From the NCBI GenBank assembly GCA_020353515.1, contig CP070695.1, positions 4,300,503 through 4,364,502 on the forward strand: a DNA stretch of 64,000 nucleotides, written 5' to 3'. Both the position numbers and the translations under genes were made by a program. The stretch is from Candidatus Heimdallarchaeota archaeon. GTDB taxonomy: Archaea; Asgardarchaeota; Heimdallarchaeia; Hodarchaeales; Hodarchaeaceae. Below the pieces are notes generated by a model. That model was not told the DNA's origin. It was given only the letters and a program-made list of their open reading frames with translations, and made no database searches. This document shows, piece by piece, positions 1 to 64,000 of this stretch. How positions within the stretch are numbered: position 1 is the first letter of the stretch; the number at the start of each line of letters is the position of its first letter.

Positions 1-2
1 TG

Positions 3-233
3 GGATGGAATAATCTTTCACAGATAGTAAGATGGTTGATTATCTCTCTCTTGGTCTTTAGTTACTTTCCTAGAGAATCTATGATGAAATTGAGCAAACT
101 ATCCCTGGATCTCATAATATCCAATCTATACTCTCTCAAATTTAAAAAAAGAATTAGTAAAAATTTAGTTGTGACATTGAAGATGTATTTCTCAGTACTT
201 CTATCTCCAAAAAAAGTTGATATAGGAATCTAG
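3..233 (+). CDS. possible C-terminal fragment of a gene entering from the left edge
   Basis: The frame starting at base 3 is open from the window edge to the stop at 231-233. It would encode about 76 residues, with a hydrophobic stretch (WLIISLLVF) followed by a lysine-rich, low-complexity tail. I recognise no family. The composition is that of AT-rich noncoding DNA as much as of a protein, so this may be noise. It is listed only because the gene, if real, would lie mostly outside the window. Confidence 0.15.
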   Translation, partial: GWNNLSQIVRWLIISLLVFSYFPRESMMKLSKLSLDLIISNLYSLKFKKRISKNLVVTLKMYFSVLLSPKKVDIGI

Positions 234-388
234 TCACTATGGTGTAATAATTTAGATCGAGCATAAAATATAAGAGGTGTCCCCCCTTATCAAATAACAA
301 ATTAAAAGCATTAATAATTGCTATTATTCTAATATTATCAACTTTATCTATTACAATTCTCATCAATTACAGTAATTTAAAGAGAGAA

Positions 389-1891
389 GTGGTTTATGCA
401 GAGGGTACTTTGACAGAAGATACTACTTGGTCAGGTCTTATTCATGTATATGATACTGTGACTGTACCTAAAAATGTTACCTTGAAAATCCTCCCTGGAA
501 CATGGGTGGAATTTAAACATTATAGAGGGTATACAGAAGATACCTCAGTGAGTCTGTTTATCGCAGGTGGAACGGTAATTGCCATTGGAACTCCTTCTCA
601 ACAGATATGGTTTACTTCGGACGCAGAAGTACCAATAAACGGTGACTGGGGGGGGATCAGTTGTGCAGGAACAAATGCTACCGTTTTCAAGTATGTTATA
701 GTTGAGTTTAGCACAATAGGCATAGAACAGTGGAATTCTCGAGTCAATATTTCCCATTCAATTGTGAGATGGGTGAACACAGAGGGAATTGCGGTCTTTT
801 CATCTTCCCCACTTATTGAATATAACCTTCTCTACGGAAATGCTTATCATGAACTTATCCTGGAACTCCAGAATCCAAATGTCACAGTTCGATACAATAT
901 TTTCAAGGGTGGGCATAACGGAATCCATGTTGAAACCTCAAATGTAACTATCGAAGGTAATTACTTTGTGAACTACAGTGGTAGGGCTATCTCTGGGGTA
1001 GAATTCTCCAACATGTCAATCATAGGAAACAAGTTCGAAAATATTTCAGATGCACCAGTATGGTTAGGCCCTACGACATCAAATACCACTTTCGATAATG
1101 ATTTCGGAAGTGGCACTGTTTCAATTCCAAATCTCGATTTTCCAGATAGTAAACGGATAGAACTTGGATATATTCCTGGTGATTCCAAGGATCAATATCT
1201 TTACATCTACCCAGAAGTTGATGAAACACGTAGAGTTATTAAACGGCTTAAAAATGAATCTACTATTGGAGCTGCACTTACATACATGAATGGAAGTCTT
1301 TGGCGGTTTAATCTTGCATCTTACTCAAAAGGCCCCTACCAAGATTTTGTCAAAATTGATCCCAATACTGGAAAAAACACTTTCTATGGAAATGACTTTG
1401 TTTTCAATCCACGGGGGCTAGCGACCGATGGGCATAACTTTTGGGTCAATGATTTAACTTTGAGAAAGATCTTCAAATTCACCATCAATTCTTCTGGATA
1501 CCTAGAACTTCTCTACTCTTTTAATGTTTCTTATGTAGGAGGTTATGCTAGTCTTGCATGTGATGGAACCTTCTTATACACGCTTACGGGGTCGACCGTT
1601 CATAAAATTGATATGACGGGAAATCTGGTTTCAGAAATAACCTTTCAAGGAGCACCTCTTTGGGGTTCCATTGTATGGGCGGATAATTTCTTCTGGGGGG
1701 ATTCTGGAATTCATTTAACTAAGTGGTATTCGAATTGGACTCTTGCTGGTAAAATCTACCCCGTGGCATGGGGTACAGACGCACTAGCTTGGGATGGCAC
1801 CTATTTGTGGGCTTTACAGAGAACATGTGAACTGTGGACAGATGGAAAGATATTCCAAATAGAAATTATAAATGATCAGATAATTATTTGA
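389..1891 (+). CDS. secreted or membrane-anchored beta-helix/propeller protein
   Basis: The N-terminal half (about residues 5-230) reads as a right-handed parallel beta-helix of the NosD/CASH kind, with short repeated turns such as NVTIEGNYF, NMSIIGNKF and NTTFDNDF. The C-terminal half (about 290-490) has propeller-like repeats with recurring GLATDGHNFW and ALAWDGTYLW signatures. It is probably an extracellular carbohydrate- or surface-binding protein. The GTG at 389 follows an AGAGAGAA stretch. However, the same frame stays open upstream to about 251 and encodes a hydrophobic segment at 308-364 (ALIIAIILILSTLSITILI), which looks like the real signal anchor. A GTG at 277 with a nearby purine-rich box would be in frame if the C6 run at 281-286 were one base shorter. 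The true protein therefore probably starts near 277. No C-terminal anchor is visible. Confidence 0.7.
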   Translation: MVYAEGTLTEDTTWSGLIHVYDTVTVPKNVTLKILPGTWVEFKHYRGYTEDTSVSLFIAGGTVIAIGTPSQQIWFTSDAEVPINGDWGGISCAGTNATVFKYVIVEFSTIGIEQWNSRVNISHSIVRWVNTEGIAVFSSSPLIEYNLLYGNAYHELILELQNPNVTVRYNIFKGGHNGIHVETSNVTIEGNYFVNYSGRAISGVEFSNMSIIGNKFENISDAPVWLGPTTSNTTFDNDFGSGTVSIPNLDFPDSKRIELGYIPGDSKDQYLYIYPEVDETRRVIKRLKNESTIGAALTYMNGSLWRFNLASYSKGPYQDFVKIDPNTGKNTFYGNDFVFNPRGLATDGHNFWVNDLTLRKIFKFTINSSGYLELLYSFNVSYVGGYASLACDGTFLYTLTGSTVHKIDMTGNLVSEITFQGAPLWGSIVWADNFFWGDSGIHLTKWYSNWTLAGKIYPVAWGTDALAWDGTYLWALQRTCELWTDGKIFQIEIINDQIII

Positions 1892-1937
1892 CAAAAGAAT
1901 ATCGTGAAAATTCTTGTTACTAAGTACTGGCTGACTA

Positions 1938-1962
1938 GGTGACATTTTAGTCAAATGTCACC
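1938..1962. repeat. perfect inverted repeat (10-bp arms)
   Basis: GGTGACATTT (1938-1947) and AAATGTCACC (1953-1962) are exact reverse complements around the 5-nt loop TAGTC. It lies 47 bp after the stop of the beta-helix gene. It could be a processing or termination hairpin, or an operator. No U-tract follows, so a classical intrinsic terminator is unlikely. Confidence 0.6.
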
Positions 1963-2169
1963 AAACGCAGATTGTACTCAAAAAATGTTAAACAAGAATT
2001 CTAGATTAAATTATCTAATATTACTTTTCCTTGTTAATCTTTAGATTACTAAACTATTATTCTCTATAGATATCTTTTCAGCTAGTACAGGTAGGTTATC
2101 TTCCTCTGCAATCGTGCTTGAAGAATTGAAATTTCGATCAAAAGAGGAATGAAATGAATTTGTTTTGCT

Positions 2170-2303
2170 TTAGATTTGGATTTTATGCAACAAATTTTTG
2201 AGCTTTTGAAGTACCTCGTCTTCTCCTAAGGCTTTTGATTTCAATAATAATTCACGTAATGTGAGCGCCTTTACATAAGGTTGAATTAAGTAAAATTAAA
2301 CAA
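2170..2303 (-). pseudogene. C-terminal remnant of a TPR-repeat protein
   Basis: Read on the minus strand, one frame gives about 36 residues beginning FYLIQPYVKALTLRELLL and ending HKIQI, with a stop on both sides. The piece resembles residues about 450-490 of the TPR protein at 4331-6148: both have an ALT-[VL]-R start, a run of leucines, G-E-[DE]-E-V and an amphipathic KxL ending. There is no start codon or upstream open frame, so this is a relic of a second gene of the same family. The homology is judged by eye over a short stretch. Confidence 0.45.
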
Positions 2304-2402
2304 CTTTCCTTAGTTTTTAGATGAAAATCCTTATAAGGTTAAGAAATCTAAAATTTTTATTTTTGTTTAATTACAAGATTGCTTGACTGAAGAGGATTGA
2401 TA

Positions 2403-4154
2403 ATGAAGTTTGGTAACAAAAACAGTTTATTTTTAGGATTTTTAATAACATTCTCCTTACTACTGTTACAGATAATTTTATTCCCAATATGTTTTGCAAG
2501 TTCCTTAATTACAGAGCCTGTTAGTTCTTTCATGGCTGAAGGCTCTGGGTATAGCTTTGTTGGCGAAGAAATATTCAACCTTGCAGGTTTTCATGCCTAT
2601 AGTATTGGTGATTTCAATAATGACGGTTTTGATGATTTTGTTATTGGGGCAAGTCATTATAATGGATCTTGGATGCATGGATATGGTAAAATCTATCTTT
2701 TTTGGGGTCGACCTACTGAAGAATGGGCTTCTCACCCTCTTTCTGAAACATCAGTGTCGTTCATAGGAGAGAGTGATAGTGAAAACCTTGGACGATGGTG
2801 TGCAAGTCTTGGTGATGTAAATGGTGATGGATTTGATGATTTCGCTGCTAGCGCCGTTCGTCATGGGAATTGGTCAGGAAAAACGTACATCTTTTTCGGG
2901 AAGTCTGAAATTTCATGGGATCCTGAAACTCTTGTTTCTGAAGCAGCTAATGCGTCATTTATAGGTGAAAATATTGATGATTGGAGTGGTCATGGTGTTT
3001 ATGGTTTAGGTGATGTAAATAATGATGATTACAATGATCTCTTGATCAGCGGAGAATGGAATGATGAAGGAGGTTTGGATACAGGACAAGTGTATCTAAT
3101 ACTTGGTCGTCCAACTGATCAATGGACCAAAAACACTCATCTTCCTCAAGGTGCAAATGCGTCTTTTATTGGAAATTCAACCTTTCTCGGTTTGGGGGGT
3201 GATGCTGCTGGAATAGGGGATGTGAACGATGACGGTTACAATGATTTTGCAGTTTTTGCACAAAAAAATAATGATCTAGCTATTAATTTAACAGATTACC
3301 GCATAAGAGATGAACTTCCTCCTACTCTTCCTTCAAGACAGGTTTTCCTAATATTTGGTAGACCAACTAATCACTGGCAGATGAGTCAATCTATTTCAGA
3401 TGCAAATGCTTCCATGCTGTATGAACGATGGTGGGGGCCAAGTAATGATTTTATTTCTGGGGCAAATGATGTCAATGGTGACGGGATTGATGATTTCTTA
3501 GTTGGATCTTACATGGATGATACTGGTGCTACTGATGCAGGACGAACCTATTTGTACTTTGGTCGACCAACTGAACAATGGACTCTCTATCCTCAAGCAG
3601 ATGTTTCCTTTGTGAGTTCGAACCCTAACCAATGGTCTGGATTTTCTGTAGCAGGGGTAAATGATGTAAATAACGATGGGTACGCAGATATTCTTATTGG
3701 TGCACCAGAAAATTTTCTTGTTTATGATAATGATGGTTCAGCGTATCTTTTTTATGGAAGACCGACAGAAAAATGGCAATTGACACTTCAACTCTCCCAA
3801 GCTAATATTTCTTTTACAAGAGAATCTCATGGTGATGCTTTTGGCACTCATGTGGCTGGTGTTGGTGATGTAAATAATGATGGATTTCATGATTTTGTTA
3901 TGAATGCTGCTGCTTATGAAGATTGGAAAGGAAAAACGTATTTAATACTAGGTAGGTCTGATTTTACAATTACATCAACAGATACTATTACAACAACGCC
4001 TACTACATCAATATCTGATAGCATTCCAGATACTAATACAACCTCTACTACAACAATACTTGCAACTAATGGTACAGCTGCTGATTTTATTTTGATGATT
4101 CCAGTTGTTTTAGTTCTTGCCACTATTCACAAGAGACGAAGGAAAAATACCTAG
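2403..4154 (+). CDS. surface-anchored FG-GAP beta-propeller protein
   Basis: The protein has an N-terminal signal peptide (hydrophobic residues about 11-32, ending at ICFASS). About seven FG-GAP/integrin-alpha-like blades follow, each with a calcium-binding-type loop such as DVNGDGFDD or DVNNDGYAD and a closing YLFYGRPTEKW-like strand. A Thr/Ser-rich stalk (about 525-560) leads to a C-terminal membrane helix (ILMIPVVLVLATI) and a basic tail HKRRRKNT. This is the layout of archaeal cell-surface proteins exposed to the outside and anchored at the C-terminus. I place the start at ATG 2403, because AGAGGA at 2391-2396 is well spaced from it; TTG 2397 is two codons upstream. Function is probably adhesion or surface binding. 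Confidence 0.85.
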   Translation: MKFGNKNSLFLGFLITFSLLLLQIILFPICFASSLITEPVSSFMAEGSGYSFVGEEIFNLAGFHAYSIGDFNNDGFDDFVIGASHYNGSWMHGYGKIYLFWGRPTEEWASHPLSETSVSFIGESDSENLGRWCASLGDVNGDGFDDFAASAVRHGNWSGKTYIFFGKSEISWDPETLVSEAANASFIGENIDDWSGHGVYGLGDVNNDDYNDLLISGEWNDEGGLDTGQVYLILGRPTDQWTKNTHLPQGANASFIGNSTFLGLGGDAAGIGDVNDDGYNDFAVFAQKNNDLAINLTDYRIRDELPPTLPSRQVFLIFGRPTNHWQMSQSISDANASMLYERWWGPSNDFISGANDVNGDGIDDFLVGSYMDDTGATDAGRTYLYFGRPTEQWTLYPQADVSFVSSNPNQWSGFSVAGVNDVNNDGYADILIGAPENFLVYDNDGSAYLFYGRPTEKWQLTLQLSQANISFTRESHGDAFGTHVAGVGDVNNDGFHDFVMNAAAYEDWKGKTYLILGRSDFTITSTDTITTTPTTSISDSIPDTNTTSTTTILATNGTAADFILMIPVVLVLATIHKRRRKNT

Positions 4155-4330
4155 GTTACTACTGTAACCTCACTAACCTTTTTTCTTATTATTACTGATT
4201 AATTTTCCTTAGTTCTTCCATAAAAATGAGTTGTGATATTTCGTTTATAAAGTAAAAAAATATTTGATCAAATTCTTACAATGATAACGTCGTCAATGAA
4301 GGATTTGACGACATTTTATCACACGAGTCT

Positions 4331-6148
4331 TCACATTCCCCATTCTCTTTTCGTTTTTTTTGCTGAATTGATGTATTCAGCTAGTTGTGCTTGTTCCAAA
4401 CGTGATCCGAAAGGAGCATTACTTTGAATAAGTGCCTCCCATTTCTCATATTGATTTTTCAACGATATTTTCTCCTGTTGGACTTTGTTATCTAAGTACT
4501 GAATCTCTTTTTCACTTGCAATCAGTTCTACACGATCTAAAAGCTGCTGTGATGCATTCAGATCACCTTCTACCATTGAAAGCTTAGCCTGTAGAATCAA
4601 TGTATCAATAATCAATGATTGCGATTTTTGTTTGTTAGCTATTTCGTCTAAACGCTGGATCAACTCTTTGACTTTATAAAAGACTTCTTCCTCTCCATAT
4701 GCCCTTAATTCATCAATTAATAACTCAGAAAGCTCAAACATTGCCCTTACAGTGAGCGCGTGATCAAAAATTTTCTCAGATATTAGTTCTTCAAGGATCT
4801 CGGAAGATTTAACCTTCCTCTTTGCCCTTTTACTAGCTTTTAATACCAAAGCTTTGGCTAAACGATACCTTTGACTAATTGCGTTGTGTTCCTCTGTCGC
4901 AGTGATCTCTTGGAGTTGCTGCAAATATGATTGGGCTTTTTGAGGAAATCCAGAATATATTGAAAGCTCTACAAGATTAAATAAGGGCAAAGTTATATCC
5001 GGAAAGGCCCCGATCTCCTGAAATAGAGATAAACTCTTCTTAATTTGATCTGAAGCCTCATTATGTCTTCCCATTGAGCTATAAATTTCCCCAATATTGT
5101 TATAGCAAATTGCTAAGTCATGTTTATTCCCTAATTCTTCTATTAAGACTAGAGAATCTTGATAGTAACGTAAAGCCTGCTTTAAATCCCCTCTCGCTTG
5201 AAAAATCATTCCCATATTATTTAAACACAATGATAGAGGACGTTTTTGACCTGACTCTTTACTTATGACAAAACATTTCTCAAGACTCTTTAATGCTAAA
5301 TTCAATTCCCCTTGATTCACATAAATAAGACCGATGTTTAAATGTGATACAGCAATCTGGGAAAGGTTTTCCAATTCTTCAGCTATTGATAAGCACTTTT
5401 GAAAAAAGTCTAAAGCGTTCAGTAAACTACCCATTCTCCAAGAAATCATCCCAAGATTATTTAATATCTTTGCAGTTGCCTTCTTATTATCAAATTTGCC
5501 AAAAAGCTTCAACGATTCTTGAAAATACTCGTTTGATCTTTGATACTCGCCTTTTGCATTGTAGATTATCCCTAGTAAATTAAGACATTCCGCGATTTCA
5601 TACTGATTAGCGTTTTCTTTTCTGATGATTATTACTTTTTGCACAAAATCAAGAGCATTGTTATATTCTGCTGTTCTTACGAAAATTCGAGCTTTCAAGT
5701 AGTTCAAATCAGATTCTTTACTTCTGACTTGTTTTCCCAATTTATCCTCAAATATGTGGAGAAGTTCTTCTGCGTTTTTTATTAAGTTTAAACACGTTTT
5801 TAACTCACCAAGCTCTAATAGGGCTCTTATTTTTAAGAGTATAACATCGAATTCCGAAAATTGATCTTCAGTTTGTTTAACTACGTTGATAACCTTTTCA
5901 GTGAGGTCTAATCCTGATTGAAATTCACCTAGTTCATATAGGATTAGGATTTCAAGAATTTGTGTCTCAATCGATGCTACTTGTGTTATTTCACCGATTT
6001 TTTTTAGCTGTTCAAAAGTATCCAAGAGCTCATGGCTTTTTCCCTGATATAGTAGATTTTCTAGTTGATTAAGTTTAGCAAGAGAAGAGCTTAGATAATT
6101 ATGCTGTAATTTCAATTTGATACCTGAGAATAAATCTGAAATGGCCAA
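4331..6148 (-). CDS. TPR-repeat protein
   Basis: This 605-aa soluble protein is built almost wholly of tetratricopeptide repeats. The clearest run is residues about 150-420, with units such as AECLNLLGIIYNAKGEYQRS, KILNNLGMISWRMGSLLNAL and ICYNNIGEIYSSMGRHNEAS. No enzymatic domain, signal peptide or membrane segment is seen. TPR arrays act as protein-binding scaffolds; the partner is unknown. The gene stands alone, with nothing closely upstream on its strand. A fragment of a related gene survives at about 2170-2303. Confidence 0.9.
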   Translation of the reverse strand: MAISDLFSGIKLKLQHNYLSSSLAKLNQLENLLYQGKSHELLDTFEQLKKIGEITQVASIETQILEILILYELGEFQSGLDLTEKVINVVKQTEDQFSEFDVILLKIRALLELGELKTCLNLIKNAEELLHIFEDKLGKQVRSKESDLNYLKARIFVRTAEYNNALDFVQKVIIIRKENANQYEIAECLNLLGIIYNAKGEYQRSNEYFQESLKLFGKFDNKKATAKILNNLGMISWRMGSLLNALDFFQKCLSIAEELENLSQIAVSHLNIGLIYVNQGELNLALKSLEKCFVISKESGQKRPLSLCLNNMGMIFQARGDLKQALRYYQDSLVLIEELGNKHDLAICYNNIGEIYSSMGRHNEASDQIKKSLSLFQEIGAFPDITLPLFNLVELSIYSGFPQKAQSYLQQLQEITATEEHNAISQRYRLAKALVLKASKRAKRKVKSSEILEELISEKIFDHALTVRAMFELSELLIDELRAYGEEEVFYKVKELIQRLDEIANKQKSQSLIIDTLILQAKLSMVEGDLNASQQLLDRVELIASEKEIQYLDNKVQQEKISLKNQYEKWEALIQSNAPFGSRLEQAQLAEYINSAKKTKREWGM

Positions 6149-6307
6149 TAAATACCCTCAATAACAATTGATGTTATACATGATTTTTATGCACTTCCTC
6201 ATTTCCCTTTTTTAGGTTTTATTGCAGGTTTTCCGATAGTAGTGCATGATTTCTGGATGACGGAATAGATCGTCCTGCCCAATACCCTATGAGTAAAATT
6301 CTTTCTA

Positions 6308-7477
6308 TTAAGATCTATAAGAAATTGTAAGATAGAAATTGTAACGTATTGCTTCTTGTTTAAGGTATTGGATATCTTTATTTGAATAACTCCCCTTCCC
6401 TCTGATCCTTACTTTCATAATGGCTATCAATCCGTTTAATTTTTGACTTTGTGAGGAATATATGTCTTTATGGATCCTATAAAGAATATCTAGGGTTTGT
6501 TCTGTATAATCTGTCATGGAGTGTTTATTTAAATCCCAATCAATGAATATCATTCTAATAGCTGGTACCTTATGAAATTTGTACTCAATAGACTGAATTC
6601 CGTCTCGTGACGCATCTATTTGACCAATTATATACCCTTTAGGTTCATTTCTCTCCGCGATGGAGACTCGTTCGAGAGTTCCAGCATAAGAGATCACAGG
6701 ACCTCTAATGGTGTGTGAATTTGGGTTTTTTCCATTATTAAAATGCCACGAATTGTTAGGGTAATTCTGTTTTACAGAACAGTATTCATTAGTTGATTGG
6801 AAAGAATTCATTCTAACATTTTGAAGAAATTGAAAACGATGGACATGACCACAAGCGATGTAGTTAAACTTTTGGGGGATTTCTCGGAACGAAATGACAT
6901 TATGACCTCTTCGAAAGGTGTAATTTTCAATACATGATCCTTCTATTAGCTGATGAATAACTAAGATAGAATAATCCACTTTACTTGTCAGTTTTCCATT
7001 ACTTCGATTCCAACCTCTCTTGACTAGTGAGCTGAATTTCTTCTTGACATATTCTCTAATGTAAGGAAAACCAGTTAACTTGATTGTAACACCATTTCTC
7101 TTAAAAATAAATGAAGTTGGTTTTGTAAACAAGTTGATATTTTCGTTTGAAAAAGGAAGAAGACCTAGAGGAAGTTTACTTCTTTCATGGTTCCCTGGAA
7201 GAATGTAAAGCGGAATCTCTTTGTGGATTGCAGGTTGAAAAGCCTTTACTGCCCGATCAACAACATCAGGTGGAGGTTTACTCCTATTGAAAAAATCTCC
7301 TGAATGAATGATGAAATCAACCTTATGATCTGAAACTGCTTTTTGAATAACGCCAGCTATTTTCTGAAAAAATAAATCCCCATAAGCACGACGGTATAAA
7401 TTCTTGGGATTTAAAGCGTAATGAACACCAAAGTGACTATCACTGATATGTAAAAATCTGATATATTCTTCACTCAC
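6308..7477 (-). CDS. Mre11/SbcD-like calcineurin-type metallophosphoesterase
   Basis: The phosphodiesterase motifs appear in order: DSH near residue 13 (FLHISDSHFG), GDFF (IHSGDFFNRS), GNHE (LPGNHERS), a histidine in VIHQL, and GHVH (ACGHVHRF). These are the metal ligands of the Mre11/SbcD DNA-repair nuclease group. The length (389 aa) fits a catalytic domain plus a capping domain. In Mre11/SbcD systems the partner is a Rad50/SbcC ATPase; none is next to it here. It could therefore be a stand-alone DNA exonuclease/endonuclease or a phosphoesterase with another substrate. The start GTG/ATG region at 7475-7477 follows an AT-rich gap of 233 bp towards the VOC gene. Confidence 0.85.
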   Translation of the reverse strand: MSEEYIRFLHISDSHFGVHYALNPKNLYRRAYGDLFFQKIAGVIQKAVSDHKVDFIIHSGDFFNRSKPPPDVVDRAVKAFQPAIHKEIPLYILPGNHERSKLPLGLLPFSNENINLFTKPTSFIFKRNGVTIKLTGFPYIREYVKKKFSSLVKRGWNRSNGKLTSKVDYSILVIHQLIEGSCIENYTFRRGHNVISFREIPQKFNYIACGHVHRFQFLQNVRMNSFQSTNEYCSVKQNYPNNSWHFNNGKNPNSHTIRGPVISYAGTLERVSIAERNEPKGYIIGQIDASRDGIQSIEYKFHKVPAIRMIFIDWDLNKHSMTDYTEQTLDILYRIHKDIYSSQSQKLNGLIAIMKVRIRGKGSYSNKDIQYLKQEAIRYNFYLTISYRS

Positions 7478-7710
7478 TTGAGTGAACCTCTGTAGTTAAA
7501 CTCATTAACTTCCTCCCTTTATCCTTAAAACCGTTCTCACCACCGAGATCAAAATAAAACTAGATCTAAATCCATTTATTTCATGAGTATCGTTACTGGG
7601 AGTCATAACAATGATAATTATCTTAAGAGAAAGCACTTATCGCAAAAAAAGGGTGTAGATCTAATAGAATAGAAACATTTGTTCGTATAAACCATAGTTA
7701 GGTGTAAGGA

Positions 7711-8073
7711 ATGGCTGGAATCGTCTTTATGAAAACTACAAACTTAAAGAAGACCAAAGAATTCTATATGGATAAAATTGGAGCAAAAATCTGGGTAGAC
7801 CAAAAAGACTGCATTATATTCAAACATGATAATTTTTTGTTTGGATTCTGTGAAAGAGATAAAACTGATCGTGGTTGGTTATTAACATTCTTTTTTAGAT
7901 CAAGAACCGAAGTAGATGAAATATATGAAAAAGTTAAGGATTTAGCTACAACGAAACCAGTAAAAAATGATAAATACCAGATTTACCAGTTTTTTGCGAA
8001 AGATCCAGATGGCAGGGATCTTGAGTTTCAAGCTTTCCTCCATGAAATTGATTTCAATTGGGATCTCTATTAA
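7711..8073 (+). CDS. VOC (glyoxalase/bleomycin-resistance fold) protein
   Basis: This 120-aa protein shows the beta-alpha-beta-beta-beta layout of the vicinal-oxygen-chelate fold. It opens with VFMKTTNLKKTKEFYMDKIG and closes with FFAKDPDGRDLEFQAF, the typical DPDGNxLEF ending that carries the metal-ligand glutamate. The substrate cannot be told from sequence. A good ribosome site (GGTGTAAGGA) lies directly before ATG 7711. It is convergent with the next gene, with one base between the stops. Confidence 0.85.
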   Translation: MAGIVFMKTTNLKKTKEFYMDKIGAKIWVDQKDCIIFKHDNFLFGFCERDKTDRGWLLTFFFRSRTEVDEIYEKVKDLATTKPVKNDKYQIYQFFAKDPDGRDLEFQAFLHEIDFNWDLY

Positions 8074-8074
8074 G

Positions 8075-9307
8075 TTATGGCATCCAATCGAGCAATCGGG
8101 GATAGCCTATATCAACAAAATCTTTTTTGATTTCACGGATTTTTTCAAAAATTGGGACCTTAAGTCCTTGAAGCTGGAGATCAGAAATAATTTTTTCGAG
8201 TTTAGGCTGAATATTTTTAATGCCAGCAATCAGTCTAGAATACCCACTTATGTATATTTCAGTTAATATTTCATTAGTATAAAGTGGTAATTCTCTATTT
8301 AATCCGCCTGATAATACCTTTAATCCATCTTCAATCCCCAAACTGTTTGGATCACGGCAGATTTCTAATAATTTCTCAAAACATTCTTTATAAGGATGAT
8401 AAATATTTCGTGCTATTACGCCACGAAGATACATCTGTTTTGTCTGCTCTATATTAAATAATGAGAAAGGAATAGTTGTCATGTATTCCGTCATTAAAAG
8501 GTCTTGAGAATCGACAATAGACCCCGAGAGATCTTGACTTCTTTCATAAATATCTAACGGTAAAACAATGCCAGTAATTTCACGAAATGCATCAATTATC
8601 TCGCCAGGTGTTAGCCGGAATTGAGTATAATAAACACCTACTCCTGTTAACATAATAAAAGCCTCTCCAAGCGTTTCTTCGATTCCTGTCACTGCAAAAT
8701 CAGGTAAAAAAATGACATTATCGTGAATAATAGCATGCACTGGCTGTTTAAGGTAGAATCCTTTGAAATCTTCCCTTTCTATCATTTTACGCCATGATGG
8801 AATGAATAAGATCTGTTTCAAACTACCAAGATCAGTTTCAATAGGTTCTTGAGCTTTTTCAGCTTCTTGGCGTACTTTCATTCTTTCTTCTCTATACTTC
8901 TTTGTCTCTAATTCCTCACGACGTTTAATTTTTTCTGATTTAGTTTTTACAGCTCTATCAAGCTCTGATAACCGTGTTTGGATCTTTGATTCAACCTCTT
9001 TTAAAAAATCCTCCCGTAATTGAGAATATCCATGGTCAGTAAGATATGTTTTAAATTCAAGCAGGGATACGCCTGTCTTTGGGTCATATGGTCCTAATTT
9101 TTCGAAATACTTTTGTATCACTTTCAGAATTTTCTTCTCTCGAGATATTTCCTGTAATTCCTTTCTCAAAGTTAATTTATCTTCTGAATCATTTGATTCA
9201 TACATGGTCAAATTCCCACTATTTTCTTCCAAACTTGACTTCTTTCTGTAATTAAGAGCTTTTCGAGTATGAAAAAATATTCTTTGTATTAATGCTTTGT
9301 CACTCAC
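8075..9307 (-). CDS. unknown coiled-coil protein divergent from the GTPase
   Basis: I do not recognise this 410-aa protein. Residues about 45-165 are strongly charged and helical, likely a coiled coil (KSEKIKRREELETKKYREER). Residues about 175-410 look like a folded alpha/beta domain with hydrophobic strands such as VHAIIHDNVIFLPDFAV. There is no signal peptide or membrane helix. It starts at GTG 9307 and shares a 90-bp divergent promoter gap with the large GTPase at 9398. Shared control and a functional link, for example regulator or effector of the GTPase, are therefore plausible but inferred only from position. Confidence 0.7.
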   Translation of the reverse strand: MSDKALIQRIFFHTRKALNYRKKSSLEENSGNLTMYESNDSEDKLTLRKELQEISREKKILKVIQKYFEKLGPYDPKTGVSLLEFKTYLTDHGYSQLREDFLKEVESKIQTRLSELDRAVKTKSEKIKRREELETKKYREERMKVRQEAEKAQEPIETDLGSLKQILFIPSWRKMIEREDFKGFYLKQPVHAIIHDNVIFLPDFAVTGIEETLGEAFIMLTGVGVYYTQFRLTPGEIIDAFREITGIVLPLDIYERSQDLSGSIVDSQDLLMTEYMTTIPFSLFNIEQTKQMYLRGVIARNIYHPYKECFEKLLEICRDPNSLGIEDGLKVLSGGLNRELPLYTNEILTEIYISGYSRLIAGIKNIQPKLEKIISDLQLQGLKVPIFEKIREIKKDFVDIGYPRLLDWMP

Positions 9308-9397
9308 AAATCAGATTTGATAGATAAACTTGCTGCTGAATGAAAATATTTTTTATTATTTCAAGGTTAGTTAAAAATAGCTAAGGAGCTTAGTAGA

Positions 9398-10690
9398 GTG
9401 GCAAATAAATTTAATGGTTTGGTCAGATTCAACCCCGATGGTATCAATTTGACAGCCATGGAAAACGCTGTGGTCAAATTAATATTAATTGGGGATGGAA
9501 TGTCTGGTAAAACCCAGATACTAATAACACTTGCTCAATTATTAATAGAATACCTTCAACAGATCTACTCATTATCCATCAATGAATCGGATTTCGATGA
9601 TCCAGCATTTCGTAGTTGGGCAGAAAGACGGGGTTTTTTTCTACGTTATGGCAACATCAAGTGGGATATTAGAACAATCAGTCTTGATACAGAAACGATA
9701 GGACTCGAGGATTTTGAATATGTCTTTCCCTACGTATGGAATGATACTACATACAAGATCAGACTTATAGGAAATGATGTGGGAGGTCAGAACATCTTCC
9801 ATCATTTTAGGGATGTCTTGGCGAAGATGGCTGGTCCTGATGATAATTTGATTGTTGTTTTCGATAAATCAAGGGAATTATCCTGCTATAACAGCATTGA
9901 ACATATAAAAAGAGTTCTTGGGATAATGACAGCAGAGAATGAATCCACCTTATCCAGGATAGCTTATTGTGGAAATAAGATTGATTTAGAGAAACACATT
10001 CGAGAAGAAGAATGGCGTGAAGGAGCACTCAAATCAATTATGGATAAAATTACTGATATTATGAACCATGGGAGAGGAGAGTATTCCTTTCCATCTTTAA
10101 TGGATATTCAAAAAGAAGAACAATGCGTGAAAGCTGATATCACGAACAATCAGATTACGTTCCCAGATTTAGAAGCGCTAATCTACAATGCTATCAGGGA
10201 GTTTGATAGCAAATATAAAACAGATTTAATGAGCGAGGTCAATACAAAAGCCCTTTGTAGAGAGATTTCAGCTCAGCTTGTCTATAACCAGAATGTCACT
10301 ATCCTTGAAGAAGGAAGCACCCAAGCAGAACAAGTGTGGGAAGATCTTCGTACAGTACTCTACCAAACTAGACCCCTAGCCGTTCAATACTCTGCTAGAG
10401 GTAGAATAAAAAAGGATGATGATTCAGCTCACCTTAGTCAAGTACGAGACAAATGGCGCAAATTTGGCTTGAATTTACCGATTACACCAGAAGATATCAA
10501 ATTTGCCCTTCATAGGACCGCCAACGCAGAGGAACTACTTAAGGAGATGGGAGATCGTTTTGACACCAATGCTTTATCTGGTGATGGTATCCTAAAAATG
10601 TTGGAATCTATAACCCAAGAAACCTTAATCAAACTCACACAACCGATTCAAAAGGAAAAACGAGTGAAACGAGAACTAAAAAGATTTTAA
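9398..10690 (+). CDS. extended Ras/Rab-like GTPase with large insertions (paralog A)
   Basis: Guanine-nucleotide motifs are clear: G1 GDGMSGKT (residues 32-39), G2 TIG with Thr100 in a Rab-like switch I (ETIGLEDF), G3 DVGGQ (127-131) and G4 NKID (193-196). A likely G5, TNAL-SGDG, sits near residue 391. G1 to G2 is about 60 residues instead of about 20. G4 to G5 is about 195 instead of about 30, so the 430-aa protein carries two insertions within one GTPase fold. The basic tail KEKRVKRELKRF may bind membrane or nucleic acid. The start is GTG 9398, nine bases after AAGGAG. It is convergent with the PolB2 gene (stops overlap by 4 bp) and paralogous to the protein at 18429. It should be an active GTPase switch; partners are unknown. 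Confidence 0.85.
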   Translation: MANKFNGLVRFNPDGINLTAMENAVVKLILIGDGMSGKTQILITLAQLLIEYLQQIYSLSINESDFDDPAFRSWAERRGFFLRYGNIKWDIRTISLDTETIGLEDFEYVFPYVWNDTTYKIRLIGNDVGGQNIFHHFRDVLAKMAGPDDNLIVVFDKSRELSCYNSIEHIKRVLGIMTAENESTLSRIAYCGNKIDLEKHIREEEWREGALKSIMDKITDIMNHGRGEYSFPSLMDIQKEEQCVKADITNNQITFPDLEALIYNAIREFDSKYKTDLMSEVNTKALCREISAQLVYNQNVTILEEGSTQAEQVWEDLRTVLYQTRPLAVQYSARGRIKKDDDSAHLSQVRDKWRKFGLNLPITPEDIKFALHRTANAEELLKEMGDRFDTNALSGDGILKMLESITQETLIKLTQPIQKEKRVKRELKRF

Positions 10691-12984
10691 ATATCCTGCA
10701 TCGCACGTAATGGCCAAAACGATTCTAGTGTTGGGTTTTCCTTCCTGAATTCAGGGGGGATTAAATTTTCATAAGCCCTAGTCACCAATTTTTGATATTC
10801 TTCAGCATCGTATTGTTCGTTTCCTTTTAAAAGCTGTTCTGCCTTCACACGCTTCTTGTAGTCCTTTGCATGAACATCTAGGATGAGATAACGGATTTTC
10901 ATCCCAGGTTCAACATTTACCCCTAAAGCAGCTAGCTGTTTAGCTGCTATCGCTTGTCGAGAATTGTTGACATATTCATCAGGAGAACGTGAGGGACGAA
11001 TTGCTATCAATAAGTCTTCTAGAGGAACATTTCCTATTTCCAGTTCCGTGCTACATTCCTTCATGAATTTCTCAGCCCGTTGGCTAGCTACTTGAAATTG
11101 TTCTCTTGATCTAGCTTTGGCTAAGATGTTTAACATATTCATTTGGAGTTTCTTGATAAAAGGAGGACTACTTGATTGGCGGATTTCGATACCACGAATC
11201 CGGAACGTTCCATCTGTTTTCAGGCCATAATACCTGTTTAATACCCCTATCCCAGGTTCATGACGACGGGGCAAGAAGATGATCCAGTGGTAATCGCAGG
11301 CATGTTCAACTGGTAGTTTGACAATATCCGCTACTTCTTGACGTAGCTTACGTACCTTGTCGAGCGGGACTGGTTCCTCCTCGGGATCTTTCACCCAAAC
11401 TGAATCTACTATGCCAGCTACAACCTCCAGCCCGTAACGCGAGGCGATTTGCTGAGTGAGAGTTAATCCATGCCTACTGTACGCTGAAATCGCTTCATGT
11501 GATTCAATACGTCCAAAGCGTGCGTTTCGATAACCTGTATATCCAAAACAAGTCACTAAAAGCCATTTAAGCACTTTCTGTCGTCGATCATAATCTGGAT
11601 GAACGTTTCGCTTTGCTTTATAATATTGACGTCGTCGTAGGATGTTTTTAAGTGAAAGACTGATGATACCAAGTCTTTTCGTGCAAACATGGTAATTGGT
11701 AAGAGGTACAAGCTGCCTTTTGTCGTTCGTACAACACGTACAGTTAACAGTTTCAGGAGAAACATTCCTATGAACCATAATATTCGGGTACATTGACAGA
11801 AAATCGAGTTCAACCACATTTGTGTGGAATCCAACCCAGGGGGAAAACACAAGCCCTCCCACATCGGTTTCCATGGTCCAAGCAGGACGGAATGACTCTG
11901 GATCCGCCTTCCTCGCGGGAATTAGTATGTCTCGGTAATAAGCGGTTCGCATCTGTACGGCGGACAAAGTAGTCCCTATGGTACCACGAGCGATTCTTTG
12001 CGGGTCACTACATCCTAATCGCACTAATTCATGAATACCTGCTATATTTCCGTCTTTCCACATAAAACTATTTCCCACGTCATAGTGGTGACGACCCCCA
12101 TCAAAGTAAACGCCGTGCTGTGAGTAAAATATTCTTCCATAAGACATGTAGCTGTGACCCCGACTCCTTTCATCCTTCTGTCGCACATAGCTTCTCAAGG
12201 GACGGAAGCCGCGACCAATACGCAGATGCCCCTCCCCAACCCGTGTAGAACGCTCTGCGATAATCGGAACGAAAGTATCCCCTCCTCGTGTAAATAGGAG
12301 ATCAGGATTAACTTGTTGGACATATCGAATGCTGTTACGTATGATTTCTGCTTCTGTCTGTTCTTCGAAGACAATTGGTTCTTCTTGGTCAATTACTGAT
12401 CTCCGTATCAAGATCTTTGTTATTTTTCCCCGAGAGAGGCTTGAGTCTTCGAAGAAGGGTTGGAACCAGAGCACACGAAATGGTACAGGTTGATAATCCA
12501 TTTGAGTATAGGACTCGAGCAGCTGCCAGTTCTTCAACTGACCGTTGCTGATATCGATCTTTGCATAAGCGTAAGGGAAAAGTTCAGTCTGAAAGCAAAA
12601 CTGTTGCCACAAGCTCAGATCTGCATTGTGGAGATACTCGCCCCAGTACTTTCGTAAGTCTTCATAGGTAGCTCGGATTCGACGAGGGTTGACTCGAATA
12701 CAAAACACAGATGACGGTTTTTGGTTGTGGATAGAAAGGTACTTCGACCTTTTTTCTATTCTTTCAATGTGGGGATGACTCAACAATTGTTTTTCGATGT
12801 AAGGATCAGTCTTCGCGAGGAAAAATTCGGCTGTGAGGGGATAAAAGGCTTGAATTGCCTTCTTCTTAGTGATCCAATGCGTAGTGACCCCCCAATCGGC
12901 AGCTTCGACTTCATGGAGCCATGCGCGGATCCGAGACATGTTAACAGTTCCAATAAGTTGTTTAAGTCTCCCCCTTGTGATCAC
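10687..12984 (-). CDS. PolB2-type B-family DNA polymerase with altered motif C
   Basis: Motif A is ELDFLSMYPNI (about residue 391), keeping the catalytic Asp. Motif B is KWLLVTCFGY followed by a conserved YRNARFG (about 471). Motif C reads AGIVDSVWV (about 523), so the first Asp of the usual DTD is Ile and only one Asp remains. Loss of canonical catalytic residues is known for the archaeal PolB2 family; Sulfolobus Dpo2 of this family is reported to act in error-prone damage tolerance. No clear 3'-5' exonuclease motifs were seen in the N-terminal part. It is the last gene of an operon after the small coiled-coil gene and the inactivated RadA-like gene. The GTG start at 12984 overlaps the upstream gene by 23 bp; ATG 12939 is an alternative. 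The region looks visibly richer in G+C than the flanking genes. Confidence 0.85.
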   Translation of the reverse strand: MITRGRLKQLIGTVNMSRIRAWLHEVEAADWGVTTHWITKKKAIQAFYPLTAEFFLAKTDPYIEKQLLSHPHIERIEKRSKYLSIHNQKPSSVFCIRVNPRRIRATYEDLRKYWGEYLHNADLSLWQQFCFQTELFPYAYAKIDISNGQLKNWQLLESYTQMDYQPVPFRVLWFQPFFEDSSLSRGKITKILIRRSVIDQEEPIVFEEQTEAEIIRNSIRYVQQVNPDLLFTRGGDTFVPIIAERSTRVGEGHLRIGRGFRPLRSYVRQKDERSRGHSYMSYGRIFYSQHGVYFDGGRHHYDVGNSFMWKDGNIAGIHELVRLGCSDPQRIARGTIGTTLSAVQMRTAYYRDILIPARKADPESFRPAWTMETDVGGLVFSPWVGFHTNVVELDFLSMYPNIMVHRNVSPETVNCTCCTNDKRQLVPLTNYHVCTKRLGIISLSLKNILRRRQYYKAKRNVHPDYDRRQKVLKWLLVTCFGYTGYRNARFGRIESHEAISAYSRHGLTLTQQIASRYGLEVVAGIVDSVWVKDPEEEPVPLDKVRKLRQEVADIVKLPVEHACDYHWIIFLPRRHEPGIGVLNRYYGLKTDGTFRIRGIEIRQSSSPPFIKKLQMNMLNILAKARSREQFQVASQRAEKFMKECSTELEIGNVPLEDLLIAIRPSRSPDEYVNNSRQAIAAKQLAALGVNVEPGMKIRYLILDVHAKDYKKRVKAEQLLKGNEQYDAEEYQKLVTRAYENLIPPEFRKENPTLESFWPLRAMQDI

Positions 12985-13267
12985 TGCCTGTATTCTGCAG
13001 TCTCTTCTTTAACCTGGCTAGTTCGGCTTTCAATTTTTGAATTTCGGAGTGTTGTCCTATTAACATTGACATCACGACATTATCAAAGATTATGGGGCGT
13101 GTATTTGCAGACGCAGCATCTGCTAGTTGGAAGGCATATAGCCAAAGATCTGTGAAACTGGTTCGATATGGTTCACGTAAACGGTTTGCGTAATGTACCA
13201 GCCAGAGAGCACGCTCTTTTTCAAGCATTCTACGGTAAGATGGTAAAGTTCTGCCCATAAGAATCAC
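12962..13267 (-). CDS. small helical protein of the PolB2 operon
   Basis: This protein of about 100 aa has an N-terminal MGRTLPSYR block, a conserved-looking centre (NTRPIIFDNVVMSMLIGQ) and a C-terminal coiled coil of about 25 residues (HSEIQKLKAELARLKKRL). Small archaeal proteins beginning MGRT-[IL]-PS are, as far as I recall, a widespread uncharacterised family, which argues for starting at ATG 13258 rather than the GTG at 13267. The GTG overlaps the preceding stop (GTGA). The gene sits between the RadA-like and polymerase genes with overlaps on both sides, so the three are surely co-translated. It is likely an adaptor bridging the other two; that role is inferred. Confidence 0.75.
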   Translation of the reverse strand: MILMGRTLPSYRRMLEKERALWLVHYANRLREPYRTSFTDLWLYAFQLADAASANTRPIIFDNVVMSMLIGQHSEIQKLKAELARLKKRLQNTGSDHKGET

Positions 13268-14073
13268 CAGAATTGAGTTAAGGGTACTTGATGCTGTTCT
13301 TCCCTTTCTGCTGTGTGCGAGAGTTTTATCTGAACTACTGGCCCACCTTTTTGGACAGTAAAGAGAAGTGTGTAGTTCTGTCGATTACTGTCAGGCGTTA
13401 CTGCCACTCGAATGACATCAGTAGCCGAATGCGAAAGAAACGTACCTCCAAGCGCTTTGTGCTTTGAGTGAGGCGCATTTTCTGCAGTTGTTATTCCTAC
13501 CAAGTCATATTGCAAACTAAGGCTCTTCAACTTCCCCACTGCCTGTGTCAGCTCGAGAATGGAGGATGTTGACGTTAACTTGTCGTATTCTAGATACTGG
13601 AGCGCTTCTTTTGATAGATAAAGGGACGAAATCTGAGGTACTAAAACAATACGAATACGGGGGTTCGTATCAATCAGTCGAGGAAGTTTCGTGTAAAGAA
13701 TTTCGGTCATTTGATGATAATTAAACGCACGTGATAGTTGAATCCTATCGAGTATTCCCAGTGGATCCAAGCCATGCTTTCTTGCTTCAAGTGAGATCTC
13801 GAAGTATGGAAATAGATTCGCTCCATCAACAAAGGCAAGATCAACACTAGGGTTGCTTATCAGCAGCGATACCGTGAGCTGAGTAATGAAAGCACGTAGG
13901 ATTGAGTTTGGCAAATCTCCCTGAATCAAAGCCAAACTGCCTGGATATAGCACGAATGCGTCATCTAGGTGCGCCATACCAAGTCGAAGGCATCGTTGCA
14001 GCTGCTGATGTCGTACATCAGCTGAAACAAAATTGTCGGGAAGGTCTTCATGATTCCGATAATCTTGGATCAT
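13264..14073 (-). CDS. inactivated RadA/RecA-like protein
   Basis: The 269-aa protein follows the RadA core in order but lacks its ATPase residues. Where RadA has a Walker A loop after GS-x-TEI, this has GSLALIQGDLPNSIL (residues 45-59), without GKT. Residues 101-122 (GLDP-x-GILDRI followed by LSRAFNYHQM) match the RadA segment GLDP..VLDNI..ARAFN..HQ. The Walker B position is IVLVPQISSLY (142-152), with Pro in place of the Asp. Residues GGTFLSHSATDVIRV match RadA GG..LAHSAT. It should therefore keep the fold but not hydrolyse ATP. As first gene of the PolB2 operon it probably guides the polymerase to lesions or filaments, much as ImuA does in bacterial mutasomes; that is inference. Confidence 0.8.
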   Translation of the reverse strand: MIQDYRNHEDLPDNFVSADVRHQQLQRCLRLGMAHLDDAFVLYPGSLALIQGDLPNSILRAFITQLTVSLLISNPSVDLAFVDGANLFPYFEISLEARKHGLDPLGILDRIQLSRAFNYHQMTEILYTKLPRLIDTNPRIRIVLVPQISSLYLSKEALQYLEYDKLTSTSSILELTQAVGKLKSLSLQYDLVGITTAENAPHSKHKALGGTFLSHSATDVIRVAVTPDSNRQNYTLLFTVQKGGPVVQIKLSHTAEREEQHQVPLTQFW

Positions 14074-14519
14074 CCTTAGTCACATAAAGGTATACATTCC
14101 CCTTCCTCAAATCCACGACACAGTCTGAGAGATATCTGAAAAAGACAAAAATGAATTGAAGTGCCCGATTGAGGAATCAAACCTATTTGTTCGCTTGACT
14201 AGAATGTAATTACGACCCTCCAGTAACAGAAATACCATCTAAGACTGAGAGAATTCTTGAAATAGGGAGAGATTACTTTTTTATTCTTATGTTCAGCGCC
14301 CTATATCAAATTTTTTATGAATTAATTGTGAAAATTTGATTTTGTCGGTAATAGAATACAATGTTTTTTTAAGGAAGTATGAGCTCTTTAGATAAATAGG
14401 TTTAACTAACAAAGTCATCATTTCTTCAGACAATGAAAATTTTCGTAATCAGCCTCTTTTAATATTGAAGTTTCAAGAACAACAATCAGGACTTGTAATA
14501 CTGCAGGAGAACACCTCAA
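14074..14519. other. divergent promoter region of PolB2 operon and 1302-aa gene
   Basis: No gene is seen in these 446 bp. The region separates the minus-strand RadA-like/PolB2 operon from the plus-strand 1302-aa gene, so it must carry both promoters. It contains a perfect 10-bp inverted repeat (14305-14340) and, at its right end, the ribosome site CAGGAGA (14504-14510) for the TTG start at 14520. Confidence 0.5.
14305..14340. repeat. inverted repeat in the divergent intergenic region
   Basis: ATCAAATTTT (14305-14314) and AAAATTTGAT (14331-14340) are exact reverse complements with a 16-bp spacer. The arms are AT-rich, so chance is possible. The position between divergent operons would suit a shared operator. 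About 180 bp separate it from the downstream start codon. Confidence 0.4.
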
Positions 14520-17500
14520 TTGAATAATGACAAAGCTAGACTGTTAAAGGCAATTTGTGATCACCTCAAGCTTGATGACATACCACAGAGCATGGTTTCC
14601 CGTAGATTAACAGTTTTCAAAGCATTTGAAGAAAATGAAGATAAGTTTCATGGGGAAGAATTTCGGCAATGGTTTTGGAATATTTATGAGGAAGGGCATC
14701 CAGAACTCACTGAAGGGAAAATTACCCCCTCATTGATATTTTCATTCATTAACAGTAATTATGATCTAGTAGAAGAAGCATTAAAGCTTGATTCACTAGA
14801 TGAAGCTCTGCAAACTCACGAAGAGATGGCATCAGAGATCTCCGAGGAGTTTAAAGCTATAATTTTGAGAAATAAAACTCAACGAATTCTTGCGGAAGAT
14901 TCCCTGTTTATGAAAAAGCTCCTTGGGAAAGCTAAATCCGAAATATTCCCCTATCCAGAATTTGAAAAAAGGATCCTCAATCATTTTGAAAAAATGCTAG
15001 ATATCTCAGGAAGAGAACTGCTCGAAGAGGCCTCAAAAGCTTATATATGGAATGTTTACAAGGAAGATGAGACAAAGTGTTATAGGCTAATTTTTGAGGA
15101 ATTCATCAAGCATAAGGAGACATATGAGAAGTTAGGGGTGAATTTCAGTTACCCTGAGATGTCTCTTGGAGGGGGACGAAATGTTTCTCAGATTATGGAG
15201 GCGATTCATCGATCTTTTACGCAAAATGTTGGTGGAATTCTAGGATTAAGAAGGATCATTAGCATTGCAAACAGAATAGCGGAGGTGGGCTTTACCGAAG
15301 AAGAAATTATCAACTTCTTTACTGCTTATCTCAGTGGTGGACTAGACTCAACCTTATCTAATCCTCCTGATGGTCATTCATACTTCATTGAAGTAATAAA
15401 AACCTATGATTATGATTTTACAACAAATCTTGACAATTTAGCACCAAAGACGGAATTCAATCCAAAAGAATTGGAAACAACTTTGGATAATTTCTTGCGG
15501 ATTTTAATTCGTATAAAGATAGCTGAATGGTCAAAAAACGTACCTATGGGTGAAGAAATAACGATTATTGACTTAATCACAGAAATTCAGAAAGATGTCT
15601 TAAATCAAATTGAGGATGAAGAAAAACTTCTTCCATTTTTTGAGATGTTTCAAAAAACAGACAAAAATATCCTTGAAACAACTATCACTCATTTTTCAAA
15701 AGAATTAGCTTATTCATATATTCTCAGATTGAGAAGAGGAGGAGTAGAATCCACATTACTTAATTCCTTCAAGATAATGAACCTCAGTGGGGCATCAAAG
15801 ACTATTGGTAATCAAATCTTTGATATAAAAAAGTTTTATGAAACTTTGTATCCTGATTCGTGGCAAATAAAGTTTTATGATGAGTTTATACTTGATATCG
15901 CGAGTAAAGGACTTTCAACATCCTCCAAGCAAACAGTACGAGAACGTTTGAATCTCCTTGTCCAAGAAAGTCCAGGATATTCTGGATCTTCTGCTTATAA
16001 ATTAAAGAAGATAGAACTAGATGTTATTTTTGAAAACTTGAAAATTAATGTTCCTTTAGTACTTCCAGATTTTGGAACAGCAGAGGAAGCTCAAAAATAC
16101 ATTAGTCGAACTTTTTCCATTATTCGATCTGTATTAAGTAAAGTCTGGATAAAAAAAATACTTAGAACAGGATTTGAATTATATATTGAGTCACCTGTAA
16201 AACGTGTTTGGCAAAATGAAATGGAAGATCTGTCTCGGGAACTGGTTAGCTATTATCAGAATGTTGTAACTGTTTTAGGGAGAAAGTCTTCAGAAATTAA
16301 TGAACTTGTTGTTGAAGGACTTAGGGATTCATTAAGTGGGTTATATTTCGTTGATGAAAATGTTAGAGATTCAGAAGTCTTTAATATCTTTGTGAAATTA
16401 CCAGAGAATCCAATTCTTACCGATCGGGATGATGTGGAAAATTATCTGGATTTTGTTTTTGATGAAGGCAAACTCATAATCAACAAAGTATTAAGTAGGG
16501 AAGTTAAGGAGGAAATAGAAAGAAAAACATTTGACCAAGAGATTGAGGAACGAATTTCTCTTGAAAATACTGTAATAGATTGGTTTGTTCGAGCAAGTCA
16601 ATATTATAATTCAATAATTACTGAACTAATTAGTTTAGAAAAGACCACAGATCCCAACGATACGTTATTGAAAACCATTTATGGTGGAACTATATTTCTT
16701 GTAGAAGAATCAATGAAATCTCTCCTTCTAAATCAGAATGAGAAAATTAATAAAGCAAGTTTCCTTAAAATCTTCTTTTTAAAACAAGTTGAAGCACTTA
16801 GAAGCTCTTTTTCTCAATTAAAATTTGATTATAACACTCAAGCAATTATAAATTACGTATTAGCCCAAATTAGATTATGGGATAGGGTGTTTAGACTCCG
16901 AGGAATCCTTTCAGATCTCGAAGCTGATAATAGAATGCGACGAGCGTTAGGGCCAAGTGTTTCAGATAGTCATGAAGATTCTAGAATTGCTAGTTCTCTT
17001 GTTGAGAACCCTGGTTTAAGAGGCCTTATTGCTAGAGAATTTATGGCAGACTGGATAAAAAACTGGGCGAATTCAGTTATAGAGCTTACTGAATCTTATC
17101 TTGAAGAAGTTCTTCCAAATGTTGAGGAAACAGAGAAGGAAAGTTTTGAACAAGAAGTTCTTGGACTGTTATTTAATGGTACAGGGAGAGATGATATTAG
17201 AAATTTTATGGTACCACTAATTGTAGGAAATCTTAAGAAACCCCTAGGTTATGAGACAAGTCCCCTACCACCAGAATTCTCGAAATATAGATACGAGGTA
17301 TTTGCTGAAGCTGTTAAATGCGATTCTCAACTAAGTATATATTTTCTATTTTCAAATTGGGTAGAGAAAGAGAGGAAATACTTTAAGAAACAAGTAGTCA
17401 GTGATTTGGATTTCGTTATATATCAAGAAAGTCAAATTGTCAGTTGTCGACGGTTATTAGGAGCAACACAGGAATTTACTCTGAGTGACGTTGTAAAAAA

Positions 17501-18428
17501 GGCTACTGGCTTAAGCTTATCAGGACTTACCCTCCAAACTGTTGTATTTCAATTAGGTGAGAAGGAAATCTATTCAGCAGCTTCTTATGTTGAGAATCCT
17601 TTTGAAGGTTCAATCGTCACTGGTTTGACTTTGGAACTGATTTCAAAAGAAAATATTCCAATGGGACTGATTCATCCGTTAGCAAAAAATGCTTCAGAAG
17701 CAATTGCAGGCTTAATAGAAAGAAATCAACTGAATGCTTCCGAACCAGACATTCTCTTCAATGCTGTGCTTCAACAGTTGCTGAATGAGGCAAGATTAGT
17801 TTTACTAAAGGATGCTGGGACATTAAGTGAAAGAATAGCAACAGATGAAATGGCACCACAAATAGAGCGTGATGTCTCCCGATGCAATCTAAAGGTTACA
17901 ACTGCATATAAGATGTACTTTAAAGACGATTTACAAGATCAAAGTTACCGCTTGGAGGAAGTTGAATTTTATGGTGAGAAGCTTGACAATTTTGGCTTAT
18001 TTGTACAGCTCATAATACCATTTCTTGAACCAAGTCAAATCATAAGAAAGCGTCTGAAAAAAGATCACCAGCTCTTAGATTATTTAGAAGTCCCCAAGGG
18101 GGAAGAAATCCGAGTTTTTCCTTCTCTTATCATATTTGATGACAACGATAGATATAAAGTTGCTTTTGGAACATACTCATCTCAGGAAAATGCATTATAT
18201 GTTCTTGTTGCAGAAGAAAATGATGAATCGAAGATGGGGTTAAGAACAATCCAATATCTTCTAAAAACAAGAGACTTTGAAGAGCTATCAGAAGATTTAG
18301 GATTATTGCCTCTCCCCAGACTTAATCAGAGTCTACCCCTAAACAGGATTAATGTAATGAAAGAGAAGAGGGGGGAGTATGTAATTGATTTCGAGCTGAT
18401 TAAAAATATTTCATTAGGAGCGATCTAG
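14520..18428 (+). CDS. unknown 1302-aa protein coupled to the extended GTPase
   Basis: I do not recognise this protein. It reads as soluble and mostly alpha-helical throughout, with many Glu/Lys-rich helices and no signal peptide or transmembrane segment. A Gly-rich turn lies near residue 220 (SLGGGRNVSQ). The C-terminal part (about 1120-1290) looks like a mixed alpha/beta domain (EEIRVFPSLIIFDDNDRYKV). No catalytic motif or P-loop was found. The start is TTG 14520, nine bases after AGGAG. Its stop codon (18426-18428) abuts the ATG of the GTPase at 18429, and the GTPase ribosome site TAGGAG lies inside this gene, so both are translated together. A regulator, exchange factor, scaffold or effector of that GTPase is the natural guess, from context only. 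Confidence 0.8.
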   Translation: MNNDKARLLKAICDHLKLDDIPQSMVSRRLTVFKAFEENEDKFHGEEFRQWFWNIYEEGHPELTEGKITPSLIFSFINSNYDLVEEALKLDSLDEALQTHEEMASEISEEFKAIILRNKTQRILAEDSLFMKKLLGKAKSEIFPYPEFEKRILNHFEKMLDISGRELLEEASKAYIWNVYKEDETKCYRLIFEEFIKHKETYEKLGVNFSYPEMSLGGGRNVSQIMEAIHRSFTQNVGGILGLRRIISIANRIAEVGFTEEEIINFFTAYLSGGLDSTLSNPPDGHSYFIEVIKTYDYDFTTNLDNLAPKTEFNPKELETTLDNFLRILIRIKIAEWSKNVPMGEEITIIDLITEIQKDVLNQIEDEEKLLPFFEMFQKTDKNILETTITHFSKELAYSYILRLRRGGVESTLLNSFKIMNLSGASKTIGNQIFDIKKFYETLYPDSWQIKFYDEFILDIASKGLSTSSKQTVRERLNLLVQESPGYSGSSAYKLKKIELDVIFENLKINVPLVLPDFGTAEEAQKYISRTFSIIRSVLSKVWIKKILRTGFELYIESPVKRVWQNEMEDLSRELVSYYQNVVTVLGRKSSEINELVVEGLRDSLSGLYFVDENVRDSEVFNIFVKLPENPILTDRDDVENYLDFVFDEGKLIINKVLSREVKEEIERKTFDQEIEERISLENTVIDWFVRASQYYNSIITELISLEKTTDPNDTLLKTIYGGTIFLVEESMKSLLLNQNEKINKASFLKIFFLKQVEALRSSFSQLKFDYNTQAIINYVLAQIRLWDRVFRLRGILSDLEADNRMRRALGPSVSDSHEDSRIASSLVENPGLRGLIAREFMADWIKNWANSVIELTESYLEEVLPNVEETEKESFEQEVLGLLFNGTGRDDIRNFMVPLIVGNLKKPLGYETSPLPPEFSKYRYEVFAEAVKCDSQLSIYFLFSNWVEKERKYFKKQVVSDLDFVIYQESQIVSCRRLLGATQEFTLSDVVKKATGLSLSGLTLQTVVFQLGEKEIYSAASYVENPFEGSIVTGLTLELISKENIPMGLIHPLAKNASEAIAGLIERNQLNASEPDILFNAVLQQLLNEARLVLLKDAGTLSERIATDEMAPQIERDVSRCNLKVTTAYKMYFKDDLQDQSYRLEEVEFYGEKLDNFGLFVQLIIPFLEPSQIIRKRLKKDHQLLDYLEVPKGEEIRVFPSLIIFDDNDRYKVAFGTYSSQENALYVLVAEENDESKMGLRTIQYLLKTRDFEELSEDLGLLPLPRLNQSLPLNRINVMKEKRGEYVIDFELIKNISLGAI

Positions 18429-19814
18429 ATGAATAACCTTTCTTTAACAGGATTTCAACCAAAGAATATTGACTTGACTGAAATGGTTGATGTTGATGTA
18501 AAGAAGGTTGTGATAATCGGCGATGGAATGTCAGGAAAGACTCAAACACTAATAACGTTTGGTAAAAAGATTCTAGTTTATCTTCAGAGAATATATTCTG
18601 CTCGTTCAATTTTAGAAAGGAAATCTTCCAAAGATACTGGATTAGAAGTCGCTCTGGAAACTTTCGGAGATCAATACACTGTGGATCCAGCATTTCAATC
18701 TTGGGCTGAACGTCATGGCTTTCTTATACGATATGGTAACAATAAATGGAATATAGTGTCAGTATCATTAGATACTGAAACAATAGGTTTTGAAGATTTT
18801 CAATTCATTTTCCCCTACTTTTGGGAGAATAAAACATACAGAATCAACTTATTTGGAAGTGATGTAGGCGGACAGAATATCTTTGATCACTTCAGGACTG
18901 TTTTAGGAAAAATCGCAGGAGCTAAGGATATTTTACTTGTTGTTTTTGATAAATCTAGGGCTTTGTCTTGTTGGAATAGCATCGAGCAAGTCCAAAGGGT
19001 TGTGGGGGATAAAATTTCGGAACGAAAATTAGGTCAATCAAATATTCCACGAATCATATACGTGGGTAATAAAATTGACCTAGAAGAACACATCAACAAA
19101 CAAGAATGGCAAAATGGCGTCTCAAGTTCAATAATGAGGAAGATCACTCAAATTTCAGATTATAGGAAAGGAACATATCAATTACCTTCATTAGTTGGGA
19201 GGAAAGGATTGGAGAGAACCTTTCATTTCAAAATAGACAATGGATTTCTTCATTTCCCTGATTTTGAGGCATTAGTTTACAATGCAATTAGAGAGGCTGA
19301 TCCAAACTATAGAACTCATAAAATCATGACAGATGTTAATGCAAAGGCAATTGCTAGGGAAATTTCTGCTCAATTTGTGTTTCAGCGAAAAATTGAGGAG
19401 AAAGAAACAGATAAAGGAACAGAAGATGCAAAATCTGTTATAACTATTTTAGAAGACTTCGGAAAGTTATTATTTCAACGTAGACCTTTAGCAATGCAGT
19501 ATTCAGGAGGAATCGAACAAATTTACGAGACTACAAGTGAAAGTAGTTCATTTGGACGAGTTCGCGTAAAATGGATCGATTATGATGTAAACTTCTATCA
19601 TCTTAAGAGAGAAAATATAAAATTTGCTCTTGAAAGCGCAGCCAATGCAAAAAATCTTTTGACTACTGATATGGGGGAAATTTTTAATACAAATGCATTA
19701 ATAGGAACTGGAATCATGGCCTTATGGGATTCGATTATTCAAGAGAAGCTGAAAGCAGCAACAGCTTTAAAAATAGATAAAAAATCTAAAAAAAGAAAGA
19801 TTAGAAAGTTCTAA
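18429..19814 (+). CDS. extended Ras/Rab-like GTPase with large insertions (paralog B)
   Basis: This 461-aa paralog of the GTPase at 9398 has the same motifs: G1 GDGMSGKT (31-38), switch I TIG with Thr118 (ETIGFEDF), G3 DVGGQ (145-149), G4 NKID (214-217) and a displaced G5-like TNAL-IGTG near 422. The segment before switch I is longer than in paralog A (extra KSSKDTGLEVALETF), and the G4-G5 insertion is about 205 residues. It ends in a very basic tail (KIDKKSKKRKIRKF). The ATG follows directly on the stop of the 1302-aa gene with TAGGAG 8 bases upstream, so it is translationally coupled. A TrmB-like regulator follows after 58 bp. It is likely an active GTPase in a complex with the 1302-aa protein. 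Confidence 0.85.
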   Translation: MNNLSLTGFQPKNIDLTEMVDVDVKKVVIIGDGMSGKTQTLITFGKKILVYLQRIYSARSILERKSSKDTGLEVALETFGDQYTVDPAFQSWAERHGFLIRYGNNKWNIVSVSLDTETIGFEDFQFIFPYFWENKTYRINLFGSDVGGQNIFDHFRTVLGKIAGAKDILLVVFDKSRALSCWNSIEQVQRVVGDKISERKLGQSNIPRIIYVGNKIDLEEHINKQEWQNGVSSSIMRKITQISDYRKGTYQLPSLVGRKGLERTFHFKIDNGFLHFPDFEALVYNAIREADPNYRTHKIMTDVNAKAIAREISAQFVFQRKIEEKETDKGTEDAKSVITILEDFGKLLFQRRPLAMQYSGGIEQIYETTSESSSFGRVRVKWIDYDVNFYHLKRENIKFALESAANAKNLLTTDMGEIFNTNALIGTGIMALWDSIIQEKLKAATALKIDKKSKKRKIRKF

Positions 19815-19872
19815 ACACATTCTAATAGACTTACTCCTTTAGATCAATCTCTACAAAAACTTGGGAACAATC

Positions 19873-20823
19873 ATGGTTGGAATAATTCTCACTGAAGACG
19901 AATTACAAACCATCTTTGAGATACTTGGCTTAAATGAAAACCAAAGCTTAGTTTATATGACTTTATTATCATTAGGGACATTGACTCTGGGACAAATTAG
20001 TCAGCTCACAGGAATAAATTACATCCAAGTACGAGAATGTATGGACGTTCTGATTGGAGGGGAATATGTCGACTGGACTGGAGGAAAAATCAATAGATAT
20101 TTTGCACGAGAACCCTTTTTAAGAGCATTCTTACTGGCTTATGACCCTCTTACTTTGGTTTCAATCCGTGATACAGCTAAAAAGAAGATTGAGACAATAG
20201 AAAAAGAACTTCAAAAAATTTATGACAATAAGACTCTTCAAAAGATTCAAGATTTAATTAAAAGCCAACAAAAGCATATCGAAGATGAAATATCAGCACT
20301 GACTTTTTCAATCCGTGAAATGAAACGTCGCTTAGATATTCTCTTTCAACTCTCATGTAAAGTGTCTGCAGCAACAACAAAAAGTGAAGGCGGTTTAACA
20401 ACTGATGTAATATATGGAGAAACTACATTTATACTTGTACTAAGAGATATGGTTTCTCGTGCAAAAGCATCACTAACTATCTTAATGCCTCAGGATTATC
20501 CTGAAATCCAAACTTTAATTGCATCAAGTAAATTATCACTTCCTGTCTGTTCTCGTACATTGATTGTTGGTGACTTTGCCAAAGTACCAAAAAATATTCT
20601 TAAAAAAGTCTTTGCTTCAAAAATTAGAATGAAACAGACGACCATTAACTTCTGGGGGTGTGTACGAGACAATGAAGAGGTATTGATAGGGCCTTCACCA
20701 GAGGTTAACGAAGAAATGAATGAATTGATTGGTATTATAAGTACCAATCCCATTATGGTTAAATTTTTTGGGCAACAAATTGGTAGTCTCGCATCAAAAG
20801 GACAAAATTTAACCCTTGAATAA
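19873..20823 (+). CDS. TrmB-like winged-helix regulator
   Basis: Residues about 8-75 form a TrmB-type winged helix (ILGLNENQSLVYMTLLSLG and LTLGQISQLTGINYIQVREC, then the wing and a FAREP segment). A coiled coil of about 60 residues follows (KKKIETIEKELQKIYDNK). The C-terminal domain of about 150 residues (TTDVIYGETTFILVLRDMV onward) is PLD-like in the way of TrmB/TFB-linked sensor domains, without catalytic residues. ATG 19873 is taken as start; TTG 19861 is four codons upstream. It lies 58 bp after the GTPase gene on the same strand and may regulate that operon. Its stop is 3 bp from the stop of the convergent alpha-mannosidase. Confidence 0.8.
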   Translation: MVGIILTEDELQTIFEILGLNENQSLVYMTLLSLGTLTLGQISQLTGINYIQVRECMDVLIGGEYVDWTGGKINRYFAREPFLRAFLLAYDPLTLVSIRDTAKKKIETIEKELQKIYDNKTLQKIQDLIKSQQKHIEDEISALTFSIREMKRRLDILFQLSCKVSAATTKSEGGLTTDVIYGETTFILVLRDMVSRAKASLTILMPQDYPEIQTLIASSKLSLPVCSRTLIVGDFAKVPKNILKKVFASKIRMKQTTINFWGCVRDNEEVLIGPSPEVNEEMNELIGIISTNPIMVKFFGQQIGSLASKGQNLTLE

Positions 20824-20826
20824 TGA

Positions 20827-23709
20827 CTACACAAACGTACACACTTTTATTTCAAACGGATTGAAGGATAAATTCACCTCATTCCCTGATAATCTGATTA
20901 TATTTTTTTCTGATCCATCTATCTTTATTTCCCTTAATTCAGCAATTGTTTTAGGGAATTGAATTAATGAAATTGTTGTTTCATCTGACAAGTTGAAAAT
21001 TGTAGCGTAAATCTTACCATTTCGAACTCTTAATGAGGATAAACGAATATTGGGATTAAGAATACGGATAATTGGAATTAAGGAGTGGTCTATCGGCTTT
21101 AAGTTATTCAGATAAGAGGTGGTTGGTATTAGTGAAAATACCTCCGAATGGTCATCACTTCTAGAAAACGGTTCGTGTTTAGAGTGTACGATAAAACTAT
21201 AATTAAATTCATAAGATTTATTGAGTTCTTGAGCGCCAGGTGTTGCATAATATGGACCTGCATGTTCAGGTCGTTCAGGGATCCCTGAACGTGAAAGCCA
21301 ACCAATTGATCGAACTAATGTTATAGCAAGACGAGTTCCTTTCACTAATTCTACCTCTGGTAACCCCTGATTCATTACAGTAATAGCACCTTGACCTTTT
21401 TCATCTTCAACCCTAATGAACCTTTTTTGGGGTTGGATTCCTGAAGGCTTTTCGATATAAGATTCGTTTCCTATGGGGTCTCCAAATCGCTTAATATACC
21501 CAAAATGGGTAGTTGTATACGTATGCTGCGAATAATAAGGAAGATCAAAACATATTCGGAGTCTATGATCCTTAGCTGAATTAATTATACTTGTTTTAAT
21601 GTCGATTCGTGACAATTCACGATAAAATCGGAAAGTTGTATTGACTGGGATATCTACTTTTCCAATCCTTTTTTCTCTTGATGAATCAACTTCTTGGAAT
21701 ACTGATAGTTTCATTTTTTGGTTAATTTCACAAAATAGAGGGCCAGAAGCTTTAACTTCTCTTTTTACTTCATTCACTTTAACTGATTCTGGTCCAAGTC
21801 GTCCAAAAGTGTACTCATCTCCACGATCTCCCCAATCTTCAAACTGGTGCAATTTATTATAAGTAACATTATTCACCTTATCTTGTAAATCAAATGTCCC
21901 ATCTTTATGAAAAGTAATATCATAAAACTCATTACTTATACTATCTTTTGAACATAACAATGTTTTAGTTGATTCTAATCCTATTGGTTTGGAACTTATA
22001 GTTACACTAGAGAATCCCCAGGGGGTTAGAGGCATAAGTGACGCATACACCTGTTCAGGCTCTCTAGTGACTAAAATATGGAATTTTTTGTAATTTTTAC
22101 TATTTATCTTTTCAAGAAGATTTTTCTTCAGCATTCCAGCATCTAGATCCCCTATTGGTTTATCAGCAACTAATAAATGAACTTCACAAATATCAGCAGG
22201 TTTTCCGTCAAAGAACCTCACATCATTAATATATAGACCCATTATTTGACGGCCTGGTAACATTTTCATTAATGCCTTAAGTTTGGTTGATCCTATCATC
22301 ATTTCCCAAACTTTATCCGAAGAAGAAATAATAGATTGAACTTCGTATTCTACTCCATCAGGAGTTATAAGTTTCCGTATAGGATCTTTCACAGGTGCTT
22401 TTAGCTCGAAATAGATAGGTAAATCAGCACAATTAGTTGGATTAAAGATTAAAATGGAACTTTCTGAAGCAGGTGTTACAGCAGCTTCTAAAACTTCCAA
22501 TGCTTCCTCAATCATGCCCTCAGTAATTGATTCTGCATATGAATAGCGAAATTTCATCTCCTCATGAGTCTGATCAACTGAACAACCACATATAGAATCA
22601 TGAGGCTGATTTCGAAGGTGCCATTTCCACGCTTGAGTTAAGAATGAGGTTGGATATTCCTCTTTCAAATAATACCATGTGTAGGCATTTAATGGTTCAG
22701 CATAGCGAGTTAAGAGATCTTCTACTTTCTGGTTCCATTGTTTAATCCACATCCGAGCCGAATAGGTATCCTGCAATAAATGAGCCCGAGCGGCTGATCT
22801 CAATTCACCTGTAAATTCAGGAGGAGCATAATTATGTAGTTCTATAAGTTGAAGAAATTTATCAACAAAATCGTCTAGAACGCCTAAAGTTATTTCCTTC
22901 CCTTCAATTTGAACGTGCTGAAGAGTTGAAACTATTTTACCTTTAGGTACCTGATGATCCGTTCCATGGTTGAGTAGATATGCAGGAATAGGAGAGAATG
23001 GGGATAATTGGTTAACAAGATTACTTATTTCATCAGATAACTGATTTACTTCTTCAGGAAGATTGGCTGCATTTCCATATCCGAAAGGAAGGTAGATAGT
23101 TATCATTGAAGTCTTTGCACTCATATTACTCTTCCAAAGGAATGGGACTGTGGTAATCTCTGGGGGTACTCCTCGCCAAACAACTAAGGCCTTGAAATCT
23201 GTTAAATCTCCTATTAATTGGGGAATAGCTCTTGAATGACCAAACATATCAGGGAGATAACCAATATTCATAAGGGGGATATTAAACTCTTGTGCTAGGT
23301 CAAAGCTATATTCCAAATTTCGTAGAAGACTTTCCTGGCCTACTAACCAAATATCAGGAAGTAAATACCAAGGTCCAATACTAATCTTTCCTTCTCGAAT
23401 ATATTGTAACAATTTTTCTTTATTCTCTGGCCGAATTTCTAAGTAATCCTCCAAGATAATGGTTTGACCATCAGCTGTGAAATAGAATTCATGCTCTTCA
23501 AAAATGGCTAACAACTTGTCTACTAACTTGACAAGCTTATACCGGAACTTCTGAAAGGGTAAATACCATTCCCTATCCCAGTGGGTGTGGGGGACGATAT
23601 AAACGTATTTGATTTGGTCTGAATGTTCATTGTTTGTTGTATCCAAGAGACTGTATCTCCAATGAAATTTTAAGAGTGAACTTCTCCTATAATGATGTGA
23701 GTGAATCAC
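20827..23709 (-). CDS. GH38 alpha-mannosidase
   Basis: The glycoside hydrolase 38 signatures are all present. PHTHWDREW has His43 and Asp45 as zinc ligands. GYLPDMFGHS holds Asp154 as the nucleophile. QPHDSICG supplies His370, the further zinc ligand, and is followed by SVDQTHEE. Middle and C-terminal beta-sandwich domains complete the usual length of about 900 residues. It should remove alpha-mannose residues from glycans or oligosaccharides; no signal peptide is seen, so it acts inside the cell. Residues 1-21 before the conserved region look spurious. TTG at 23644-23646, preceded by TGGAGA with 8-bp spacing, is a likely true start. It is convergent with the TrmB-like gene. Confidence 0.93.
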   Translation of the reverse strand: MIHSHHYRRSSLLKFHWRYSLLDTTNNEHSDQIKYVYIVPHTHWDREWYLPFQKFRYKLVKLVDKLLAIFEEHEFYFTADGQTIILEDYLEIRPENKEKLLQYIREGKISIGPWYLLPDIWLVGQESLLRNLEYSFDLAQEFNIPLMNIGYLPDMFGHSRAIPQLIGDLTDFKALVVWRGVPPEITTVPFLWKSNMSAKTSMITIYLPFGYGNAANLPEEVNQLSDEISNLVNQLSPFSPIPAYLLNHGTDHQVPKGKIVSTLQHVQIEGKEITLGVLDDFVDKFLQLIELHNYAPPEFTGELRSAARAHLLQDTYSARMWIKQWNQKVEDLLTRYAEPLNAYTWYYLKEEYPTSFLTQAWKWHLRNQPHDSICGCSVDQTHEEMKFRYSYAESITEGMIEEALEVLEAAVTPASESSILIFNPTNCADLPIYFELKAPVKDPIRKLITPDGVEYEVQSIISSSDKVWEMMIGSTKLKALMKMLPGRQIMGLYINDVRFFDGKPADICEVHLLVADKPIGDLDAGMLKKNLLEKINSKNYKKFHILVTREPEQVYASLMPLTPWGFSSVTISSKPIGLESTKTLLCSKDSISNEFYDITFHKDGTFDLQDKVNNVTYNKLHQFEDWGDRGDEYTFGRLGPESVKVNEVKREVKASGPLFCEINQKMKLSVFQEVDSSREKRIGKVDIPVNTTFRFYRELSRIDIKTSIINSAKDHRLRICFDLPYYSQHTYTTTHFGYIKRFGDPIGNESYIEKPSGIQPQKRFIRVEDEKGQGAITVMNQGLPEVELVKGTRLAITLVRSIGWLSRSGIPERPEHAGPYYATPGAQELNKSYEFNYSFIVHSKHEPFSRSDDHSEVFSLIPTTSYLNNLKPIDHSLIPIIRILNPNIRLSSLRVRNGKIYATIFNLSDETTISLIQFPKTIAELREIKIDGSEKNIIRLSGNEVNLSFNPFEIKVCTFV

Positions 23710-23782
23710 CGTTACTAAAAAAGATTTAAATCATTTTTTCTACATGTTTCACTAAAGGACTCAATCGGAGAATACTCAAAAT

Positions 23783-24772
23783 ATGGCTACAAATATCTTA
23801 ATTGGGACGAGTGGATTCGGATACTCAGATTGGCAAGCACGGCTTGAAAAAACTCGACTTCCATTTTATCCACCGAATCTGGGCCCTCAATTTCGCTTAT
23901 CCTTTTATGCAGAAGTTTTTCCAACGGTGGAAATTAATACTACATTTTACCATTTTCCTCGAGCTGCTGTTGTAAATAAATGGGGAAAAAACGTTCCTAA
24001 TGATTTTATTTTTTCCTATAAGATTCCTCGTCATATTACACATCAAAAAAAGCTCGATTTTAACCAAGGTTATTGGGAAGAACTCCGACCATTTATAGAT
24101 ACCATGGAGGGGGGATTAGGAAAAAAAGCAGGCCCAGCATTACTCCAACTACCTCCTAAGTTTTCTGCTGATAATTTTAAGAGACTAGAGATTTTTCTAA
24201 AATATTGGCCGAGTAACATCAATCTAGCTGTAGAATTCCGTCATATCTCTTGGGTAGAACATAAACGACTTGAACAGACACTTGAACTCTTATCACAATA
24301 CAATGCTGCTTACTGTATTGTAGATGAACCATTATTACCTCCAATTATTCCAGTGACTGCAGATTTTACTTATATTAGGTTTCATGGTCATGGCCTTAAG
24401 CCTTGGTACAATTATCAGTATTCTCTTGAAGAATTAACTCCATGGGCATCACGAATACAATCTTTAGCCAATAATAAAGGATTAAAAGAAGTTTTTACAT
24501 ATTTCAATAATCACCCGCATGGTCATGCTCCTGCTAATGCCCGACAATTAGCTATTCTCCTAAAAATTCCATTAAAAAGACCAGAAGAAGTAAAAATGGT
24601 CGAGGTCAGGAAACGGGCTGGAGCTGCTCCTCAACATTCATTAGAAAGCTTTTTAGACATTTCTCCTGTAGAATTAAGTGATTATATTCGTTTCTGCTCC
24701 AATTGTGGTGAAATGATTCTCAAAGATGACAATTTCTGTGAGAACTGTGGCCATCATCAGGTAAGAGAGTGA
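23783..24772 (+). CDS. DUF72 (YecE-like) TIM-barrel protein with C-terminal zinc ribbon
   Basis: The protein opens with ILIGTSGFGYSDW and continues with FYAEVFPTVEINTTFY, both hallmarks of the DUF72 family. It then has AVEFRHISW and YIRFHG (barrel strands) and YFNNHPHGHAPANA near the end of the barrel. The molecular role of DUF72 proteins is not settled. Beyond the usual domain, residues about 305-329 form a double-CxxC zinc ribbon (CSNCG and CENCG), which is not part of typical DUF72 proteins. Similar ribbons end other proteins in this window. ATG 23783 gives a full-length N-terminus. Confidence 0.88.
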   Translation: MATNILIGTSGFGYSDWQARLEKTRLPFYPPNLGPQFRLSFYAEVFPTVEINTTFYHFPRAAVVNKWGKNVPNDFIFSYKIPRHITHQKKLDFNQGYWEELRPFIDTMEGGLGKKAGPALLQLPPKFSADNFKRLEIFLKYWPSNINLAVEFRHISWVEHKRLEQTLELLSQYNAAYCIVDEPLLPPIIPVTADFTYIRFHGHGLKPWYNYQYSLEELTPWASRIQSLANNKGLKEVFTYFNNHPHGHAPANARQLAILLKIPLKRPEEVKMVEVRKRAGAAPQHSLESFLDISPVELSDYIRFCSNCGEMILKDDNFCENCGHHQVRE

Positions 24773-24915
24773 TACCATTTTCGGAGCTCTGGAATGAGAA
24801 CTTGAGTGATAATAAAAGAATCATAACAAAAGTTTTTAGTAAAAAAGGATTGAGTCTTCATTGAGGGAAAATTCTCATCTATAGTTGAAAATAAATCAGA
24901 TTTGATAATTTTTTT

Positions 24916-24935
24916 GCCTGAAAAAAGGCTTTTTT
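24916..24935 (+). terminator. candidate intrinsic-like terminator
   Basis: GCCT (24916-24919) pairs with AGGC (24926-24929) around the loop GAAAAA and is followed by T6 (24930-24935). The stem is short, but the U-tract is typical of archaeal termination sites. It lies 144 bp after the DUF72 stop. The rest of the 24773-25017 gap shows nothing else convincing. Confidence 0.4.
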
Positions 24936-25017
24936 AAATTAACTCCTCTCTAACTGGTTTTCTTCAAAAGAAGAGAGAATATTTGCCTATATGAACTCAT
25001 AATAAGGATGGGTATAA

Positions 25018-25236
25018 CCCCTGTCTTTAGAAATTTGCAGAGAATGTACAGAAAACGGTGAGAGAATATATCGCTGTAGTAAATGTTCTGCACCACTTTG
25101 CAGGCATAATATTCGCAATCATGTATGCTCATCCCCGACACTTGGATTACGTGGAAAGCAAAGTCCTCGTAGAGAAGGCGCAGACATTTCTAAAGCTGCG
25201 TGGGAGAAATTTCTAAAGAAAAAGAAAAAATATCAA
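25018..25236 (+). other. in-frame zinc-finger extension upstream of the helicase start
   Basis: The helicase reading frame is open from 25018, but has no ATG, GTG or TTG until 25237. The translated stretch has a clear zinc-finger pattern: CREC, then after eight residues CSKC, then LCRHNIRNHVC. An ATG at 25008 preceded by AATAAGG would join this frame if the C4 run at 25018-25021 were one base longer; CTG 25021 is another candidate start. I infer that the real helicase begins at about 25008-25021 and carries an N-terminal zinc finger. Confidence 0.6.
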
Positions 25237-27216
25237 GTGAAAATCCAAGACGATTTAACATTTCTCGTGGAGTTCCCTTGGTATCCTTTCACAAAGCTAA
25301 ATGCATGGATCCCTACCCGAAGACCTCATTATAAATCAGAGCGCGAAAGATCAATCAATGTAGAAGAGCTTTTCTTGTATTTGGAACATGAAACTAATGC
25401 TGTGGATTATGATAGAAAATTTTTCTATTCTCCTTGGGTACAAGAGCAATTCAACATTTGGCAGAGAAAATGGAAGACACATAATGGGTATTGGGAACAA
25501 AATAGAACACATAGAGCTACAAAGTTTGAATTACAATTTCCTCAACTAGCTCAGGAAGACCTCGAAATTCTACGAAAAGCAGGATGTAAGGTTACCTTTG
25601 CTGCAGGTGCATTGGAAAAGCTCAAGAAGCTTGAGAAGGAAGCTAGTAAGGATTTCAATATTACAATAGAAACCCATGATGACCGTCTACGAATCCATTG
25701 GAACAAAGAATTTAATAAGTGGTTTCACTCTCTTCTAAATGTTTTTGCTAGATTCATGGCCATTAGATCAGAGGACGATCCTCAAGCAGATTTTATTCCT
25801 TGTATTCATCAAATTGGTCCTCATGAAATACAGGTTGATTATTGGGCAGCATTTAGAGCCAACCATTTCTGGCATGAAGTCCATCAAGCTATTAAGAAAA
25901 CAGACCATCCTCCCTTATTTGATCTACAATATCAACCATATCAACCCTCAACGAAAGAATATAATTTCTCAATGGAGCCAAAATATACTCTTCGAACATA
26001 TCAACAAGAGGCTATGGAAGAATGGAAGGATAATCGTTACTATGGTTCTATTCAGCTGCCTACTGGTGCTGGAAAAAGCTTAATTGGAATTGATGCTATA
26101 AGACATGTTCACGAAAGGACTTTAATCTTGGTACCAAATTTAGCTTTAGTAGATCAGTGGGTTGACTTCACTTCGAAATTTCTTTCAATTCCTGTTAGTC
26201 AGATAGGGATTTTCAACGGTCAGAAAAAAGCTTTTCGAGAGTATCCTGTTGTTATTTCCACATATCAACTTTTAAGTCAATATTTACAAGATTTACATGC
26301 TTATAAGTCCAGTGATAGTTCTACTAAACCTCTCCGTGAAAAAATCTTAGTTGAAGATACAATTGGGTTCTTTACACACAAATTCGGGTTATTAATCGCA
26401 GATGAATCTCATCATATTCAAGCAGAGACCTTTAGACAGATCGCCTTAGATTTAGAGATTCCACGCCGCCTGGCATTGTCAGCTACAATTGAAAAAAGTG
26501 TTCACTCATCTTTAGTAATTGCTACACTTGGCCCTATCATTTACAAAGTAGGTTATGGTCTTCTTGCACGAGAGGGTTTTATTGCCCCTATTTACTTTAA
26601 ACGAATTCATATACCCCTGACTTCCGATGAAAAAGAATATTTAAACCGTAAAGGAAAAAGAGCGTATGGAAAAGTTTCCAGACAAGCAAGTAACAAGCTT
26701 TTAGCTATTCGAAAATTACTAGAAGCACCTGTAACGTCTCAAACCCTGATTTTTACCAGTCGCATCAAACACGCTATGAAAATTCATTCTTTCCTCAAAG
26801 AACATGGAATAGAATCCACGGTTTTGACTGGGCATACAGTGATGAACGATCGTGAACTGAATCAGATCTTGGATCAATTTCGGCAAAGCAAAATCCAAAC
26901 ACTCGTGTTAGTGAAAATGCTTAATGAGGGATTTGATGCCCCAGCCGATACAATAATTATTGCATCTGGAACTCGAAACAGAAGAGAACAAATCCAACGA
27001 GTCGGGAGAGCTACTCGACCTGGAAAAGTAGCTAAGTTATTTGAATTAATAATCGATCCTCTAGAATTGAATTACGAATTCGAAGTAGCTCAAGCACGAG
27101 ATATCTCAGATGTAATTGAACCCCAGGTACAAGACCTTCTTTTACCAATAGAGATCAAAGAAGAGATCGAAAAAGTAGTTGATGATATTAAACTTAGTTT
27201 TTATGAGGGCTATTGA
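25237..27216 (+). CDS. XPB-like superfamily 2 helicase
   Basis: Helicase motifs, counted from GTG 25237: a Q-like LRTYQQEAM, motif I LPTGAGKS (Lys280), motif Ia ILVPNLALVDQW, motif II DESHH (Asp389), motif III LSATIEK, and in the second RecA lobe TLIFTSRIKHA, motif V-type MLNEGFDAP and motif VI QRVGRATRPG. This is the DNA-stimulated ATPase layout of the XPB/Ssl2 and related archaeal Hel group. Residues 1-260 are a long family-specific N-terminal part (VEFPWYPFTKLNAWIPTR) of unknown role. The true N-terminus very likely includes the zinc finger coded at 25018-25236. It overlaps the convergent MFS gene by 23 bp at the 3' end. It probably unwinds damaged or transcribing DNA. Confidence 0.88.
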   Translation: MKIQDDLTFLVEFPWYPFTKLNAWIPTRRPHYKSERERSINVEELFLYLEHETNAVDYDRKFFYSPWVQEQFNIWQRKWKTHNGYWEQNRTHRATKFELQFPQLAQEDLEILRKAGCKVTFAAGALEKLKKLEKEASKDFNITIETHDDRLRIHWNKEFNKWFHSLLNVFARFMAIRSEDDPQADFIPCIHQIGPHEIQVDYWAAFRANHFWHEVHQAIKKTDHPPLFDLQYQPYQPSTKEYNFSMEPKYTLRTYQQEAMEEWKDNRYYGSIQLPTGAGKSLIGIDAIRHVHERTLILVPNLALVDQWVDFTSKFLSIPVSQIGIFNGQKKAFREYPVVISTYQLLSQYLQDLHAYKSSDSSTKPLREKILVEDTIGFFTHKFGLLIADESHHIQAETFRQIALDLEIPRRLALSATIEKSVHSSLVIATLGPIIYKVGYGLLAREGFIAPIYFKRIHIPLTSDEKEYLNRKGKRAYGKVSRQASNKLLAIRKLLEAPVTSQTLIFTSRIKHAMKIHSFLKEHGIESTVLTGHTVMNDRELNQILDQFRQSKIQTLVLVKMLNEGFDAPADTIIIASGTRNRREQIQRVGRATRPGKVAKLFELIIDPLELNYEFEVAQARDISDVIEPQVQDLLLPIEIKEEIEKVVDDIKLSFYEGY

Positions 27217-28432
27217 TACCACGTTCAAAATCCTGTTCTTTAATCTTGTACAAGAGAAATAAAATCATTGTAATAACAAGAATACTAAATGTAAGAATAT
27301 AAAATACAGCATTTAGATCTAGTATTTCCCATATGGGCCCTGATACAATAGTTGAAGTAGTTCGTCCTAAAGAGACATAAAAACCTAAGGCTCCCAGAGC
27401 TGTACCACGGAATTCTATAGGTGCACTTCTTGAAACCTCATTATTTTCTGCCATATAAGAGGTCATCATGGACACATTCAAGCAAATGTACAGTAATATC
27501 AATATTAGAAAATCCTGTACTACTGTAAACACTAGTAAAGCAAGAGAGTATATGATTAGGGTAATAGTAATAACATATATGAAACGAAACTTATCAGTCA
27601 ATCTTCCCAAGAATGGCTTAAACCATATACTTAATATAATTGCCCAAAAGCCAATTTCTGCGACATCACCACGAGTATATCCTTTTTGCAAGATTAGTAA
27701 GGGCAAGAATGTCGACGTAGTAAATTCAGTAATTGCTACTATGAACTGATAAATATAGGCTCTTGTTAAACCTCTTATCAAGGTCATATGTTTTAACGAG
27801 GAGAGCATTGAGAAAAAAGAGTCAATAATTGCTCTTGGAATACAAGAAACTTGTTTTCTATCGGCTTTATCCAATCCTTCTGGCAATAATTTGACATTTA
27901 CTAATCCAAAGAGGAATGCCATTCCTGCAGCAAGACCAAAAAGATCCCTCAAGCTCCATAACAATTCATCCAAAGTTAAGTTAGATATCAATAATCCAAT
28001 AATTGACCCTAAGTCAGCCATTTGAAATATTCGACCAATAGATCCCCCTGAACTGTTTTCTGGTGAGAAATCTGACACATAAGCTAATAAACACGGCCAA
28101 AAAGCACTCATACCAAGTGCAACGAATAGGATGGAGAATAAGATCCAAAACCAGTGGTCTGCAATGGACATCAGGATCAACGCAACAGTCAAACTAAAAT
28201 GACCAAACAGAATCAATGGCTTTCTGCCAATTATCTGTGAGAGATCTCCGAAGGGGACACGAAAAAGGAGTTGTAAAAGATTCCTCAGTGAAACAATGAT
28301 CGTAATAATAATGATAGCAGCTAGTAAGTCTTCCTTCAAAAAAATCACAATATAATTTCCAATTATAACTAATTGAAATGTTGCTAAAACGGTTCCTAAC
28401 CCTGCTATCCAAATTGCCTTCGTTGAGGTCAT
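27194..28432 (-). CDS. MFS transporter
   Basis: The 412-aa protein has about twelve hydrophobic segments in two halves. The loop after helix 2 is GDLSQIIGRKPLILFG, a standard MFS motif A (G-x3-D-x2-GRK). A weaker copy, LGRLTDKFRFIYV, occurs after helix 8. No substrate can be assigned. It stands alone, convergent with the helicase and divergent from the alpha/beta hydrolase. Confidence 0.88.
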   Translation of the reverse strand: MTSTKAIWIAGLGTVLATFQLVIIGNYIVIFLKEDLLAAIIIITIIVSLRNLLQLLFRVPFGDLSQIIGRKPLILFGHFSLTVALILMSIADHWFWILFSILFVALGMSAFWPCLLAYVSDFSPENSSGGSIGRIFQMADLGSIIGLLISNLTLDELLWSLRDLFGLAAGMAFLFGLVNVKLLPEGLDKADRKQVSCIPRAIIDSFFSMLSSLKHMTLIRGLTRAYIYQFIVAITEFTTSTFLPLLILQKGYTRGDVAEIGFWAIILSIWFKPFLGRLTDKFRFIYVITITLIIYSLALLVFTVVQDFLILILLYICLNVSMMTSYMAENNEVSRSAPIEFRGTALGALGFYVSLGRTTSTIVSGPIWEILDLNAVFYILTFSILVITMILFLLYKIKEQDFERGINSPHKN

Positions 28433-28616
28433 TAGCTTAAAATCAGCCTTCTTTTACGCATTTTATTCGTACTCTTGGCTAGATATATCTTCCTTCCTCA
28501 GTTTACCATCAAACTGAAGATAAAGATTCTCACCCAAAACTTTTAATTTTCTAGAAAGGAAAAATTAGAAAACTTTTACAAAGGTATTCAGATTAAAGAA
28601 GTAAAGAGGAACTATT

Positions 28617-29513
28617 ATGGCTGAAATTGTTCAAAGTGAAGAAGCTACAGTGAAGATAAACGGTATTGAGATAACGTATGATACTTTTGGAGACCCTCAA
28701 GCTGCCCCAATGTTGCTTATTATGGGATTAAGTACTCAGATGATTATGTGGGACGAAGCTTTTTGCAAAGCGATAGCTTCAAATGGATATTGGGTTATCC
28801 GTTTTGATAATCGTGATGTTGGACTTTCAACAAAGTTTGACAATGCAGGTATCCCCGATTTAATGGAAATGATGATGAAAGTCCAACAGGGAGAAGAAGT
28901 AAAAGCCCCTTATACATTATTAGACATGGCAAAAGATGCGATTGGATTACTCGATGTATTGAAAATTGATACTGCTCACATTGTAGGTGCATCTATGGGA
29001 GGAATGATAGCTCAAACTATTGCTATTCATTATCCTGAACGAGTACGTACTTTGACATCAATTATGTCGACAACTAGTAATCCAGAACTACCACAACCAG
29101 GACCAGAGGCAATATCTATTCTGATCACACCTCCTCCCTCTGAAAGAGCTGAATATATTGAAGATTCAGTAAAAACATGGAGGTTTTTGAATGGGGAGTT
29201 ATCATTTGATGAGGATTTTGTACGAGAACGCTCAACCCAAGCTTTTGATAGGTGTTACTATCCTGTTGGCGCTGGAAGACAACTCGCGGCCATTTTAGCC
29301 TCTGGTAGTCGTAAAGAGGAACTTAAAAATGTTAAGGTGCCAACTCTAGTGATTCATGGAGATACTGACCCCCTAGTTCCTGTTGAAGGAGGAAAAGAGA
29401 CAGCAGAAGTCATTCCAGAAGCAAAATTATTGATTTTAGAAGGAATGGGTCATAGTATTCCGGCAGAAGTGGCGCCAAAAATAATAGAAGCCATAGTAAA
29501 ACATGCTATTTAG
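28617..29513 (+). CDS. alpha/beta hydrolase
   Basis: The protein begins with a typical VKINGIEITYDTFGDP strand and has the oxyanion-hole region LLIMGLSTQMIMWD. The nucleophile elbow is GASMGGM, with the serine at about residue 125. The acid region is VIHGDTDPLVP, and the catalytic His is in GMGHSIP. The 298-aa length is standard for the fold (esterase, lipase or haloperoxidase group). The substrate is unknown. ATG 28617 follows AAGAGGAAC. A stray zinc-ribbon half follows out of frame at 29503-29586. Confidence 0.88.
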   Translation: MAEIVQSEEATVKINGIEITYDTFGDPQAAPMLLIMGLSTQMIMWDEAFCKAIASNGYWVIRFDNRDVGLSTKFDNAGIPDLMEMMMKVQQGEEVKAPYTLLDMAKDAIGLLDVLKIDTAHIVGASMGGMIAQTIAIHYPERVRTLTSIMSTTSNPELPQPGPEAISILITPPPSERAEYIEDSVKTWRFLNGELSFDEDFVRERSTQAFDRCYYPVGAGRQLAAILASGSRKEELKNVKVPTLVIHGDTDPLVPVEGGKETAEVIPEAKLLILEGMGHSIPAEVAPKIIEAIVKHAI

Positions 29514-29586
29514 CAGGGAAAAGATAATCCCAGGGGGAAAATTCTGTATTAAGTGTGGAGCAGTTATAAGTAGAAAATCCAGCTAG
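29503..29586 (+). pseudogene. zinc-ribbon tail fragment after the hydrolase
   Basis: A 27-codon frame overlapping the hydrolase stop reads MLFSREKIIPGGKFCIKCG and continues AVISRKSS. FCIKCGAVI is the second half of a zinc ribbon of the kind that ends other proteins here. It lies in the +1 frame of the hydrolase. Most likely it is the relic of a C-terminal zinc ribbon lost from this gene or from a neighbour by frameshift or deletion. Confidence 0.4.
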
Positions 29587-29590
29587 TTAA

Positions 29591-30148
29591 TTAGGTGAGC
29601 CGTTTCTCTAATTCCAAGAAACGCTCCTGCAATTTGATAATAAAAGAATCAAGCTCTTTCTCAACAGTGCTGATCCATTCAATCAAAATATCAAGGGCTA
29701 AAAGAGCTTGTTTCCCTTTTGTTGTTCCTTTGGATTCCTCTGAGAGCGATGTTCCCCAATGTTCTCGAATCCTAATTAGATCATCAGCTTTTTCTTGTAA
29801 AGAATTAGCACTTTGATCGTAGATGTGAATCAACAATTCACGAAAAGAAGTAGGCTCAACCTGGTATTTCCATTCGCGACTACCTGGTTCACGCCTTCGA
29901 GTAATTAAGTTCCAATTCTCAAGTTCTTTTAAATTTCTGCTAATTGTCGAGGGATTGACTTTGAATTTCTCAACAAGATCTTTTTGGAGTAAGGGTTTAT
30001 CAGGGGACGATAAGACACATAAAGCATAAATTCGCCCTAATAGTGGTGATCCACCCCGATCATACATGAAATCTTCAAAAAAATTGGAAATCTCTTCCTC
30101 TAACTTTGATATATCTTGTGAATCTTCCTCACTACTAATATCTGACAT
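29591..30148 (-). CDS. GbsR/MarR-type winged-helix regulator
   Basis: The N-terminal segment has the GbsR-type FEDFMYDRGGSPLLGRIYALCVLS start. It is followed by the winged helix (LLQKDLVEKFKVNPSTISR, then NLKELENWNLITRRREPGSR) and a C-terminal helical dimerisation part (KELDSFIIKLQERFLELEKRL). It is divergent from the AAA ATPase/PLD-like pair, with a 227-bp gap holding an inverted repeat. It may therefore control that pair and itself. Confidence 0.85.
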   Translation of the reverse strand: MSDISSEEDSQDISKLEEEISNFFEDFMYDRGGSPLLGRIYALCVLSSPDKPLLQKDLVEKFKVNPSTISRNLKELENWNLITRRREPGSREWKYQVEPTSFRELLIHIYDQSANSLQEKADDLIRIREHWGTSLSEESKGTTKGKQALLALDILIEWISTVEKELDSFIIKLQERFLELEKRLT

Positions 30149-30227
30149 AAGATTTCAACCTATATTGATGAAAGAGCACTACAAACACGAAAAATAAAGA
30201 CCTTTATAAAAATATTATTAATTTCTT

Positions 30228-30249
30228 ATGAGCTTAATTATAATCTCAT
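30228..30249. promoter_or_regulatory. candidate operator between GbsR-like gene and AAA pair
   Basis: ATGAG (30228-30232) and CTCAT (30245-30249) are mirrored with a 12-bp spacer, and the match extends outward imperfectly (CTT on the left, GAAG on the right). The element lies in the divergent gap, where a dimeric winged-helix regulator would be expected to bind. It is short enough to be chance. Confidence 0.3.
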
Positions 30250-30375
30250 GAAGCTCTACTCAAGTGACATAAGAACCTTCTCTAGGTTGGTTTTGTAAGA
30301 AATTTCTTTAAAATAAACAAAGATATTCTATTCCAACACTCGAATGGGTCTGAATGTCTAAAAAAATGGCTGTGA

Positions 30376-32091
30376 TTGACGTTGATCACTAATTTATCCC
30401 TACAGAATTTTAAAGGATTCGGGTATCCTGGTCAGAACATCCCAATGAATCGAATCACGTTACTTTTTGGTGCTAATAGCGCAGGAAAAACCTCAATAAT
30501 TCAATCTCTCCTTTTGCTTCACCAAACGATTACTGAAGCCACAGATCCTACTACAGTATTACTACCAAATGGTACTCTCATCTCATTGGGAAGTTTCAGA
30601 GAATTTGTCCACAAACATGATCTAGATCGGGAAATAAAAATCGGGATCGAATCTGAATATATTGATAGTATGTGTTTCTCTTTTCGTTTACAAAACAATC
30701 TAATGGAAATGGCTAGTTTTGAAGGGTTAGCAAAAGAATGGATGACTACTAATTCAAAAATACAGAATTGGGAAAGGATTCGTTTTCGTGGAGAAAATGC
30801 TGATAGAAATCGTTACAATATGAATTTCATCAATTATGTTGAAACCTTTGATCAATTATTGCAACAACCAAACATTATCGAAGATTTGATTAAAGAAGTT
30901 CAAAGACGAAAAGAATTCACTGAACGAACCCTAAAGTTATTAGAAGGAGAAATGACCCAAATAGATAAGAAACAGTTGATTGAAGAAGAAGATAAAGACA
31001 TTTATTCTCATAAAATGATGAATTTTTTAGTAACTAATATTTTTAGATCAATAAAGGAGGGAGGGGAAACAAGGCCTCAGGATGAACTCAAGAATTTGTT
31101 GTTATACTTATCACCACAAGATTTTGAATTCACAACAGATTTATTGAAATTTACAACAAGTAAAGAGCTAATACAGCTCTTTAATGAGGTAATAACTTCA
31201 ATTAAAGAGAAAAGGATCAGTAGTATGTTAGATTTCCAAGAAAAGGTAACTATAAGTAACCTCTTAATGTTAAAATCGAATTTTACTCTTGAAAAAAACG
31301 AAAAAGGAAAAACACCTGATTTACAAAAAGAACAGATTAAAAAATTGATATTTACTACAATTTTCCGTGAGTATTTCAATATCCCATCAATGAAAAAGAA
31401 TATTGAGTATACTAGGAAGAAAATAAATCATCAGTTGGCTCGAATACTTTTCTTAGGGCCCTTAAGACGCGAACCTGAAAGATATTACTTTTTTTCTGGT
31501 AATGTCCCAACTGATGTTGGTAAGAAGGGCGATAAAACAGCTGAATCTCTATTTTATTCCAAAGACATTCAAGAAGCTGTTAATAAGAAACTAAATGAAC
31601 TAGGTATTGATTATCACATCAATGTGACTCCAATCTCTGGAGAAACAAAGGATATTTTCAGTGTACGGTTATTGGATCAAACACTGAAGACTGATGTTAG
31701 CATTTCGGAAGTAGGATTCGGCTTCAGTCAAATTCTGCCAATTATTGTGCAATCGTATTTATCTACTGATAACATTATATGTATTGAGCAACCTGAAATA
31801 CATATTCATCCACGATTACAAACAGAACTTGCTCAGTTATTCTATGAAAGAGTTAAGGAAAATAAAAAGCTTCAGTATATCATTGAAACACACAGTGAAC
31901 ATATTATTCTCCGTTTTCAAAAATTAATACGGAAACAACAACTAAAGCCATCAGATATTTCTGTTATTTACGTTATGAAAGAAAAGGAAGGGATAATCTG
32001 TAAACAACTTAAACTGGATCAGAAGGGAGATTTTATTGACCCCTGGCCTGAAGGATTTTTTGATGAAGCATTTAAAGAAAGGTTTGGTTAA
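30376..32091 (+). CDS. AAA (SMC/OLD-like) ATPase with DUF3696-type C-terminus
   Basis: An ABC/SMC-like split ATPase. The N-terminal LSLQNFKGF is followed by Walker A GANSAGKTS (32-40) and a Q-loop region, then a long helical middle (about 150-380). After that come the signature-like SEVGFGFSQILPI, Walker B IICIEQPEIHIHP and the H-loop ETHSEH. The end, GDFIDPWPEGFFDEAF, is the hallmark of DUF3696. Such ATPases are often found next to a nuclease in prokaryotic immune systems. The start is TTG at 30376 or TTG at 30382; neither has a strong ribosome site. The partner gene starts 6 bp after its stop. It probably senses a trigger and drives the partner effector. Confidence 0.85.
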   Translation: MTLITNLSLQNFKGFGYPGQNIPMNRITLLFGANSAGKTSIIQSLLLLHQTITEATDPTTVLLPNGTLISLGSFREFVHKHDLDREIKIGIESEYIDSMCFSFRLQNNLMEMASFEGLAKEWMTTNSKIQNWERIRFRGENADRNRYNMNFINYVETFDQLLQQPNIIEDLIKEVQRRKEFTERTLKLLEGEMTQIDKKQLIEEEDKDIYSHKMMNFLVTNIFRSIKEGGETRPQDELKNLLLYLSPQDFEFTTDLLKFTTSKELIQLFNEVITSIKEKRISSMLDFQEKVTISNLLMLKSNFTLEKNEKGKTPDLQKEQIKKLIFTTIFREYFNIPSMKKNIEYTRKKINHQLARILFLGPLRREPERYYFFSGNVPTDVGKKGDKTAESLFYSKDIQEAVNKKLNELGIDYHINVTPISGETKDIFSVRLLDQTLKTDVSISEVGFGFSQILPIIVQSYLSTDNIICIEQPEIHIHPRLQTELAQLFYERVKENKKLQYIIETHSEHIILRFQKLIRKQQLKPSDISVIYVMKEKEGIICKQLKLDQKGDFIDPWPEGFFDEAFKERFG

Positions 32092-32097
32092 GAAGAA

Positions 32098-33129
32098 ATG
32101 AAATTTCACGTCTTTTCTCTTTCCCCCAGTTGTTTTCAAAATAATAACCCAATTGAGGTAACAATCAAAATATTAAGTCTATTATTCCGTCACGCTCTAC
32201 TCTTTAATCATCAAGATCTATACGGAAAAATAATTCGGAAACTTAGCTTAAACTTGGATCATAATCGAGTTAAGGATCTTGAATTATTGTTACTAATGTA
32301 CCATAAAGAAAAACGAATAGTGGAAGTGATTAAGAACGAATCTCATGATTTTAATTCTTTATGTCAATTAAACAAATATCTCTTTGAACAAGGTATCACT
32401 ATTCTTTTCTCAAAGGAGGAAATGACACCTTCCGCGTCAACAACTTGTGGAAATTCGTGTTTTATGGCAGAGAAATCACATATTGATGTCTATACATACG
32501 TGGATGATTTCCCAATACCTCCTTCACAAGAAATTCGGTTAGAGAAGCAATATGATAATGAATGGATGAAAGAGAACATTTATAATCCTCTGTTAGTCGG
32601 TTCCACAATTATACGTATTGTAGATCCGTTTGTTGGAAGAGAATTGTACAATATTGCTGATGTAAAAGTTGATAGATGGGAGACAGAAAGTCATTGGGTG
32701 TACTCATTAACAGAAATTTTCAACCTCTTCCAAGATCAATCTATCTTTAAAGATCGGAAGTATTTCATCTACACGGCAGTTAGAGTCGATGAAGAACATA
32801 AAGCAATAGAAACTGCAGAGCGATTCCGAAAACAATTTCTGAATGATACCAGTATTATTGTCAAATTTTTCTTCTATGTCTATGAAAAGTCTTTCAATCC
32901 TCCAGATGAGTTCCCCCATGATAGGTATATACTTACAGATAATGTAGGGGTGAATATTGGCATAGGTTTGGATACTATTAACCCAGATAACCAACAAATC
33001 AGGCGAGAAACCCAATTAACCTTTGTTGGAAATGAAACAGTGGCTTCAGTTATGTCTCAGCTAAAGAACATCCCAATAGGTACGGTAAAGGGAAAAAAAA
33101 GTCGAATCTTAAGAAGAAAAACCATTTAG
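32098..33129 (+). CDS. PLD-like partner protein of the AAA ATPase
   Basis: The N-terminal 125 residues are helical and unassigned. The C-terminal half looks like a single phospholipase-D-type domain. It has a strand ending in IRIVDPFVG (Asp176), an alternating beta/alpha layout (KYFIYTAVRVDEE, IIVKFFFYVYEK), then FPHDRYILTDNVGVNIGIGLD with HDRY at 274-277 where PLD enzymes have HxK. Proteins with an HDRY-type site are known beside ATPases, but the catalytic state here is uncertain because Lys is replaced. ATG 32098 sits 6 bp after the ATPase stop with AAGAAG before it. A two-gene defence or stress module, ATPase plus nuclease/lipase-like effector, is the best guess. Confidence 0.7.
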   Translation: MKFHVFSLSPSCFQNNNPIEVTIKILSLLFRHALLFNHQDLYGKIIRKLSLNLDHNRVKDLELLLLMYHKEKRIVEVIKNESHDFNSLCQLNKYLFEQGITILFSKEEMTPSASTTCGNSCFMAEKSHIDVYTYVDDFPIPPSQEIRLEKQYDNEWMKENIYNPLLVGSTIIRIVDPFVGRELYNIADVKVDRWETESHWVYSLTEIFNLFQDQSIFKDRKYFIYTAVRVDEEHKAIETAERFRKQFLNDTSIIVKFFFYVYEKSFNPPDEFPHDRYILTDNVGVNIGIGLDTINPDNQQIRRETQLTFVGNETVASVMSQLKNIPIGTVKGKKSRILRRKTI

Positions 33130-33141
33130 GTAACATAGATA

Positions 33142-34017
33142 TTAAATAATCTTTACTCCACAATTAGAGCAAAATATCTCGTTAGGTGAAATTCTCCTCC
33201 CGCAATTAAAACAAAAACTAATTTCATTTCGTCTATTAAGTGGTTTTGCCATCTGGTTCGGATAACGTGGTTCATATTGTTCCATAAACCGTCTTCTTTG
33301 GGATCTTAAACTAATGGTAAGGAAAATACCTACAATGGCAATGATTCCAAAGAAGAATAATATTCCAATCATTCCAAGACCAAGAAATATGAAATTATCT
33401 GAACTATCTGAATATATATATTGTGGATCCGCTAATGTTTCAGAAGTTATTTCTAACCTCGAGGAGGAATAGTAGCCATTCTCTCTCGAGGCTAATTGAA
33501 TTTCCCCATCATTGTTAAAGGAATCAAGTCTAAAATAGAATTTCCCATTATCTCTAACATTGTGGGCTGCACTCAAAGAACATTCATAACGCCCAGGTTC
33601 AGTGATTGTTCCCTCACTCACCAAAGTCTCTTCATTTATATTTGGTTTATTTTCCCAATTTATTAATTTCTCTTCAAAAGAAAAGGTTTGCCAGACTCTA
33701 AAATTGAATGAATGATTATCAGTGATTATTGAGGTAATATTAAGGTTTAAAATCACTCTTAAGACCTCCCCAGGAAAAGGCAGGTCCCTAACGCGAAAAG
33801 CCAGATAGGAATAATGCAATGTTGATGTAGAACTATTAGAACTTACTTTCAAATCTAAAGTATCGCCATAATTAATATTTGGATTAGAAGAAAAGATATA
33901 GGCATCAAAATTACAAATAAAGATAGTAGTACGTTCTATTAACGGATTACAAGTTGTTGGAAGAAAACTTAGGAAAGGAATGGAAAATAGAATAAAAATT
34001 AAAGCCCTTTTTTTCAT
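33142..34017 (-). CDS. membrane-anchored DNRLRE/CBM96-like protein with cytosolic zinc ribbon
   Basis: A signal peptide (MKKRALIFILFSIPFLSFL) leads to an extracellular domain of the DNRLRE/CBM96 kind. Its features are DAYIFSSNPNINYGDTLDL, SYLAFRVRDLPFPGE and the INWENKP element that corresponds to the usual ITWNNKP. A transmembrane helix follows (about 210-235, GLGMIGILFFFGIIAIVGIF), then a short basic linker. The protein ends in a double-CxxC zinc ribbon (CFNCG and CSNCG). The outer domain probably binds polysaccharide or builds surface structures, while the ribbon faces the cytoplasm. This combination could couple the outside to an inner partner. It is convergent with the PLD-like gene. Confidence 0.8.
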   Translation of the reverse strand: MKKRALIFILFSIPFLSFLPTTCNPLIERTTIFICNFDAYIFSSNPNINYGDTLDLKVSSNSSTSTLHYSYLAFRVRDLPFPGEVLRVILNLNITSIITDNHSFNFRVWQTFSFEEKLINWENKPNINEETLVSEGTITEPGRYECSLSAAHNVRDNGKFYFRLDSFNNDGEIQLASRENGYYSSSRLEITSETLADPQYIYSDSSDNFIFLGLGMIGILFFFGIIAIVGIFLTISLRSQRRRFMEQYEPRYPNQMAKPLNRRNEISFCFNCGRRISPNEIFCSNCGVKII

Positions 34018-34182
34018 CTTTTCACCTAAATTATGTGTTGTTACTCCAGAGATTATTAGTCTGATTTCCTCCCTTCCTCATTTTCTTCTTAAATTTATTC
34101 TTTGGAGAACAATCCTAAAACAGCAAAGGAAGGGCACTTTAATCTTCTAAAAACCATTTCATTAAAAAAAAATTAATTTTGC

Positions 34183-35096
34183 TTATTCTATTTCAAATCC
34201 TGTAATTATTTCTGGTGGTAACTTTCTCAGATATTCAACTAACGATAAAAAACCAAAATTATTCACTTGTTTTTGGGTTTGAAAAGATTGGATAACCTTG
34301 TACAATTTAATAGCTCGGATGAATTGTATTTTAGAAAGGAGGATCGCTTCTGGATAACGTAAAGTTGTATAAGCTATTAAAGCGAGTCCTAGAAAATCAA
34401 ACAAACTGGGAAGAATTGGATTTGTTATCCACAAAGATAAATTATGACCAAGGTTCAAAATAGGCCGCATACACCCTAATGCTGTAGCAATAACCCATAA
34501 ATTTCTCGCTGTGTGGACTCTATTATCAGTTATCACATGTTTTGTTGTTAGATAAACATAAATGAACAGCGATAATACAAAAAATCGATAACCCTCTAAT
34601 AGTAGTTGAAAACCACTTGCCAGTAAAATAATTCCATTTTAGGTAATTAATCCTACCCCTACATCAGGGGAATGAAAATCGACATACTTCCTCATCTTAA
34701 CAAACAATACTAGTCCCGTCTCGGGAAGATTCACAACTTCATACAATAAAATGAATGTCTGAATAATAGAAAACCAAATCACTCCTATAAGCAATATAAT
34801 TAGAGGGGGACGATCCCACTTCATTCGTATTGTATAAACGAAGATAAACAAGAAAAATATCATAAATGTACTATCTACGATTTGCCATACTAACACCACC
34901 GGTGAGGAAAGGTTGATCCGAATGACGTCAGAAAACTGTTGAATTGTAAGTGTTATCCACATCTCAGTATATAACAGATAATCAAAAATCTTCGTCCGAA
35001 AATAGTATCTCAAAAAATAGTAGCAGGAATTAGACTTAATAATGCTACTCCAATACGAATCCAGTCGAAAACAGTAAGAGATTCTAGTAAAAGCAT
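34183..35096 (-). pseudogene. broken multi-pass membrane protein gene
   Basis: Three open segments belong together. From ATG 35096 (ribosome site AAGGAGAAGG) the frame reads MLLLESLTVFDWIRIGVALL and breaks after PATIF at a T6 run near 35015. A second frame continues as a membrane protein (VLVWQIVDSTFMIFFLFIFV, PLIILLIGVIWFSIIQTFIL) to TAA 34639-34641. The same frame then goes on without another stop to 34183 (NGIILLASGFQLLLEGYRFF, FLGLALIAYTTLRY). So one frameshift and one in-frame stop split a protein of about 300 aa with six or seven helices. I do not recognise the family. It is either a pseudogene or an assembly artefact. It follows the 59-aa zinc-finger gene by 26 bp. Confidence 0.65.
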
Positions 35097-35122
35097 AGTA
35101 ACCAAAATTCCTTCTCCTTAGA

Positions 35123-35302
35123 CTAATCACATGCTTGGTCACTCTTTACAGCTGAAAGTTGACACGATTTACAGTAGATCTCACCACTACTCGTCTCAAT
35201 GATACACTTTTCACAAAAATTTCCTGCACAAAAAGCACAATTATAATTTGATTTCCGTTTTTTGCACCATTCACACCATTCAAAGAGCTTGTCTTGGATC
35301 AT
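35123..35302 (-). CDS. 59-aa cross-brace-like zinc-finger protein
   Basis: Reading the minus strand from ATG 35302 gives 59 residues with nine cysteines. Eight form regular pairs: C10-x2-C13, C22-x2-C25, C30-x2-C33 and C44-x2-C47. The spacing (8, 4 and 10 between pairs) resembles treble-clef or cross-brace fingers of the B-box/FYVE/RING kind more than a plain zinc ribbon. Aromatic and basic residues (WCEWCKKRK) surround the first pair. No other domain is present. AAGAGAAG lies directly before the start, and the broken membrane-protein gene follows after 26 bp, so the two formed an operon. A small adaptor is likely; binding partners are unknown. Confidence 0.7.
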   Translation of the reverse strand: MIQDKLFEWCEWCKKRKSNYNCAFCAGNFCEKCIIETSSGEIYCKSCQLSAVKSDQACD

Positions 35303-35421
35303 CTTCTCTTATGACATTGTGAAAAGGTGTTTTTAACATTTCACCTAAAGCAGTTATTAATCTTTAATAATTGAAGAAAAATTTTTATCATGATTATTAT
35401 TCACTGAATAAAGGATTTAGT

Positions 35422-36119
35422 ATGTCACAAGAATTTTCTCTTCCACGACTTATTGTCCAAGTAATAGTTGGGTTTATTTTTTATGGTATTTTTTTTTTGT
35501 ACCCGCAGGTTCTATAGAATGGATAGAAGCTTGGATATTTCTTATCATTACCTTTCTCTATGTGATGGTAATCGTCCTTTATTTCTGGAAAAAAGATCCT
35601 ACAATTCTGTTATCTCGGTCCAAAATCAAGCCTGAAAAAGGATTCGATACAGTATTTTTTTTGATTACAGGTTTAACTTTTTTCTCAATGTTTCTCATTA
35701 CTGCTTTTAGCGTGAATCCTGCATTAACTGATCTATTTCCGTGGTCAAATTTCAGAGTTCCATTAGCAATCGAATTCATTGGATTTGGTGGGATGATACT
35801 TGCCTTTACAATATTATTCATTGTAATGCGGGAAAATGCTTACGCATCAAAACGAATTGGAGTAGATGAAGGGCAAAAAGTGATCACAACAGGCCCCTAT
35901 TCGTATGTTCGCCACCCGATGTACATCGGATTCATTATCATGACTATTTGCTTCCCAGTAGCACTTGGGTCATTTCTTGCTCTACCATCAGCGGTACTTG
36001 TCGTTATTCTTATCGCTGTTCGAGCAACTTATGAAGAAAAGACATTAATAAAAGAATTGGAAGGATATAAGGAATATACTGAAAAAGTACGTTACCGATT
36101 AATACCTAAGATATGGTAA
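35422..36119 (+). CDS. isoprenylcysteine-methyltransferase-like membrane protein, frameshifted at T10
   Basis: The intact 3' part (from about 35500) has four or five membrane helices and the ICMT/PEMT signature RHPMYIGFIIMTI (about three quarters along), then EEKTLIKELEGYKEYTEKVRYRLIP. The expected N-terminus lies in another frame: ATG 35422 with AAAGGA upstream gives MSQEFSLPRLIVQVIVGFIF. The two join as FVPAGSIEWIEAW if the T10 run at 35489-35498 had 8 or 11 Ts. ATG 35562 would cut off the first helices. Related enzymes methylate isoprenylated cysteine or other membrane substrates using SAM. The defect is either a sequencing error or a slippage-controlled frame. Confidence 0.75.
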
Positions 36120-36190
36120 AAATAATATTGGATATTTAATCCCAGAACAATAGCTAAGAAAATTAAATGAAGAATCAAGGAGATAGAAAA

Positions 36191-36919
36191 ATGGATAATT
36201 GGATGGAAATAGGAAAATCATTAGAGGAAATACTTAGGCCTCAAACATATCCGCTTGCGATAAAATTTGTAAAGGATGAATCAGAATTCCCTGAAAGAAC
36301 CAGACGGCCTGAAGAAAAGATTGCTATTTGTCAGGCATTGTCTATCTGTCGTAAATATGGGTGGACAATGGGAATAACAGGAGAAGATAGTGGGTGCCCT
36401 GGAGCTAGCGTAACTTATGGATGGCCATCACCCATTGATGAATCCCAATTGGCGCAATTCTTTCAAATTGCTGGTTACGCTTCAGATGAGATTGGGACAC
36501 AAAGAATCGTGGAAAATTTAGATCGATTAGAAGCAGGGAAATATGGAGGAGTAGTAGTTTCACCCTTAACACGAACAAAGATCGTCCCAGATGTTATATT
36601 AGTGTATGGAAACCCAGCTCAGATTATGCGATTATTACAGGGAAATATGTATAAGGAAGGGAAGAAATTAAAAAGTGAATTGGCTGGAATAATGGCTTCC
36701 TGTACCGCGGGAATCATACGAACGTTTAATACTCATGAATGTCAAGTTGTTGTGCCTGGAAATGGGGATCGGGTTTTTGCGGGCACTCAAGATAATGAAA
36801 TGCTCTTCACAATACCTCCAGAAAAAGCAGAAGATATCATTGATGGGATGAGGCAACAACGTTTTGCGAAATACCCAATTCCTGCTACACTACAGATGCC
36901 ACCACCATTCCCCCTTTGA
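36191..36919 (+). CDS. DUF169 family protein
   Basis: The protein matches the DUF169 (COG2043) pattern. It opens with LEEILRPQTYPLAIKF, has conserved cysteines in CQALSICRKYGW, then EDSGCPGASVTYGW, PDVILVYGNPAQIMRLLQ and CQVVVPGNGDRVF. The family is uncharacterised, common in anaerobic archaea and bacteria, and has conserved cysteines that may bind metal. I chose ATG 36191 because AAGGAGATA lies seven bases upstream; ATG 36167 is eight codons earlier. The acyl-CoA-binding protein gene follows after 36 bp, and a hydrolase after that, probably one operon. Confidence 0.88.
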   Translation: MDNWMEIGKSLEEILRPQTYPLAIKFVKDESEFPERTRRPEEKIAICQALSICRKYGWTMGITGEDSGCPGASVTYGWPSPIDESQLAQFFQIAGYASDEIGTQRIVENLDRLEAGKYGGVVVSPLTRTKIVPDVILVYGNPAQIMRLLQGNMYKEGKKLKSELAGIMASCTAGIIRTFNTHECQVVVPGNGDRVFAGTQDNEMLFTIPPEKAEDIIDGMRQQRFAKYPIPATLQMPPPFPL

Positions 36920-36955
36920 TCTAATAATCACATCCACTAAAGGTTGTAGAAAATT

Positions 36956-37219
36956 ATGTCTGAAGACACAATTAAAGCAAAATTTGAAGACGCAGTACAA
37001 CGAGCAAGTAATTTACCCAATCAACCACCTGAAATATTGCTCGAAATGTATGGACTCTATAAACAAGCTCTCGTTGGAGATGTAACAGGGAAGAGACCTG
37101 GGCGTGTGAAAATTAAAGCACGATACAAATATGACGCTTGGGCCTCAAGAAAAGGAATGTCACAAGAGGATGCAATGAAAACATACATTAAACTAATTCA
37201 AAAGCTTGAAAGCACCTAA
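36956..37219 (+). CDS. acyl-CoA-binding protein
   Basis: At 87 aa this has the length and order of the ACBP family: FEDAVQRASNLPNQPP, LEMYGLYKQALVGDVTGKRPG, then KYDAWASRKGMSQEDAMKTYI. These include the Tyr and Lys positions that contact the CoA moiety in known ACBPs. The four-helix bundle should bind medium- or long-chain acyl-CoA in the cytosol. ACBP is typical of eukaryotes and some bacteria and is unusual in archaea, whose membrane lipids are not acyl-based. It lies between a DUF169 gene and an alpha/beta hydrolase gene, suggesting a role in acyl-CoA breakdown or transport. Confidence 0.93.
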   Translation: MSEDTIKAKFEDAVQRASNLPNQPPEILLEMYGLYKQALVGDVTGKRPGRVKIKARYKYDAWASRKGMSQEDAMKTYIKLIQKLEST

Positions 37220-37261
37220 CTCAGGATTATAAAGGGAGCGTAACACGATTGAGGTTTACGT

Positions 37262-38086
37262 ATGCCAAGTATAGAACTAGAAGATATTAATGTACATTAT
37301 GAAATCAATGGAAAAGGAGCCCCTTTCGTTTTTATTCAAGGAGCATTCGTTAGTTCTACAATGTGGGAGAATCAGGTAAATTTTTTTTCAAAATCTTTTC
37401 AAACTCTAGTGTATGATTTACGTGGACACGGAATAACAGGCCCCTCTTCTAGAAAAAAATATTCAGTTGACCTTTATGCTGATGATTTGGTTAATTTACT
37501 TGATGCACTGAATATAGATAAACCGATAATTTGCGGTATAAGTCTTGGTGGAATGATCGCACAAGTTTTCGCGACCAAATATCCTGAAAGGCTCTCTGCT
37601 TTGATATTAGCCGACACAGCGGCCACTATTACCCTCACGCACTGGGATTATATAATGAGGTATCTCATTGGCCCAAAATGGCTGATGTTACTTTCTTTAC
37701 GGATGATGGGGGTTCACAGATTTATAAAATTCTCATTTTGGTTGGGAAAATTCACCAGAAGTAAAGAGTGGCTTGGAAACGAAGAAATTATTGAATATGA
37801 AAAGAATGAAATGCTAAATTTAAATAAAAAAGAATACCTGAAAATTTTTGGCTCATTATATGACTTTAAGTTACAGAAATTAGCTTTTATAACAGTCCCT
37901 ACACTTGTAGTCAATGGTGAACACGAAGCGAAAAGTATTTTCAAGCATGCAGAGAAGATACAAAGCTTAATACCCAATTGTGATGTTGACATCATAAAAA
38001 ACGCAGGCCATACGTCAAATATGGAAAATCCTAATGAATTCAATCAGAAAATCAATGATTTCCTACAGAAGAATAACATTGAATAA
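37262..38086 (+). CDS. alpha/beta hydrolase
   Basis: Fold landmarks: NVHYEINGKGAPFVFIQG (oxyanion region), YDLRGHGITG, the nucleophile elbow GISLGGM (Ser near residue 96), the acid region VNGEHEA and the catalytic histidine in NAGHTSNMENP. At 274 aa it is a complete, cytosolic enzyme. The substrate is unknown. It lies 42 bp after the ACBP gene on the same strand, so a thioesterase or lipase role linked to acyl-CoA is possible. It is only distantly similar to the hydrolase at 28617. Confidence 0.88.
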   Translation: MPSIELEDINVHYEINGKGAPFVFIQGAFVSSTMWENQVNFFSKSFQTLVYDLRGHGITGPSSRKKYSVDLYADDLVNLLDALNIDKPIICGISLGGMIAQVFATKYPERLSALILADTAATITLTHWDYIMRYLIGPKWLMLLSLRMMGVHRFIKFSFWLGKFTRSKEWLGNEEIIEYEKNEMLNLNKKEYLKIFGSLYDFKLQKLAFITVPTLVVNGEHEAKSIFKHAEKIQSLIPNCDVDIIKNAGHTSNMENPNEFNQKINDFLQKNNIE

Positions 38087-38099
38087 AACATGGTAAGGA

Positions 38100-38657
38100 T
38101 TGGAGAAAATAATACAACAAATGGAACAACATATAGTGATTATTGATACCATTAATCCAACAATAACAAATGTGTACCATTCTCCGTCTGACCCCATTGA
38201 AGGAGATACTATTAATGCGTATGCTGATATTGAAGATGAGGCAGGGATTGCTATAGCTGAAATATATTTCCAAGTAAATGATGAAATGGGATGGACTTCA
38301 ATACCAATGGCTGTTTATGGAGGAACAACCTATCATGTAAGCATAGGATCATTTTCAGAAGATACGGAAATAAGGTATTATATCAAGGCTAGTGACGCAT
38401 CAGACTCCAATAATGAAGCTATAAATGATAACGAAGGAAATTACTATGTAATCTATATTCTATTCTTACCAGAATCCTCTACACAACCCACAACCTCTAT
38501 GGTTGAGGAAACATCAGAAGAGGAAAGTAGTACAGAGCTAAGTGAACCAGGTCAAATCTCGATAAGGGCACCAATTAATTTAACTGGTCTTGAAATTGTC
38601 TTGTTAATAGCTAGTGCTGTACTCTATCGAAAACACAAAAAAATGCAAGGAAAGTAG
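38100..38657 (+). CDS. truncated surface protein with C-terminal anchor
   Basis: Residues about 18-120 form one Ig/fibronectin-like extracellular domain (TITNVYHSPSDPIEGDTINA, then AEIYFQVNDEMGWTSIPM). A Thr/Glu/Ser stalk leads to a C-terminal helix (LTGLEIVLLIASAVLY) and basic tail. No signal peptide exists. In another frame, ATG 38090 reads MVRIGENNTTNGTTYSDY before a stop at 38144-38146. Removing one T there would join GTTYSDY to DTINPTITN. The gene therefore looks like the 3' end of a longer surface-protein gene that has lost its front and suffered a frameshift. It may be nonfunctional. Confidence 0.55.
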   Translation: MEKIIQQMEQHIVIIDTINPTITNVYHSPSDPIEGDTINAYADIEDEAGIAIAEIYFQVNDEMGWTSIPMAVYGGTTYHVSIGSFSEDTEIRYYIKASDASDSNNEAINDNEGNYYVIYILFLPESSTQPTTSMVEETSEEESSTELSEPGQISIRAPINLTGLEIVLLIASAVLYRKHKKMQGK

Positions 38658-38715
38658 TAATACTACTTTTTCCTCTTAAAGTATAAAAAAGGGGAAATTT
38701 GCGGTATAGATAGAC

Positions 38716-39567
38716 CTATATCGCGAATTCTCGCTTATGGAAGATGGTGAGCGCGCTAATTAAAGCAACTATTCCTACTCCAGCAACGATGATTACATCA
38801 CTTAATGGAAGCATTCCAGTCTTGATAATAGTACCAAGGCTGAAATAGTGGAATAAGGAAAAGTTTTGAATTCCAAGTTCTCCTGTAGGATCTAGCAATC
38901 CACCAAAACCATCTAGCATATATTGGCCTCCAATTAATACCCCAGCAGCAGTCAATGACCTATTTGAGTCGAGAAAAATGGTTGCACATAATAAGGATAT
39001 TGCCCCTAAGGCAAAGAGGAGTAAGAATATTCCGAGTGCATAATTGACTACAAGATCATTGTTAATCACATAGTGATAAACTACATCATTATAGGTAAAT
39101 CCTTCTGGGTACAACATATCCATAACCCAGGTCAAACCAATCATAAAAACAACGATAGCCATTGGAAATATGAGGCTGTACGTGATATAAACACCATATT
39201 TTTCTAAAAGATACCGCCATCTTGGAATCGGATAGCTCAACATTACATCTAGGGTGTTTTTATCAATCTCAGTGGATAATATTCGAGCTGGAATAAAGAG
39301 AGCAACGAAAAGGACAAGGATATTCATAGTACCTCCGCCATACATGAACAGGACAGCTTGCCAAGTCAAACCAAGACCTTCAAGACCTAAATCACCTAAT
39401 ATAACTTTATAAATGGGATTACTCATTGCTTCCAGTCTTTCAAGAATAGTTTTGATCATAGTTGGAAAACTCAAAGCAACTGTACCCACAAAAGCTGCTG
39501 CAACCAAAGGAGGTACTAAACCAGTTAACCAAGACTTTCGTAGATTCTTCAAATAAACATGTACCAT
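38716..39567 (-). CDS. ABC-2 type transporter permease
   Basis: Six hydrophobic segments are visible, with an N-terminal LRKSWLTGLVPPLVAAAFVG. The conserved ABC-2 segment is LSTEIDKNTLDVMLSYPIPR WRYLLEKY, in which the DKxxxTLDxLLSxPxxR-type motif is clear. The 283-aa length is normal. The gene follows the ATPase gene at 39579-40508 by 11 bp and forms an exporter with it. The substrate is unknown. Confidence 0.9.
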   Translation of the reverse strand: MVHVYLKNLRKSWLTGLVPPLVAAAFVGTVALSFPTMIKTILERLEAMSNPIYKVILGDLGLEGLGLTWQAVLFMYGGGTMNILVLFVALFIPARILSTEIDKNTLDVMLSYPIPRWRYLLEKYGVYITYSLIFPMAIVVFMIGLTWVMDMLYPEGFTYNDVVYHYVINNDLVVNYALGIFLLLFALGAISLLCATIFLDSNRSLTAAGVLIGGQYMLDGFGGLLDPTGELGIQNFSLFHYFSLGTIIKTGMLPLSDVIIVAGVGIVALISALTIFHKREFAI

Positions 39568-39578
39568 TGTTACATCAC

Positions 39579-40508
39579 CTACTCATAAAATTGGAGGAAA
39601 ATTTCTTCAAGAGTTGCATCCTCACAAGTAAAACGTTTGATATCATAATTGGAGATCCATTTCAACAATTCATTGACATCTTCTTTAATCTTTAACACGA
39701 AGGTGTTCGTCTTCGTCTGTTCAACGGAAATGACTGTGTTTAATTTCCTGATTTCTTCTTCGGAAGGAACTGAAGATCCATTGAAAGTTATCCGCACCTT
39801 CTGCATGAATTTTGTTTTCAGATCTTCAACGGCTTCAACAAGAATCATTTTCCCTTCTTTAATGATTCCCACGCGATCACAGACCGCCTGAACTTCAGCA
39901 AGATCGTGAGAACTCAAAAAGATCGTGTATCCTTCTTTACTGAGTTTCCTGATAATTTTGTGGAAATGTGCAGTCATAAGAGGATCGAGTCCACTTGTAG
40001 GTTCATCGAGGATCAGAAAATCAGGTTTCGCAGCTAACGCTGCAATTAGGCCAGCCTGTTGACGGTTTCCTGTAGAAAGAGATTTGATCTTCTTGTGAAG
40101 CTTCACCCTAAAGTTTTGTCGAAGCTCAGCAAGAAATTCCTCATTTATGGGCCGAAATTTGCTAAAATACATTAGAAGTTCTTCGCCAGTAAAGTTCTCA
40201 AATAACGCCATGTCACCAGGCACATACCCAATCCTTTTACGAATTTCAAACCGTTCTCGGTGATGATCAAGTCCGAAAATAGTGACAGTGCCAGTCTGGA
40301 TTTTGAGGTAATCCAAAATAGCCCTCATAGTGGTGGTCTTTCCTGCACCGTTAGGCCCTAAAAAACCGAAGATTTCTCCTTTTTTAACGTCAAAACTGAC
40401 TTCTTGAGCTCCGATGACACGTGACCCAAATTTTTTACCTCCAAGGCCAAATTCTCGACCATAAACCTTAGTCAAGTTTGATACTTGAAGGATTGCTTCA
40501 GTACTCAA
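39579..40508 (-). CDS. ABC transporter ATPase (DrrA/CcmA-type)
   Basis: Walker A GPNGAGKTT, Q-loop region GYVPGDMALFENFTGEE, signature LSTGNRQQAG (a variant of LSGGQ), Walker B FLILDEPTSGLDP and H-loop FLSSHDLAEVQ are all present. The C-terminal extension of about 80 residues is typical of exporters working with ABC-2 permeases. It is first of two genes with the permease at 38716. The divergent tandem GbsR-like regulator at 40731 probably controls this operon from the shared 222-bp gap. Confidence 0.93.
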   Translation of the reverse strand: MSTEAILQVSNLTKVYGREFGLGGKKFGSRVIGAQEVSFDVKKGEIFGFLGPNGAGKTTTMRAILDYLKIQTGTVTIFGLDHHRERFEIRKRIGYVPGDMALFENFTGEELLMYFSKFRPINEEFLAELRQNFRVKLHKKIKSLSTGNRQQAGLIAALAAKPDFLILDEPTSGLDPLMTAHFHKIIRKLSKEGYTIFLSSHDLAEVQAVCDRVGIIKEGKMILVEAVEDLKTKFMQKVRITFNGSSVPSEEEIRKLNTVISVEQTKTNTFVLKIKEDVNELLKWISNYDIKRFTCEDATLEEIFLQFYE

Positions 40509-40730
40509 TTTTTTTTACTCCGTTTGAATATTGCTATACATTATTGATTTTTGCACAATTGACGCAATTCTGGGAAACATGTTAGAAAACAGGTATATAT
40601 ACTTTTCCTTATAGGCGTAAATTTTGGAAATTTGGTAAATTAAAGTACATTAACGAAATATTTAAAATATGCCTTATAATTGAATTAAATGACTTGAATT
40701 GCTGAAATCAACTTAAAACGAGGATAAAAA

Positions 40731-41846
40731 GTGAAAAATAATATCAATACAGCGCTTTATCAACTAAAGATTGATTATTTGCAATTTATGATTCAAGTAC
40801 AGGATTGGCATGATCCTAACATCATATTAATTGTATATGCTCTCTTAATGGAAAAAGAAAAAATAACCCAAGATAATTTAATAGATTTAACAGGATTAAG
40901 TCGGACTACAATCTCTGAAACCCTCTCACTTCTGATCAATGATCCTCGTGGAATTCCTGTTCTTCAGACACGCAAACCACGTGACAAGAAAAAATATTAC
41001 TATTGTCCCCTTTCTTTTCAAGAATATGTGAAACGAATGTTCGGAGGAGCTCTAAAAACAATCAATCTTAACTTAGAATTTGTACCAGCTATGATAAAGA
41101 GATTAAATAGACTAAAACCACAAGATGAAGCAACTAATCATGTTAAAGAGTTCTTAGTATTTTTCTATACCTACAATCATTTTGTTCGTGTTGTTATGGA
41201 AAAGTATGACGAGGTTTTAACTGAATATTTTGAGAATCCAGAAAAAACACCAGATATCCGTAATTTTTTAACGCAAGAGGAGTTACACTTAGAACTTGAT
41301 ACACTAGATGAAACTCCTAACGAATACAAAGAAACGGACTCACTAACCAAAATTCAACGCGACTTTATTGGTGAAATGGTAAGTATGGGTCAAACAAGTA
41401 GTAGCGGAGTCAACAAAGAACTTGCTTATGCATTTTTTTTGCTTTATCTTAGCAAAAGTCCAATTACTCAAGAAGATTTGATAAAAATTACTAAATCACG
41501 TCGAGCTGCTGTGTCTGAAGCCTTTACATTGTTGTTACGACAAAAATTTGCCAATTTGGTTAAAAAACCTAATGATAGAAGAAAGTACTATGAACCTATT
41601 ATGAATTTAGACGTTTTTATATCCCAAAGATTACAGTTATCACGTCATAAAATCAATCAAATCAACTTAGTTATGAATAATAGATTTATCCCCGAAGTTG
41701 AGAAAATTGAAGGAGACAAAGAGGAGAAAGATAAGCTTAAGGCCTTTTTTCAAGAAACAGGGAGATATTTCCACATTTTGGGCCGCTATATGACGGATAT
41801 GTTTGAATTTATTATGATCCAGTTAAAACAAACAAAAGTTGTGTAA
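40731..41846 (+). CDS. regulator with two GbsR/MarR-like winged-helix domains
   Basis: Two similar winged helices lie in one 371-aa chain. The first (about 15-110) has ITQDNLIDLTGLSRTTISET and a KPRDKKKYYYCP wing. The second (about 215-310) has ITQEDLIKITKSRRAAVSEA and a KPNDRRKYYEP wing. Each is followed by a helical dimerisation stretch. The gene is thus an internal duplication acting like a covalent dimer. It is divergent from the ABC exporter operon and is likely its regulator. The start GTG 40731 lies after ACGAGGATAAAAA. Confidence 0.85.
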   Translation: MKNNINTALYQLKIDYLQFMIQVQDWHDPNIILIVYALLMEKEKITQDNLIDLTGLSRTTISETLSLLINDPRGIPVLQTRKPRDKKKYYYCPLSFQEYVKRMFGGALKTINLNLEFVPAMIKRLNRLKPQDEATNHVKEFLVFFYTYNHFVRVVMEKYDEVLTEYFENPEKTPDIRNFLTQEELHLELDTLDETPNEYKETDSLTKIQRDFIGEMVSMGQTSSSGVNKELAYAFFLLYLSKSPITQEDLIKITKSRRAAVSEAFTLLLRQKFANLVKKPNDRRKYYEPIMNLDVFISQRLQLSRHKINQINLVMNNRFIPEVEKIEGDKEEKDKLKAFFQETGRYFHILGRYMTDMFEFIMIQLKQTKVV

Positions 41847-42053
41847 TTATTAATCATTCCCGAAATTCTAGGATTAATTCTGAAGAAAGTCATGATACGG
41901 TTGATGGAAAATAATAGTATGACTAAATAACACTTGTCGAACAGTATTATTTATCAAGTATACTCTTTTATAATTTGATTTCATCAGTGTCTGGTGATCA
42001 ATATCTACTTGAGAGGTATTTTATAATTCAATAACTAACTGTTGGTTGTTATC

Positions 42054-42830
42054 ATGCCTAAAAACTCAACAGAAAAGATCGATCTAGCTATAATAGAAAG
42101 AAAATTAAGTAAAGCAAGTACTTCATCAATATACGACACCTTAAGCAAAATTCAACTTGGAAATGTACTGGAAAAAGAAAAAACAGAAGATAGATTGGAT
42201 ATCGACCTCGATGGTTTCGCTAAACATACATCCCTCTCTAAGGCAACTCAAAAGGAAGATAAGAAAGATCAAACAACTGAGACAATCATTGAACCATCAT
42301 TATCTCCTCCATCTACAGTTCAAGAATTATCAATCCATCACAAAGTATCAATAATAAGTGCCTTTGAAAATCTCTTCGAGATTGAAAGATATCTCTTGAC
42401 AGTGGCAGGTAAAGAAATTGAATTTTCCCTGAAGACTGTATCGACAAACCGACATTCTGAAATGATAAAATCCGATATTAACGGTTCCGATGCAGGAATT
42501 ATACTGCTTCCTTCCTTCACTGACAGAAATGACATTCAAACGATAATAAATAAACATGTCTCTGAATTATGGAGTTATAATGGACTAGGCCCTGTTCCTT
42601 TTGTGATTTTAGGCTTGGAAGATAACATCACTACTGGTTCATTAGCTTTAGCCGAATTAGAGCAATCTATCAGGACTTTTATTGAGAATTTAACCCCTGT
42701 CACTAGAGGAAATTATGGTTTTGGCGTAAAATACTTTCTTACCAAGAATTTAGATTCAGAAACAGAATTAAGGAAAGTATTGCGGGCATTATCCATTTTA
42801 TTAATATCTTATGAACGTTTCAAGATCTGA
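42054..42830 (+). CDS. GTPase-fold protein without nucleotide-binding motifs
   Basis: The N-terminal 80 residues are polar and probably disordered. The rest follows a Ras-like fold from about switch II on. EIEFSLKTVSTNRHSEM stands where Rab has KLQIWDTAGQERF. SDAGIILLPSFTDRNDIQTI matches the strand and helix ADAGILVFDVTDRxSF. VPFVILGLEDN matches the G4 strand VPxILVGNKxD but without Asn/Lys. KYFLTKNLDSETELRKVL matches the G5 region. A short hydrophobic start precedes this, but no P-loop is present. It should not hydrolyse GTP; a scaffold role is likely. ATG 42054 is preferred over TTG 42042. The assignment is by eye. Confidence 0.6.
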   Translation: MPKNSTEKIDLAIIERKLSKASTSSIYDTLSKIQLGNVLEKEKTEDRLDIDLDGFAKHTSLSKATQKEDKKDQTTETIIEPSLSPPSTVQELSIHHKVSIISAFENLFEIERYLLTVAGKEIEFSLKTVSTNRHSEMIKSDINGSDAGIILLPSFTDRNDIQTIINKHVSELWSYNGLGPVPFVILGLEDNITTGSLALAELEQSIRTFIENLTPVTRGNYGFGVKYFLTKNLDSETELRKVLRALSILLISYERFKI

Positions 42831-42867
42831 AAAGCCAAGAAGGGAAGTAACTAAGAACACTTAGTTT

Positions 42868-43191
42868 TTAGAAACCATATTTGTGTAAGTAGTCACACTG
42901 CTGACAGTTTGGTTCTGACATAAAGTATTGCTTACAATAGGGTAAAGCTTTCTTTCTTAAAACTAATCTTCTAGTAAACTTTCGACAAGACATGATGAAC
43001 TTCTGAGTTTCGAGTTCTTCCAGACTTCCTGGTGATCCTGCTTTATAATACGGACAACGGGGTGGACATGGTTCATTCCAAATTTTCAATGTGAGACAAT
43101 AGGTCGATTTTACATCATAAGATGTGATCAGAAACAAACACTCATGGAAAACCTGTTTTGGTACTTCAGTTGACAGCCAATTTTCTGTCAT
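42868..43191 (-). CDS. Cys-rich small protein, probably metal-binding
   Basis: The 107-aa product has nine cysteines, including EPCPPRCPYY, a central MSCRKF, PYCKQYF and NCQQCDYLHKYG. They could bind zinc or an iron-sulfur cluster. No family is recognised. The gene ends 37 bp from the stop of the convergent GTPase-fold gene. Upstream lies the gap with the candidate structured RNA, whose TATA box could also serve this gene through a long leader. Confidence 0.55.
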   Translation of the reverse strand: MTENWLSTEVPKQVFHECLFLITSYDVKSTYCLTLKIWNEPCPPRCPYYKAGSPGSLEELETQKFIMSCRKFTRRLVLRKKALPYCKQYFMSEPNCQQCDYLHKYGF

Positions 43192-43484
43192 CTACTTGTC
43201 CACCCATCAAATTATTCTATTAGTGAACTCGGTAAGTTATTTTTAATTACCTAATTTTCGGATCGTAATAATATCTGATGGATGATATGACGTAAAAAAG
43301 GATATTTATACCCATAAATCTATATTATAAAAGACAAGACTTAATATTTACTCCTATATTGTTAGTTTTAGCGAGTTTTCTTAATTATAATGAAAACTTC
43401 TTGAATAAGATAGAATATAACAGATTAATGTTTTTTTCCATATTAATACAGACCGTTTATCCCTATTCCCCTCACTACTATATT

Positions 43485-43579
43485 GAAGACAGAAAGTGTC
43501 GCTTGGAAAGCCTCAAGACCACTACCACATCCAACGCGACTTCTGATGACCGACTAGCTTCTCCACATTTCTGTCTTTC
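43485..43579 (-). ncRNA. candidate structured small RNA, about 95 nt
   Basis: The ends pair: GAAGACAGAAA (43485-43495) with TTTCTGTCTTTC (43568-43579), one base bulged. Inside, GTCGCTTGG (43498-43506) pairs with CCAACGCGAC (43531-43540), again with a single bulge, closing a 24-nt apical region. On the minus strand TTTAAATA lies at 43609-43602, placing a predicted start at about 43579, exactly at the 5' base of the closing stem. This argues for a minus-strand transcript. It does not match tRNA, SRP or RNase P patterns I know. A C/D or H/ACA guide RNA is possible, but boxes are not convincing. No open frame explains the region. Confidence 0.45.
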
Positions 43580-43601
43580 AAGTAATACAGTGCAGATGAA
43601 G

Positions 43602-43609
43602 TATTTAAA
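43602..43609 (-). promoter_or_regulatory. TATA box of the candidate RNA
   Basis: Minus-strand TTTAAATA matches the archaeal TATA consensus. The first base of the terminal stem of the RNA candidate lies about 26 bp downstream of its centre, the usual TATA-to-start distance. Confidence 0.4.
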
Positions 43610-43643
43610 CATATGTTTATAGGCCAGTGAAAACTACTGATAA

Positions 43644-44189
43644 CTACTTTCTTCTGACCATTTCTTTGTATGATTTAAAGGCAAGAAACTCCAAGACCCT
43701 ACTAAAAGAATAAACATCATCTTTTTTTATCGAATAAAACACTTCATTTGGTAGTTCTTCTAGCATTTCAGGTTCATTTAGCATGATTCGATTTGAGTCA
43801 TCTATTATTTCAACAAAAGCTACAGGATTTGTTAAACCAGCCGTTCTTCGATAATTTTGATAAAAGACTTTAGCAGCAACTTCAGAGTCATGATCCGAAA
43901 AGAGAATCATTGCACCAGATGATTTATAGAAACGATTGTGTAACTTATCTGTAAAATATTGACTGATTGGTTGAACCAGGATTATTTTCACTTCTTTATT
44001 TAGAATGGGCCACCTAAATGAGGATATATTTGCAGAAATAACAGAAATATTCTCATGTGTCGAATTCTGTGGGTATCTTTTAGTTAAATTTTGAATATAT
44101 CGAGTGGTTTGGCCATCAGGGTGACTTAGAACAGATATCCGTAAAGATATTTCGTCCATTAGCCCAAATTCACTCATATAGTTTTCCAC
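43644..44189 (-). CDS. degenerate small-GTPase-like protein
   Basis: The chain can be laid on a Rab fold. ISVLSHPDGQTTRYIQNL stands at the P-loop, with Lys replaced by Gln and one residue missing. VKIILVQPISQYFTDKLHNR stands where Rab has KLQIWDTAGQERF. KSSGAMILFSDHDSEVAAKV matches the following strand and helix, and NPVAFVEIIDDSN sits at the G4 strand without NKxD. At 181 aa it is single-domain size. It should not bind GTP normally. It could be a scaffold or a dimerisation partner of other GTPases. A perfect 14-bp hairpin lies upstream (44254-44289). The match is by eye. Confidence 0.55.
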   Translation of the reverse strand: MENYMSEFGLMDEISLRISVLSHPDGQTTRYIQNLTKRYPQNSTHENISVISANISSFRWPILNKEVKIILVQPISQYFTDKLHNRFYKSSGAMILFSDHDSEVAAKVFYQNYRRTAGLTNPVAFVEIIDDSNRIMLNEPEMLEELPNEVFYSIKKDDVYSFSRVLEFLAFKSYKEMVRRK

Positions 44190-44253
44190 TCGATTTTTAA
44201 TCTGAAAATGAGCTGAATTGATTATTCGAAATACATGATTCTCTTTTAAATAA

Positions 44254-44289
44254 TTCCTTTTTCAATCGGGATTTAGATTGAAAAAGGAA
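44254..44289. repeat. perfect 14-bp hairpin between two minus-strand genes
   Basis: TTCCTTTTTCAATC (44254-44267) and GATTGAAAAAGGAA (44276-44289) are exact reverse complements around the 8-nt loop GGGATTTA. It lies between the stop of the small membrane-protein gene (44353) and the start of the GTPase-like gene (44189), both on the minus strand. It could end transcription of the first, stabilise an RNA end, or act as an attenuator. Confidence 0.6.
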
Positions 44290-44352
44290 ATTAGGATATT
44301 TCATTAGCTAAATGGAGCTAACTCCCCTATTTGTTCTAGATTTAAATGTTAG

Positions 44353-44760
44353 TTAAACAGCTGTTATTAATGAAAAAACACAGGCAATTATAGAGATAGC
44401 AATCCAAACAATGAACATATCCCTTTTTCTAAACTTAGAATAATCTATCAATCCGCTAAGAAATATTGCTGCTCCACCAATGATGAATAATTGAGGGGCA
44501 ATTGCTGATGATAATATACTGATAATGAGAAGAAAAATACCTAAACAAAGCATTTGAAGACTCTTATGGAAAACTTGATCATCTGTCACATTTACAGGTA
44601 GTTCTTTACCATGCTGTTTTCTTGGAAGATCGTAATTCTTAGTAACCAAGTAAAGAAGATTCGTCAAGGTCTCAAAAATTCCAAAAATAAATCCAAATAA
44701 AGTTATTCCAACCAATTGAAAGATAGACAATTCTACGATAGCCATCTTAGATTTCACCAC
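44353..44760 (-). CDS. small four-helix membrane protein
   Basis: Four hydrophobic segments are seen: IFQLVGITLFGFIFGIFETL, LQMLCLGIFLLIISILSSAI, LFIIGGAAIFLSGLI and MFIVWIAISIIACVFSLI. The loop after the first carries KNYDLPRKQHGKELP. There is no recognised family. ATG 44745 is a likelier start than the GTG at 44760. It sits downstream of the membrane-linked regulator at 44867 on the same strand, 106 bp away. Confidence 0.65.
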   Translation of the reverse strand: MVKSKMAIVELSIFQLVGITLFGFIFGIFETLTNLLYLVTKNYDLPRKQHGKELPVNVTDDQVFHKSLQMLCLGIFLLIISILSSAIAPQLFIIGGAAIFLSGLIDYSKFRKRDMFIVWIAISIIACVFSLITAV

Positions 44761-44866
44761 TTTAAATTAAAACAAAAACAGTCAAAAATTTAGTTTCATA
44801 CTGATTTATAACCTCCCAAAAGTCAATACAAAATTCAAGAAGTCTAAAAATTCATGGAATCCTGAA

Positions 44867-45817
44867 TCATAACTTCTCAAGAAGAACCTGACGATTAACT
44901 TCAATAAAAGATTCGGAAATTTTTAACTGATTGTTTTCTACCTCAATGACACCATTAAGTCTGAGGGTTTTAATATAATAGGAAATGAGAGACTTACTAT
45001 TCCCGGTAAAGAAAGAAAGGTCCTTTTGAGAACAATCTCCATCTGATAATATCAATATTTCTAGAATATTCTTGATATTCTTATTCCTACTAAGAGAAAA
45101 CCATAATTTCTGTTCCATAGAGAACCTTGCGCTACTTAAAAAGAAATGTTTACAACGACCTAATCTTAATGATTCAACTTCGTATTCCCCTGATTCAAGA
45201 GAGCGAATATGATATTGAATTACACCCATCGCAAGATTTGTGGATCTCTGTATTTCACGAAGATTAATTCCAGGATTTTGAGTAATTTTGGCTTTTATAA
45301 TTAGTCTATTTTTATTTCTCGATAATGACTTCTTCTCATCTTGATATTTCAGTTTCTCCAAGTATATTGTTCCGACTAACAGTAGTACTGAGTACTTAGT
45401 TACTCCTAATCCAAATATCTCTCCATATGTTAAGAAAGGTGACGTTCCGTATTTAATTTGAATCGTAGATAATAATTGCCAATCAAGTAGTGTTAATGAA
45501 TAGGAGGTAGTTTTGGAAATTTGGTTGAAAATGATTTCCAGTGAAATAACTGTACTTGTAGTTGTCCCAGAGTTAGTTTGTCCAACAAAATCTATGAAAA
45601 AGGTATCTAACGCTGAATAAGGAATACAATACACTTTATTTTCATTTTTCTCATGATTCCAACTTTGAGAACCTTGAAATGAATGTAAAAACAGCATTGT
45701 AGCTAAAAAAAAGTAAATGAGCTTTAACTGAGATTTTTTTGAGAATATCATGCTCACCTCTTCATCGTGGGCTTTAGAAATCCTTGAGTTATAATTTTTT
45801 TCCATTTCTGCAGTCAA
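44867..45817 (-). CDS. membrane-anchored regulator with two winged-helix domains
   Basis: One N-terminal hydrophobic helix (LKLIYFFLATMLFLHSF), an outer part of about 70 residues, and a second membrane segment (TKYSVLLLVGTIYL) precede the cytosolic half. That half has two winged helices: INLREIQRSTNLAMGVIQYH with a GRCKHFF wing, and CSQKDLSFFTGNSKSLISYY near the C-terminus. One-component membrane-bound regulators of this kind sense an outside or membrane signal and bind DNA directly. It is divergent from the ABC system at 45917, with a 99-bp gap, and may control it. The start could be an internal ATG around 45751. Confidence 0.75.
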   Translation of the reverse strand: MTAEMEKNYNSRISKAHDEEVSMIFSKKSQLKLIYFFLATMLFLHSFQGSQSWNHEKNENKVYCIPYSALDTFFIDFVGQTNSGTTTSTVISLEIIFNQISKTTSYSLTLLDWQLLSTIQIKYGTSPFLTYGEIFGLGVTKYSVLLLVGTIYLEKLKYQDEKKSLSRNKNRLIIKAKITQNPGINLREIQRSTNLAMGVIQYHIRSLESGEYEVESLRLGRCKHFFLSSARFSMEQKLWFSLSRNKNIKNILEILILSDGDCSQKDLSFFTGNSKSLISYYIKTLRLNGVIEVENNQLKISESFIEVNRQVLLEKL

Positions 45818-45916
45818 AAAACTGTACTACTATTATGCTAAGGAAAATAAGGTAGAATAAATGTACCACAATTAATAAAATATCCTTAAAAAGACACTAT
45901 TTAGTGAATCATTGGT

Positions 45917-46627
45917 ATGAGCTCCAATTCAAATAGTGAAATCCCAGTCGCTGTTGAAGCCCGAAATATAACAAAGGAGTTTTCTATAGGGAGTACCAAA
46001 ATTACTATTTTGAATGAATTAGACTTTTCTTGTTATGAAAACGAGTTCATAATAATTTCAGGCCCCTCTGGATCTGGGAAATCAACTTTTTTATCAATCA
46101 TTGGCGGACTCACTAGCGTAGATCAGGGAAGTGTACGAGTTTTAAATCATCAATTGAATACAATGACCGAGGAAGCACTAGCGATTTTCAGATCAGTTTA
46201 TGTGGGTTTTGTATTTCAAACTGGGCATTTAATTGACTCATTAACAGTACTGGAAAATATACTGCTACCTGTTGAACTTTCACAACGAGAAGATTCAGAA
46301 AATAAGTATCAGGAAAGAGCTTGGGAATTAATGGAAGAGTTCAAGCTCAGTGAAAGAGCAGATTCGCTTCCAGCAATGATATCAGGAGGAGAGTATCAAA
46401 GAACAGCATTTATCCGAGCATTAATTTTGGATCCAGATATACTTCTTATTGATGAACCAACATCCAATCAAGATACACAAACAACTAAGATTATTAGTGA
46501 TAAGCTCCACAGGTTGAAAGGTAAGAAGAATCTTATTGTAATAACTCACGAGAAAAAGCTATTTCCTTTAGCAGACAAAATCTATGTTCCTCGTGACGGA
46601 AAATTAAGTCCTTATGAAATGGATTGA
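45917..46627 (+). CDS. ABC transporter ATPase (LolD/MacB type)
   Basis: Walker A is GPSGSGKST, the Q-loop region is VGFVFQTGHLIDSLTVLEN, the signature is ISGGEYQRTAFIRALI, Walker B is ILLIDEPTSNQD and the H-loop is VITHEKKLF. The 236-aa length is typical of ATPases that pair with FtsX-like permeases. The permease gene starts 6 bp after its stop. It works in lipoprotein- or peptide-linked export, or mechanotransmission; the substrate is unknown. Confidence 0.93.
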   Translation: MSSNSNSEIPVAVEARNITKEFSIGSTKITILNELDFSCYENEFIIISGPSGSGKSTFLSIIGGLTSVDQGSVRVLNHQLNTMTEEALAIFRSVYVGFVFQTGHLIDSLTVLENILLPVELSQREDSENKYQERAWELMEEFKLSERADSLPAMISGGEYQRTAFIRALILDPDILLIDEPTSNQDTQTTKIISDKLHRLKGKKNLIVITHEKKLFPLADKIYVPRDGKLSPYEMD

Positions 46628-46633
46628 GGTCAG

Positions 46634-48439
46634 TTGGGTAGTCTCAATCTTGCATTAAAGGACATATGGAGACAAAAACCCAGATCTTTACTATTTATTA
46701 CAGTCCAATCTTGTATCACCGCTTCAGGAATCATCATGTATGGTTTAGCTGTAATTATTCAATCACAACTAGGACAAGATCGGGCTTATTTTAATAATTC
46801 AATCATTCAAATCTTCAATGGTTATCTCAATTTTCTCTTATCATTTGCGATAGTAACTGGAATCCTGGTTGCTACAATTCTAAGCTGTCTCCTGACTGTC
46901 GCTCGGATGGACGATTTAGCTGTAATTCTCGCATTGGGAGGCACATTCAAACGAATTCAGCGTATACCTCTAGCACAAATATTCTTAATTACTCTCATTG
47001 CTGGTTTAATCGGTTTGATTGGAGGGATACTAAGTCTTTTTAGCTTTAATCTATTCCTAGGATTTGATACGATAGTATTAGAAGAAATTCTTCCCCTTGG
47101 TCTTGTCTACATCATCTTCCAGATTATAGGAACATATTTTGCAGCAGGATTTGTTGTCAACCTACTTATTCGAAAAAAAATGAGAGAAATCATCGATGGT
47201 CAGTATGAAGTTGTCACAGTTAATCAAAAGAAAATTTGGGGAATTCCTACAAAAGGAAGAATTGGTTTTCGCCTAGCATATCTCTTTAACAAACGATCTA
47301 GAATCCTTTCATGGGTGATGATTGGAGGAACTTTTATGTTAATCTTCTTGACCGCATTTGGTATCCTAGGAGGGAGTATAATCATCAATACAACTAGTGC
47401 TTATATAGAACGTGGTTATGGAACAGAGGTTTATGTGGTTACAAATCCTGAAATTGAATCACTGCTGAAAGAACTATATGATCCAATGGAAGAACTTCGC
47501 TTTGATTCTTCGTTATTATCCTCTAGATACTCAATTCCAGCTGAATTTCTAAACCAATTACCAGTAAACTGTACTTTTGAAGCTCGACTCTTAATCCCTG
47601 GAATAGCAAGAATGATTACTGAAATAAAAACTGAAAATGGAACACCCATCGGGAGTGGTGATACTACCATTGAAACTTATTATTGGGGAATTGATGAATC
47701 TAATTTCTCAATTTTTGATTATTATGGGATAACATTCGCTCCCCCAGGAGGACTTGATATTTATATCGGTGATGGAATGATTCGATCATACCTTAATGAA
47801 GAAAGAGTAGGTTCAATAATTCCAAAGGGAGACAATATTGGCATTGTAGAACGATTTGAGATTGCAGGAGTGATTATGGATCCGTTTGCTCGTGGACATT
47901 GTGTTTATATGGATTCTGGAGAATTAGCTAGAGTGAATAATATTCAGAATCAAAATAATGTAGTCTTTATTAAGAAACCTAATTCTGAGATATTCAATCT
48001 CGTAGAGGCTTTCAACCTGAAATGCTTCTCATTAGACAATTACAAATCAAACTATCTCGTTAGAAGCAATAATTTCTGGTTAATTTCATCAATAGCTTTC
48101 ATTCCAGCAATGATTTCCGCTGGTTTGTCTTTAGTTGCATATTCAGGATTAATCGCTAGAGTTATTCTTATTAAAGACCTAAGAATCCTTCGACTAATAG
48201 GAGGAAATCCAAAAACTTTGAGAAGAGTTATTCTTTGGGTAAATATCCTCCTTGTATTATATGCAGCCCCCTTAGCAGTGCTCTTTGGATTTATTTCAGC
48301 TCATTCATTTCTAATTGTTGAAGCACGTCTACCTTCTATTCAAGCGTGGATACTTCTGGCTTTAGAATTCCTTGTAATGGTTTTGATCATCTATAGGTAC
48401 ATCAAATCGTTTTTTAAAGATTTTTACCGAATTTTATAG
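46634..48439 (+). CDS. FtsX/MacB-like ABC permease
   Basis: The 601-aa protein has an N-terminal helix (SLLFITVQSCITASGIIMYG), three more helices up to about residue 185, and a second block starting near 225 (RILSWVMIGGTFMLIFLTAF). A large outer domain (about 255-475) follows, then three C-terminal helices with the FtsX-type segment VILIKDLRILRLIGGNPKTL. It is fused or duplicated compared with a four-helix permease. The start TTG 46634 lies 6 bp after the ATPase stop, so the pair is co-translated. Confidence 0.88.
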   Translation: MGSLNLALKDIWRQKPRSLLFITVQSCITASGIIMYGLAVIIQSQLGQDRAYFNNSIIQIFNGYLNFLLSFAIVTGILVATILSCLLTVARMDDLAVILALGGTFKRIQRIPLAQIFLITLIAGLIGLIGGILSLFSFNLFLGFDTIVLEEILPLGLVYIIFQIIGTYFAAGFVVNLLIRKKMREIIDGQYEVVTVNQKKIWGIPTKGRIGFRLAYLFNKRSRILSWVMIGGTFMLIFLTAFGILGGSIIINTTSAYIERGYGTEVYVVTNPEIESLLKELYDPMEELRFDSSLLSSRYSIPAEFLNQLPVNCTFEARLLIPGIARMITEIKTENGTPIGSGDTTIETYYWGIDESNFSIFDYYGITFAPPGGLDIYIGDGMIRSYLNEERVGSIIPKGDNIGIVERFEIAGVIMDPFARGHCVYMDSGELARVNNIQNQNNVVFIKKPNSEIFNLVEAFNLKCFSLDNYKSNYLVRSNNFWLISSIAFIPAMISAGLSLVAYSGLIARVILIKDLRILRLIGGNPKTLRRVILWVNILLVLYAAPLAVLFGFISAHSFLIVEARLPSIQAWILLALEFLVMVLIIYRYIKSFFKDFYRIL

Positions 48440-48536
48440 CGCTTAAGATCATCCAAGCTTTATCTAGATCTTTGATCTTATTTCGTCTACGCAAAGATAT
48501 TTAAATAGAGCTTGCGCAAAATATATGGAGATTGGG

Positions 48537-49679
48537 ATGCAAATCCAAACAAAGACATTAGATGAAAAAGATCTAAGAATTATAAATGCTCTATATAAAT
48601 ATGGATTTGGGTCATCTAGCCGTTTCTTAAGTAAGAAAATAAATATTCCAGATAGAACAATAAGTTACCGTCTGAAAACTCTGAAAGACACCGGATTATT
48701 ACGGATATATCCTTTTATGAATGAGAGACGTCTAGGATTGGGAGATTGTTGTATTGTAATCCAAGAATCTGAGACATGTAAGTCAAGTCAGATATCTAAA
48801 TTATTAGAAAAAATCCCTTTCTTCTATCTTATATCCTCAACATATGGAAGATATAATGGAATATTATGTTTTAGCGTCTATTCTCTTGATTCAACTCATC
48901 CAAAAGAGTTTCTTGAGAAATTGAGGACAGAAGAATTGATTTCTGATTTTGAAATTTATGAAATATGCGATCATATAACAAGTGATCCAAAATTAGATTA
49001 CTATGATCCTCATACAGGGAAATGGAGATGGGATTGGAAACAATGGGAGAAGGAAATCGAAACTACATTAGTTCAAGAACATTCAACTGACTTATTCGCA
49101 AATCTACACCTTGAACAGAAACAAACGGTGATCAATTTTGATGAAATTGATATCAAACTCCTTAAAATCAAAAAAGATGCCTTTCATAATAAAAAAGTTA
49201 TACTGACTAATAGTGAACTTGGAAAAAAGCTTAACTTATCTGCGTTTAAAGTTAGAAACCGAGTCCAACTTTTATATGACCAAGGAGTTATTAAAGGGCC
49301 TCTAATCAACTTCTTCTGTCCTGAAGAGCGTGATATCCACTTCATCTACCTTTTTGTCAAAATGAAAGATTTCCAACAGAGTTCATTGGTTATATCTTCG
49401 ATTTGTAAATTACCCTTTCAAGTCGGAATCTTTGTTGAATCTAAAACTAAATTCATTCTCTACTATAGAATGAGAACAGAAGAATTTTCGGAATTCTTAC
49501 AAAGTTTTGATTTATTAAAGGATTATTTACAATCTTATTTCTTCCAAATAGTCCCATTCTATTATAATAATCGTCATCATCTTTACAATGCCTATAATGA
49601 AAACACTAAGTCCTGGGATACTCCAATAGAGGAGTATTATAATTTAATAGAGAATTTCAAAAACACAAAGAAAAGTTAG
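48537..49679 (+). CDS. regulator with two winged-helix/Lrp-like halves
   Basis: The N-terminal half has an Lrp/AsnC-like helix-turn-helix (LRIINALYKYGFGSSSRFLS, then DRTISYRLKTLKDTGLLR) and a ligand-domain-like beta region. A second helix-turn-helix occurs near residue 225 (VILTNSELGKKLNLSAFKVR, then NRVQLLYDQGVIKG), again followed by a beta region. The whole is thus a duplicated architecture. ATG 48537 is preferred, since GGAGAT lies just upstream; ATG 48525 is four codons earlier. It lies 97 bp after the FtsX-like permease gene and 11 bp before the WD40/beta-lactamase gene, so it may be part of the latter's operon. Confidence 0.7.
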   Translation: MQIQTKTLDEKDLRIINALYKYGFGSSSRFLSKKINIPDRTISYRLKTLKDTGLLRIYPFMNERRLGLGDCCIVIQESETCKSSQISKLLEKIPFFYLISSTYGRYNGILCFSVYSLDSTHPKEFLEKLRTEELISDFEIYEICDHITSDPKLDYYDPHTGKWRWDWKQWEKEIETTLVQEHSTDLFANLHLEQKQTVINFDEIDIKLLKIKKDAFHNKKVILTNSELGKKLNLSAFKVRNRVQLLYDQGVIKGPLINFFCPEERDIHFIYLFVKMKDFQQSSLVISSICKLPFQVGIFVESKTKFILYYRMRTEEFSEFLQSFDLLKDYLQSYFFQIVPFYYNNRHHLYNAYNENTKSWDTPIEEYYNLIENFKNTKKS

Positions 49680-49690
49680 AGTGGAAAAAC

Positions 49691-51949
49691 ATGACACAAA
49701 GACTAGTTGGGATATTCACTATCCTTATGTTATCGTTTTTAGTTATTATATTTTCAAATCAAAGCTTAAATTTAGAGATAAGTAATACTGCTGATTCTTC
49801 ATCTCAACATTGCCAAATCTCACAGTCACAAGAAATAACTAATTTTACTAATGAGCACACTACACTTCTAGGTCATTCTCAACCAGTTGGGGACGTAAAG
49901 TTCTCTCCTGATGACTCCTTAATAGCATCTGCAAGTCTTGATGGCACTGTTATCATCTGGAATGCATCGAACGGGGAGAAAGTACACCTATTAAGACATC
50001 AACCAGTTGAGGTAGTCAGAGAAATATCTTTTTCACCAAATGGGTCGATACTGGCTTCAAGCGGTCATTATTGGTTTAGAAATCCTCCTGGATCGGAGAG
50101 TTGGGAAGTAGAAGCACGTCTCTATCTCTGGGATACCTCTACAGGATCGCTACTAAAAACTGTATCAAAATTCGGTGCCAGACTTCTAGGAGCTTGTTTT
50201 TCTCCTGATGGTAAATTACTCGCATTTGTTGAAAATGCGTACAATGGAACCTATTCTGTCAACTTGTGGGATTTTACAAGTAATAACTTTTTATATTTGG
50301 GGGAACATAATCAATTTATTTTTACATTAGATTTTTCACCTGATGGTAGCCTTTTAGCATCTGGGAGTGATGGTGGGACAATAAAACTCTGGGATATAGC
50401 CTCTAGAACATTGGTAAGGACGTTAACTGAACATACAGATGATGTTAGATCAATCAAATTTTCTCCGAATGGACAAATATTGGCTTCAGCTTGTGATGAC
50501 ACCTCAATTATCCTCTGGAACGTGTCCTCTGGTTCTGTGATAAGAACATTAACTGGGCATAACAGGAAGGTTTTTTCAGTAGATTTTTCTAATGATGATA
50601 GACTTGTGTCAGGAGAAGGAGAGTATGACGAAGAGCATTTCCCTTCACGGATACACAATGCTGCTATTAAGATTTGGGATATTATAACGGGAAATGAAAT
50701 AGCTTCTCTAACTGGCCACGAAAATGTCGTTTGCTCTGTTGATTTCTCTTCAGATGGAACAAAAATAGTATCAGGGAGTTGGGACTGGAGAGTAAAACTT
50801 TGGGGTGACCATGGTTTGATAACTTCTGGATATGTTGACGATTGGCCAACCTCAACTCCAGAAGAACAGGGGATGAATTCTACGACCTTGAATGAATTAT
50901 TTGAATACATTGATTCATGGTCTGATGTTATTCATGGATTGTGTGTGATGCGTCATGGAGTCATCGTTGCGGAAGGATATTTCAGTAGTGACTATCATCA
51001 GTATATCCAAGAAGACAAACATCAAACCCATTCAGTTACAAAGAGTTTCACATCTGCTTTGATAGGGATAGCAATCGATCAGGGCTATATTACTGATGTC
51101 AACCAGAGGGTGCTTGACTTCTTTCCCGAAATGACCTTTTTAAATGTGGATTCACGAAAAGAGGCAATGACTATTGAACATCTCTTAACAATGCGAACAG
51201 GTCTTGATTGGCCAGAGATGGATTCTGGTTATTCTGGTGCGGGAGACCTTGCAGACCAGATGTTGCATAGTAATAACAGTGTACAATATATATTAGATAA
51301 ACCAATGGTTGCGGCTCCAGGAGAGGTTTGGCAATATTGTTCTGGAGCTACACATCTCCTCTCAGCAATTATTCAAAGAACAACAGGACAAACAACACTT
51401 GAATTTGCTCAAGAAAATCTCTTTTCTCCTCTAGGGATTGATTCAAGTGAAGTGATCTGGGACACTGATCGTAATGGGATAAATAGAGGACACTCCAACC
51501 TTTTCTTAACTCCACGAAGTTTAGCTAAATTTGGGTATTTATACCTCAACGAGGGAAAGCTAGATGGAAAAGAGATCATCTCGAAAGAATGGGTAGAAAA
51601 GTCAGTAACAACGGAATTCAGTGGGTATGGCTACTGTTGGTGGAATGATCCTTTTGGTCATTTTGCGATGGGTCTTAATGGTCATTATATTTATGTATTA
51701 CCAGAAGAGAACATCGTAGCTTCTTTTACTGAGTCTTCTATCACTCTAAGACTATTATCACGATACATCATCCCTGCTGTCATTCAATCTAAAAGTTCAG
51801 CGATTACACAGTCTGATACTGCATCAAAAACTCAACAGTCCAATGATATAAGTAGTACTCAATCTAAAACTTCAGGATTGTCCTTATTATATCCTACTTT
51901 GGCATTACTAGTAATTATAATGACTCTTAAAAGGAAAAAAGTGTATTAA
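49691..51949 (+). CDS. WD40 propeller fused to a serine beta-lactamase-like domain, membrane-anchored
   Basis: A signal anchor (LVGIFTILMLSFLVIIF) is followed by seven WD40 repeats, residues about 55-375, with units such as VKFSPDDSLIASASLDGTVI ending IIWN or KLWD. A class C beta-lactamase/esterase domain occupies about 390-700. The nucleophile motif is SVTK (Ser448, Lys451) and the second motif is YCSG (Tyr549). A GLNGHYIYVLPEENI segment stands at the third motif. A Ser/Thr stalk and a final helix (LLYPTLALLVIIMTL) with KRKK anchor it at the C-terminus, facing outward. It likely cleaves a peptide or ester outside the cell, with the propeller binding a partner. It starts 11 bp after the regulator gene. 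Confidence 0.88.
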   Translation: MTQRLVGIFTILMLSFLVIIFSNQSLNLEISNTADSSSQHCQISQSQEITNFTNEHTTLLGHSQPVGDVKFSPDDSLIASASLDGTVIIWNASNGEKVHLLRHQPVEVVREISFSPNGSILASSGHYWFRNPPGSESWEVEARLYLWDTSTGSLLKTVSKFGARLLGACFSPDGKLLAFVENAYNGTYSVNLWDFTSNNFLYLGEHNQFIFTLDFSPDGSLLASGSDGGTIKLWDIASRTLVRTLTEHTDDVRSIKFSPNGQILASACDDTSIILWNVSSGSVIRTLTGHNRKVFSVDFSNDDRLVSGEGEYDEEHFPSRIHNAAIKIWDIITGNEIASLTGHENVVCSVDFSSDGTKIVSGSWDWRVKLWGDHGLITSGYVDDWPTSTPEEQGMNSTTLNELFEYIDSWSDVIHGLCVMRHGVIVAEGYFSSDYHQYIQEDKHQTHSVTKSFTSALIGIAIDQGYITDVNQRVLDFFPEMTFLNVDSRKEAMTIEHLLTMRTGLDWPEMDSGYSGAGDLADQMLHSNNSVQYILDKPMVAAPGEVWQYCSGATHLLSAIIQRTTGQTTLEFAQENLFSPLGIDSSEVIWDTDRNGINRGHSNLFLTPRSLAKFGYLYLNEGKLDGKEIISKEWVEKSVTTEFSGYGYCWWNDPFGHFAMGLNGHYIYVLPEENIVASFTESSITLRLLSRYIIPAVIQSKSSAITQSDTASKTQQSNDISSTQSKTSGLSLLYPTLALLVIIMTLKRKKVY

Positions 51950-52043
51950 GCCATTTTTTGAACTGAAATGCCTTTAACTAAAATTTTAAGATGAGCTCTA
52001 CCTCTATCGAAGTGTTTAGAATCCTTTCTTCAAATGTTTTGAT

Positions 52044-52838
52044 TTGGATTATTTTCAAGGAATGTGCCCTTTATTGGAACTTTTATCTTGGAATGTCAAT
52101 GGTATCAGAGCCTGTATTAAAAAAGGCTTTATTGAATGGGTGAAACAACGAGACCCAGAGATCTTATGTCTCCAAGAAACAAAAGCTCAAGCAGATCAGA
52201 TATCCTTCTCATTTGATCTTCCTGATTATCGCATCTATTGGAGTTCAGCAAAAAAGAAGGGGTATAGCGGAGTCGCCACTTTAACCAAAATCAAACCAGT
52301 ATCGGTTCTACAAGGGCTAGGAGTGAAAGAGTTCGATATTGAGGGAAGATTTCTTCAATTAGAGTTCGAGGATTTCTTTCTAATTAATTTGTATTTTCCC
52401 AATGCCCAACGTGAATTAAAACGACTTGACTATAAATTACGATTTAATCAGACACTCCTTGCTTATCTAAATAAAATAAAAGAGAAAAATAAAGGGATAA
52501 TCCTATGTGGAGATTTTAATGTGGCTCATAAGGAGATCGATCTCAAGAATCCTAAAACAAATCAGAATAATGCAGGATTCTCACCTCAAGAAAGAGCTTT
52601 TTTTACTGAATTATTGGAACATGGGTATATCGATACATTCAGAGAATTTGATCAGTCTCCAGAGCAGTATACTTGGTGGACTTATCGCTATAATGCTAGA
52701 ACAAGAAACATCGGATGGCGAATTGATTACTTTCTTATTGATCTAGAATTTAGAGAAAGGTTGGAATCCGCATTTATTTTGAATGAAGTCATGGGATCAG
52801 ATCACGTTCCAGTAGGAATAATAATTAGTGTCGAATAA
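52044..52838 (+). CDS. xth: exodeoxyribonuclease III / AP endonuclease
   Basis: The exonuclease III motifs are complete. They are LLSWNVNGIRA near the N-terminus, ILCLQETKAQ with the metal-binding Glu, YSGVATLTKI, LINLYFPNAQ, the catalytic GDFNVAH and DTFREFDQ. The ending, WRIDYFLIDLEFRERL followed by GSDHVPVGI, carries the catalytic Asp-His pair. It should cut DNA at abasic sites and act as a 3'-5' exonuclease in base-excision repair. The TTG at 52044 is possible, but ATG 52062 with CAAGGA just before it gives the usual short N-terminus. It stands alone. Confidence 0.92.
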   Translation: MDYFQGMCPLLELLSWNVNGIRACIKKGFIEWVKQRDPEILCLQETKAQADQISFSFDLPDYRIYWSSAKKKGYSGVATLTKIKPVSVLQGLGVKEFDIEGRFLQLEFEDFFLINLYFPNAQRELKRLDYKLRFNQTLLAYLNKIKEKNKGIILCGDFNVAHKEIDLKNPKTNQNNAGFSPQERAFFTELLEHGYIDTFREFDQSPEQYTWWTYRYNARTRNIGWRIDYFLIDLEFRERLESAFILNEVMGSDHVPVGIIISVE

Positions 52839-52941
52839 GGATTAATCCAGTAAATTATTATTATTGTCACCCCCTATAGTAAATCCTTAAAAGCATTAAA
52901 ACCCATATCCCTCTATACTCAGAGATATCTGTCTATAGGGT

Positions 52942-55900
52942 ATGGTAGCATTGATTTATAAAGAAGGAGGAAGTTGTGAATCTTGCAACCACCCTTTACA
53001 GAGTCAAAGAGACGCTGTTGGTAAAAAATTTTTCATATGCGTTAATAGTAAATGTCCAGTAAAACGACTAACGAATATTGAAACTCGTCTTGCAGCTATT
53101 GAGAAATTACTAGAAATTACGCCAATAATTCCAAAAGCACAAGAGTCAGTTATTGAAATTATTCGGACTCTTCCAAATCTTTCCTTGGAAGAAGGTAGAG
53201 TTCAGTTTTATTCATTATTTGATCAATTAGAAGAATCAAGAGACATACTCAATTTTTTCCTAGAACAAACAGCGAATAATGAATATTTATCTCCTCAGTT
53301 TTTACAAGAATGGGCAATTCTTATGGCTTATTCAGGGAAAACATTCATGGCAGCTCAAAGAATTTTAACGGAGAAAGGATATGCAGAAACTCCACTTTCA
53401 CAAACATTTATCAGCAAGAACATTGGAATAATTATTGATCGTTCTAATTCTGTTCAAGCAGAAGAAAAGCAAAAAATAGTTTCCACTCAATTTTATTCCC
53501 ATTTATTGAATTGGGCAGTAAATGAAGGATTTAGTAGGAGAACTCTTGAAACCCTTCAGGGAAATGCAGGGATATTTCCTCCTCCGATTGAGCAAACGAT
53601 ATCTGAAGAAATTGCTACAATACCTTCCGTTCCAGCTCGAGAAATACCTAGTCCGATTAATCAACCAATTGAATCTCTATATCAACAGCCATTTAAAAAG
53701 TGGATTGATAGATTTCGGCCAGACGAAGGGTGGGAATTTACTATTGGTGCTAATTGGTTACGATGGGTTGGTATCGGTATTATTCTATTTGCGCTCTTAC
53801 TGCTAGTAGTTTGGTCTGCATCTCAAATGAAACTGACAGAAGATGAGATTGCACTTCTCACATTTATAGGACTTGTATTTTCAGGAGTATCTCTCCATAT
53901 ATTCTCATTCATTTTATTAAGATTCAAAGAACGGAGCCACCACATTCCACCAATTGCTTATTCCATTGCTTTTCTTTCATTAGGAATTTATTACATCGCA
54001 TTATTTACCCTTCGGTTTCATCCTTCAAGTCCTGTTTATGGCGTTGAATATGAGATTTTATATCTAATACTGTGTGTGTTTTTGATTCTTATCTCATGTG
54101 GTACTGCTTGGGGCCACAATTCGAGCATACTCTTTATAGAGGGATTTACTTTTACCTTATGGCTTTTCTGGCACATACTATCTCAGATTTTCGTCAATGA
54201 TTTGGTTTTTTCAATCGAGATCTTGTTACTTGGTTATATTGCGTTTATACTAGCTTTCCTGGGAATTGGATATTTGAGAAAAGATATTATATTAATTATA
54301 AGTGTTCAATTGATGGCTCAGTTGCTTATATTCCTTCCAAACTCCTCTAAAGTGTTATCAACTCATTCAGTTATAAGAGAATATCCTGATATAAATGCGA
54401 CAATCTTTTTGGTAGTTATCATCAGTATAACTTATCTGGTTATTACGCTAAGGTTTCCTTTTGACATATCCCCTCAATTTTACGAAATCATTACTCGTTA
54501 TCATCTTTCGATCGCCTCGGTTACTCCAATCTTTTCCAGTTTCTTTTTATTGACATTTAAGAGTATTAGTGGGCTTATATTCATTCCATATCTTGTTGTT
54601 TTCACAACTGCATTTCTAGGGTTGGCTTATTATCAAAAAGATCTAGCCGTGGCATTTTCACTTATTCTTCTTACCCAGTTATTATGGTTGATATCAGTTG
54701 GATTTGTAGACAATATTACTTTTACTGAAACTATTCCAGAAATAAATGGTATTCTTACCGTTTTATTGTACCTGACATTTTTTTTCTGGATCATTGCTCA
54801 AAAATTTCCTTCTGATGAAATCGAAACTTGCTTTTGGGACTATATTAATCGAAAACATCTATCAGTAGCTGCAATCGGACCGATTTTTATTAGTTTCATA
54901 ATATCCAGATTTAATTATGTCACAAGTGATATTTTTATAATGTACTTGGTACTCTTTTGTATTCTTTGGAGCACCAATAGAAGTATTACATTAGAAATGC
55001 CTGATTTCCTTATAAAGAAAGTTTCCTTATTTGATATTGTGACCTATTCCTCTGCTATTCTTTTTTTAATAACAATAATATTAGAACAGAGTGAGAATCT
55101 GTTTGGCGTAGTTTTGGGGTTCATTGCTTTTCCATTGTTTATTCTGTTTAATCAAAGCATATCCAATATGTCTTTGCAGCAGCAAGAAATTCGGGAAATT
55201 TATGCAATCATTAACTGTTTATTTGTAGCCATCATATTCTCATTCATGGTAATGAAAGAAACTTTCTCAAATATTGGGATCTGGATTTCAACATTTCTCT
55301 TAGACTGGGGAATAGATTTTCTTGAGTTTCTAGGATTGCAAAATAGCTATAATTGGACTTTTATAGGTTTCCTATGGATAGTTGCTGTTGTTACTATCAA
55401 CGTCAAGATTTTTCAGCCTAACATTAGACATAGCTTGTCGAAAATTATTATGACCTTATCCTCTCCAACGATAATATATATTTACTTAGGATTAATAGAT
55501 GAAATAAACCCTATTCATCTGGCCTTTGTGATAATTGGATATGTCCAACTGATAATCCTTTGGTTCTTTCTTACTTCAGAAAAAACAGATCACGCCATTG
55601 ATAGACATCTTATTTTCATTCCTGGTGTTGCATTACTCCAGCTTTCTGGAAATTTTTTGTTAACAACATCAATAGGTTCATGGAATATTCTATCAGCTAT
55701 TCTTGTGAATATATTCTTTCCCTTCTCACTAGGGTTTTTTATGGTTGCTCGAAGATTGTTTCATCACTTAATTGACAGTTATCTTATTATTTCAGCATCA
55801 ATTCTCACTCTATTTCAATTCTTGTATTTGAAAAGTAATCAACAGGGTTTATACGCATGGTTTCTTGAATTGGTATTTTTGATCTTAGGTCTAGTTTATA

Positions 55901-56913
55901 TTTCTGCCAGACTCTACTTTGGTAAAAAACCATTAGGATCTATTTCTACTTCCCTCTCCATCTTGAAATTCTTTTATCCTTCAATTAGATATTCAAATAA
56001 AGAACAAATTGGATTAAATCTTCTTGTACTCTGTTTTCTAGGATTAATCAATAATACTTTGTGCTTTATATTCTTTCCTACTGCTTGGAGCCCAACTTTG
56101 GTATTTCTATTATTTGATTCAATGGTTGTACTCCCCTTGGTGTTTGCTTTAACCCTATTTGGATTAGATTCACATGTTGCTATAGTTAATACTCTTACAC
56201 TTTATGCAAGTGGGTTAATCATTCGATTACCATTACTTGTTAGTTATCCTTTTGATTACAATATTCACCTCCTCATTGGTTTAGTATTCCAATTAATTCT
56301 GCATGGTTTGCTGGTCAGATTAAGCAAATCAACGAGGGTGACGTCCTCTCTCACACTTTGGAAAATCAAGTTTGAAGGCCGTAAGACATGGCCTGAAGAT
56401 TCTCTTATAATTATGGCAATAATCAATCCTCTTGCCTTCTTTTTTTACGCCTCTCAACTGACCTTAAGAATAGGAGAAGTTTTCAAGATAACAAATGTAC
56501 TACCTATGATGATTTTATCAATATTAATTGCTATTTACTTTGTTATTGAAACAAGATTACTATTCTCTTCAATAATAAGTGATAGCGGCTTATTGATTTC
56601 TATTATTATCGCTTGGCTATTTACTGTTTCATTACTTGAGTTTATTTATTTCACTACAGCAGCGACGGCTTTCTTGAGTATTCTGTATGGATTTTGGATT
56701 AATAAAAGAGAATGGCGAATATTGGGGATCTTGATTATTAGCATCAGTTTAGTATATAGTGCAATTTATCTTGCCCAGATTCCTGACGACCTAGTTAAAA
56801 TCCTAGGATTCGGAATTTTAGGGATTATTTCTGTTGTGATAGCCTTTGTATATTCAAAGTTTGCAAGACGATTCATAGCGGAAGAATTTCAAGAAAAAAC
56901 CTCAATAAGCTGA
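52942..56913 (+). CDS. giant DUF2339-like multi-pass membrane protein with zinc-ribbon N-terminus
   Basis: Residues 12-38 hold a zinc-binding pair (C12, C15, C33, C38). A helical region follows up to about residue 245. From about 268 a DUF2339-like segment begins (FTIGANWLRWVGIGIILF), and the remaining thousand residues are a dense series of roughly thirty membrane helices. DUF2339 proteins are uncharacterised, very large and proposed to be membrane scaffolds or sensors. The gene follows exonuclease III after 103 bp but is probably independent. ATG 52942 is the chosen start. Confidence 0.75.
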   Translation: MVALIYKEGGSCESCNHPLQSQRDAVGKKFFICVNSKCPVKRLTNIETRLAAIEKLLEITPIIPKAQESVIEIIRTLPNLSLEEGRVQFYSLFDQLEESRDILNFFLEQTANNEYLSPQFLQEWAILMAYSGKTFMAAQRILTEKGYAETPLSQTFISKNIGIIIDRSNSVQAEEKQKIVSTQFYSHLLNWAVNEGFSRRTLETLQGNAGIFPPPIEQTISEEIATIPSVPAREIPSPINQPIESLYQQPFKKWIDRFRPDEGWEFTIGANWLRWVGIGIILFALLLLVVWSASQMKLTEDEIALLTFIGLVFSGVSLHIFSFILLRFKERSHHIPPIAYSIAFLSLGIYYIALFTLRFHPSSPVYGVEYEILYLILCVFLILISCGTAWGHNSSILFIEGFTFTLWLFWHILSQIFVNDLVFSIEILLLGYIAFILAFLGIGYLRKDIILIISVQLMAQLLIFLPNSSKVLSTHSVIREYPDINATIFLVVIISITYLVITLRFPFDISPQFYEIITRYHLSIASVTPIFSSFFLLTFKSISGLIFIPYLVVFTTAFLGLAYYQKDLAVAFSLILLTQLLWLISVGFVDNITFTETIPEINGILTVLLYLTFFFWIIAQKFPSDEIETCFWDYINRKHLSVAAIGPIFISFIISRFNYVTSDIFIMYLVLFCILWSTNRSITLEMPDFLIKKVSLFDIVTYSSAILFLITIILEQSENLFGVVLGFIAFPLFILFNQSISNMSLQQQEIREIYAIINCLFVAIIFSFMVMKETFSNIGIWISTFLLDWGIDFLEFLGLQNSYNWTFIGFLWIVAVVTINVKIFQPNIRHSLSKIIMTLSSPTIIYIYLGLIDEINPIHLAFVIIGYVQLIILWFFLTSEKTDHAIDRHLIFIPGVALLQLSGNFLLTTSIGSWNILSAILVNIFFPFSLGFFMVARRLFHHLIDSYLIISASILTLFQFLYLKSNQQGLYAWFLELVFLILGLVYISARLYFGKKPLGSISTSLSILKFFYPSIRYSNKEQIGLNLLVLCFLGLINNTLCFIFFPTAWSPTLVFLLFDSMVVLPLVFALTLFGLDSHVAIVNTLTLYASGLIIRLPLLVSYPFDYNIHLLIGLVFQLILHGLLVRLSKSTRVTSSLTLWKIKFEGRKTWPEDSLIIMAIINPLAFFFYASQLTLRIGEVFKITNVLPMMILSILIAIYFVIETRLLFSSIISDSGLLISIIIAWLFTVSLLEFIYFTTAATAFLSILYGFWINKREWRILGILIISISLVYSAIYLAQIPDDLVKILGFGILGIISVVIAFVYSKFARRFIAEEFQEKTSIS

Positions 56914-57034
56914 TCAAAACGTACCACATTATTTTTAAGCATGTCTCTCTACTTTAAGAGCGATTCGTTGTGAATCAACCTAATAAAAAGAATTTTGAGT
57001 AAATGTATAACCAGATTTTCCAGATGATTAAACA

Positions 57035-57880
57035 ATGGTAAATCAAGACAAATCAAGCTATGATCTCTTCAAGGTCATTAATAATCGAAGATCGATCCGG
57101 AAATTTACTGAAAAACCCATTACAGACGATATTCTGAATCAAATATTGGAAGCTGGAATTAAAGCTCCTTTTGCGGCTCAATTGTACAGTATTGTCTATA
57201 CACGTGATAAAGAGAAGATGAAGAAGCTAAGAATTGGAGTCTATTCAACTACCCAGCTCTTAATGATTTTCTTAGTTGATTTCCGAAAAATTGAGAAAAT
57301 AATTAAACAGAGAAACTATCAATACGACTACGATGACGGGATGCTCTTATGGCTAGGTATTCAAGACGCAACCTTGGTTGCAGAGAATGTCATATTAGCT
57401 GCAGATGCAGTCGGCCTCGGATCTGTTCTACTAGGGGGCGCACCTTTACAAACAGACATTATAACTGAAGTCTTCAGTATTCCCTCCAGAGTTTTCCCTG
57501 TTGTCGGTCTGTGTCTAGGATATCCCGATTATACTGCAGAAACGGATGTTAGACCACGTTATCCTTTGAAGTATACAGCTTTTGAGGATTCGTATCATGA
57601 TCTTTCTGAAAATGAAATTCGTGAATGTATGAAAAACATGGATGAGGGATATATCACCCAGGGATATTACATTAAATTACAAGCGAAAATTCCCTTAAAG
57701 AAAGGAAAAGATACGATAGATTATGATAAATATTCATGGTCAGAACACCAGAGTCGAAAATACTCCCAAGGATGGTGGAAAAAGGAATCAATTTTGTCTC
57801 TCCTTCAACGCCAAGGTTTTAATCTTGAAAAATCTCATAATCAAGAAGAAACGAAAATGAAGCGAGTTCCTACTAACTAA
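57035..57880 (+). CDS. nitroreductase family protein
   Basis: The FMN-binding N-terminal motif is intact: FKVINNRRSIRKFTEKPITD, with the RRSxRxF signature at 18-23, then LEAGIKAPFAAQLYS. The middle has DATLVAENVILAADAVGLGSV and a flavin-binding GGAP. FPVVGLCLGYPDYTAETDVRPRYP closes the core. A C-terminal extension of about 80 residues (from LSENEIREC) is helical and unassigned. It should be an NAD(P)H-dependent FMN oxidoreductase; the substrate is unknown. Confidence 0.9.
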   Translation: MVNQDKSSYDLFKVINNRRSIRKFTEKPITDDILNQILEAGIKAPFAAQLYSIVYTRDKEKMKKLRIGVYSTTQLLMIFLVDFRKIEKIIKQRNYQYDYDDGMLLWLGIQDATLVAENVILAADAVGLGSVLLGGAPLQTDIITEVFSIPSRVFPVVGLCLGYPDYTAETDVRPRYPLKYTAFEDSYHDLSENEIRECMKNMDEGYITQGYYIKLQAKIPLKKGKDTIDYDKYSWSEHQSRKYSQGWWKKESILSLLQRQGFNLEKSHNQEETKMKRVPTN

Positions 57881-57985
57881 ACATCAGGGTACAATCTATA
57901 TCAACATTGGATTAGTTCCGTAAAGATAATATAAATGAACTTTTCTTAAATTGCTTTATTAAAAAGAAGGAAGGTTATTTGTAAG

Positions 57986-59137
57986 ATGACTCAATGCCCA
58001 AATTGCGGAGAAACAGTAGAAATAGGAGATATTTTTTGTTATAAATGTGGATTTAATCTAAGAACGAATTCAATTGTTAAACAAGCCAAGGAAGAAATTG
58101 GAAGACAACTGGAATTAGATACAAATAACTTAACAAGATTTACACAATTAGAAGAACGAATAGAAAATTTAAGGAACATTCCTGACGAATTGGAACAACA
58201 AAAAGCTTATCTTGCCAATTTAAACCAATCCTTAACAGAAGCACGCCAAAGGTTGGAGTCTCTTGCAGAACAACGTGTAAAAGAGTATCGTGATGTAGAA
58301 AAGCTCGAAAAATTGAGTGTCACCTCTTTCATGGCACGGATGAAAGGAACTAAGGATCAGCAATTAGAAAAAGAAAGGGTTGAATATCTCACAGTACTAA
58401 ATAAAGAGGAAGCTGCGCAGAGAGAATGTCAACAACTGCAAGATGTCATAACACAAACTCAGTCCCAGGTGTATGAGCTAGGAGATTTACTTGATACAAA
58501 AAAGAATTTAGAAAAAGAACTTGAAACGTTAATAAATCAAGTATGTGAAGGAGTTCCTGATCCTGTTGAAGACGCAATTGAACAACGATTAGCCACTCTT
58601 GAAGCTCAAATAGGACCAATTACCAATAATCGTTCACGCATATTCCGGGCGAATAATCACTTAGATCATGCAATTTCTGACTTGAATCGTGCATTAGACT
58701 CCCTACGAAGCGCCTCAGGTTTCTCAACATGGGATCTTCTTGGAGGGGGATTAATCGCTGATTCAATGAAACATTCAAGGATGTCTGACGCACGAAATAA
58801 TGTTCATAATGCCCACAACAACATCCAAAGAGCTATTCAAGAATATCCAGAAATTAGAAATTCCTTGAGTAGTGCTAGTGTCGAAGAAGTATCCTTTTTT
58901 TGGGACGGATTCATGGATAATATCTTCTCGGACATCGCAGCACGAGATAAAATTCATAGATCAAGAGAATCTGTTCGTCAAGCTTTACATGATGCTTCCA
59001 ATGCCAACCGCTGGCTAGATGACAAAATGCGAACTATCAATCAACAATTCAATGATCTAAACAGGAAAATTGAAGAATTAAGGAAGGATCTTTTAAAAGA
59101 ACGAAAAAGAATGATTAAGGAAACGCTTGAGAATTAG
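57986..59137 (+). CDS. zinc-ribbon protein with long coiled coil
   Basis: Residues 4-24 form a double-CxxC zinc ribbon (CPNCGETVEIGDIFCYKCG). Most of the rest is charged helix with heptad character: about 30-180 and again about 330-380 (RKIEELRKDLLKERKRM). In between, a Ser/Gly/Asp-rich stretch reads SGFSTWDLLGGGLIADSMK followed by RNNVHNAHNNI, a segment that also occurs in proteins of tellurite/toxic-anion type, but that link is a guess. No catalytic motif is seen. AAGGAAGG lies 5' of ATG 57986. It is likely a scaffold. Confidence 0.7.
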   Translation: MTQCPNCGETVEIGDIFCYKCGFNLRTNSIVKQAKEEIGRQLELDTNNLTRFTQLEERIENLRNIPDELEQQKAYLANLNQSLTEARQRLESLAEQRVKEYRDVEKLEKLSVTSFMARMKGTKDQQLEKERVEYLTVLNKEEAAQRECQQLQDVITQTQSQVYELGDLLDTKKNLEKELETLINQVCEGVPDPVEDAIEQRLATLEAQIGPITNNRSRIFRANNHLDHAISDLNRALDSLRSASGFSTWDLLGGGLIADSMKHSRMSDARNNVHNAHNNIQRAIQEYPEIRNSLSSASVEEVSFFWDGFMDNIFSDIAARDKIHRSRESVRQALHDASNANRWLDDKMRTINQQFNDLNRKIEELRKDLLKERKRMIKETLEN

Positions 59138-59154
59138 AGAAGTAATCAAACATT

Positions 59155-59706
59155 CTAGACTTCTAGTGTTTTCCTGATCCTCCATTCTTCCACTAACAAG
59201 TCCATCATTAGATCATCCAGAAATTCACCATTGATATAATCCGCTTTCCGTCGAACTCCTATTTCACGAAACCCTAGCTTCTTATAAACAGCAATTGCGC
59301 GGAAATTGTTTGAAAAAACTCTAAGCTCCAAACTAAGTAAATTTAGGGTTTCAAAACCAAACTCGATAGCTAATTCAAGCGCTTCTGTTCCCAATCCTTT
59401 GTCTCTAAATTCAGGGTTAAAAATTCCAAGACTGATATCTCCTCGTTTGCTAACTGTATTAAGAATCTTTAAACGAATATTTCCGATATATTTTTGGCTT
59501 TTATTTGTAGAAATCGCAAATGTGTAAATTTCTCCCTGTCTTCTCTCATCCCATGTTCTACGAATCCATTCTAACCCTTCTTCTCGTGACATTGGAGTTA
59601 TTCGTCCACTATAATTCATGAATTGAATGTCATTCCAGTAGACTAAAAGTTCATCAACATCAGTAAGCTCCAACCCTCTCAATGTCACGGTTTTTCCAAC
59701 AATCAT
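59155..59706 (-). CDS. GNAT N-acetyltransferase (RimJ/RimL-like)
   Basis: The protein reads TVTLRGLELTDVDELLVYWN, FAISTNKSQKYIGNIRLKIL, then GDISLGIFNPEFRDKGLGTE, where the acetyl-CoA-binding RxxGxGxE site is RDKGLGTE. ALELAIEFGFETLNLLSLEL, VFSNNFRAIAVYKKLGFREI and GVRR follow. This is the RimJ/RimL type GNAT, acting on a protein N-terminus or a small amine. ATG 59706 gives the usual short N-terminus; the frame extends to 59730. It lies 36 bp from the DDAH gene on the same strand. Confidence 0.9.
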   Translation of the reverse strand: MIVGKTVTLRGLELTDVDELLVYWNDIQFMNYSGRITPMSREEGLEWIRRTWDERRQGEIYTFAISTNKSQKYIGNIRLKILNTVSKRGDISLGIFNPEFRDKGLGTEALELAIEFGFETLNLLSLELRVFSNNFRAIAVYKKLGFREIGVRRKADYINGEFLDDLMMDLLVEEWRIRKTLEV

Positions 59707-59765
59707 GATTATACCATTTTTCCGATTCAATTCTTGTAGAAGATGTATATTCGACCTCTAAACTT

Positions 59766-60542
59766 CTAGAAAAGCAAAGAAAGGCATGTCAATGCCCCCT
59801 CACATTTTTGAAACTCTCTCATATCTAAAGGAATTACTTCAAAACCAGCATCACTTAACATTGATAGAACGTGGGGGAACCCCTTGGGTATCAAAATGGT
59901 TTTTCCTATTGCTAATGTATTGGCAGCATAACTTTCATTGTCATCAACGGTAAGAATCTGGAAATTTTTGAGAGTGGGATGATTCATGTGACTCTTAGTT
60001 GCAATAACATAGTCATCTCCGAGATAGGTGGCATAACTTTTTAAGTGTACAATATTCGGATCATGGTACACCCCTACTGTGACATTGAGCCATTCCTTCA
60101 ACTGATCTACACCCTCAATATTTGTACGCTGGGTGACCCCGCAGATCAAATGATTTGGAAGGTGAATGATATCACCTCCCTCTATTGTTCCTGGAGAGAT
60201 GGTCCTTCTGGTTTCCATGAAGTCATTTAATGTTTTTTCCACTGCTAATTCTTCCCCACGACGAGCTTCGGCTCCCATACGTGAGATTAATGCTTTATTA
60301 TTGTGAATAACAGCACAATCCTCCACAAAACATGAATCAGGGTGTTCATTGTCTGTAGGTAATTGAATAACATCAAATCCCAGTTCTAATAACGTGTTAC
60401 AATACACTGAATGTTGCTTCTTTGCATTAGAAACATTAATTTCACGTTGGAGTGGGTGGGAAGTGATACATTGTGAGAACTTCGCCCCAGGTTCACGAAC
60501 TATGGCATATTTTACGTTCATTTTTGATCCTACTGTAACCAT
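59766..60542 (-). CDS. dimethylarginine dimethylaminohydrolase-like amidinotransferase
   Basis: The amidinotransferase motifs are AIVREPGAKF (start), CFVEDCAVIHNN with an acidic residue, EGGDIIHLPN with Glu/Asp, VHLKSYATYLGDDYVIAT with His166, and the catalytic Cys253 in GALTCLS near the C-terminus. The order and length (258 aa) match DDAH rather than arginine deiminase. It should hydrolyse methylarginine or another guanidino compound. It overlaps the M55 peptidase gene by 13 bp, so both come from one operon, suggesting use of peptides or modified amino acids. Confidence 0.88.
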   Translation of the reverse strand: MVTVGSKMNVKYAIVREPGAKFSQCITSHPLQREINVSNAKKQHSVYCNTLLELGFDVIQLPTDNEHPDSCFVEDCAVIHNNKALISRMGAEARRGEELAVEKTLNDFMETRRTISPGTIEGGDIIHLPNHLICGVTQRTNIEGVDQLKEWLNVTVGVYHDPNIVHLKSYATYLGDDYVIATKSHMNHPTLKNFQILTVDDNESYAANTLAIGKTILIPKGFPHVLSMLSDAGFEVIPLDMREFQKCEGALTCLSLLF

Positions 60543-61393
60543 TCAAGTAAACCTGCAACACCTGATGCTGCATATACTAATACTTGAAATATTTTATACG
60601 CTTCAATAATATTATTGGCTGGGTATTCTACAGTTAATCCATCAGTCCTTTCAACGATTGGTAATAATTCGGCCACATCAGCAAAATGACTCACAATGAA
60701 ACTAATACTAGCTTTCACTGGTTCTTCAGTCTTTAGAGGTTGAACTTTGTTTTCTTTAAAGTTAACGACTGCTTTGGTAATAGCCTCACGCAAATCTGCT
60801 TCAATTTTAATCATACTTGGGCTTTTTGCTGACACTCTACTCAAAGACTGCTTAAAAACAACGGTTTCTACCCACGGAGTGTGCTGCTCTACGTCATCTT
60901 TTAGGAGTTGAGCATCTCCAGCAACTAGAATAACTGGGACGTTGTAAAATCCAGCAGCATAGGAGTTGAGGAGAAATTCGCTTACAGGAACTCCATTGAT
61001 AACAAACTTGTGGATACTCCGACTTGAATAAGTATGATCGAATGTTGATTTCGCAGTCCCAAATTTCGAATGATATCCCAGAAATATAGCCACGTCACAA
61101 TCTTCTTCGACTCCTGCAACCATACTGACAGGACGAGGATTCCCCCTGACAATTTCCACGTATTCTGGTAATTTATCAACCTTGAGGTTCACCATGGGAC
61201 CGTGACTATCAGCAATGAGAATTTCATCAAATCCATTCTTGTTTAACTCATCAGCTACAATCAAAGCAATTTTGGTAGCGATTTCTCTGGCTTCTGAATA
61301 TAACGATCCTTTTAGACTCAAATGTCCTGGAATGACAATGAAAGGTAACCCCTCAAGATCAATCGAAATAAAAGCTTTCATAAAATACACCAA
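60530..61393 (-). CDS. D-aminopeptidase DppA-like (peptidase M55)
   Basis: The start MKAFISIDLEGLPFIV has the metal-ligand IDxEG motif. ILIADSHGPMVNL carries the SHG ligands, VAIFLGYHSKFG carries another His, and HTYSSRSIHKFVINGVPVSE completes the active-site set of M55. The usual length is about 270 aa. Such zinc aminopeptidases cleave D-amino-acid peptides in cytosol. The gene precedes and overlaps the DDAH-like gene by 13 bp. The ORF begins MVYFMKAF, so ATG 61381 may be the real start. Confidence 0.92.
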   Translation of the reverse strand: MVYFMKAFISIDLEGLPFIVIPGHLSLKGSLYSEAREIATKIALIVADELNKNGFDEILIADSHGPMVNLKVDKLPEYVEIVRGNPRPVSMVAGVEEDCDVAIFLGYHSKFGTAKSTFDHTYSSRSIHKFVINGVPVSEFLLNSYAAGFYNVPVILVAGDAQLLKDDVEQHTPWVETVVFKQSLSRVSAKSPSMIKIEADLREAITKAVVNFKENKVQPLKTEEPVKASISFIVSHFADVAELLPIVERTDGLTVEYPANNIIEAYKIFQVLVYAASGVAGLLEWLQ

Positions 61394-61482
61394 AAAGAGT
61401 TGTGTGAAAGTACTTTATCAGTGTGATGAATGATTAAACCGATTCCTACGGAATAGATCCAGAAGCTCAATACAGCTAATTC

Positions 61483-61746
61483 TCATGATGATAACCAGGG
61501 AGCTTTCCAGGTACTACTCCTACCAGATTCAGGTTTTCTAGGCTCAACAGGTTCTTCTTTAGGTATGAATTCAGTTGATCTAAAATCTCTATTTCCTACA
61601 TGCTCCCAATAATATACGATAGCCTCTCTAACAAATCGGGATTTATCTTTTGTTTGTAGTAGGATATTCTTAACCTCCTCATCCATTCTAAAATTAAAAC
61701 GAGGAGAATTTTCTTTATCGGATATCATTAACCTTTTTCGAGGCAT
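61483..61746 (-). CDS. ribbon-helix-helix-type DNA-binding protein
   Basis: From ATG 61746 the protein is 87 aa. It has SPRFNFRMDEEVKNILLQTK followed by DKSRFVREAIVYYWEH, the beta-helix-helix arrangement of the ribbon-helix-helix fold, with a Pro/Glu/Arg-rich tail. The frame extends to 61824, but the first 26 residues look unlike the family and overlap the promoter. AAGGA lies upstream of 61746. Two perfect TGTACGTACA palindromes sit in its promoter (61836-61875), so it is likely autoregulated. Confidence 0.75.
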   Translation of the reverse strand: MPRKRLMISDKENSPRFNFRMDEEVKNILLQTKDKSRFVREAIVYYWEHVGNRDFRSTEFIPKEEPVEPRKPESGRSSTWKAPWLSS

Positions 61747-61801
61747 TGATGAAACATCATCCTTTCCTATCGATTGATCTTTATTTCTGCAAAAATATAA
61801 G

Positions 61802-61885
61802 TGTACGTAACTTTGGAATAACACAAAAGCTATTTTGTACGTACATTATTTAGTTATGAAGGTTTTGTACGTACAATATAAATAT
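61802..61885 (-). promoter_or_regulatory. promoter with repeated TGTACGTACA operators
   Basis: Two identical palindromes TGTACGTACA occur at 61836-61845 and 61866-61875, 30 bp apart, near three helical turns. A diverged third copy (TGTACGTAAC) is at 61802-61811, 34 bp further. A minus-strand TATA-like ATATTTATAT abuts the second copy (61876-61885). The start codon of the ribbon-helix-helix gene lies downstream at 61746. This is the layout of an autorepressed promoter. Confidence 0.7.
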
Positions 61886-62086
61886 TTTCATCAATCATTG
61901 GTATCACCCTTTTCCCACTTCCATTCTCCTGATGTTGTGAGGGATCCAATACTTAATTAATAATCCAAATAAATCCAGAATAATGGATACAGAGATATCG
62001 TCATGTCCTAATTTGATGTACTTGGTAAAATGCCTGAATTGGAGAAATCGATGAACTCCACTTCTTCTTCAATATATTAAAATAAT

Positions 62087-63100
62087 GTGAGAGAAAGACC
62101 TGTACTGAGGATGCACTGCATGAAGGAAAATGATCATCATAATCCAATGAACGTGAGTAAGAAAGTTTTAGAAGCTGAAAAGCGGATAAGAACCTATATC
62201 AGAGAGACACCTTTAGAATACTCCCCATATTTAAGTAAAATAGGAAACTCTAAAGTTTATCTTAAATTAGAAAATATTCAATTGACTGGATCGTTCAAGG
62301 CCAGAGGAGCGATGAATAAAATCCTTTCTCTTACGAGAGGTACCGAAATCACAACTGCCTCATCTGGCAACCATGGATTAGCAGTAGCTTACTCGCTCAG
62401 TAAACTTGGTGGAATAGGGACAATATATCTCCCTACAACCACGGCTCCTGTTAAAATTGAGAAATTACGTAATTATGACATTCAATTGGAATTTTATGGT
62501 ACAGATAGTGTTGAGGCAGAAATTTTCGCCAAAGAAATTGCACATCGGGATAAAAAGGTCTTCATTTCACCGTATAACGACCTAGAGATTATCGGGGGGC
62601 AGGGTACTATCGGATTAGAACTTACTAGACAACTAGCTAAGATTGATGTCGTCTTAGTTACCATTGGAGGGGGAGGGTTAATATCAGGTATTGCAGGGTA
62701 TTTAAAAAATTTAAATCCAGATGTTGAAATTGTAGGATGTCTTCCACAAAATTCTGCGGTGATGTACGAGTCCATTAAGGCGGGAAGGATACTTGATATG
62801 GAAAGTAAACCAACGTTGAGCGATGGATCAGCTGGAGGTATCGAACCTGATGCTATTACCTTTGAACTATGTCAACGGTATGTAGATCTCTATATTCTTG
62901 TTAATGAAGAGGAAATTGCGAATAGTATTTTACTTATGCTTGAGAAACACCACATGGTCGTTGAAGGAGCAGCAGGAGTCACAATAGCGGCATTTCTGAA
63001 AGAGAAAGATCGTTTTAAAGAAAAAAATGTCGTCTTGATTATGTGTGGAGGGAATATTAGTATTCAACAACTAAAGGAGATTATCTGTAGCCGTTCTTAG
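62087..63100 (+). CDS. threonine/serine dehydratase-like PLP enzyme
   Basis: PLP fold-type II signatures: LENIQLTGSFKARGA with the Schiff-base Lys, SSGNHGLAVAY binding the substrate carboxylate, and VLVTIGGGGLISGIAGYL binding the phosphate. EGAAGVTIAAFLKEK and LIMCGGNISIQQL are near the end. The 337-aa length without an ACT domain fits catabolic threonine dehydratase or serine racemase. The start is uncertain: the frame begins at GTG 62087, but ATG 62120 and ATG 62147 are more natural given the family N-terminus (KVLEAEKRIRTYIRETPLEY). Confidence 0.88.
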   Translation: MRERPVLRMHCMKENDHHNPMNVSKKVLEAEKRIRTYIRETPLEYSPYLSKIGNSKVYLKLENIQLTGSFKARGAMNKILSLTRGTEITTASSGNHGLAVAYSLSKLGGIGTIYLPTTTAPVKIEKLRNYDIQLEFYGTDSVEAEIFAKEIAHRDKKVFISPYNDLEIIGGQGTIGLELTRQLAKIDVVLVTIGGGGLISGIAGYLKNLNPDVEIVGCLPQNSAVMYESIKAGRILDMESKPTLSDGSAGGIEPDAITFELCQRYVDLYILVNEEEIANSILLMLEKHHMVVEGAAGVTIAAFLKEKDRFKEKNVVLIMCGGNISIQQLKEIICSRS

Positions 63101-63139
63101 CAGCTTTTCTCAGAGTGGGACTTATTCAAGGTAAATGAA

Positions 63140-63170
63140 TTATGAATAATAATTCATAACCTTTATATTT
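63140..63170 (+). promoter_or_regulatory. palindromic operator and TATA box of the DUF134 gene
   Basis: TTATGAAT (63140-63147) and ATTCATAA (63152-63159) are exact reverse complements around AATA. A TATA-like TTTATATTT follows at 63162-63170, and the gene starts about 65 bp further. This looks like a repressor or activator site next to the core promoter, possibly for autoregulation. Confidence 0.5.
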
Positions 63171-63233
63171 ACATCTAAATGAAGACCTTTTCAGACTGAA
63201 TGTCATATAGTTCAATCTTAGGAGTGAATAACC

Positions 63234-63659
63234 ATTCCCCGTGGTAGGAATCCCAGAAGTGTTCGGTGTGAACCCTCTCAATATTACTTTAAGCCTCGTG
63301 GTGTCCCTTTACTAGACATTCCTGGTGAAGTAGCGATAACTATTGAGGAGTTAGAAGCTATTCGACTCGCTGATTCAGAAGGAATCAAACAACAAGAAGC
63401 TGCGGAACAAATGAAAATCAGTCAGTCTACTATTTCAAGACATTTGGAATCAGCTCATCGTAAAATTGCTAAAGCTCTGATTCATGGCTTAGCTATTAAA
63501 ATAGCAAATCCAAAAGATTACTTTCATTGTGAGGATTGTGGACATATTCAATCAATTCCAGAAGAAGGAAAATTAGAAGTAAAGTGTGAACAATGTCACT
63601 CAACAAATATTCATCAGCATATTCACTCAAATAATGAACACAGGATTCAGTCTATATAA
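63234..63659 (+). CDS. DUF134 helix-turn-helix protein with zinc-ribbon tail, apparent ATT start
   Basis: The frame reads PRGRNPRSVRCEP, YYFKPRGVPLLDIPGEVAIT, IEELEAIRLADSEGIKQQEA and AEQMKISQSTISRHLESAHR, the DUF134 core with its helix-turn-helix. It then has a second half with CEDCG and CEQCHS, forming a zinc-binding pair, and a His-rich end (IHQHIHSNNEH). The expected start Met-Pro-Arg-Gly-Arg lies at 63234, where the codon is ATT, with TAGGAG nine bases upstream. No ATG, GTG or TTG exists in frame before ATG 63411, which would remove most of the helix-turn-helix core. Either ATT is used as a start or there is a base error. DUF134 proteins are predicted regulators. Confidence 0.75.
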   Translation: MPRGRNPRSVRCEPSQYYFKPRGVPLLDIPGEVAITIEELEAIRLADSEGIKQQEAAEQMKISQSTISRHLESAHRKIAKALIHGLAIKIANPKDYFHCEDCGHIQSIPEEGKLEVKCEQCHSTNIHQHIHSNNEHRIQSI

Positions 63660-64000
63660 TGATTTCAAGAGACTAGACTATCAAGAAGGATATAATATGA
63701 GTAAACCTGAAGAAATGATGGTATCAAGAAAACCTTTAATTTCTCCTTTTTTTGTCTATTTGCATTAAATTTTCCTTAATGTTTTGGTTCTTTCTTTCTA
63801 GAAAAAAAGCTCAGTCAAGTATTCCCGGTTGTTTTTGAAAGGCAAGGAGATGTTCTTCTCTCTTTTATCCCCTGAATGTGCTTATTCTCTCAAGAAAACA
63901 TATTTTTTTTTTATGTAGATTTTAAAAAAATTATTCTTGAACTTCCAATAGCTGAAAATCCAAGATCAAAAGCCCTTTCAGGAAGAATTTGAGCAGATGG
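63660..64000. other. right-edge region, no clear gene
   Basis: Only a 23-codon frame from ATG 63697 (MSKPEEMMVSRKPLISPFF) with a good ribosome site (AAGAAGGA) is seen. It stops at TAA 63767-63769. It may be the broken front of a gene whose remainder has decayed; a later stretch (about 63917-63980) reads DFKKIILELPIAENPRSKAL but is not linked in frame. Poly-T runs occur at 63900-63910. I see no other feature. Confidence 0.35.

Follow-up and report, generated by a model that had tools for sequence, protein, structure and literature searches.

The window analysed here is a stretch of 64,000 nucleotides from the 4.94 Mb genome of an Asgard archaeon (order Hodarchaeales). It carries two genes for putative Ras-like GTPases, an orphan copy at 9398-10690 and a paralog at 18429-19814 that is paired with a giant gene directly upstream, and these are the only insert-bearing copies in the genome, against approximately 60 Ras-family matches. 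The features of the three genes, all on the plus strand, are as follows.

9398-10690, plus strand: probable Ras-like GTPase with two inserts, orphan copy (430 aa; GTG start with GGAG upstream)
9491-9514, plus strand: G1/P-loop GDGMSGKT, residues 32-39 (hhalign of residues 18-60 against the Ras profile of the same genome, E 1.5e-10)
9530-9679, plus strand: insert 1, residues about 45-94 (modelled as an extended helix 1, a short helix and a strand)
9686-9703, plus strand: switch I/G2 DTETIG, residues 97-102 (ETIG at 99-102; T100 invariant)
9776-9790, plus strand: G3 DVGGQ, residues 127-131
9974-9985, plus strand: G4 NKID, residues 193-196
10070-10552, plus strand: insert 2, residues about 225-385 (modelled as a beta-hairpin followed mainly by helices)
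10565-10588, plus strand: probable G5 TNALSGDG, residues 390-397, followed by helix 5 at 398-414 (placed by hhalign, hmmsearch tiling and an excision test)
10640-10687, plus strand: basic C-terminal tail of the orphan GTPase
14520-18428, plus strand: giant gene, candidate partner (1302 aa), its stop codon directly before the ATG of the paralog
18429-19814, plus strand: paralogous GTPase, paired copy (461 aa)
18519-18542, plus strand: G1 of the paralog
18861-18875, plus strand: G3 of the paralog
19068-19079, plus strand: G4 of the paralog
19689-19712, plus strand: probable G5 of the paralog

Divergently oriented from the orphan GTPase lies a gene for a 410-aa protein of unknown family (8075-9307, minus strand), which gave no Pfam match above the cut-off. 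Three genes form a PolB cassette (10687-14073, minus strand), encoding a 765-aa DNA polymerase of family B, which is divergent, a protein of 101 aa and a Rad51/RecA-like protein. Motif C of the polymerase reads GIVDSVWV, the first Asp of the usual DTD being missing, and the gene order of the cassette is kept in at least five congeners; we take the cassette to resemble inactivated PolB2-type operons. The polymerases of two other genomes, G004 and G007 (L027:1-3377; G007:C251), are interrupted close to residue 480 by a large insertion that keeps the frame and is absent from the window copy. Their open frames are 1288 and 960 aa long, with the match split at 477-481, and the insertion is possibly an intein.

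The two GTPases share 50% identity, and with the Pfam Ras model they scored 23.4 bits (orphan copy) and 25.3 bits (paralog), the curated cut-off being 21.6. A sequence-only reading of this DNA had described G1, switch I (ETIG), G3 (DVGGQ) and G4 (NKID) of the orphan copy as intact, with a G1-G2 spacing of about 60 residues and a G5-like TNAL-SGDG about 195 residues after G4. All of this held on measurement, the distance from the P-loop Lys to the switch-I Thr being 62 residues and that from G4 to G5 being 197. The same reading had regarded these loops as short in ordinary Ras-family proteins, and ordinary small GTPases of the same genome indeed gave 19-20 and 28-41 residues, respectively. Its statement that both distances repeat in the paralog was correct as to similarity but not as to identity, with 81 and 207 residues measured there; insert 1 is 19 residues longer in the paralog and insert 2 approximately 10 longer. 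Across the complete family members the two distances were 62-104 and 189-207 residues.

A search of 228 Asgard genomes, a step which the earlier reading had proposed, identified 13 family proteins in six genomes, all belonging to the order Hodarchaeales, with one protein cut by a contig end. A scan of contigs with a single sequence returned no match, and an alignment query returned 11 loci, which appear to correspond to members already known. A wide spread among Asgard archaea was rejected, as matches outside the order cover partial core segments only, and four longer open reading frames inspected there encode compact GTPases of the ordinary kind in fusion with other domains. Judged by these sequence matches, the subfamily is lineage-specific to Hodarchaeales among the genomes searched. 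The gene tree contained two well-separated clades, corresponding to the genus of the window and to the other family of the order. Several paralog clades lie inside the window's genus and are partly resolved, 5 of the 10 inner branches being open; the orphan copy at 9398 groups with an orphan copy of genome G003. The C-terminus of most members is a basic run, to which many add RF or KF.

A mobile element or viral origin was rejected, since viral contigs held no relatives and the chromosomal neighbourhood of the paired copies is the same in G000, G004 and G007; Foldseek against viral models returned Ras-type matches only. A defence system was likewise rejected, the sole PADLOC match being a weak P-loop match to GajA at 14.4 bits.

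The giant gene beside the paralog, which the sequence-only reading had passed over, is the best functional clue to the GTPase family. A gene of approximately 1300 codons is located directly 5' of the GTPase in five loci from five genomes (the window, L025, L027, L029 and L034), and at all five the giant stop and the GTPase start abut or are a few bases apart, although in L027 an overlapping start is another possible reading. The giant gene was detected in five of the six GTPase-bearing genomes and in none other of the 228. In the sixth, G003, three GTPase copies were found and no giant was detected; this genome is 74% complete and one of its copies is at a contig end. Seven of the 13 GTPase copies lie away from the giant gene, as does one further copy at a contig edge, so that not all paralogs depend on the partnership. 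Four congeners (G002, G008, G010 and G011) carry genes for PolB, the 101-aa protein, the Rad51/RecA-like (RadA-like) protein and a DUF72 protein in order, and there the RecA-like and DUF72 genes have neither the giant nor the GTPase between them. This clean joint absence at a syntenic site indicates that the two genes come and go together, by gain or by loss; the co-variation spans few genomes of one order. We consider it rather likely that the giant protein is a physical partner of the GTPase.

The giant protein gave no convincing match in Pfam, NCBIfam or PDB sequences, and its AF2 model was poor (pLDDT 43). Within that model, the C-terminal 150 or so residues are predicted to run in the order b-b-a-b-b-b-a-a clearly once, and a second, looser run lies upstream. 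The top Foldseek match was a chain of the mouse CPLANE-RSG1 complex, and the top 50 also held CPLANE, Fuzzy-Inturned, Ragulator, dynein-array and Rag/LokiRag entries, every one with an E-value above 0.04. The giant could be narrowed to a tandem-longin-type exchange factor or platform, like Mon1-Ccz1 or Fuzzy-Inturned, a sub-version of the explanation we prefer. The order of elements and the CPLANE, Fuzzy-Inturned and Ragulator-type matches point that way, whereas the very low model confidence, the high E-values and the absence of a profile match to PDB sequences or to six local sequences chosen by eye as longin-like speak against it, and we regard this version as possible though unlikely.

Longin-like proteins, as judged by eye, were also seen at two other loci. 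In G004 a gene for a 248-aa protein (L027:10927-11670; no Pfam match) lies directly 3' of the GTPase and is absent from the window site. Several paralogs of approximately 465 aa (L030:1173-5601 and 18093-19493) sit beside ordinary small GTPases, next to an orphan insert-bearing GTPase.

The sequence-only reading had proposed a Ras/Rab-like G domain with two insertions and a C-terminal G5, and this arrangement was kept in all 13 homologs. One N-terminally truncated row aside, the key residues of G1, the G2 Thr, G3 and G4 were invariant; within G5, T390, A392 and G397 were invariant and N391 and G395 nearly so. The features of the Ras superfamily, namely G1 GxxxxGK[ST], a switch-I Thr, DxxG(Q) and NKxD, were all present, as was a G5 of the form [ST]A[KL] between strand 6 and helix 5, and the compact uninterrupted domain of approximately 165 aa was absent from the family, which has the two inserts instead. 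Foldseek searches with the GTPase model returned best matches that were almost all Rab, Rho or Ras, and the best PDB sequence match was Rab28 (2hxs; E 6.4e-10).

Profile comparisons located the C-terminal part of the fold. Residues 376-418 aligned with strand 6, G5 and helix 5 (template 146-177) of the Ras profile built from the same genome, with E 8.7e-5, whereas residues 222-264, at the usual place of G5, gave no strand-6/G5 match (E 0.27, wrong place); three other insert segments gave no sensible match. The Pfam Ras match never ran through in one piece in the family, and the Ras HMM of the same genome tiled the proteins colinearly, with pieces at the P-loop and over G2 through helix 4; some members had a further piece over strand 6, G5 and helix 5. 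When residues 226-382 were excised in silico, a single Ras match reached the end of the model. The mean score of the best Ras piece rose from 25.7 bits for intact proteins to 32.2 without insert 2 and 48.2 without both inserts. Excision blocks starting anywhere between 200 and 232 scored about equally, so the test locates the C-terminal match and not the exact insert boundary. Since the C-terminal TNAL-SGDG matches strand 6, G5 and helix 5 and the stretch after G4 does not, the fold appears to be split by two inserts. It is very probable that the family has a doubly split Ras-like G domain with G5 at the C-terminus, and TNAL-SGDG would pack against the guanine as G5 does.

A confident AF2 model of the orphan protein, computed from the 13-sequence alignment (pLDDT 79.6, pTM 0.81), followed the Ras order through helix 4 (204-223), then placed a hairpin and helices at 228-381, a strand at 387-389 and a helix at 398-414. 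Part of this model would suit a G domain that closes normally after G4, with the C-terminal 200 or so residues as a separate domain and TNAL-SGDG coincidental: strand 228-233 comes right after helix 4, in the usual place of strand 6, and most Foldseek alignments end at approximately 180-200 columns. That strand has no G5-like motif after it, however, and the profiles speak against a normal G5 soon after G4, the outcome against which the earlier reading had set its proposal, with the match falling at the correct template position in 376-418 only. The conservation of the G5 residues noted above argues further against normal closure, as do the matches of the Pfam EF-Tu model in L034 (152-418) and L028 (159-394), both below cut-off, which run across insert 2 to the C-terminus. 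We regard normal closure as very unlikely.

The two inserts differed in constraint. Insert 1 was variable in length, at about 43-85 aa, whereas insert 2 was near-constant at 154-171 aa and present in every member. Between the two main clades, insert 2 showed 26% identity, compared with 14% in helix 4 and 13% in insert 1, and 13 of the 42 fully invariant positions of the family fell in insert 2, including P232, F255, E259, Y263, N282, R288, E289, RPLAxQ at 325-330, and R350. Insert 2 gave no match to Ras or EF-2 profiles and no convincing domain in Pfam. Its invariant residues and its higher identity relative to helix 4 indicate that insert 2 is likely a functional domain; the chances that it is a regulatory or partner-binding element, close to the built-in regulatory or effector domain suggested by the earlier reading, are about even. 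Given the invariant arginines, a built-in arginine finger is conceivable as a speculation.

Passive or selfish insertion, be it intein-like or by low-constraint loop growth, would leave insert 2 with no switch function. Insert 1 does resemble variable loop growth (50-92 residues in complete members, with the low between-clade identity given above), but none of the members lacks insert 2, its length and invariant residues are those of a constrained segment, and it gave no Hint or intein match, so that this explanation is very improbable for insert 2.

Taken together, a doubly interrupted Ras-like subfamily in which insert 2 has a coupling role and the giant is a dedicated partner is, in our view, a reasonably likely explanation. 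The family quite probably binds and hydrolyses GTP, and it would do so as an active switch. Insert 2, being joined to the guanine-binding G5 loop, would couple the nucleotide state to partner binding; alternatively, partner binding may be coupled to nucleotide release through insert 2. With the G5 loop mechanically joined to insert 2, partner binding there could alter the affinity for guanine. The giant would serve the paired copies as their dedicated partner, whether as effector, scaffold or exchange factor. Orphan copies, that at 9398 included, would be paralogs reusing the giant or other partners. A more specific form, in which the doubly interrupted GTPase with its G5-attached domain is activated by a giant multi-longin exchange factor, as a two-component switch of Hodarchaeales that is an independent or ancestral counterpart of the eukaryotic tri-longin RabGEF-Rab pairs, is distinctly unlikely.

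Asgard genomes contain dozens of small GTPases without assigned regulators. According to a published survey, small GTPase genes of the Asgard archaeon MK-D1 generally do not share operons with genes for roadblock, longin or TRAPPC3 proteins (PMC10933270), which makes their partners hard to guess. The GTPase and candidate partner described here are adjoining genes that share presence or absence at one site, and they therefore offer a directly testable pair. A domain inserted between G4 and G5 of a Ras-like fold would show a compact switch gaining built-in control beside its guanine-binding loop. The order of the window counts among the archaea most closely related to eukaryotes (see PMC10307638).

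With Ras/Rab proteins (PF00071), including the 60 or so of the same genome, the family has in common G1, the switch-I T, the DxGGQ form of G3, the NKxD form of G4 and strand 6/G5/helix 5, and it differs in its two large inserts and in its length of approximately 410-460 aa versus 170-220. In G-alpha proteins a helical domain lies between G1 and G2, and the family might be taken for an archaeal G-alpha relative with insert 1 as that domain, given the insertion between G1 and switch I, the DVGGQ motif and weak Pfam matches (PF00503) in five of 13 members (best E 2e-4), but this is extremely improbable, as the inspected matches fell far under the cut-off (best among those listed 21.0 versus 48.8 bits), two of the three covered mainly the P-loop end, insert 1 is shorter than that domain, varies in length and is largely unconserved, a second insert lies between G4 and G5, the Arg three residues before the switch-I Thr is absent (SLDTETIG has D97 there, relative to T100), and Ras, Arf and Roc outscore G-alpha.

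The analogous G4-G5 position is occupied in EF-G by the G' subdomain of 90-120 aa (PMC3150367). This likeness to EF-G/EF-2 is one of position: insert 2 is approximately 160 aa long and sits in a Ras-type, not a translational, G domain, sequence comparison detected no relation between it and the EF-2 of this order, and the RGITI switch I and DTPGH G3 of translational GTPases are absent from the family, which has DTETIG and DVGGQ. As a separate observation, EF-2 matches in Hodarchaeales (L113 being the EF-2 of the window's genome) are split at model positions of about 215-236 by approximately 74 residues. Rbg1/DRG likewise has a folded domain inside the G-domain sequence, the S5D2L domain (PMC3510508), although its site is between G3 and G4 and its G domain is of the Obg family.

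Inturned-Fuzzy is a GEF for Rab23 (PMC6864590). Tri-longin RabGEFs of this type, Mon1-Ccz1 among them, are a possible analogue of the giant only, hinted at by weak Foldseek matches from an unreliable model and with no sequence relation detected. The earlier reading had called the architecture of the GTPase one it did not know. This stood for the combination, in that a limited search of open-access literature found no description of a Ras-like domain with both inserts, and it did not stand for the single inserts, for which EF-G G' and G-alpha offer precedents.

Follow-up and report, generated by a model that had tools for sequence, protein, structure and literature searches.

The minus strand of the window, a 64,000-nucleotide stretch of a Candidatus Heimdallarchaeota genome assembled as one 4.94-Mb contig, carries an operon that we read with considerable confidence as encoding a PolB2 mutasome, and which displays the mutasome hallmarks tested except the D(K/R) motif of the polymerase. 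The homology, motifs, folds and co-occurrence described below were observed in this analysis, as was an element upstream of the operon. The mutasome itself, consisting of an inactivated RadA (iRadA), PPB2 (arCOG07300) and PolB2 (Dpo2), was known beforehand: the association of PolB2 with arCOG07300 and an inactivated RadA was reported by Makarova 2014 (PMC4104785), a Thorarchaeota PolB2 was included in a 2022 alignment (PMC8764526), and the three-protein complex was modelled and named PolB2 mutasome by Timinskas 2025 (PMC11791011). What is new here, and the part of the finding worth following, is the upstream element, which raises the plausible possibility of a shared damage regulon.

The iRadA-PPB2-PolB2 operon

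An earlier note on this DNA had reported three overlapping genes that resemble the PolB2/Dpo2 operon and include a RadA deprived of its active-site residues. All three open reading frames are present on the minus strand where it had placed them, in the transcription order iRadA (13264..14073, 269 aa), PPB2 (12962..13258, 98 aa, beginning MGRTLPSYRR) and polB2 (10687..12939), and their motifs and folds show this identification to be right. To set the starts we used relatives of the same genus, in which the PPB2 start is kept at the ATG of MGRT (13258) and the PolB2 start at the ATG at 12939, yielding a polymerase of 750 aa in place of the 765 aa obtained from the GTG at 12984 chosen by the ORF caller. 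The genes are indeed adjacent, but the overlaps need upstream GTG starts and are not required, because the conserved starts sit downstream of the caller's GTG codons, with 5 nt separating the iRadA stop from PPB2 and 22 nt separating the PPB2 stop from polB2. The Shine-Dalgarno-like hexamer GGTGAT lies directly 5' of the PPB2 ATG and contains the TGA of iRadA, an overlap that would fit translational coupling of the two genes.

The polymerase belongs to family B (Pfam DNA_pol_B, E 6e-25), and its AlphaFold model (pLDDT 86) matched archaeal family B polymerases using Foldseek (E 1e-37); the nearest named record is the counterpart from Candidatus Heimdallarchaeota archaeon bin272 (CP070760.1), with 82% identity. 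A residue-by-residue alignment with KOD polymerase placed GIVDS of PolB2 over SDTDG, bearing out the claim that I510-V511-D512 (11404..11412, minus strand) replaces DTD at motif C; a shifted alignment restoring DTD was ruled out, because this match runs through the motif without a gap. In an alignment of 34 relatives, motif C of the archaeal proteins reads IVDS throughout except for one IIDS, with Ile always first, and the bacterial and Leptospira phage proteins show changes of a related kind. The motif A Asp, the motif B Lys and the second motif C Asp do not vary in any aligned sequence, the motif B Asn/Tyr is altered, and the exonuclease domain leaves only a Pfam trace (0.01, residues 199-251), a weak match scored at the domain level. 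Just before the palm we found a hydrophobic-x-x-Ala motif, M330-R-T-A333, whose Ala333 is nearly invariant and whose position is taken by FYNA in Loki relatives. At the D(K/R) motif, also before the palm, D359 is kept and is followed by V in all aligned members of the genus, as against K or R in all other aligned PolB2; D(K/R), a feature described as conserved though not as defining the family, is said to touch PPB2, and the PolB2-PPB2 contact may therefore differ in this genus. LAGLIDADG inteins split PolB2 exactly at motif B (KWLLVT/C...HN/CFGY) in three Asgard genomes, G041, G044 and G067 (L049:969-4826, L050:51-2885 and L051:1013-4807), two of them in the window's genus.

iRadA gave a marginal match to Pfam Rad51 (E 1e-3), and its structure model (pLDDT 81) matched RAD51, Dmc1 and RadA at E 2.6e-17, upholding the proposed kinship with RecA/RadA. 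When aligned to the RadA paralogs of the same genome, the protein was found to lack the Walker A Lys/Thr (GKT) and the Walker B Asp, as claimed, and thus has a RadA/Rad51 fold devoid of the ATPase residues. The N-terminal domain is missing as well (269 aa, no HhH domain match in Pfam). Among the invariant positions are R115, F117 and Q121, in the stretch SRAFNxHQ (SRAFNYHQ in the window); the matching residues of RAD51 belong to the pocket for the FxxA hook. The C-terminus, QVPLTQFW (13267..13290, minus strand), fits the pattern QxxLxxFF of a PCNA-binding (PIP) motif, a clamp-binding hallmark that some mutasomes carry on iRadA or PolB2, and most Asgard iRadA carry similar C-terminal motifs. 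The window genome encodes five RadA-type proteins in total and four Orc1/Cdc6, at genome positions 2720361, 3819650, 2620489 and 1488982; another Orc1/Cdc6 gene has a second radA paralog nearby (G000:C1:1486193-1489104), and the RadA-like protein at C1:1134113 was discarded as a second iRadA because its Walker A is intact (GDSGVGKT).

PPB2 is a small helical protein with a coiled-coil C-terminus, for which a search of solved structures returned no significant match. In an alignment of 17 PPB2 sequences, G2, R3 and L27 are invariant, and the window protein has the hallmark MGRT start, which forms the N-terminal arm (13247..13258, minus strand) to which a role was given in the published model (PMC11791011).

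Distribution and relation to known systems

Using a cut-off below 1e-40 for PolB2, we detected PolB2 in 139 and PPB2 in 137 of 227 Asgard genomes, both being present in 130, with PolB2 only in 9 genomes and PPB2 only in 7 (Fisher p 3e-42, inflated because Asgard genomes share ancestry). The earlier note had presented the Asgard set as extending the case for an archaeal translesion complex. A translesion complex is indeed the best reading, but the Asgard find is no special extension, being already published and matched by these 130 genomes. The two genes coexist even when apart: in G081 (L012/L052) and G067 (L051), PolB2 has no adjoining iRadA and PPB2, and PPB2 sits on the same contig at a distance of 10-22 kb, which shows that the set can be split. 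The whole iRadA-PPB2-PolB2 operon also occurs in Leptospira phages (L044:3003-6259, KF114879.1; L045:2231-5283, KF114878.1), where the annotation lists iRadA and PPB2 as hypothetical proteins; a PolB2 search of viral contigs gave no match.

In a tree built without a distant outgroup, Asgard PolB2 form one group beside TACK (SH-aLRT 93, not decisive), within which the window's genus is a long branch. A separate origin for the PolB2 of this genus, as seen in a tree with a distant outgroup, did not hold up after removal of the outgroup and a single long branch. Within the genus the operon is present in 8 of 12 genomes, the search giving no PolB2 match in the other four.

Compared with the published PolB2 mutasome (PMC11791011, PMC4104785), the window operon has the same gene order, MGRT arm, inactive RadA core, motif C Ile and PIP motif on iRadA, and apparently a degenerate exonuclease region; this genus differs in reading DV at D(K/R), in its divergent branch and in the previously undescribed upstream element. 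With S. islandicus Dpo2 (PMC8764526, PMC7390963) it shares family B membership, a similar motif C (IID there, IVD here) and, as it appears, the lack of proofreading activity, whereas activity and damage induction were shown there and would extend to Asgard PolB2 by analogy. The parallel drawn by the earlier note to the bacterial ImuA-ImuB-DnaE2 set holds as analogy and not as kinship, because the polymerases of that set (families Y and C) are unrelated to family B. Like E. coli Pol V, which is the published parallel of the PolB2 mutasome, it combines an error-prone polymerase with a RecA-family partner; both differ from the mutasome in having polymerases of families C and Y and other small subunits. 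C-family DnaE2 and Y-family-like ImuB, the members of the bacterial set, have no equivalent in the window operon, in which PPB2 lacks a Y-family match and PolB2 is of family B.

Two further readings of the operon have to be weighed against a working mutasome. One, proposed by Makarova 2014 with a mention of nearby orc genes (PMC4104785), is that PolB2 is catalytically dead and that the trio serves stalled forks or the initiation of replication as a structural or regulatory assembly. It draws on the replacement of the first metal-binding Asp of motif C by Ile, the altered motif B and the mere trace of an exonuclease, but is hard to reconcile with S. islandicus Dpo2: this protein, with IID at motif C (PMC11791011), is an active extender polymerase devoid of exonuclease activity (PMC8764526), and damage-induced mutagenesis in that organism stems from it (PMC7390963). 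Because this IID-bearing enzyme is active, the motif C change is a family norm and no proof of a dead enzyme; the invariance of the motif A Asp, the motif B Lys and the second motif C Asp also argues for catalysis, and we regard a dead polymerase as improbable. That the operon is a decaying remnant of a horizontal acquisition appears more improbable still: its patchy presence in the genus and the long branch in the PolB2 tree would agree with decay, but the three frames are intact and their motifs conserved at 64-82% identity across the genus, and Asgard PolB2 group together.

Two other loci were recorded. L055:3106-7404 (G000:C1 about 4569000-4573400) encodes a family B polymerase of 1432 aa whose exonuclease match is intact and whose polymerase match is only partial. 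About 10 kb separate the operon from a DUF72 gene (window 23783-24772), and a DUF72-like protein seems to be encoded upstream of the operon in G048; DUF72 is reported to be enriched near polB2 (PMC11791011).

An upstream element and a candidate regulon

All 8 operon-bearing genomes of the genus have a 36-nt element, containing tandem ATTTTC hexamers, 5' of the operon. In seven of these genomes a common block some 75 nt ahead of the start consists of two ATTTTC nine bp apart followed by TCTCTGACT, and the best 12-mer accumulated 6 mismatches in total over the seven upstream sequences, against at least 17 in 40 shuffles. The window copy, TCATTTTTGTCTTTTTCAGATATCTCTC..., lies at 14120..14154 (minus strand), 46 nt 5' of the iRadA ATG, and is a degenerate tandem hexamer: both hexamers are altered and the match to ANTTTC is lost, with ATTTTC found 5' of polB2 and beside orc1 elsewhere in the genus. 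The exact pattern ATTTTCNTCATTTTC gave 22 matches in 12 genomes, as compared with 2 for the reversed control. The intergenic matches lie 5' of the mutasome operon, 5' of a gene for a small four-Cys protein and beside radA, and several of the remaining ones fall inside genes. A first regulon pattern, ATTTTC plus TCTCTGAC, was discarded, as it stayed at control level outside the operon itself. The best element copies belong to the four-Cys gene (L158:1198-1422 minus, G000:C1 about 3155100) and its relatives; it encodes a protein of 72-92 aa with four invariant Cys (FCELDCxW...C...C) and no match in Pfam, and is convergent with an ERCC4/XPF gene.

We then used two sequence models. Model R1, trained on mutasome and radA sites, detected outside its training set the mutasome site of G044, the small gene in G042, G045 and G047, and the radA regions of G042, G043, G044, G045 and G051. 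The Orc1/Cdc6 gene is divergent on the far side of the radA site in G042, G044 and G045, and an additional element copy stands 5' of orc1/cdc6 in G051. With a threshold of E <= 0.001, the window genome has exactly three sites, at the small gene, radA and the mutasome, orc1/cdc6 being about 5 kb from the radA site. The same threshold recovered the element in 12 of 12 genomes of the genus, where its sites are related by descent, and in none of 44 other genomes of the class; 52 other PolB2-bearing loci held no convincing copy. Model R2, built from small-gene sites alone and with no mutasome sites, scored the window genome's radA site at 1.8e-7 and, at 2e-5 to 1.2e-4, the mutasome sites of G044, G046 and G049. 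Its sole match in the 64-kb window was the mutasome promoter (14127-14154, E 2e-4), and genome-wide this degenerate copy came fourth in rank (E 0.016).

Sulfolobus Orc1-2 binds ANTTTC in the promoter of its own gene and switches on the synthesis of Dpo2 (PMC9738581). ATTTTC fits ANTTTC and likewise occurs beside orc1/cdc6 and before polB2, whereas the genus differs in having hexamers at 9-bp spacing with a TCTCTCT tail, a candidate site as judged from its letters. The ATTTTC pairs 5' of polB2 and beside orc1/cdc6 would thus fit the Sulfolobus logic, short as the hexamer is. The best solved relatives of the radA-linked Orc1/Cdc6 are Cdc6 1fnn and Orc1-1 2qby_A. We propose tentatively, and at somewhat less than even odds, that in this genus the tandem element jointly controls the PolB2 mutasome, radA with orc1/cdc6 and the four-Cys gene by xpf, under an Orc1/Cdc6-type regulator as in Sulfolobus.

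The element might also be a general promoter or initiator type of the genus, or an Orc1/Cdc6 origin recognition box, and not a damage site, a serious possibility that we hold a little short of an even chance. One site is flanked by radA and orc1/cdc6, a frequent setting of archaeal origins, and a replication origin beside these genes is possible; no ORB-like repeat cluster, however, was found at the radA-orc1 sites. The second half of the element, TCATTTTCNNTGATCTCTCTCT, is also seen, with lower scores, 5' of TnpB-like genes and of others that have no repair role, and this half may therefore be a broader promoter part. Against the element as a whole having such a general role, the three sites of the window genome are all beside repair genes, and the mutasome and small-protein sites are close 5' of start codons. 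The element copies 5' of TnpB-like (IS605 OrfB) genes, often consisting of the second half, were identified by eye in G042, G047 and G048 (L196, L239, L240, L244, L245, L250, L251).

Proposed mechanism and significance

In the mutasome as we propose it, PolB2, a family B polymerase apparently without a proofreading active site, would extend distorted primer ends beyond lesions. iRadA would have lost ATP binding and hydrolysis and kept the groove for the hydrophobic-x-x-Ala hook of RadA/Rad51 subunits, to which PolB2 would offer M330-R-T-A333; the aligned pocket residues and the hook appear to agree with the published model, which has PolB2 hold iRadA the way RadA subunits hold each other (PMC11791011). 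A PPB2 trimer would put the MGRT arm between PolB2 and iRadA near DNA, and QVPLTQFW would dock the complex onto PCNA. Joint switch-on after DNA damage is plausible because the operon promoter shares its element with radA, orc1/cdc6 and the Cys-protein gene, and the regulator may be of the Orc1/Cdc6 family, as in Sulfolobus. Polymerase activity and damage induction were shown in other archaea (PMC8764526, PMC7390963), where the complex was modelled (PMC11791011); by analogy, the window's organism would have both, together with the complex, a predicted heteropentamer, and its regulator.

The window operon itself is one more member of a described translesion system, whose broad distribution among Asgard genomes points to an early presence in the phylum. 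A narrow literature search found no earlier report of an Asgard DNA-damage regulon. Should the element be a damage box, it would give Asgard archaea, the closest lineage to eukaryotes, a candidate DNA-damage regulon with named likely members, including the small Cys protein, that make it directly testable. If true, this regulon would suggest an archaeal counterpart of SOS common to TACK and Asgard archaea.
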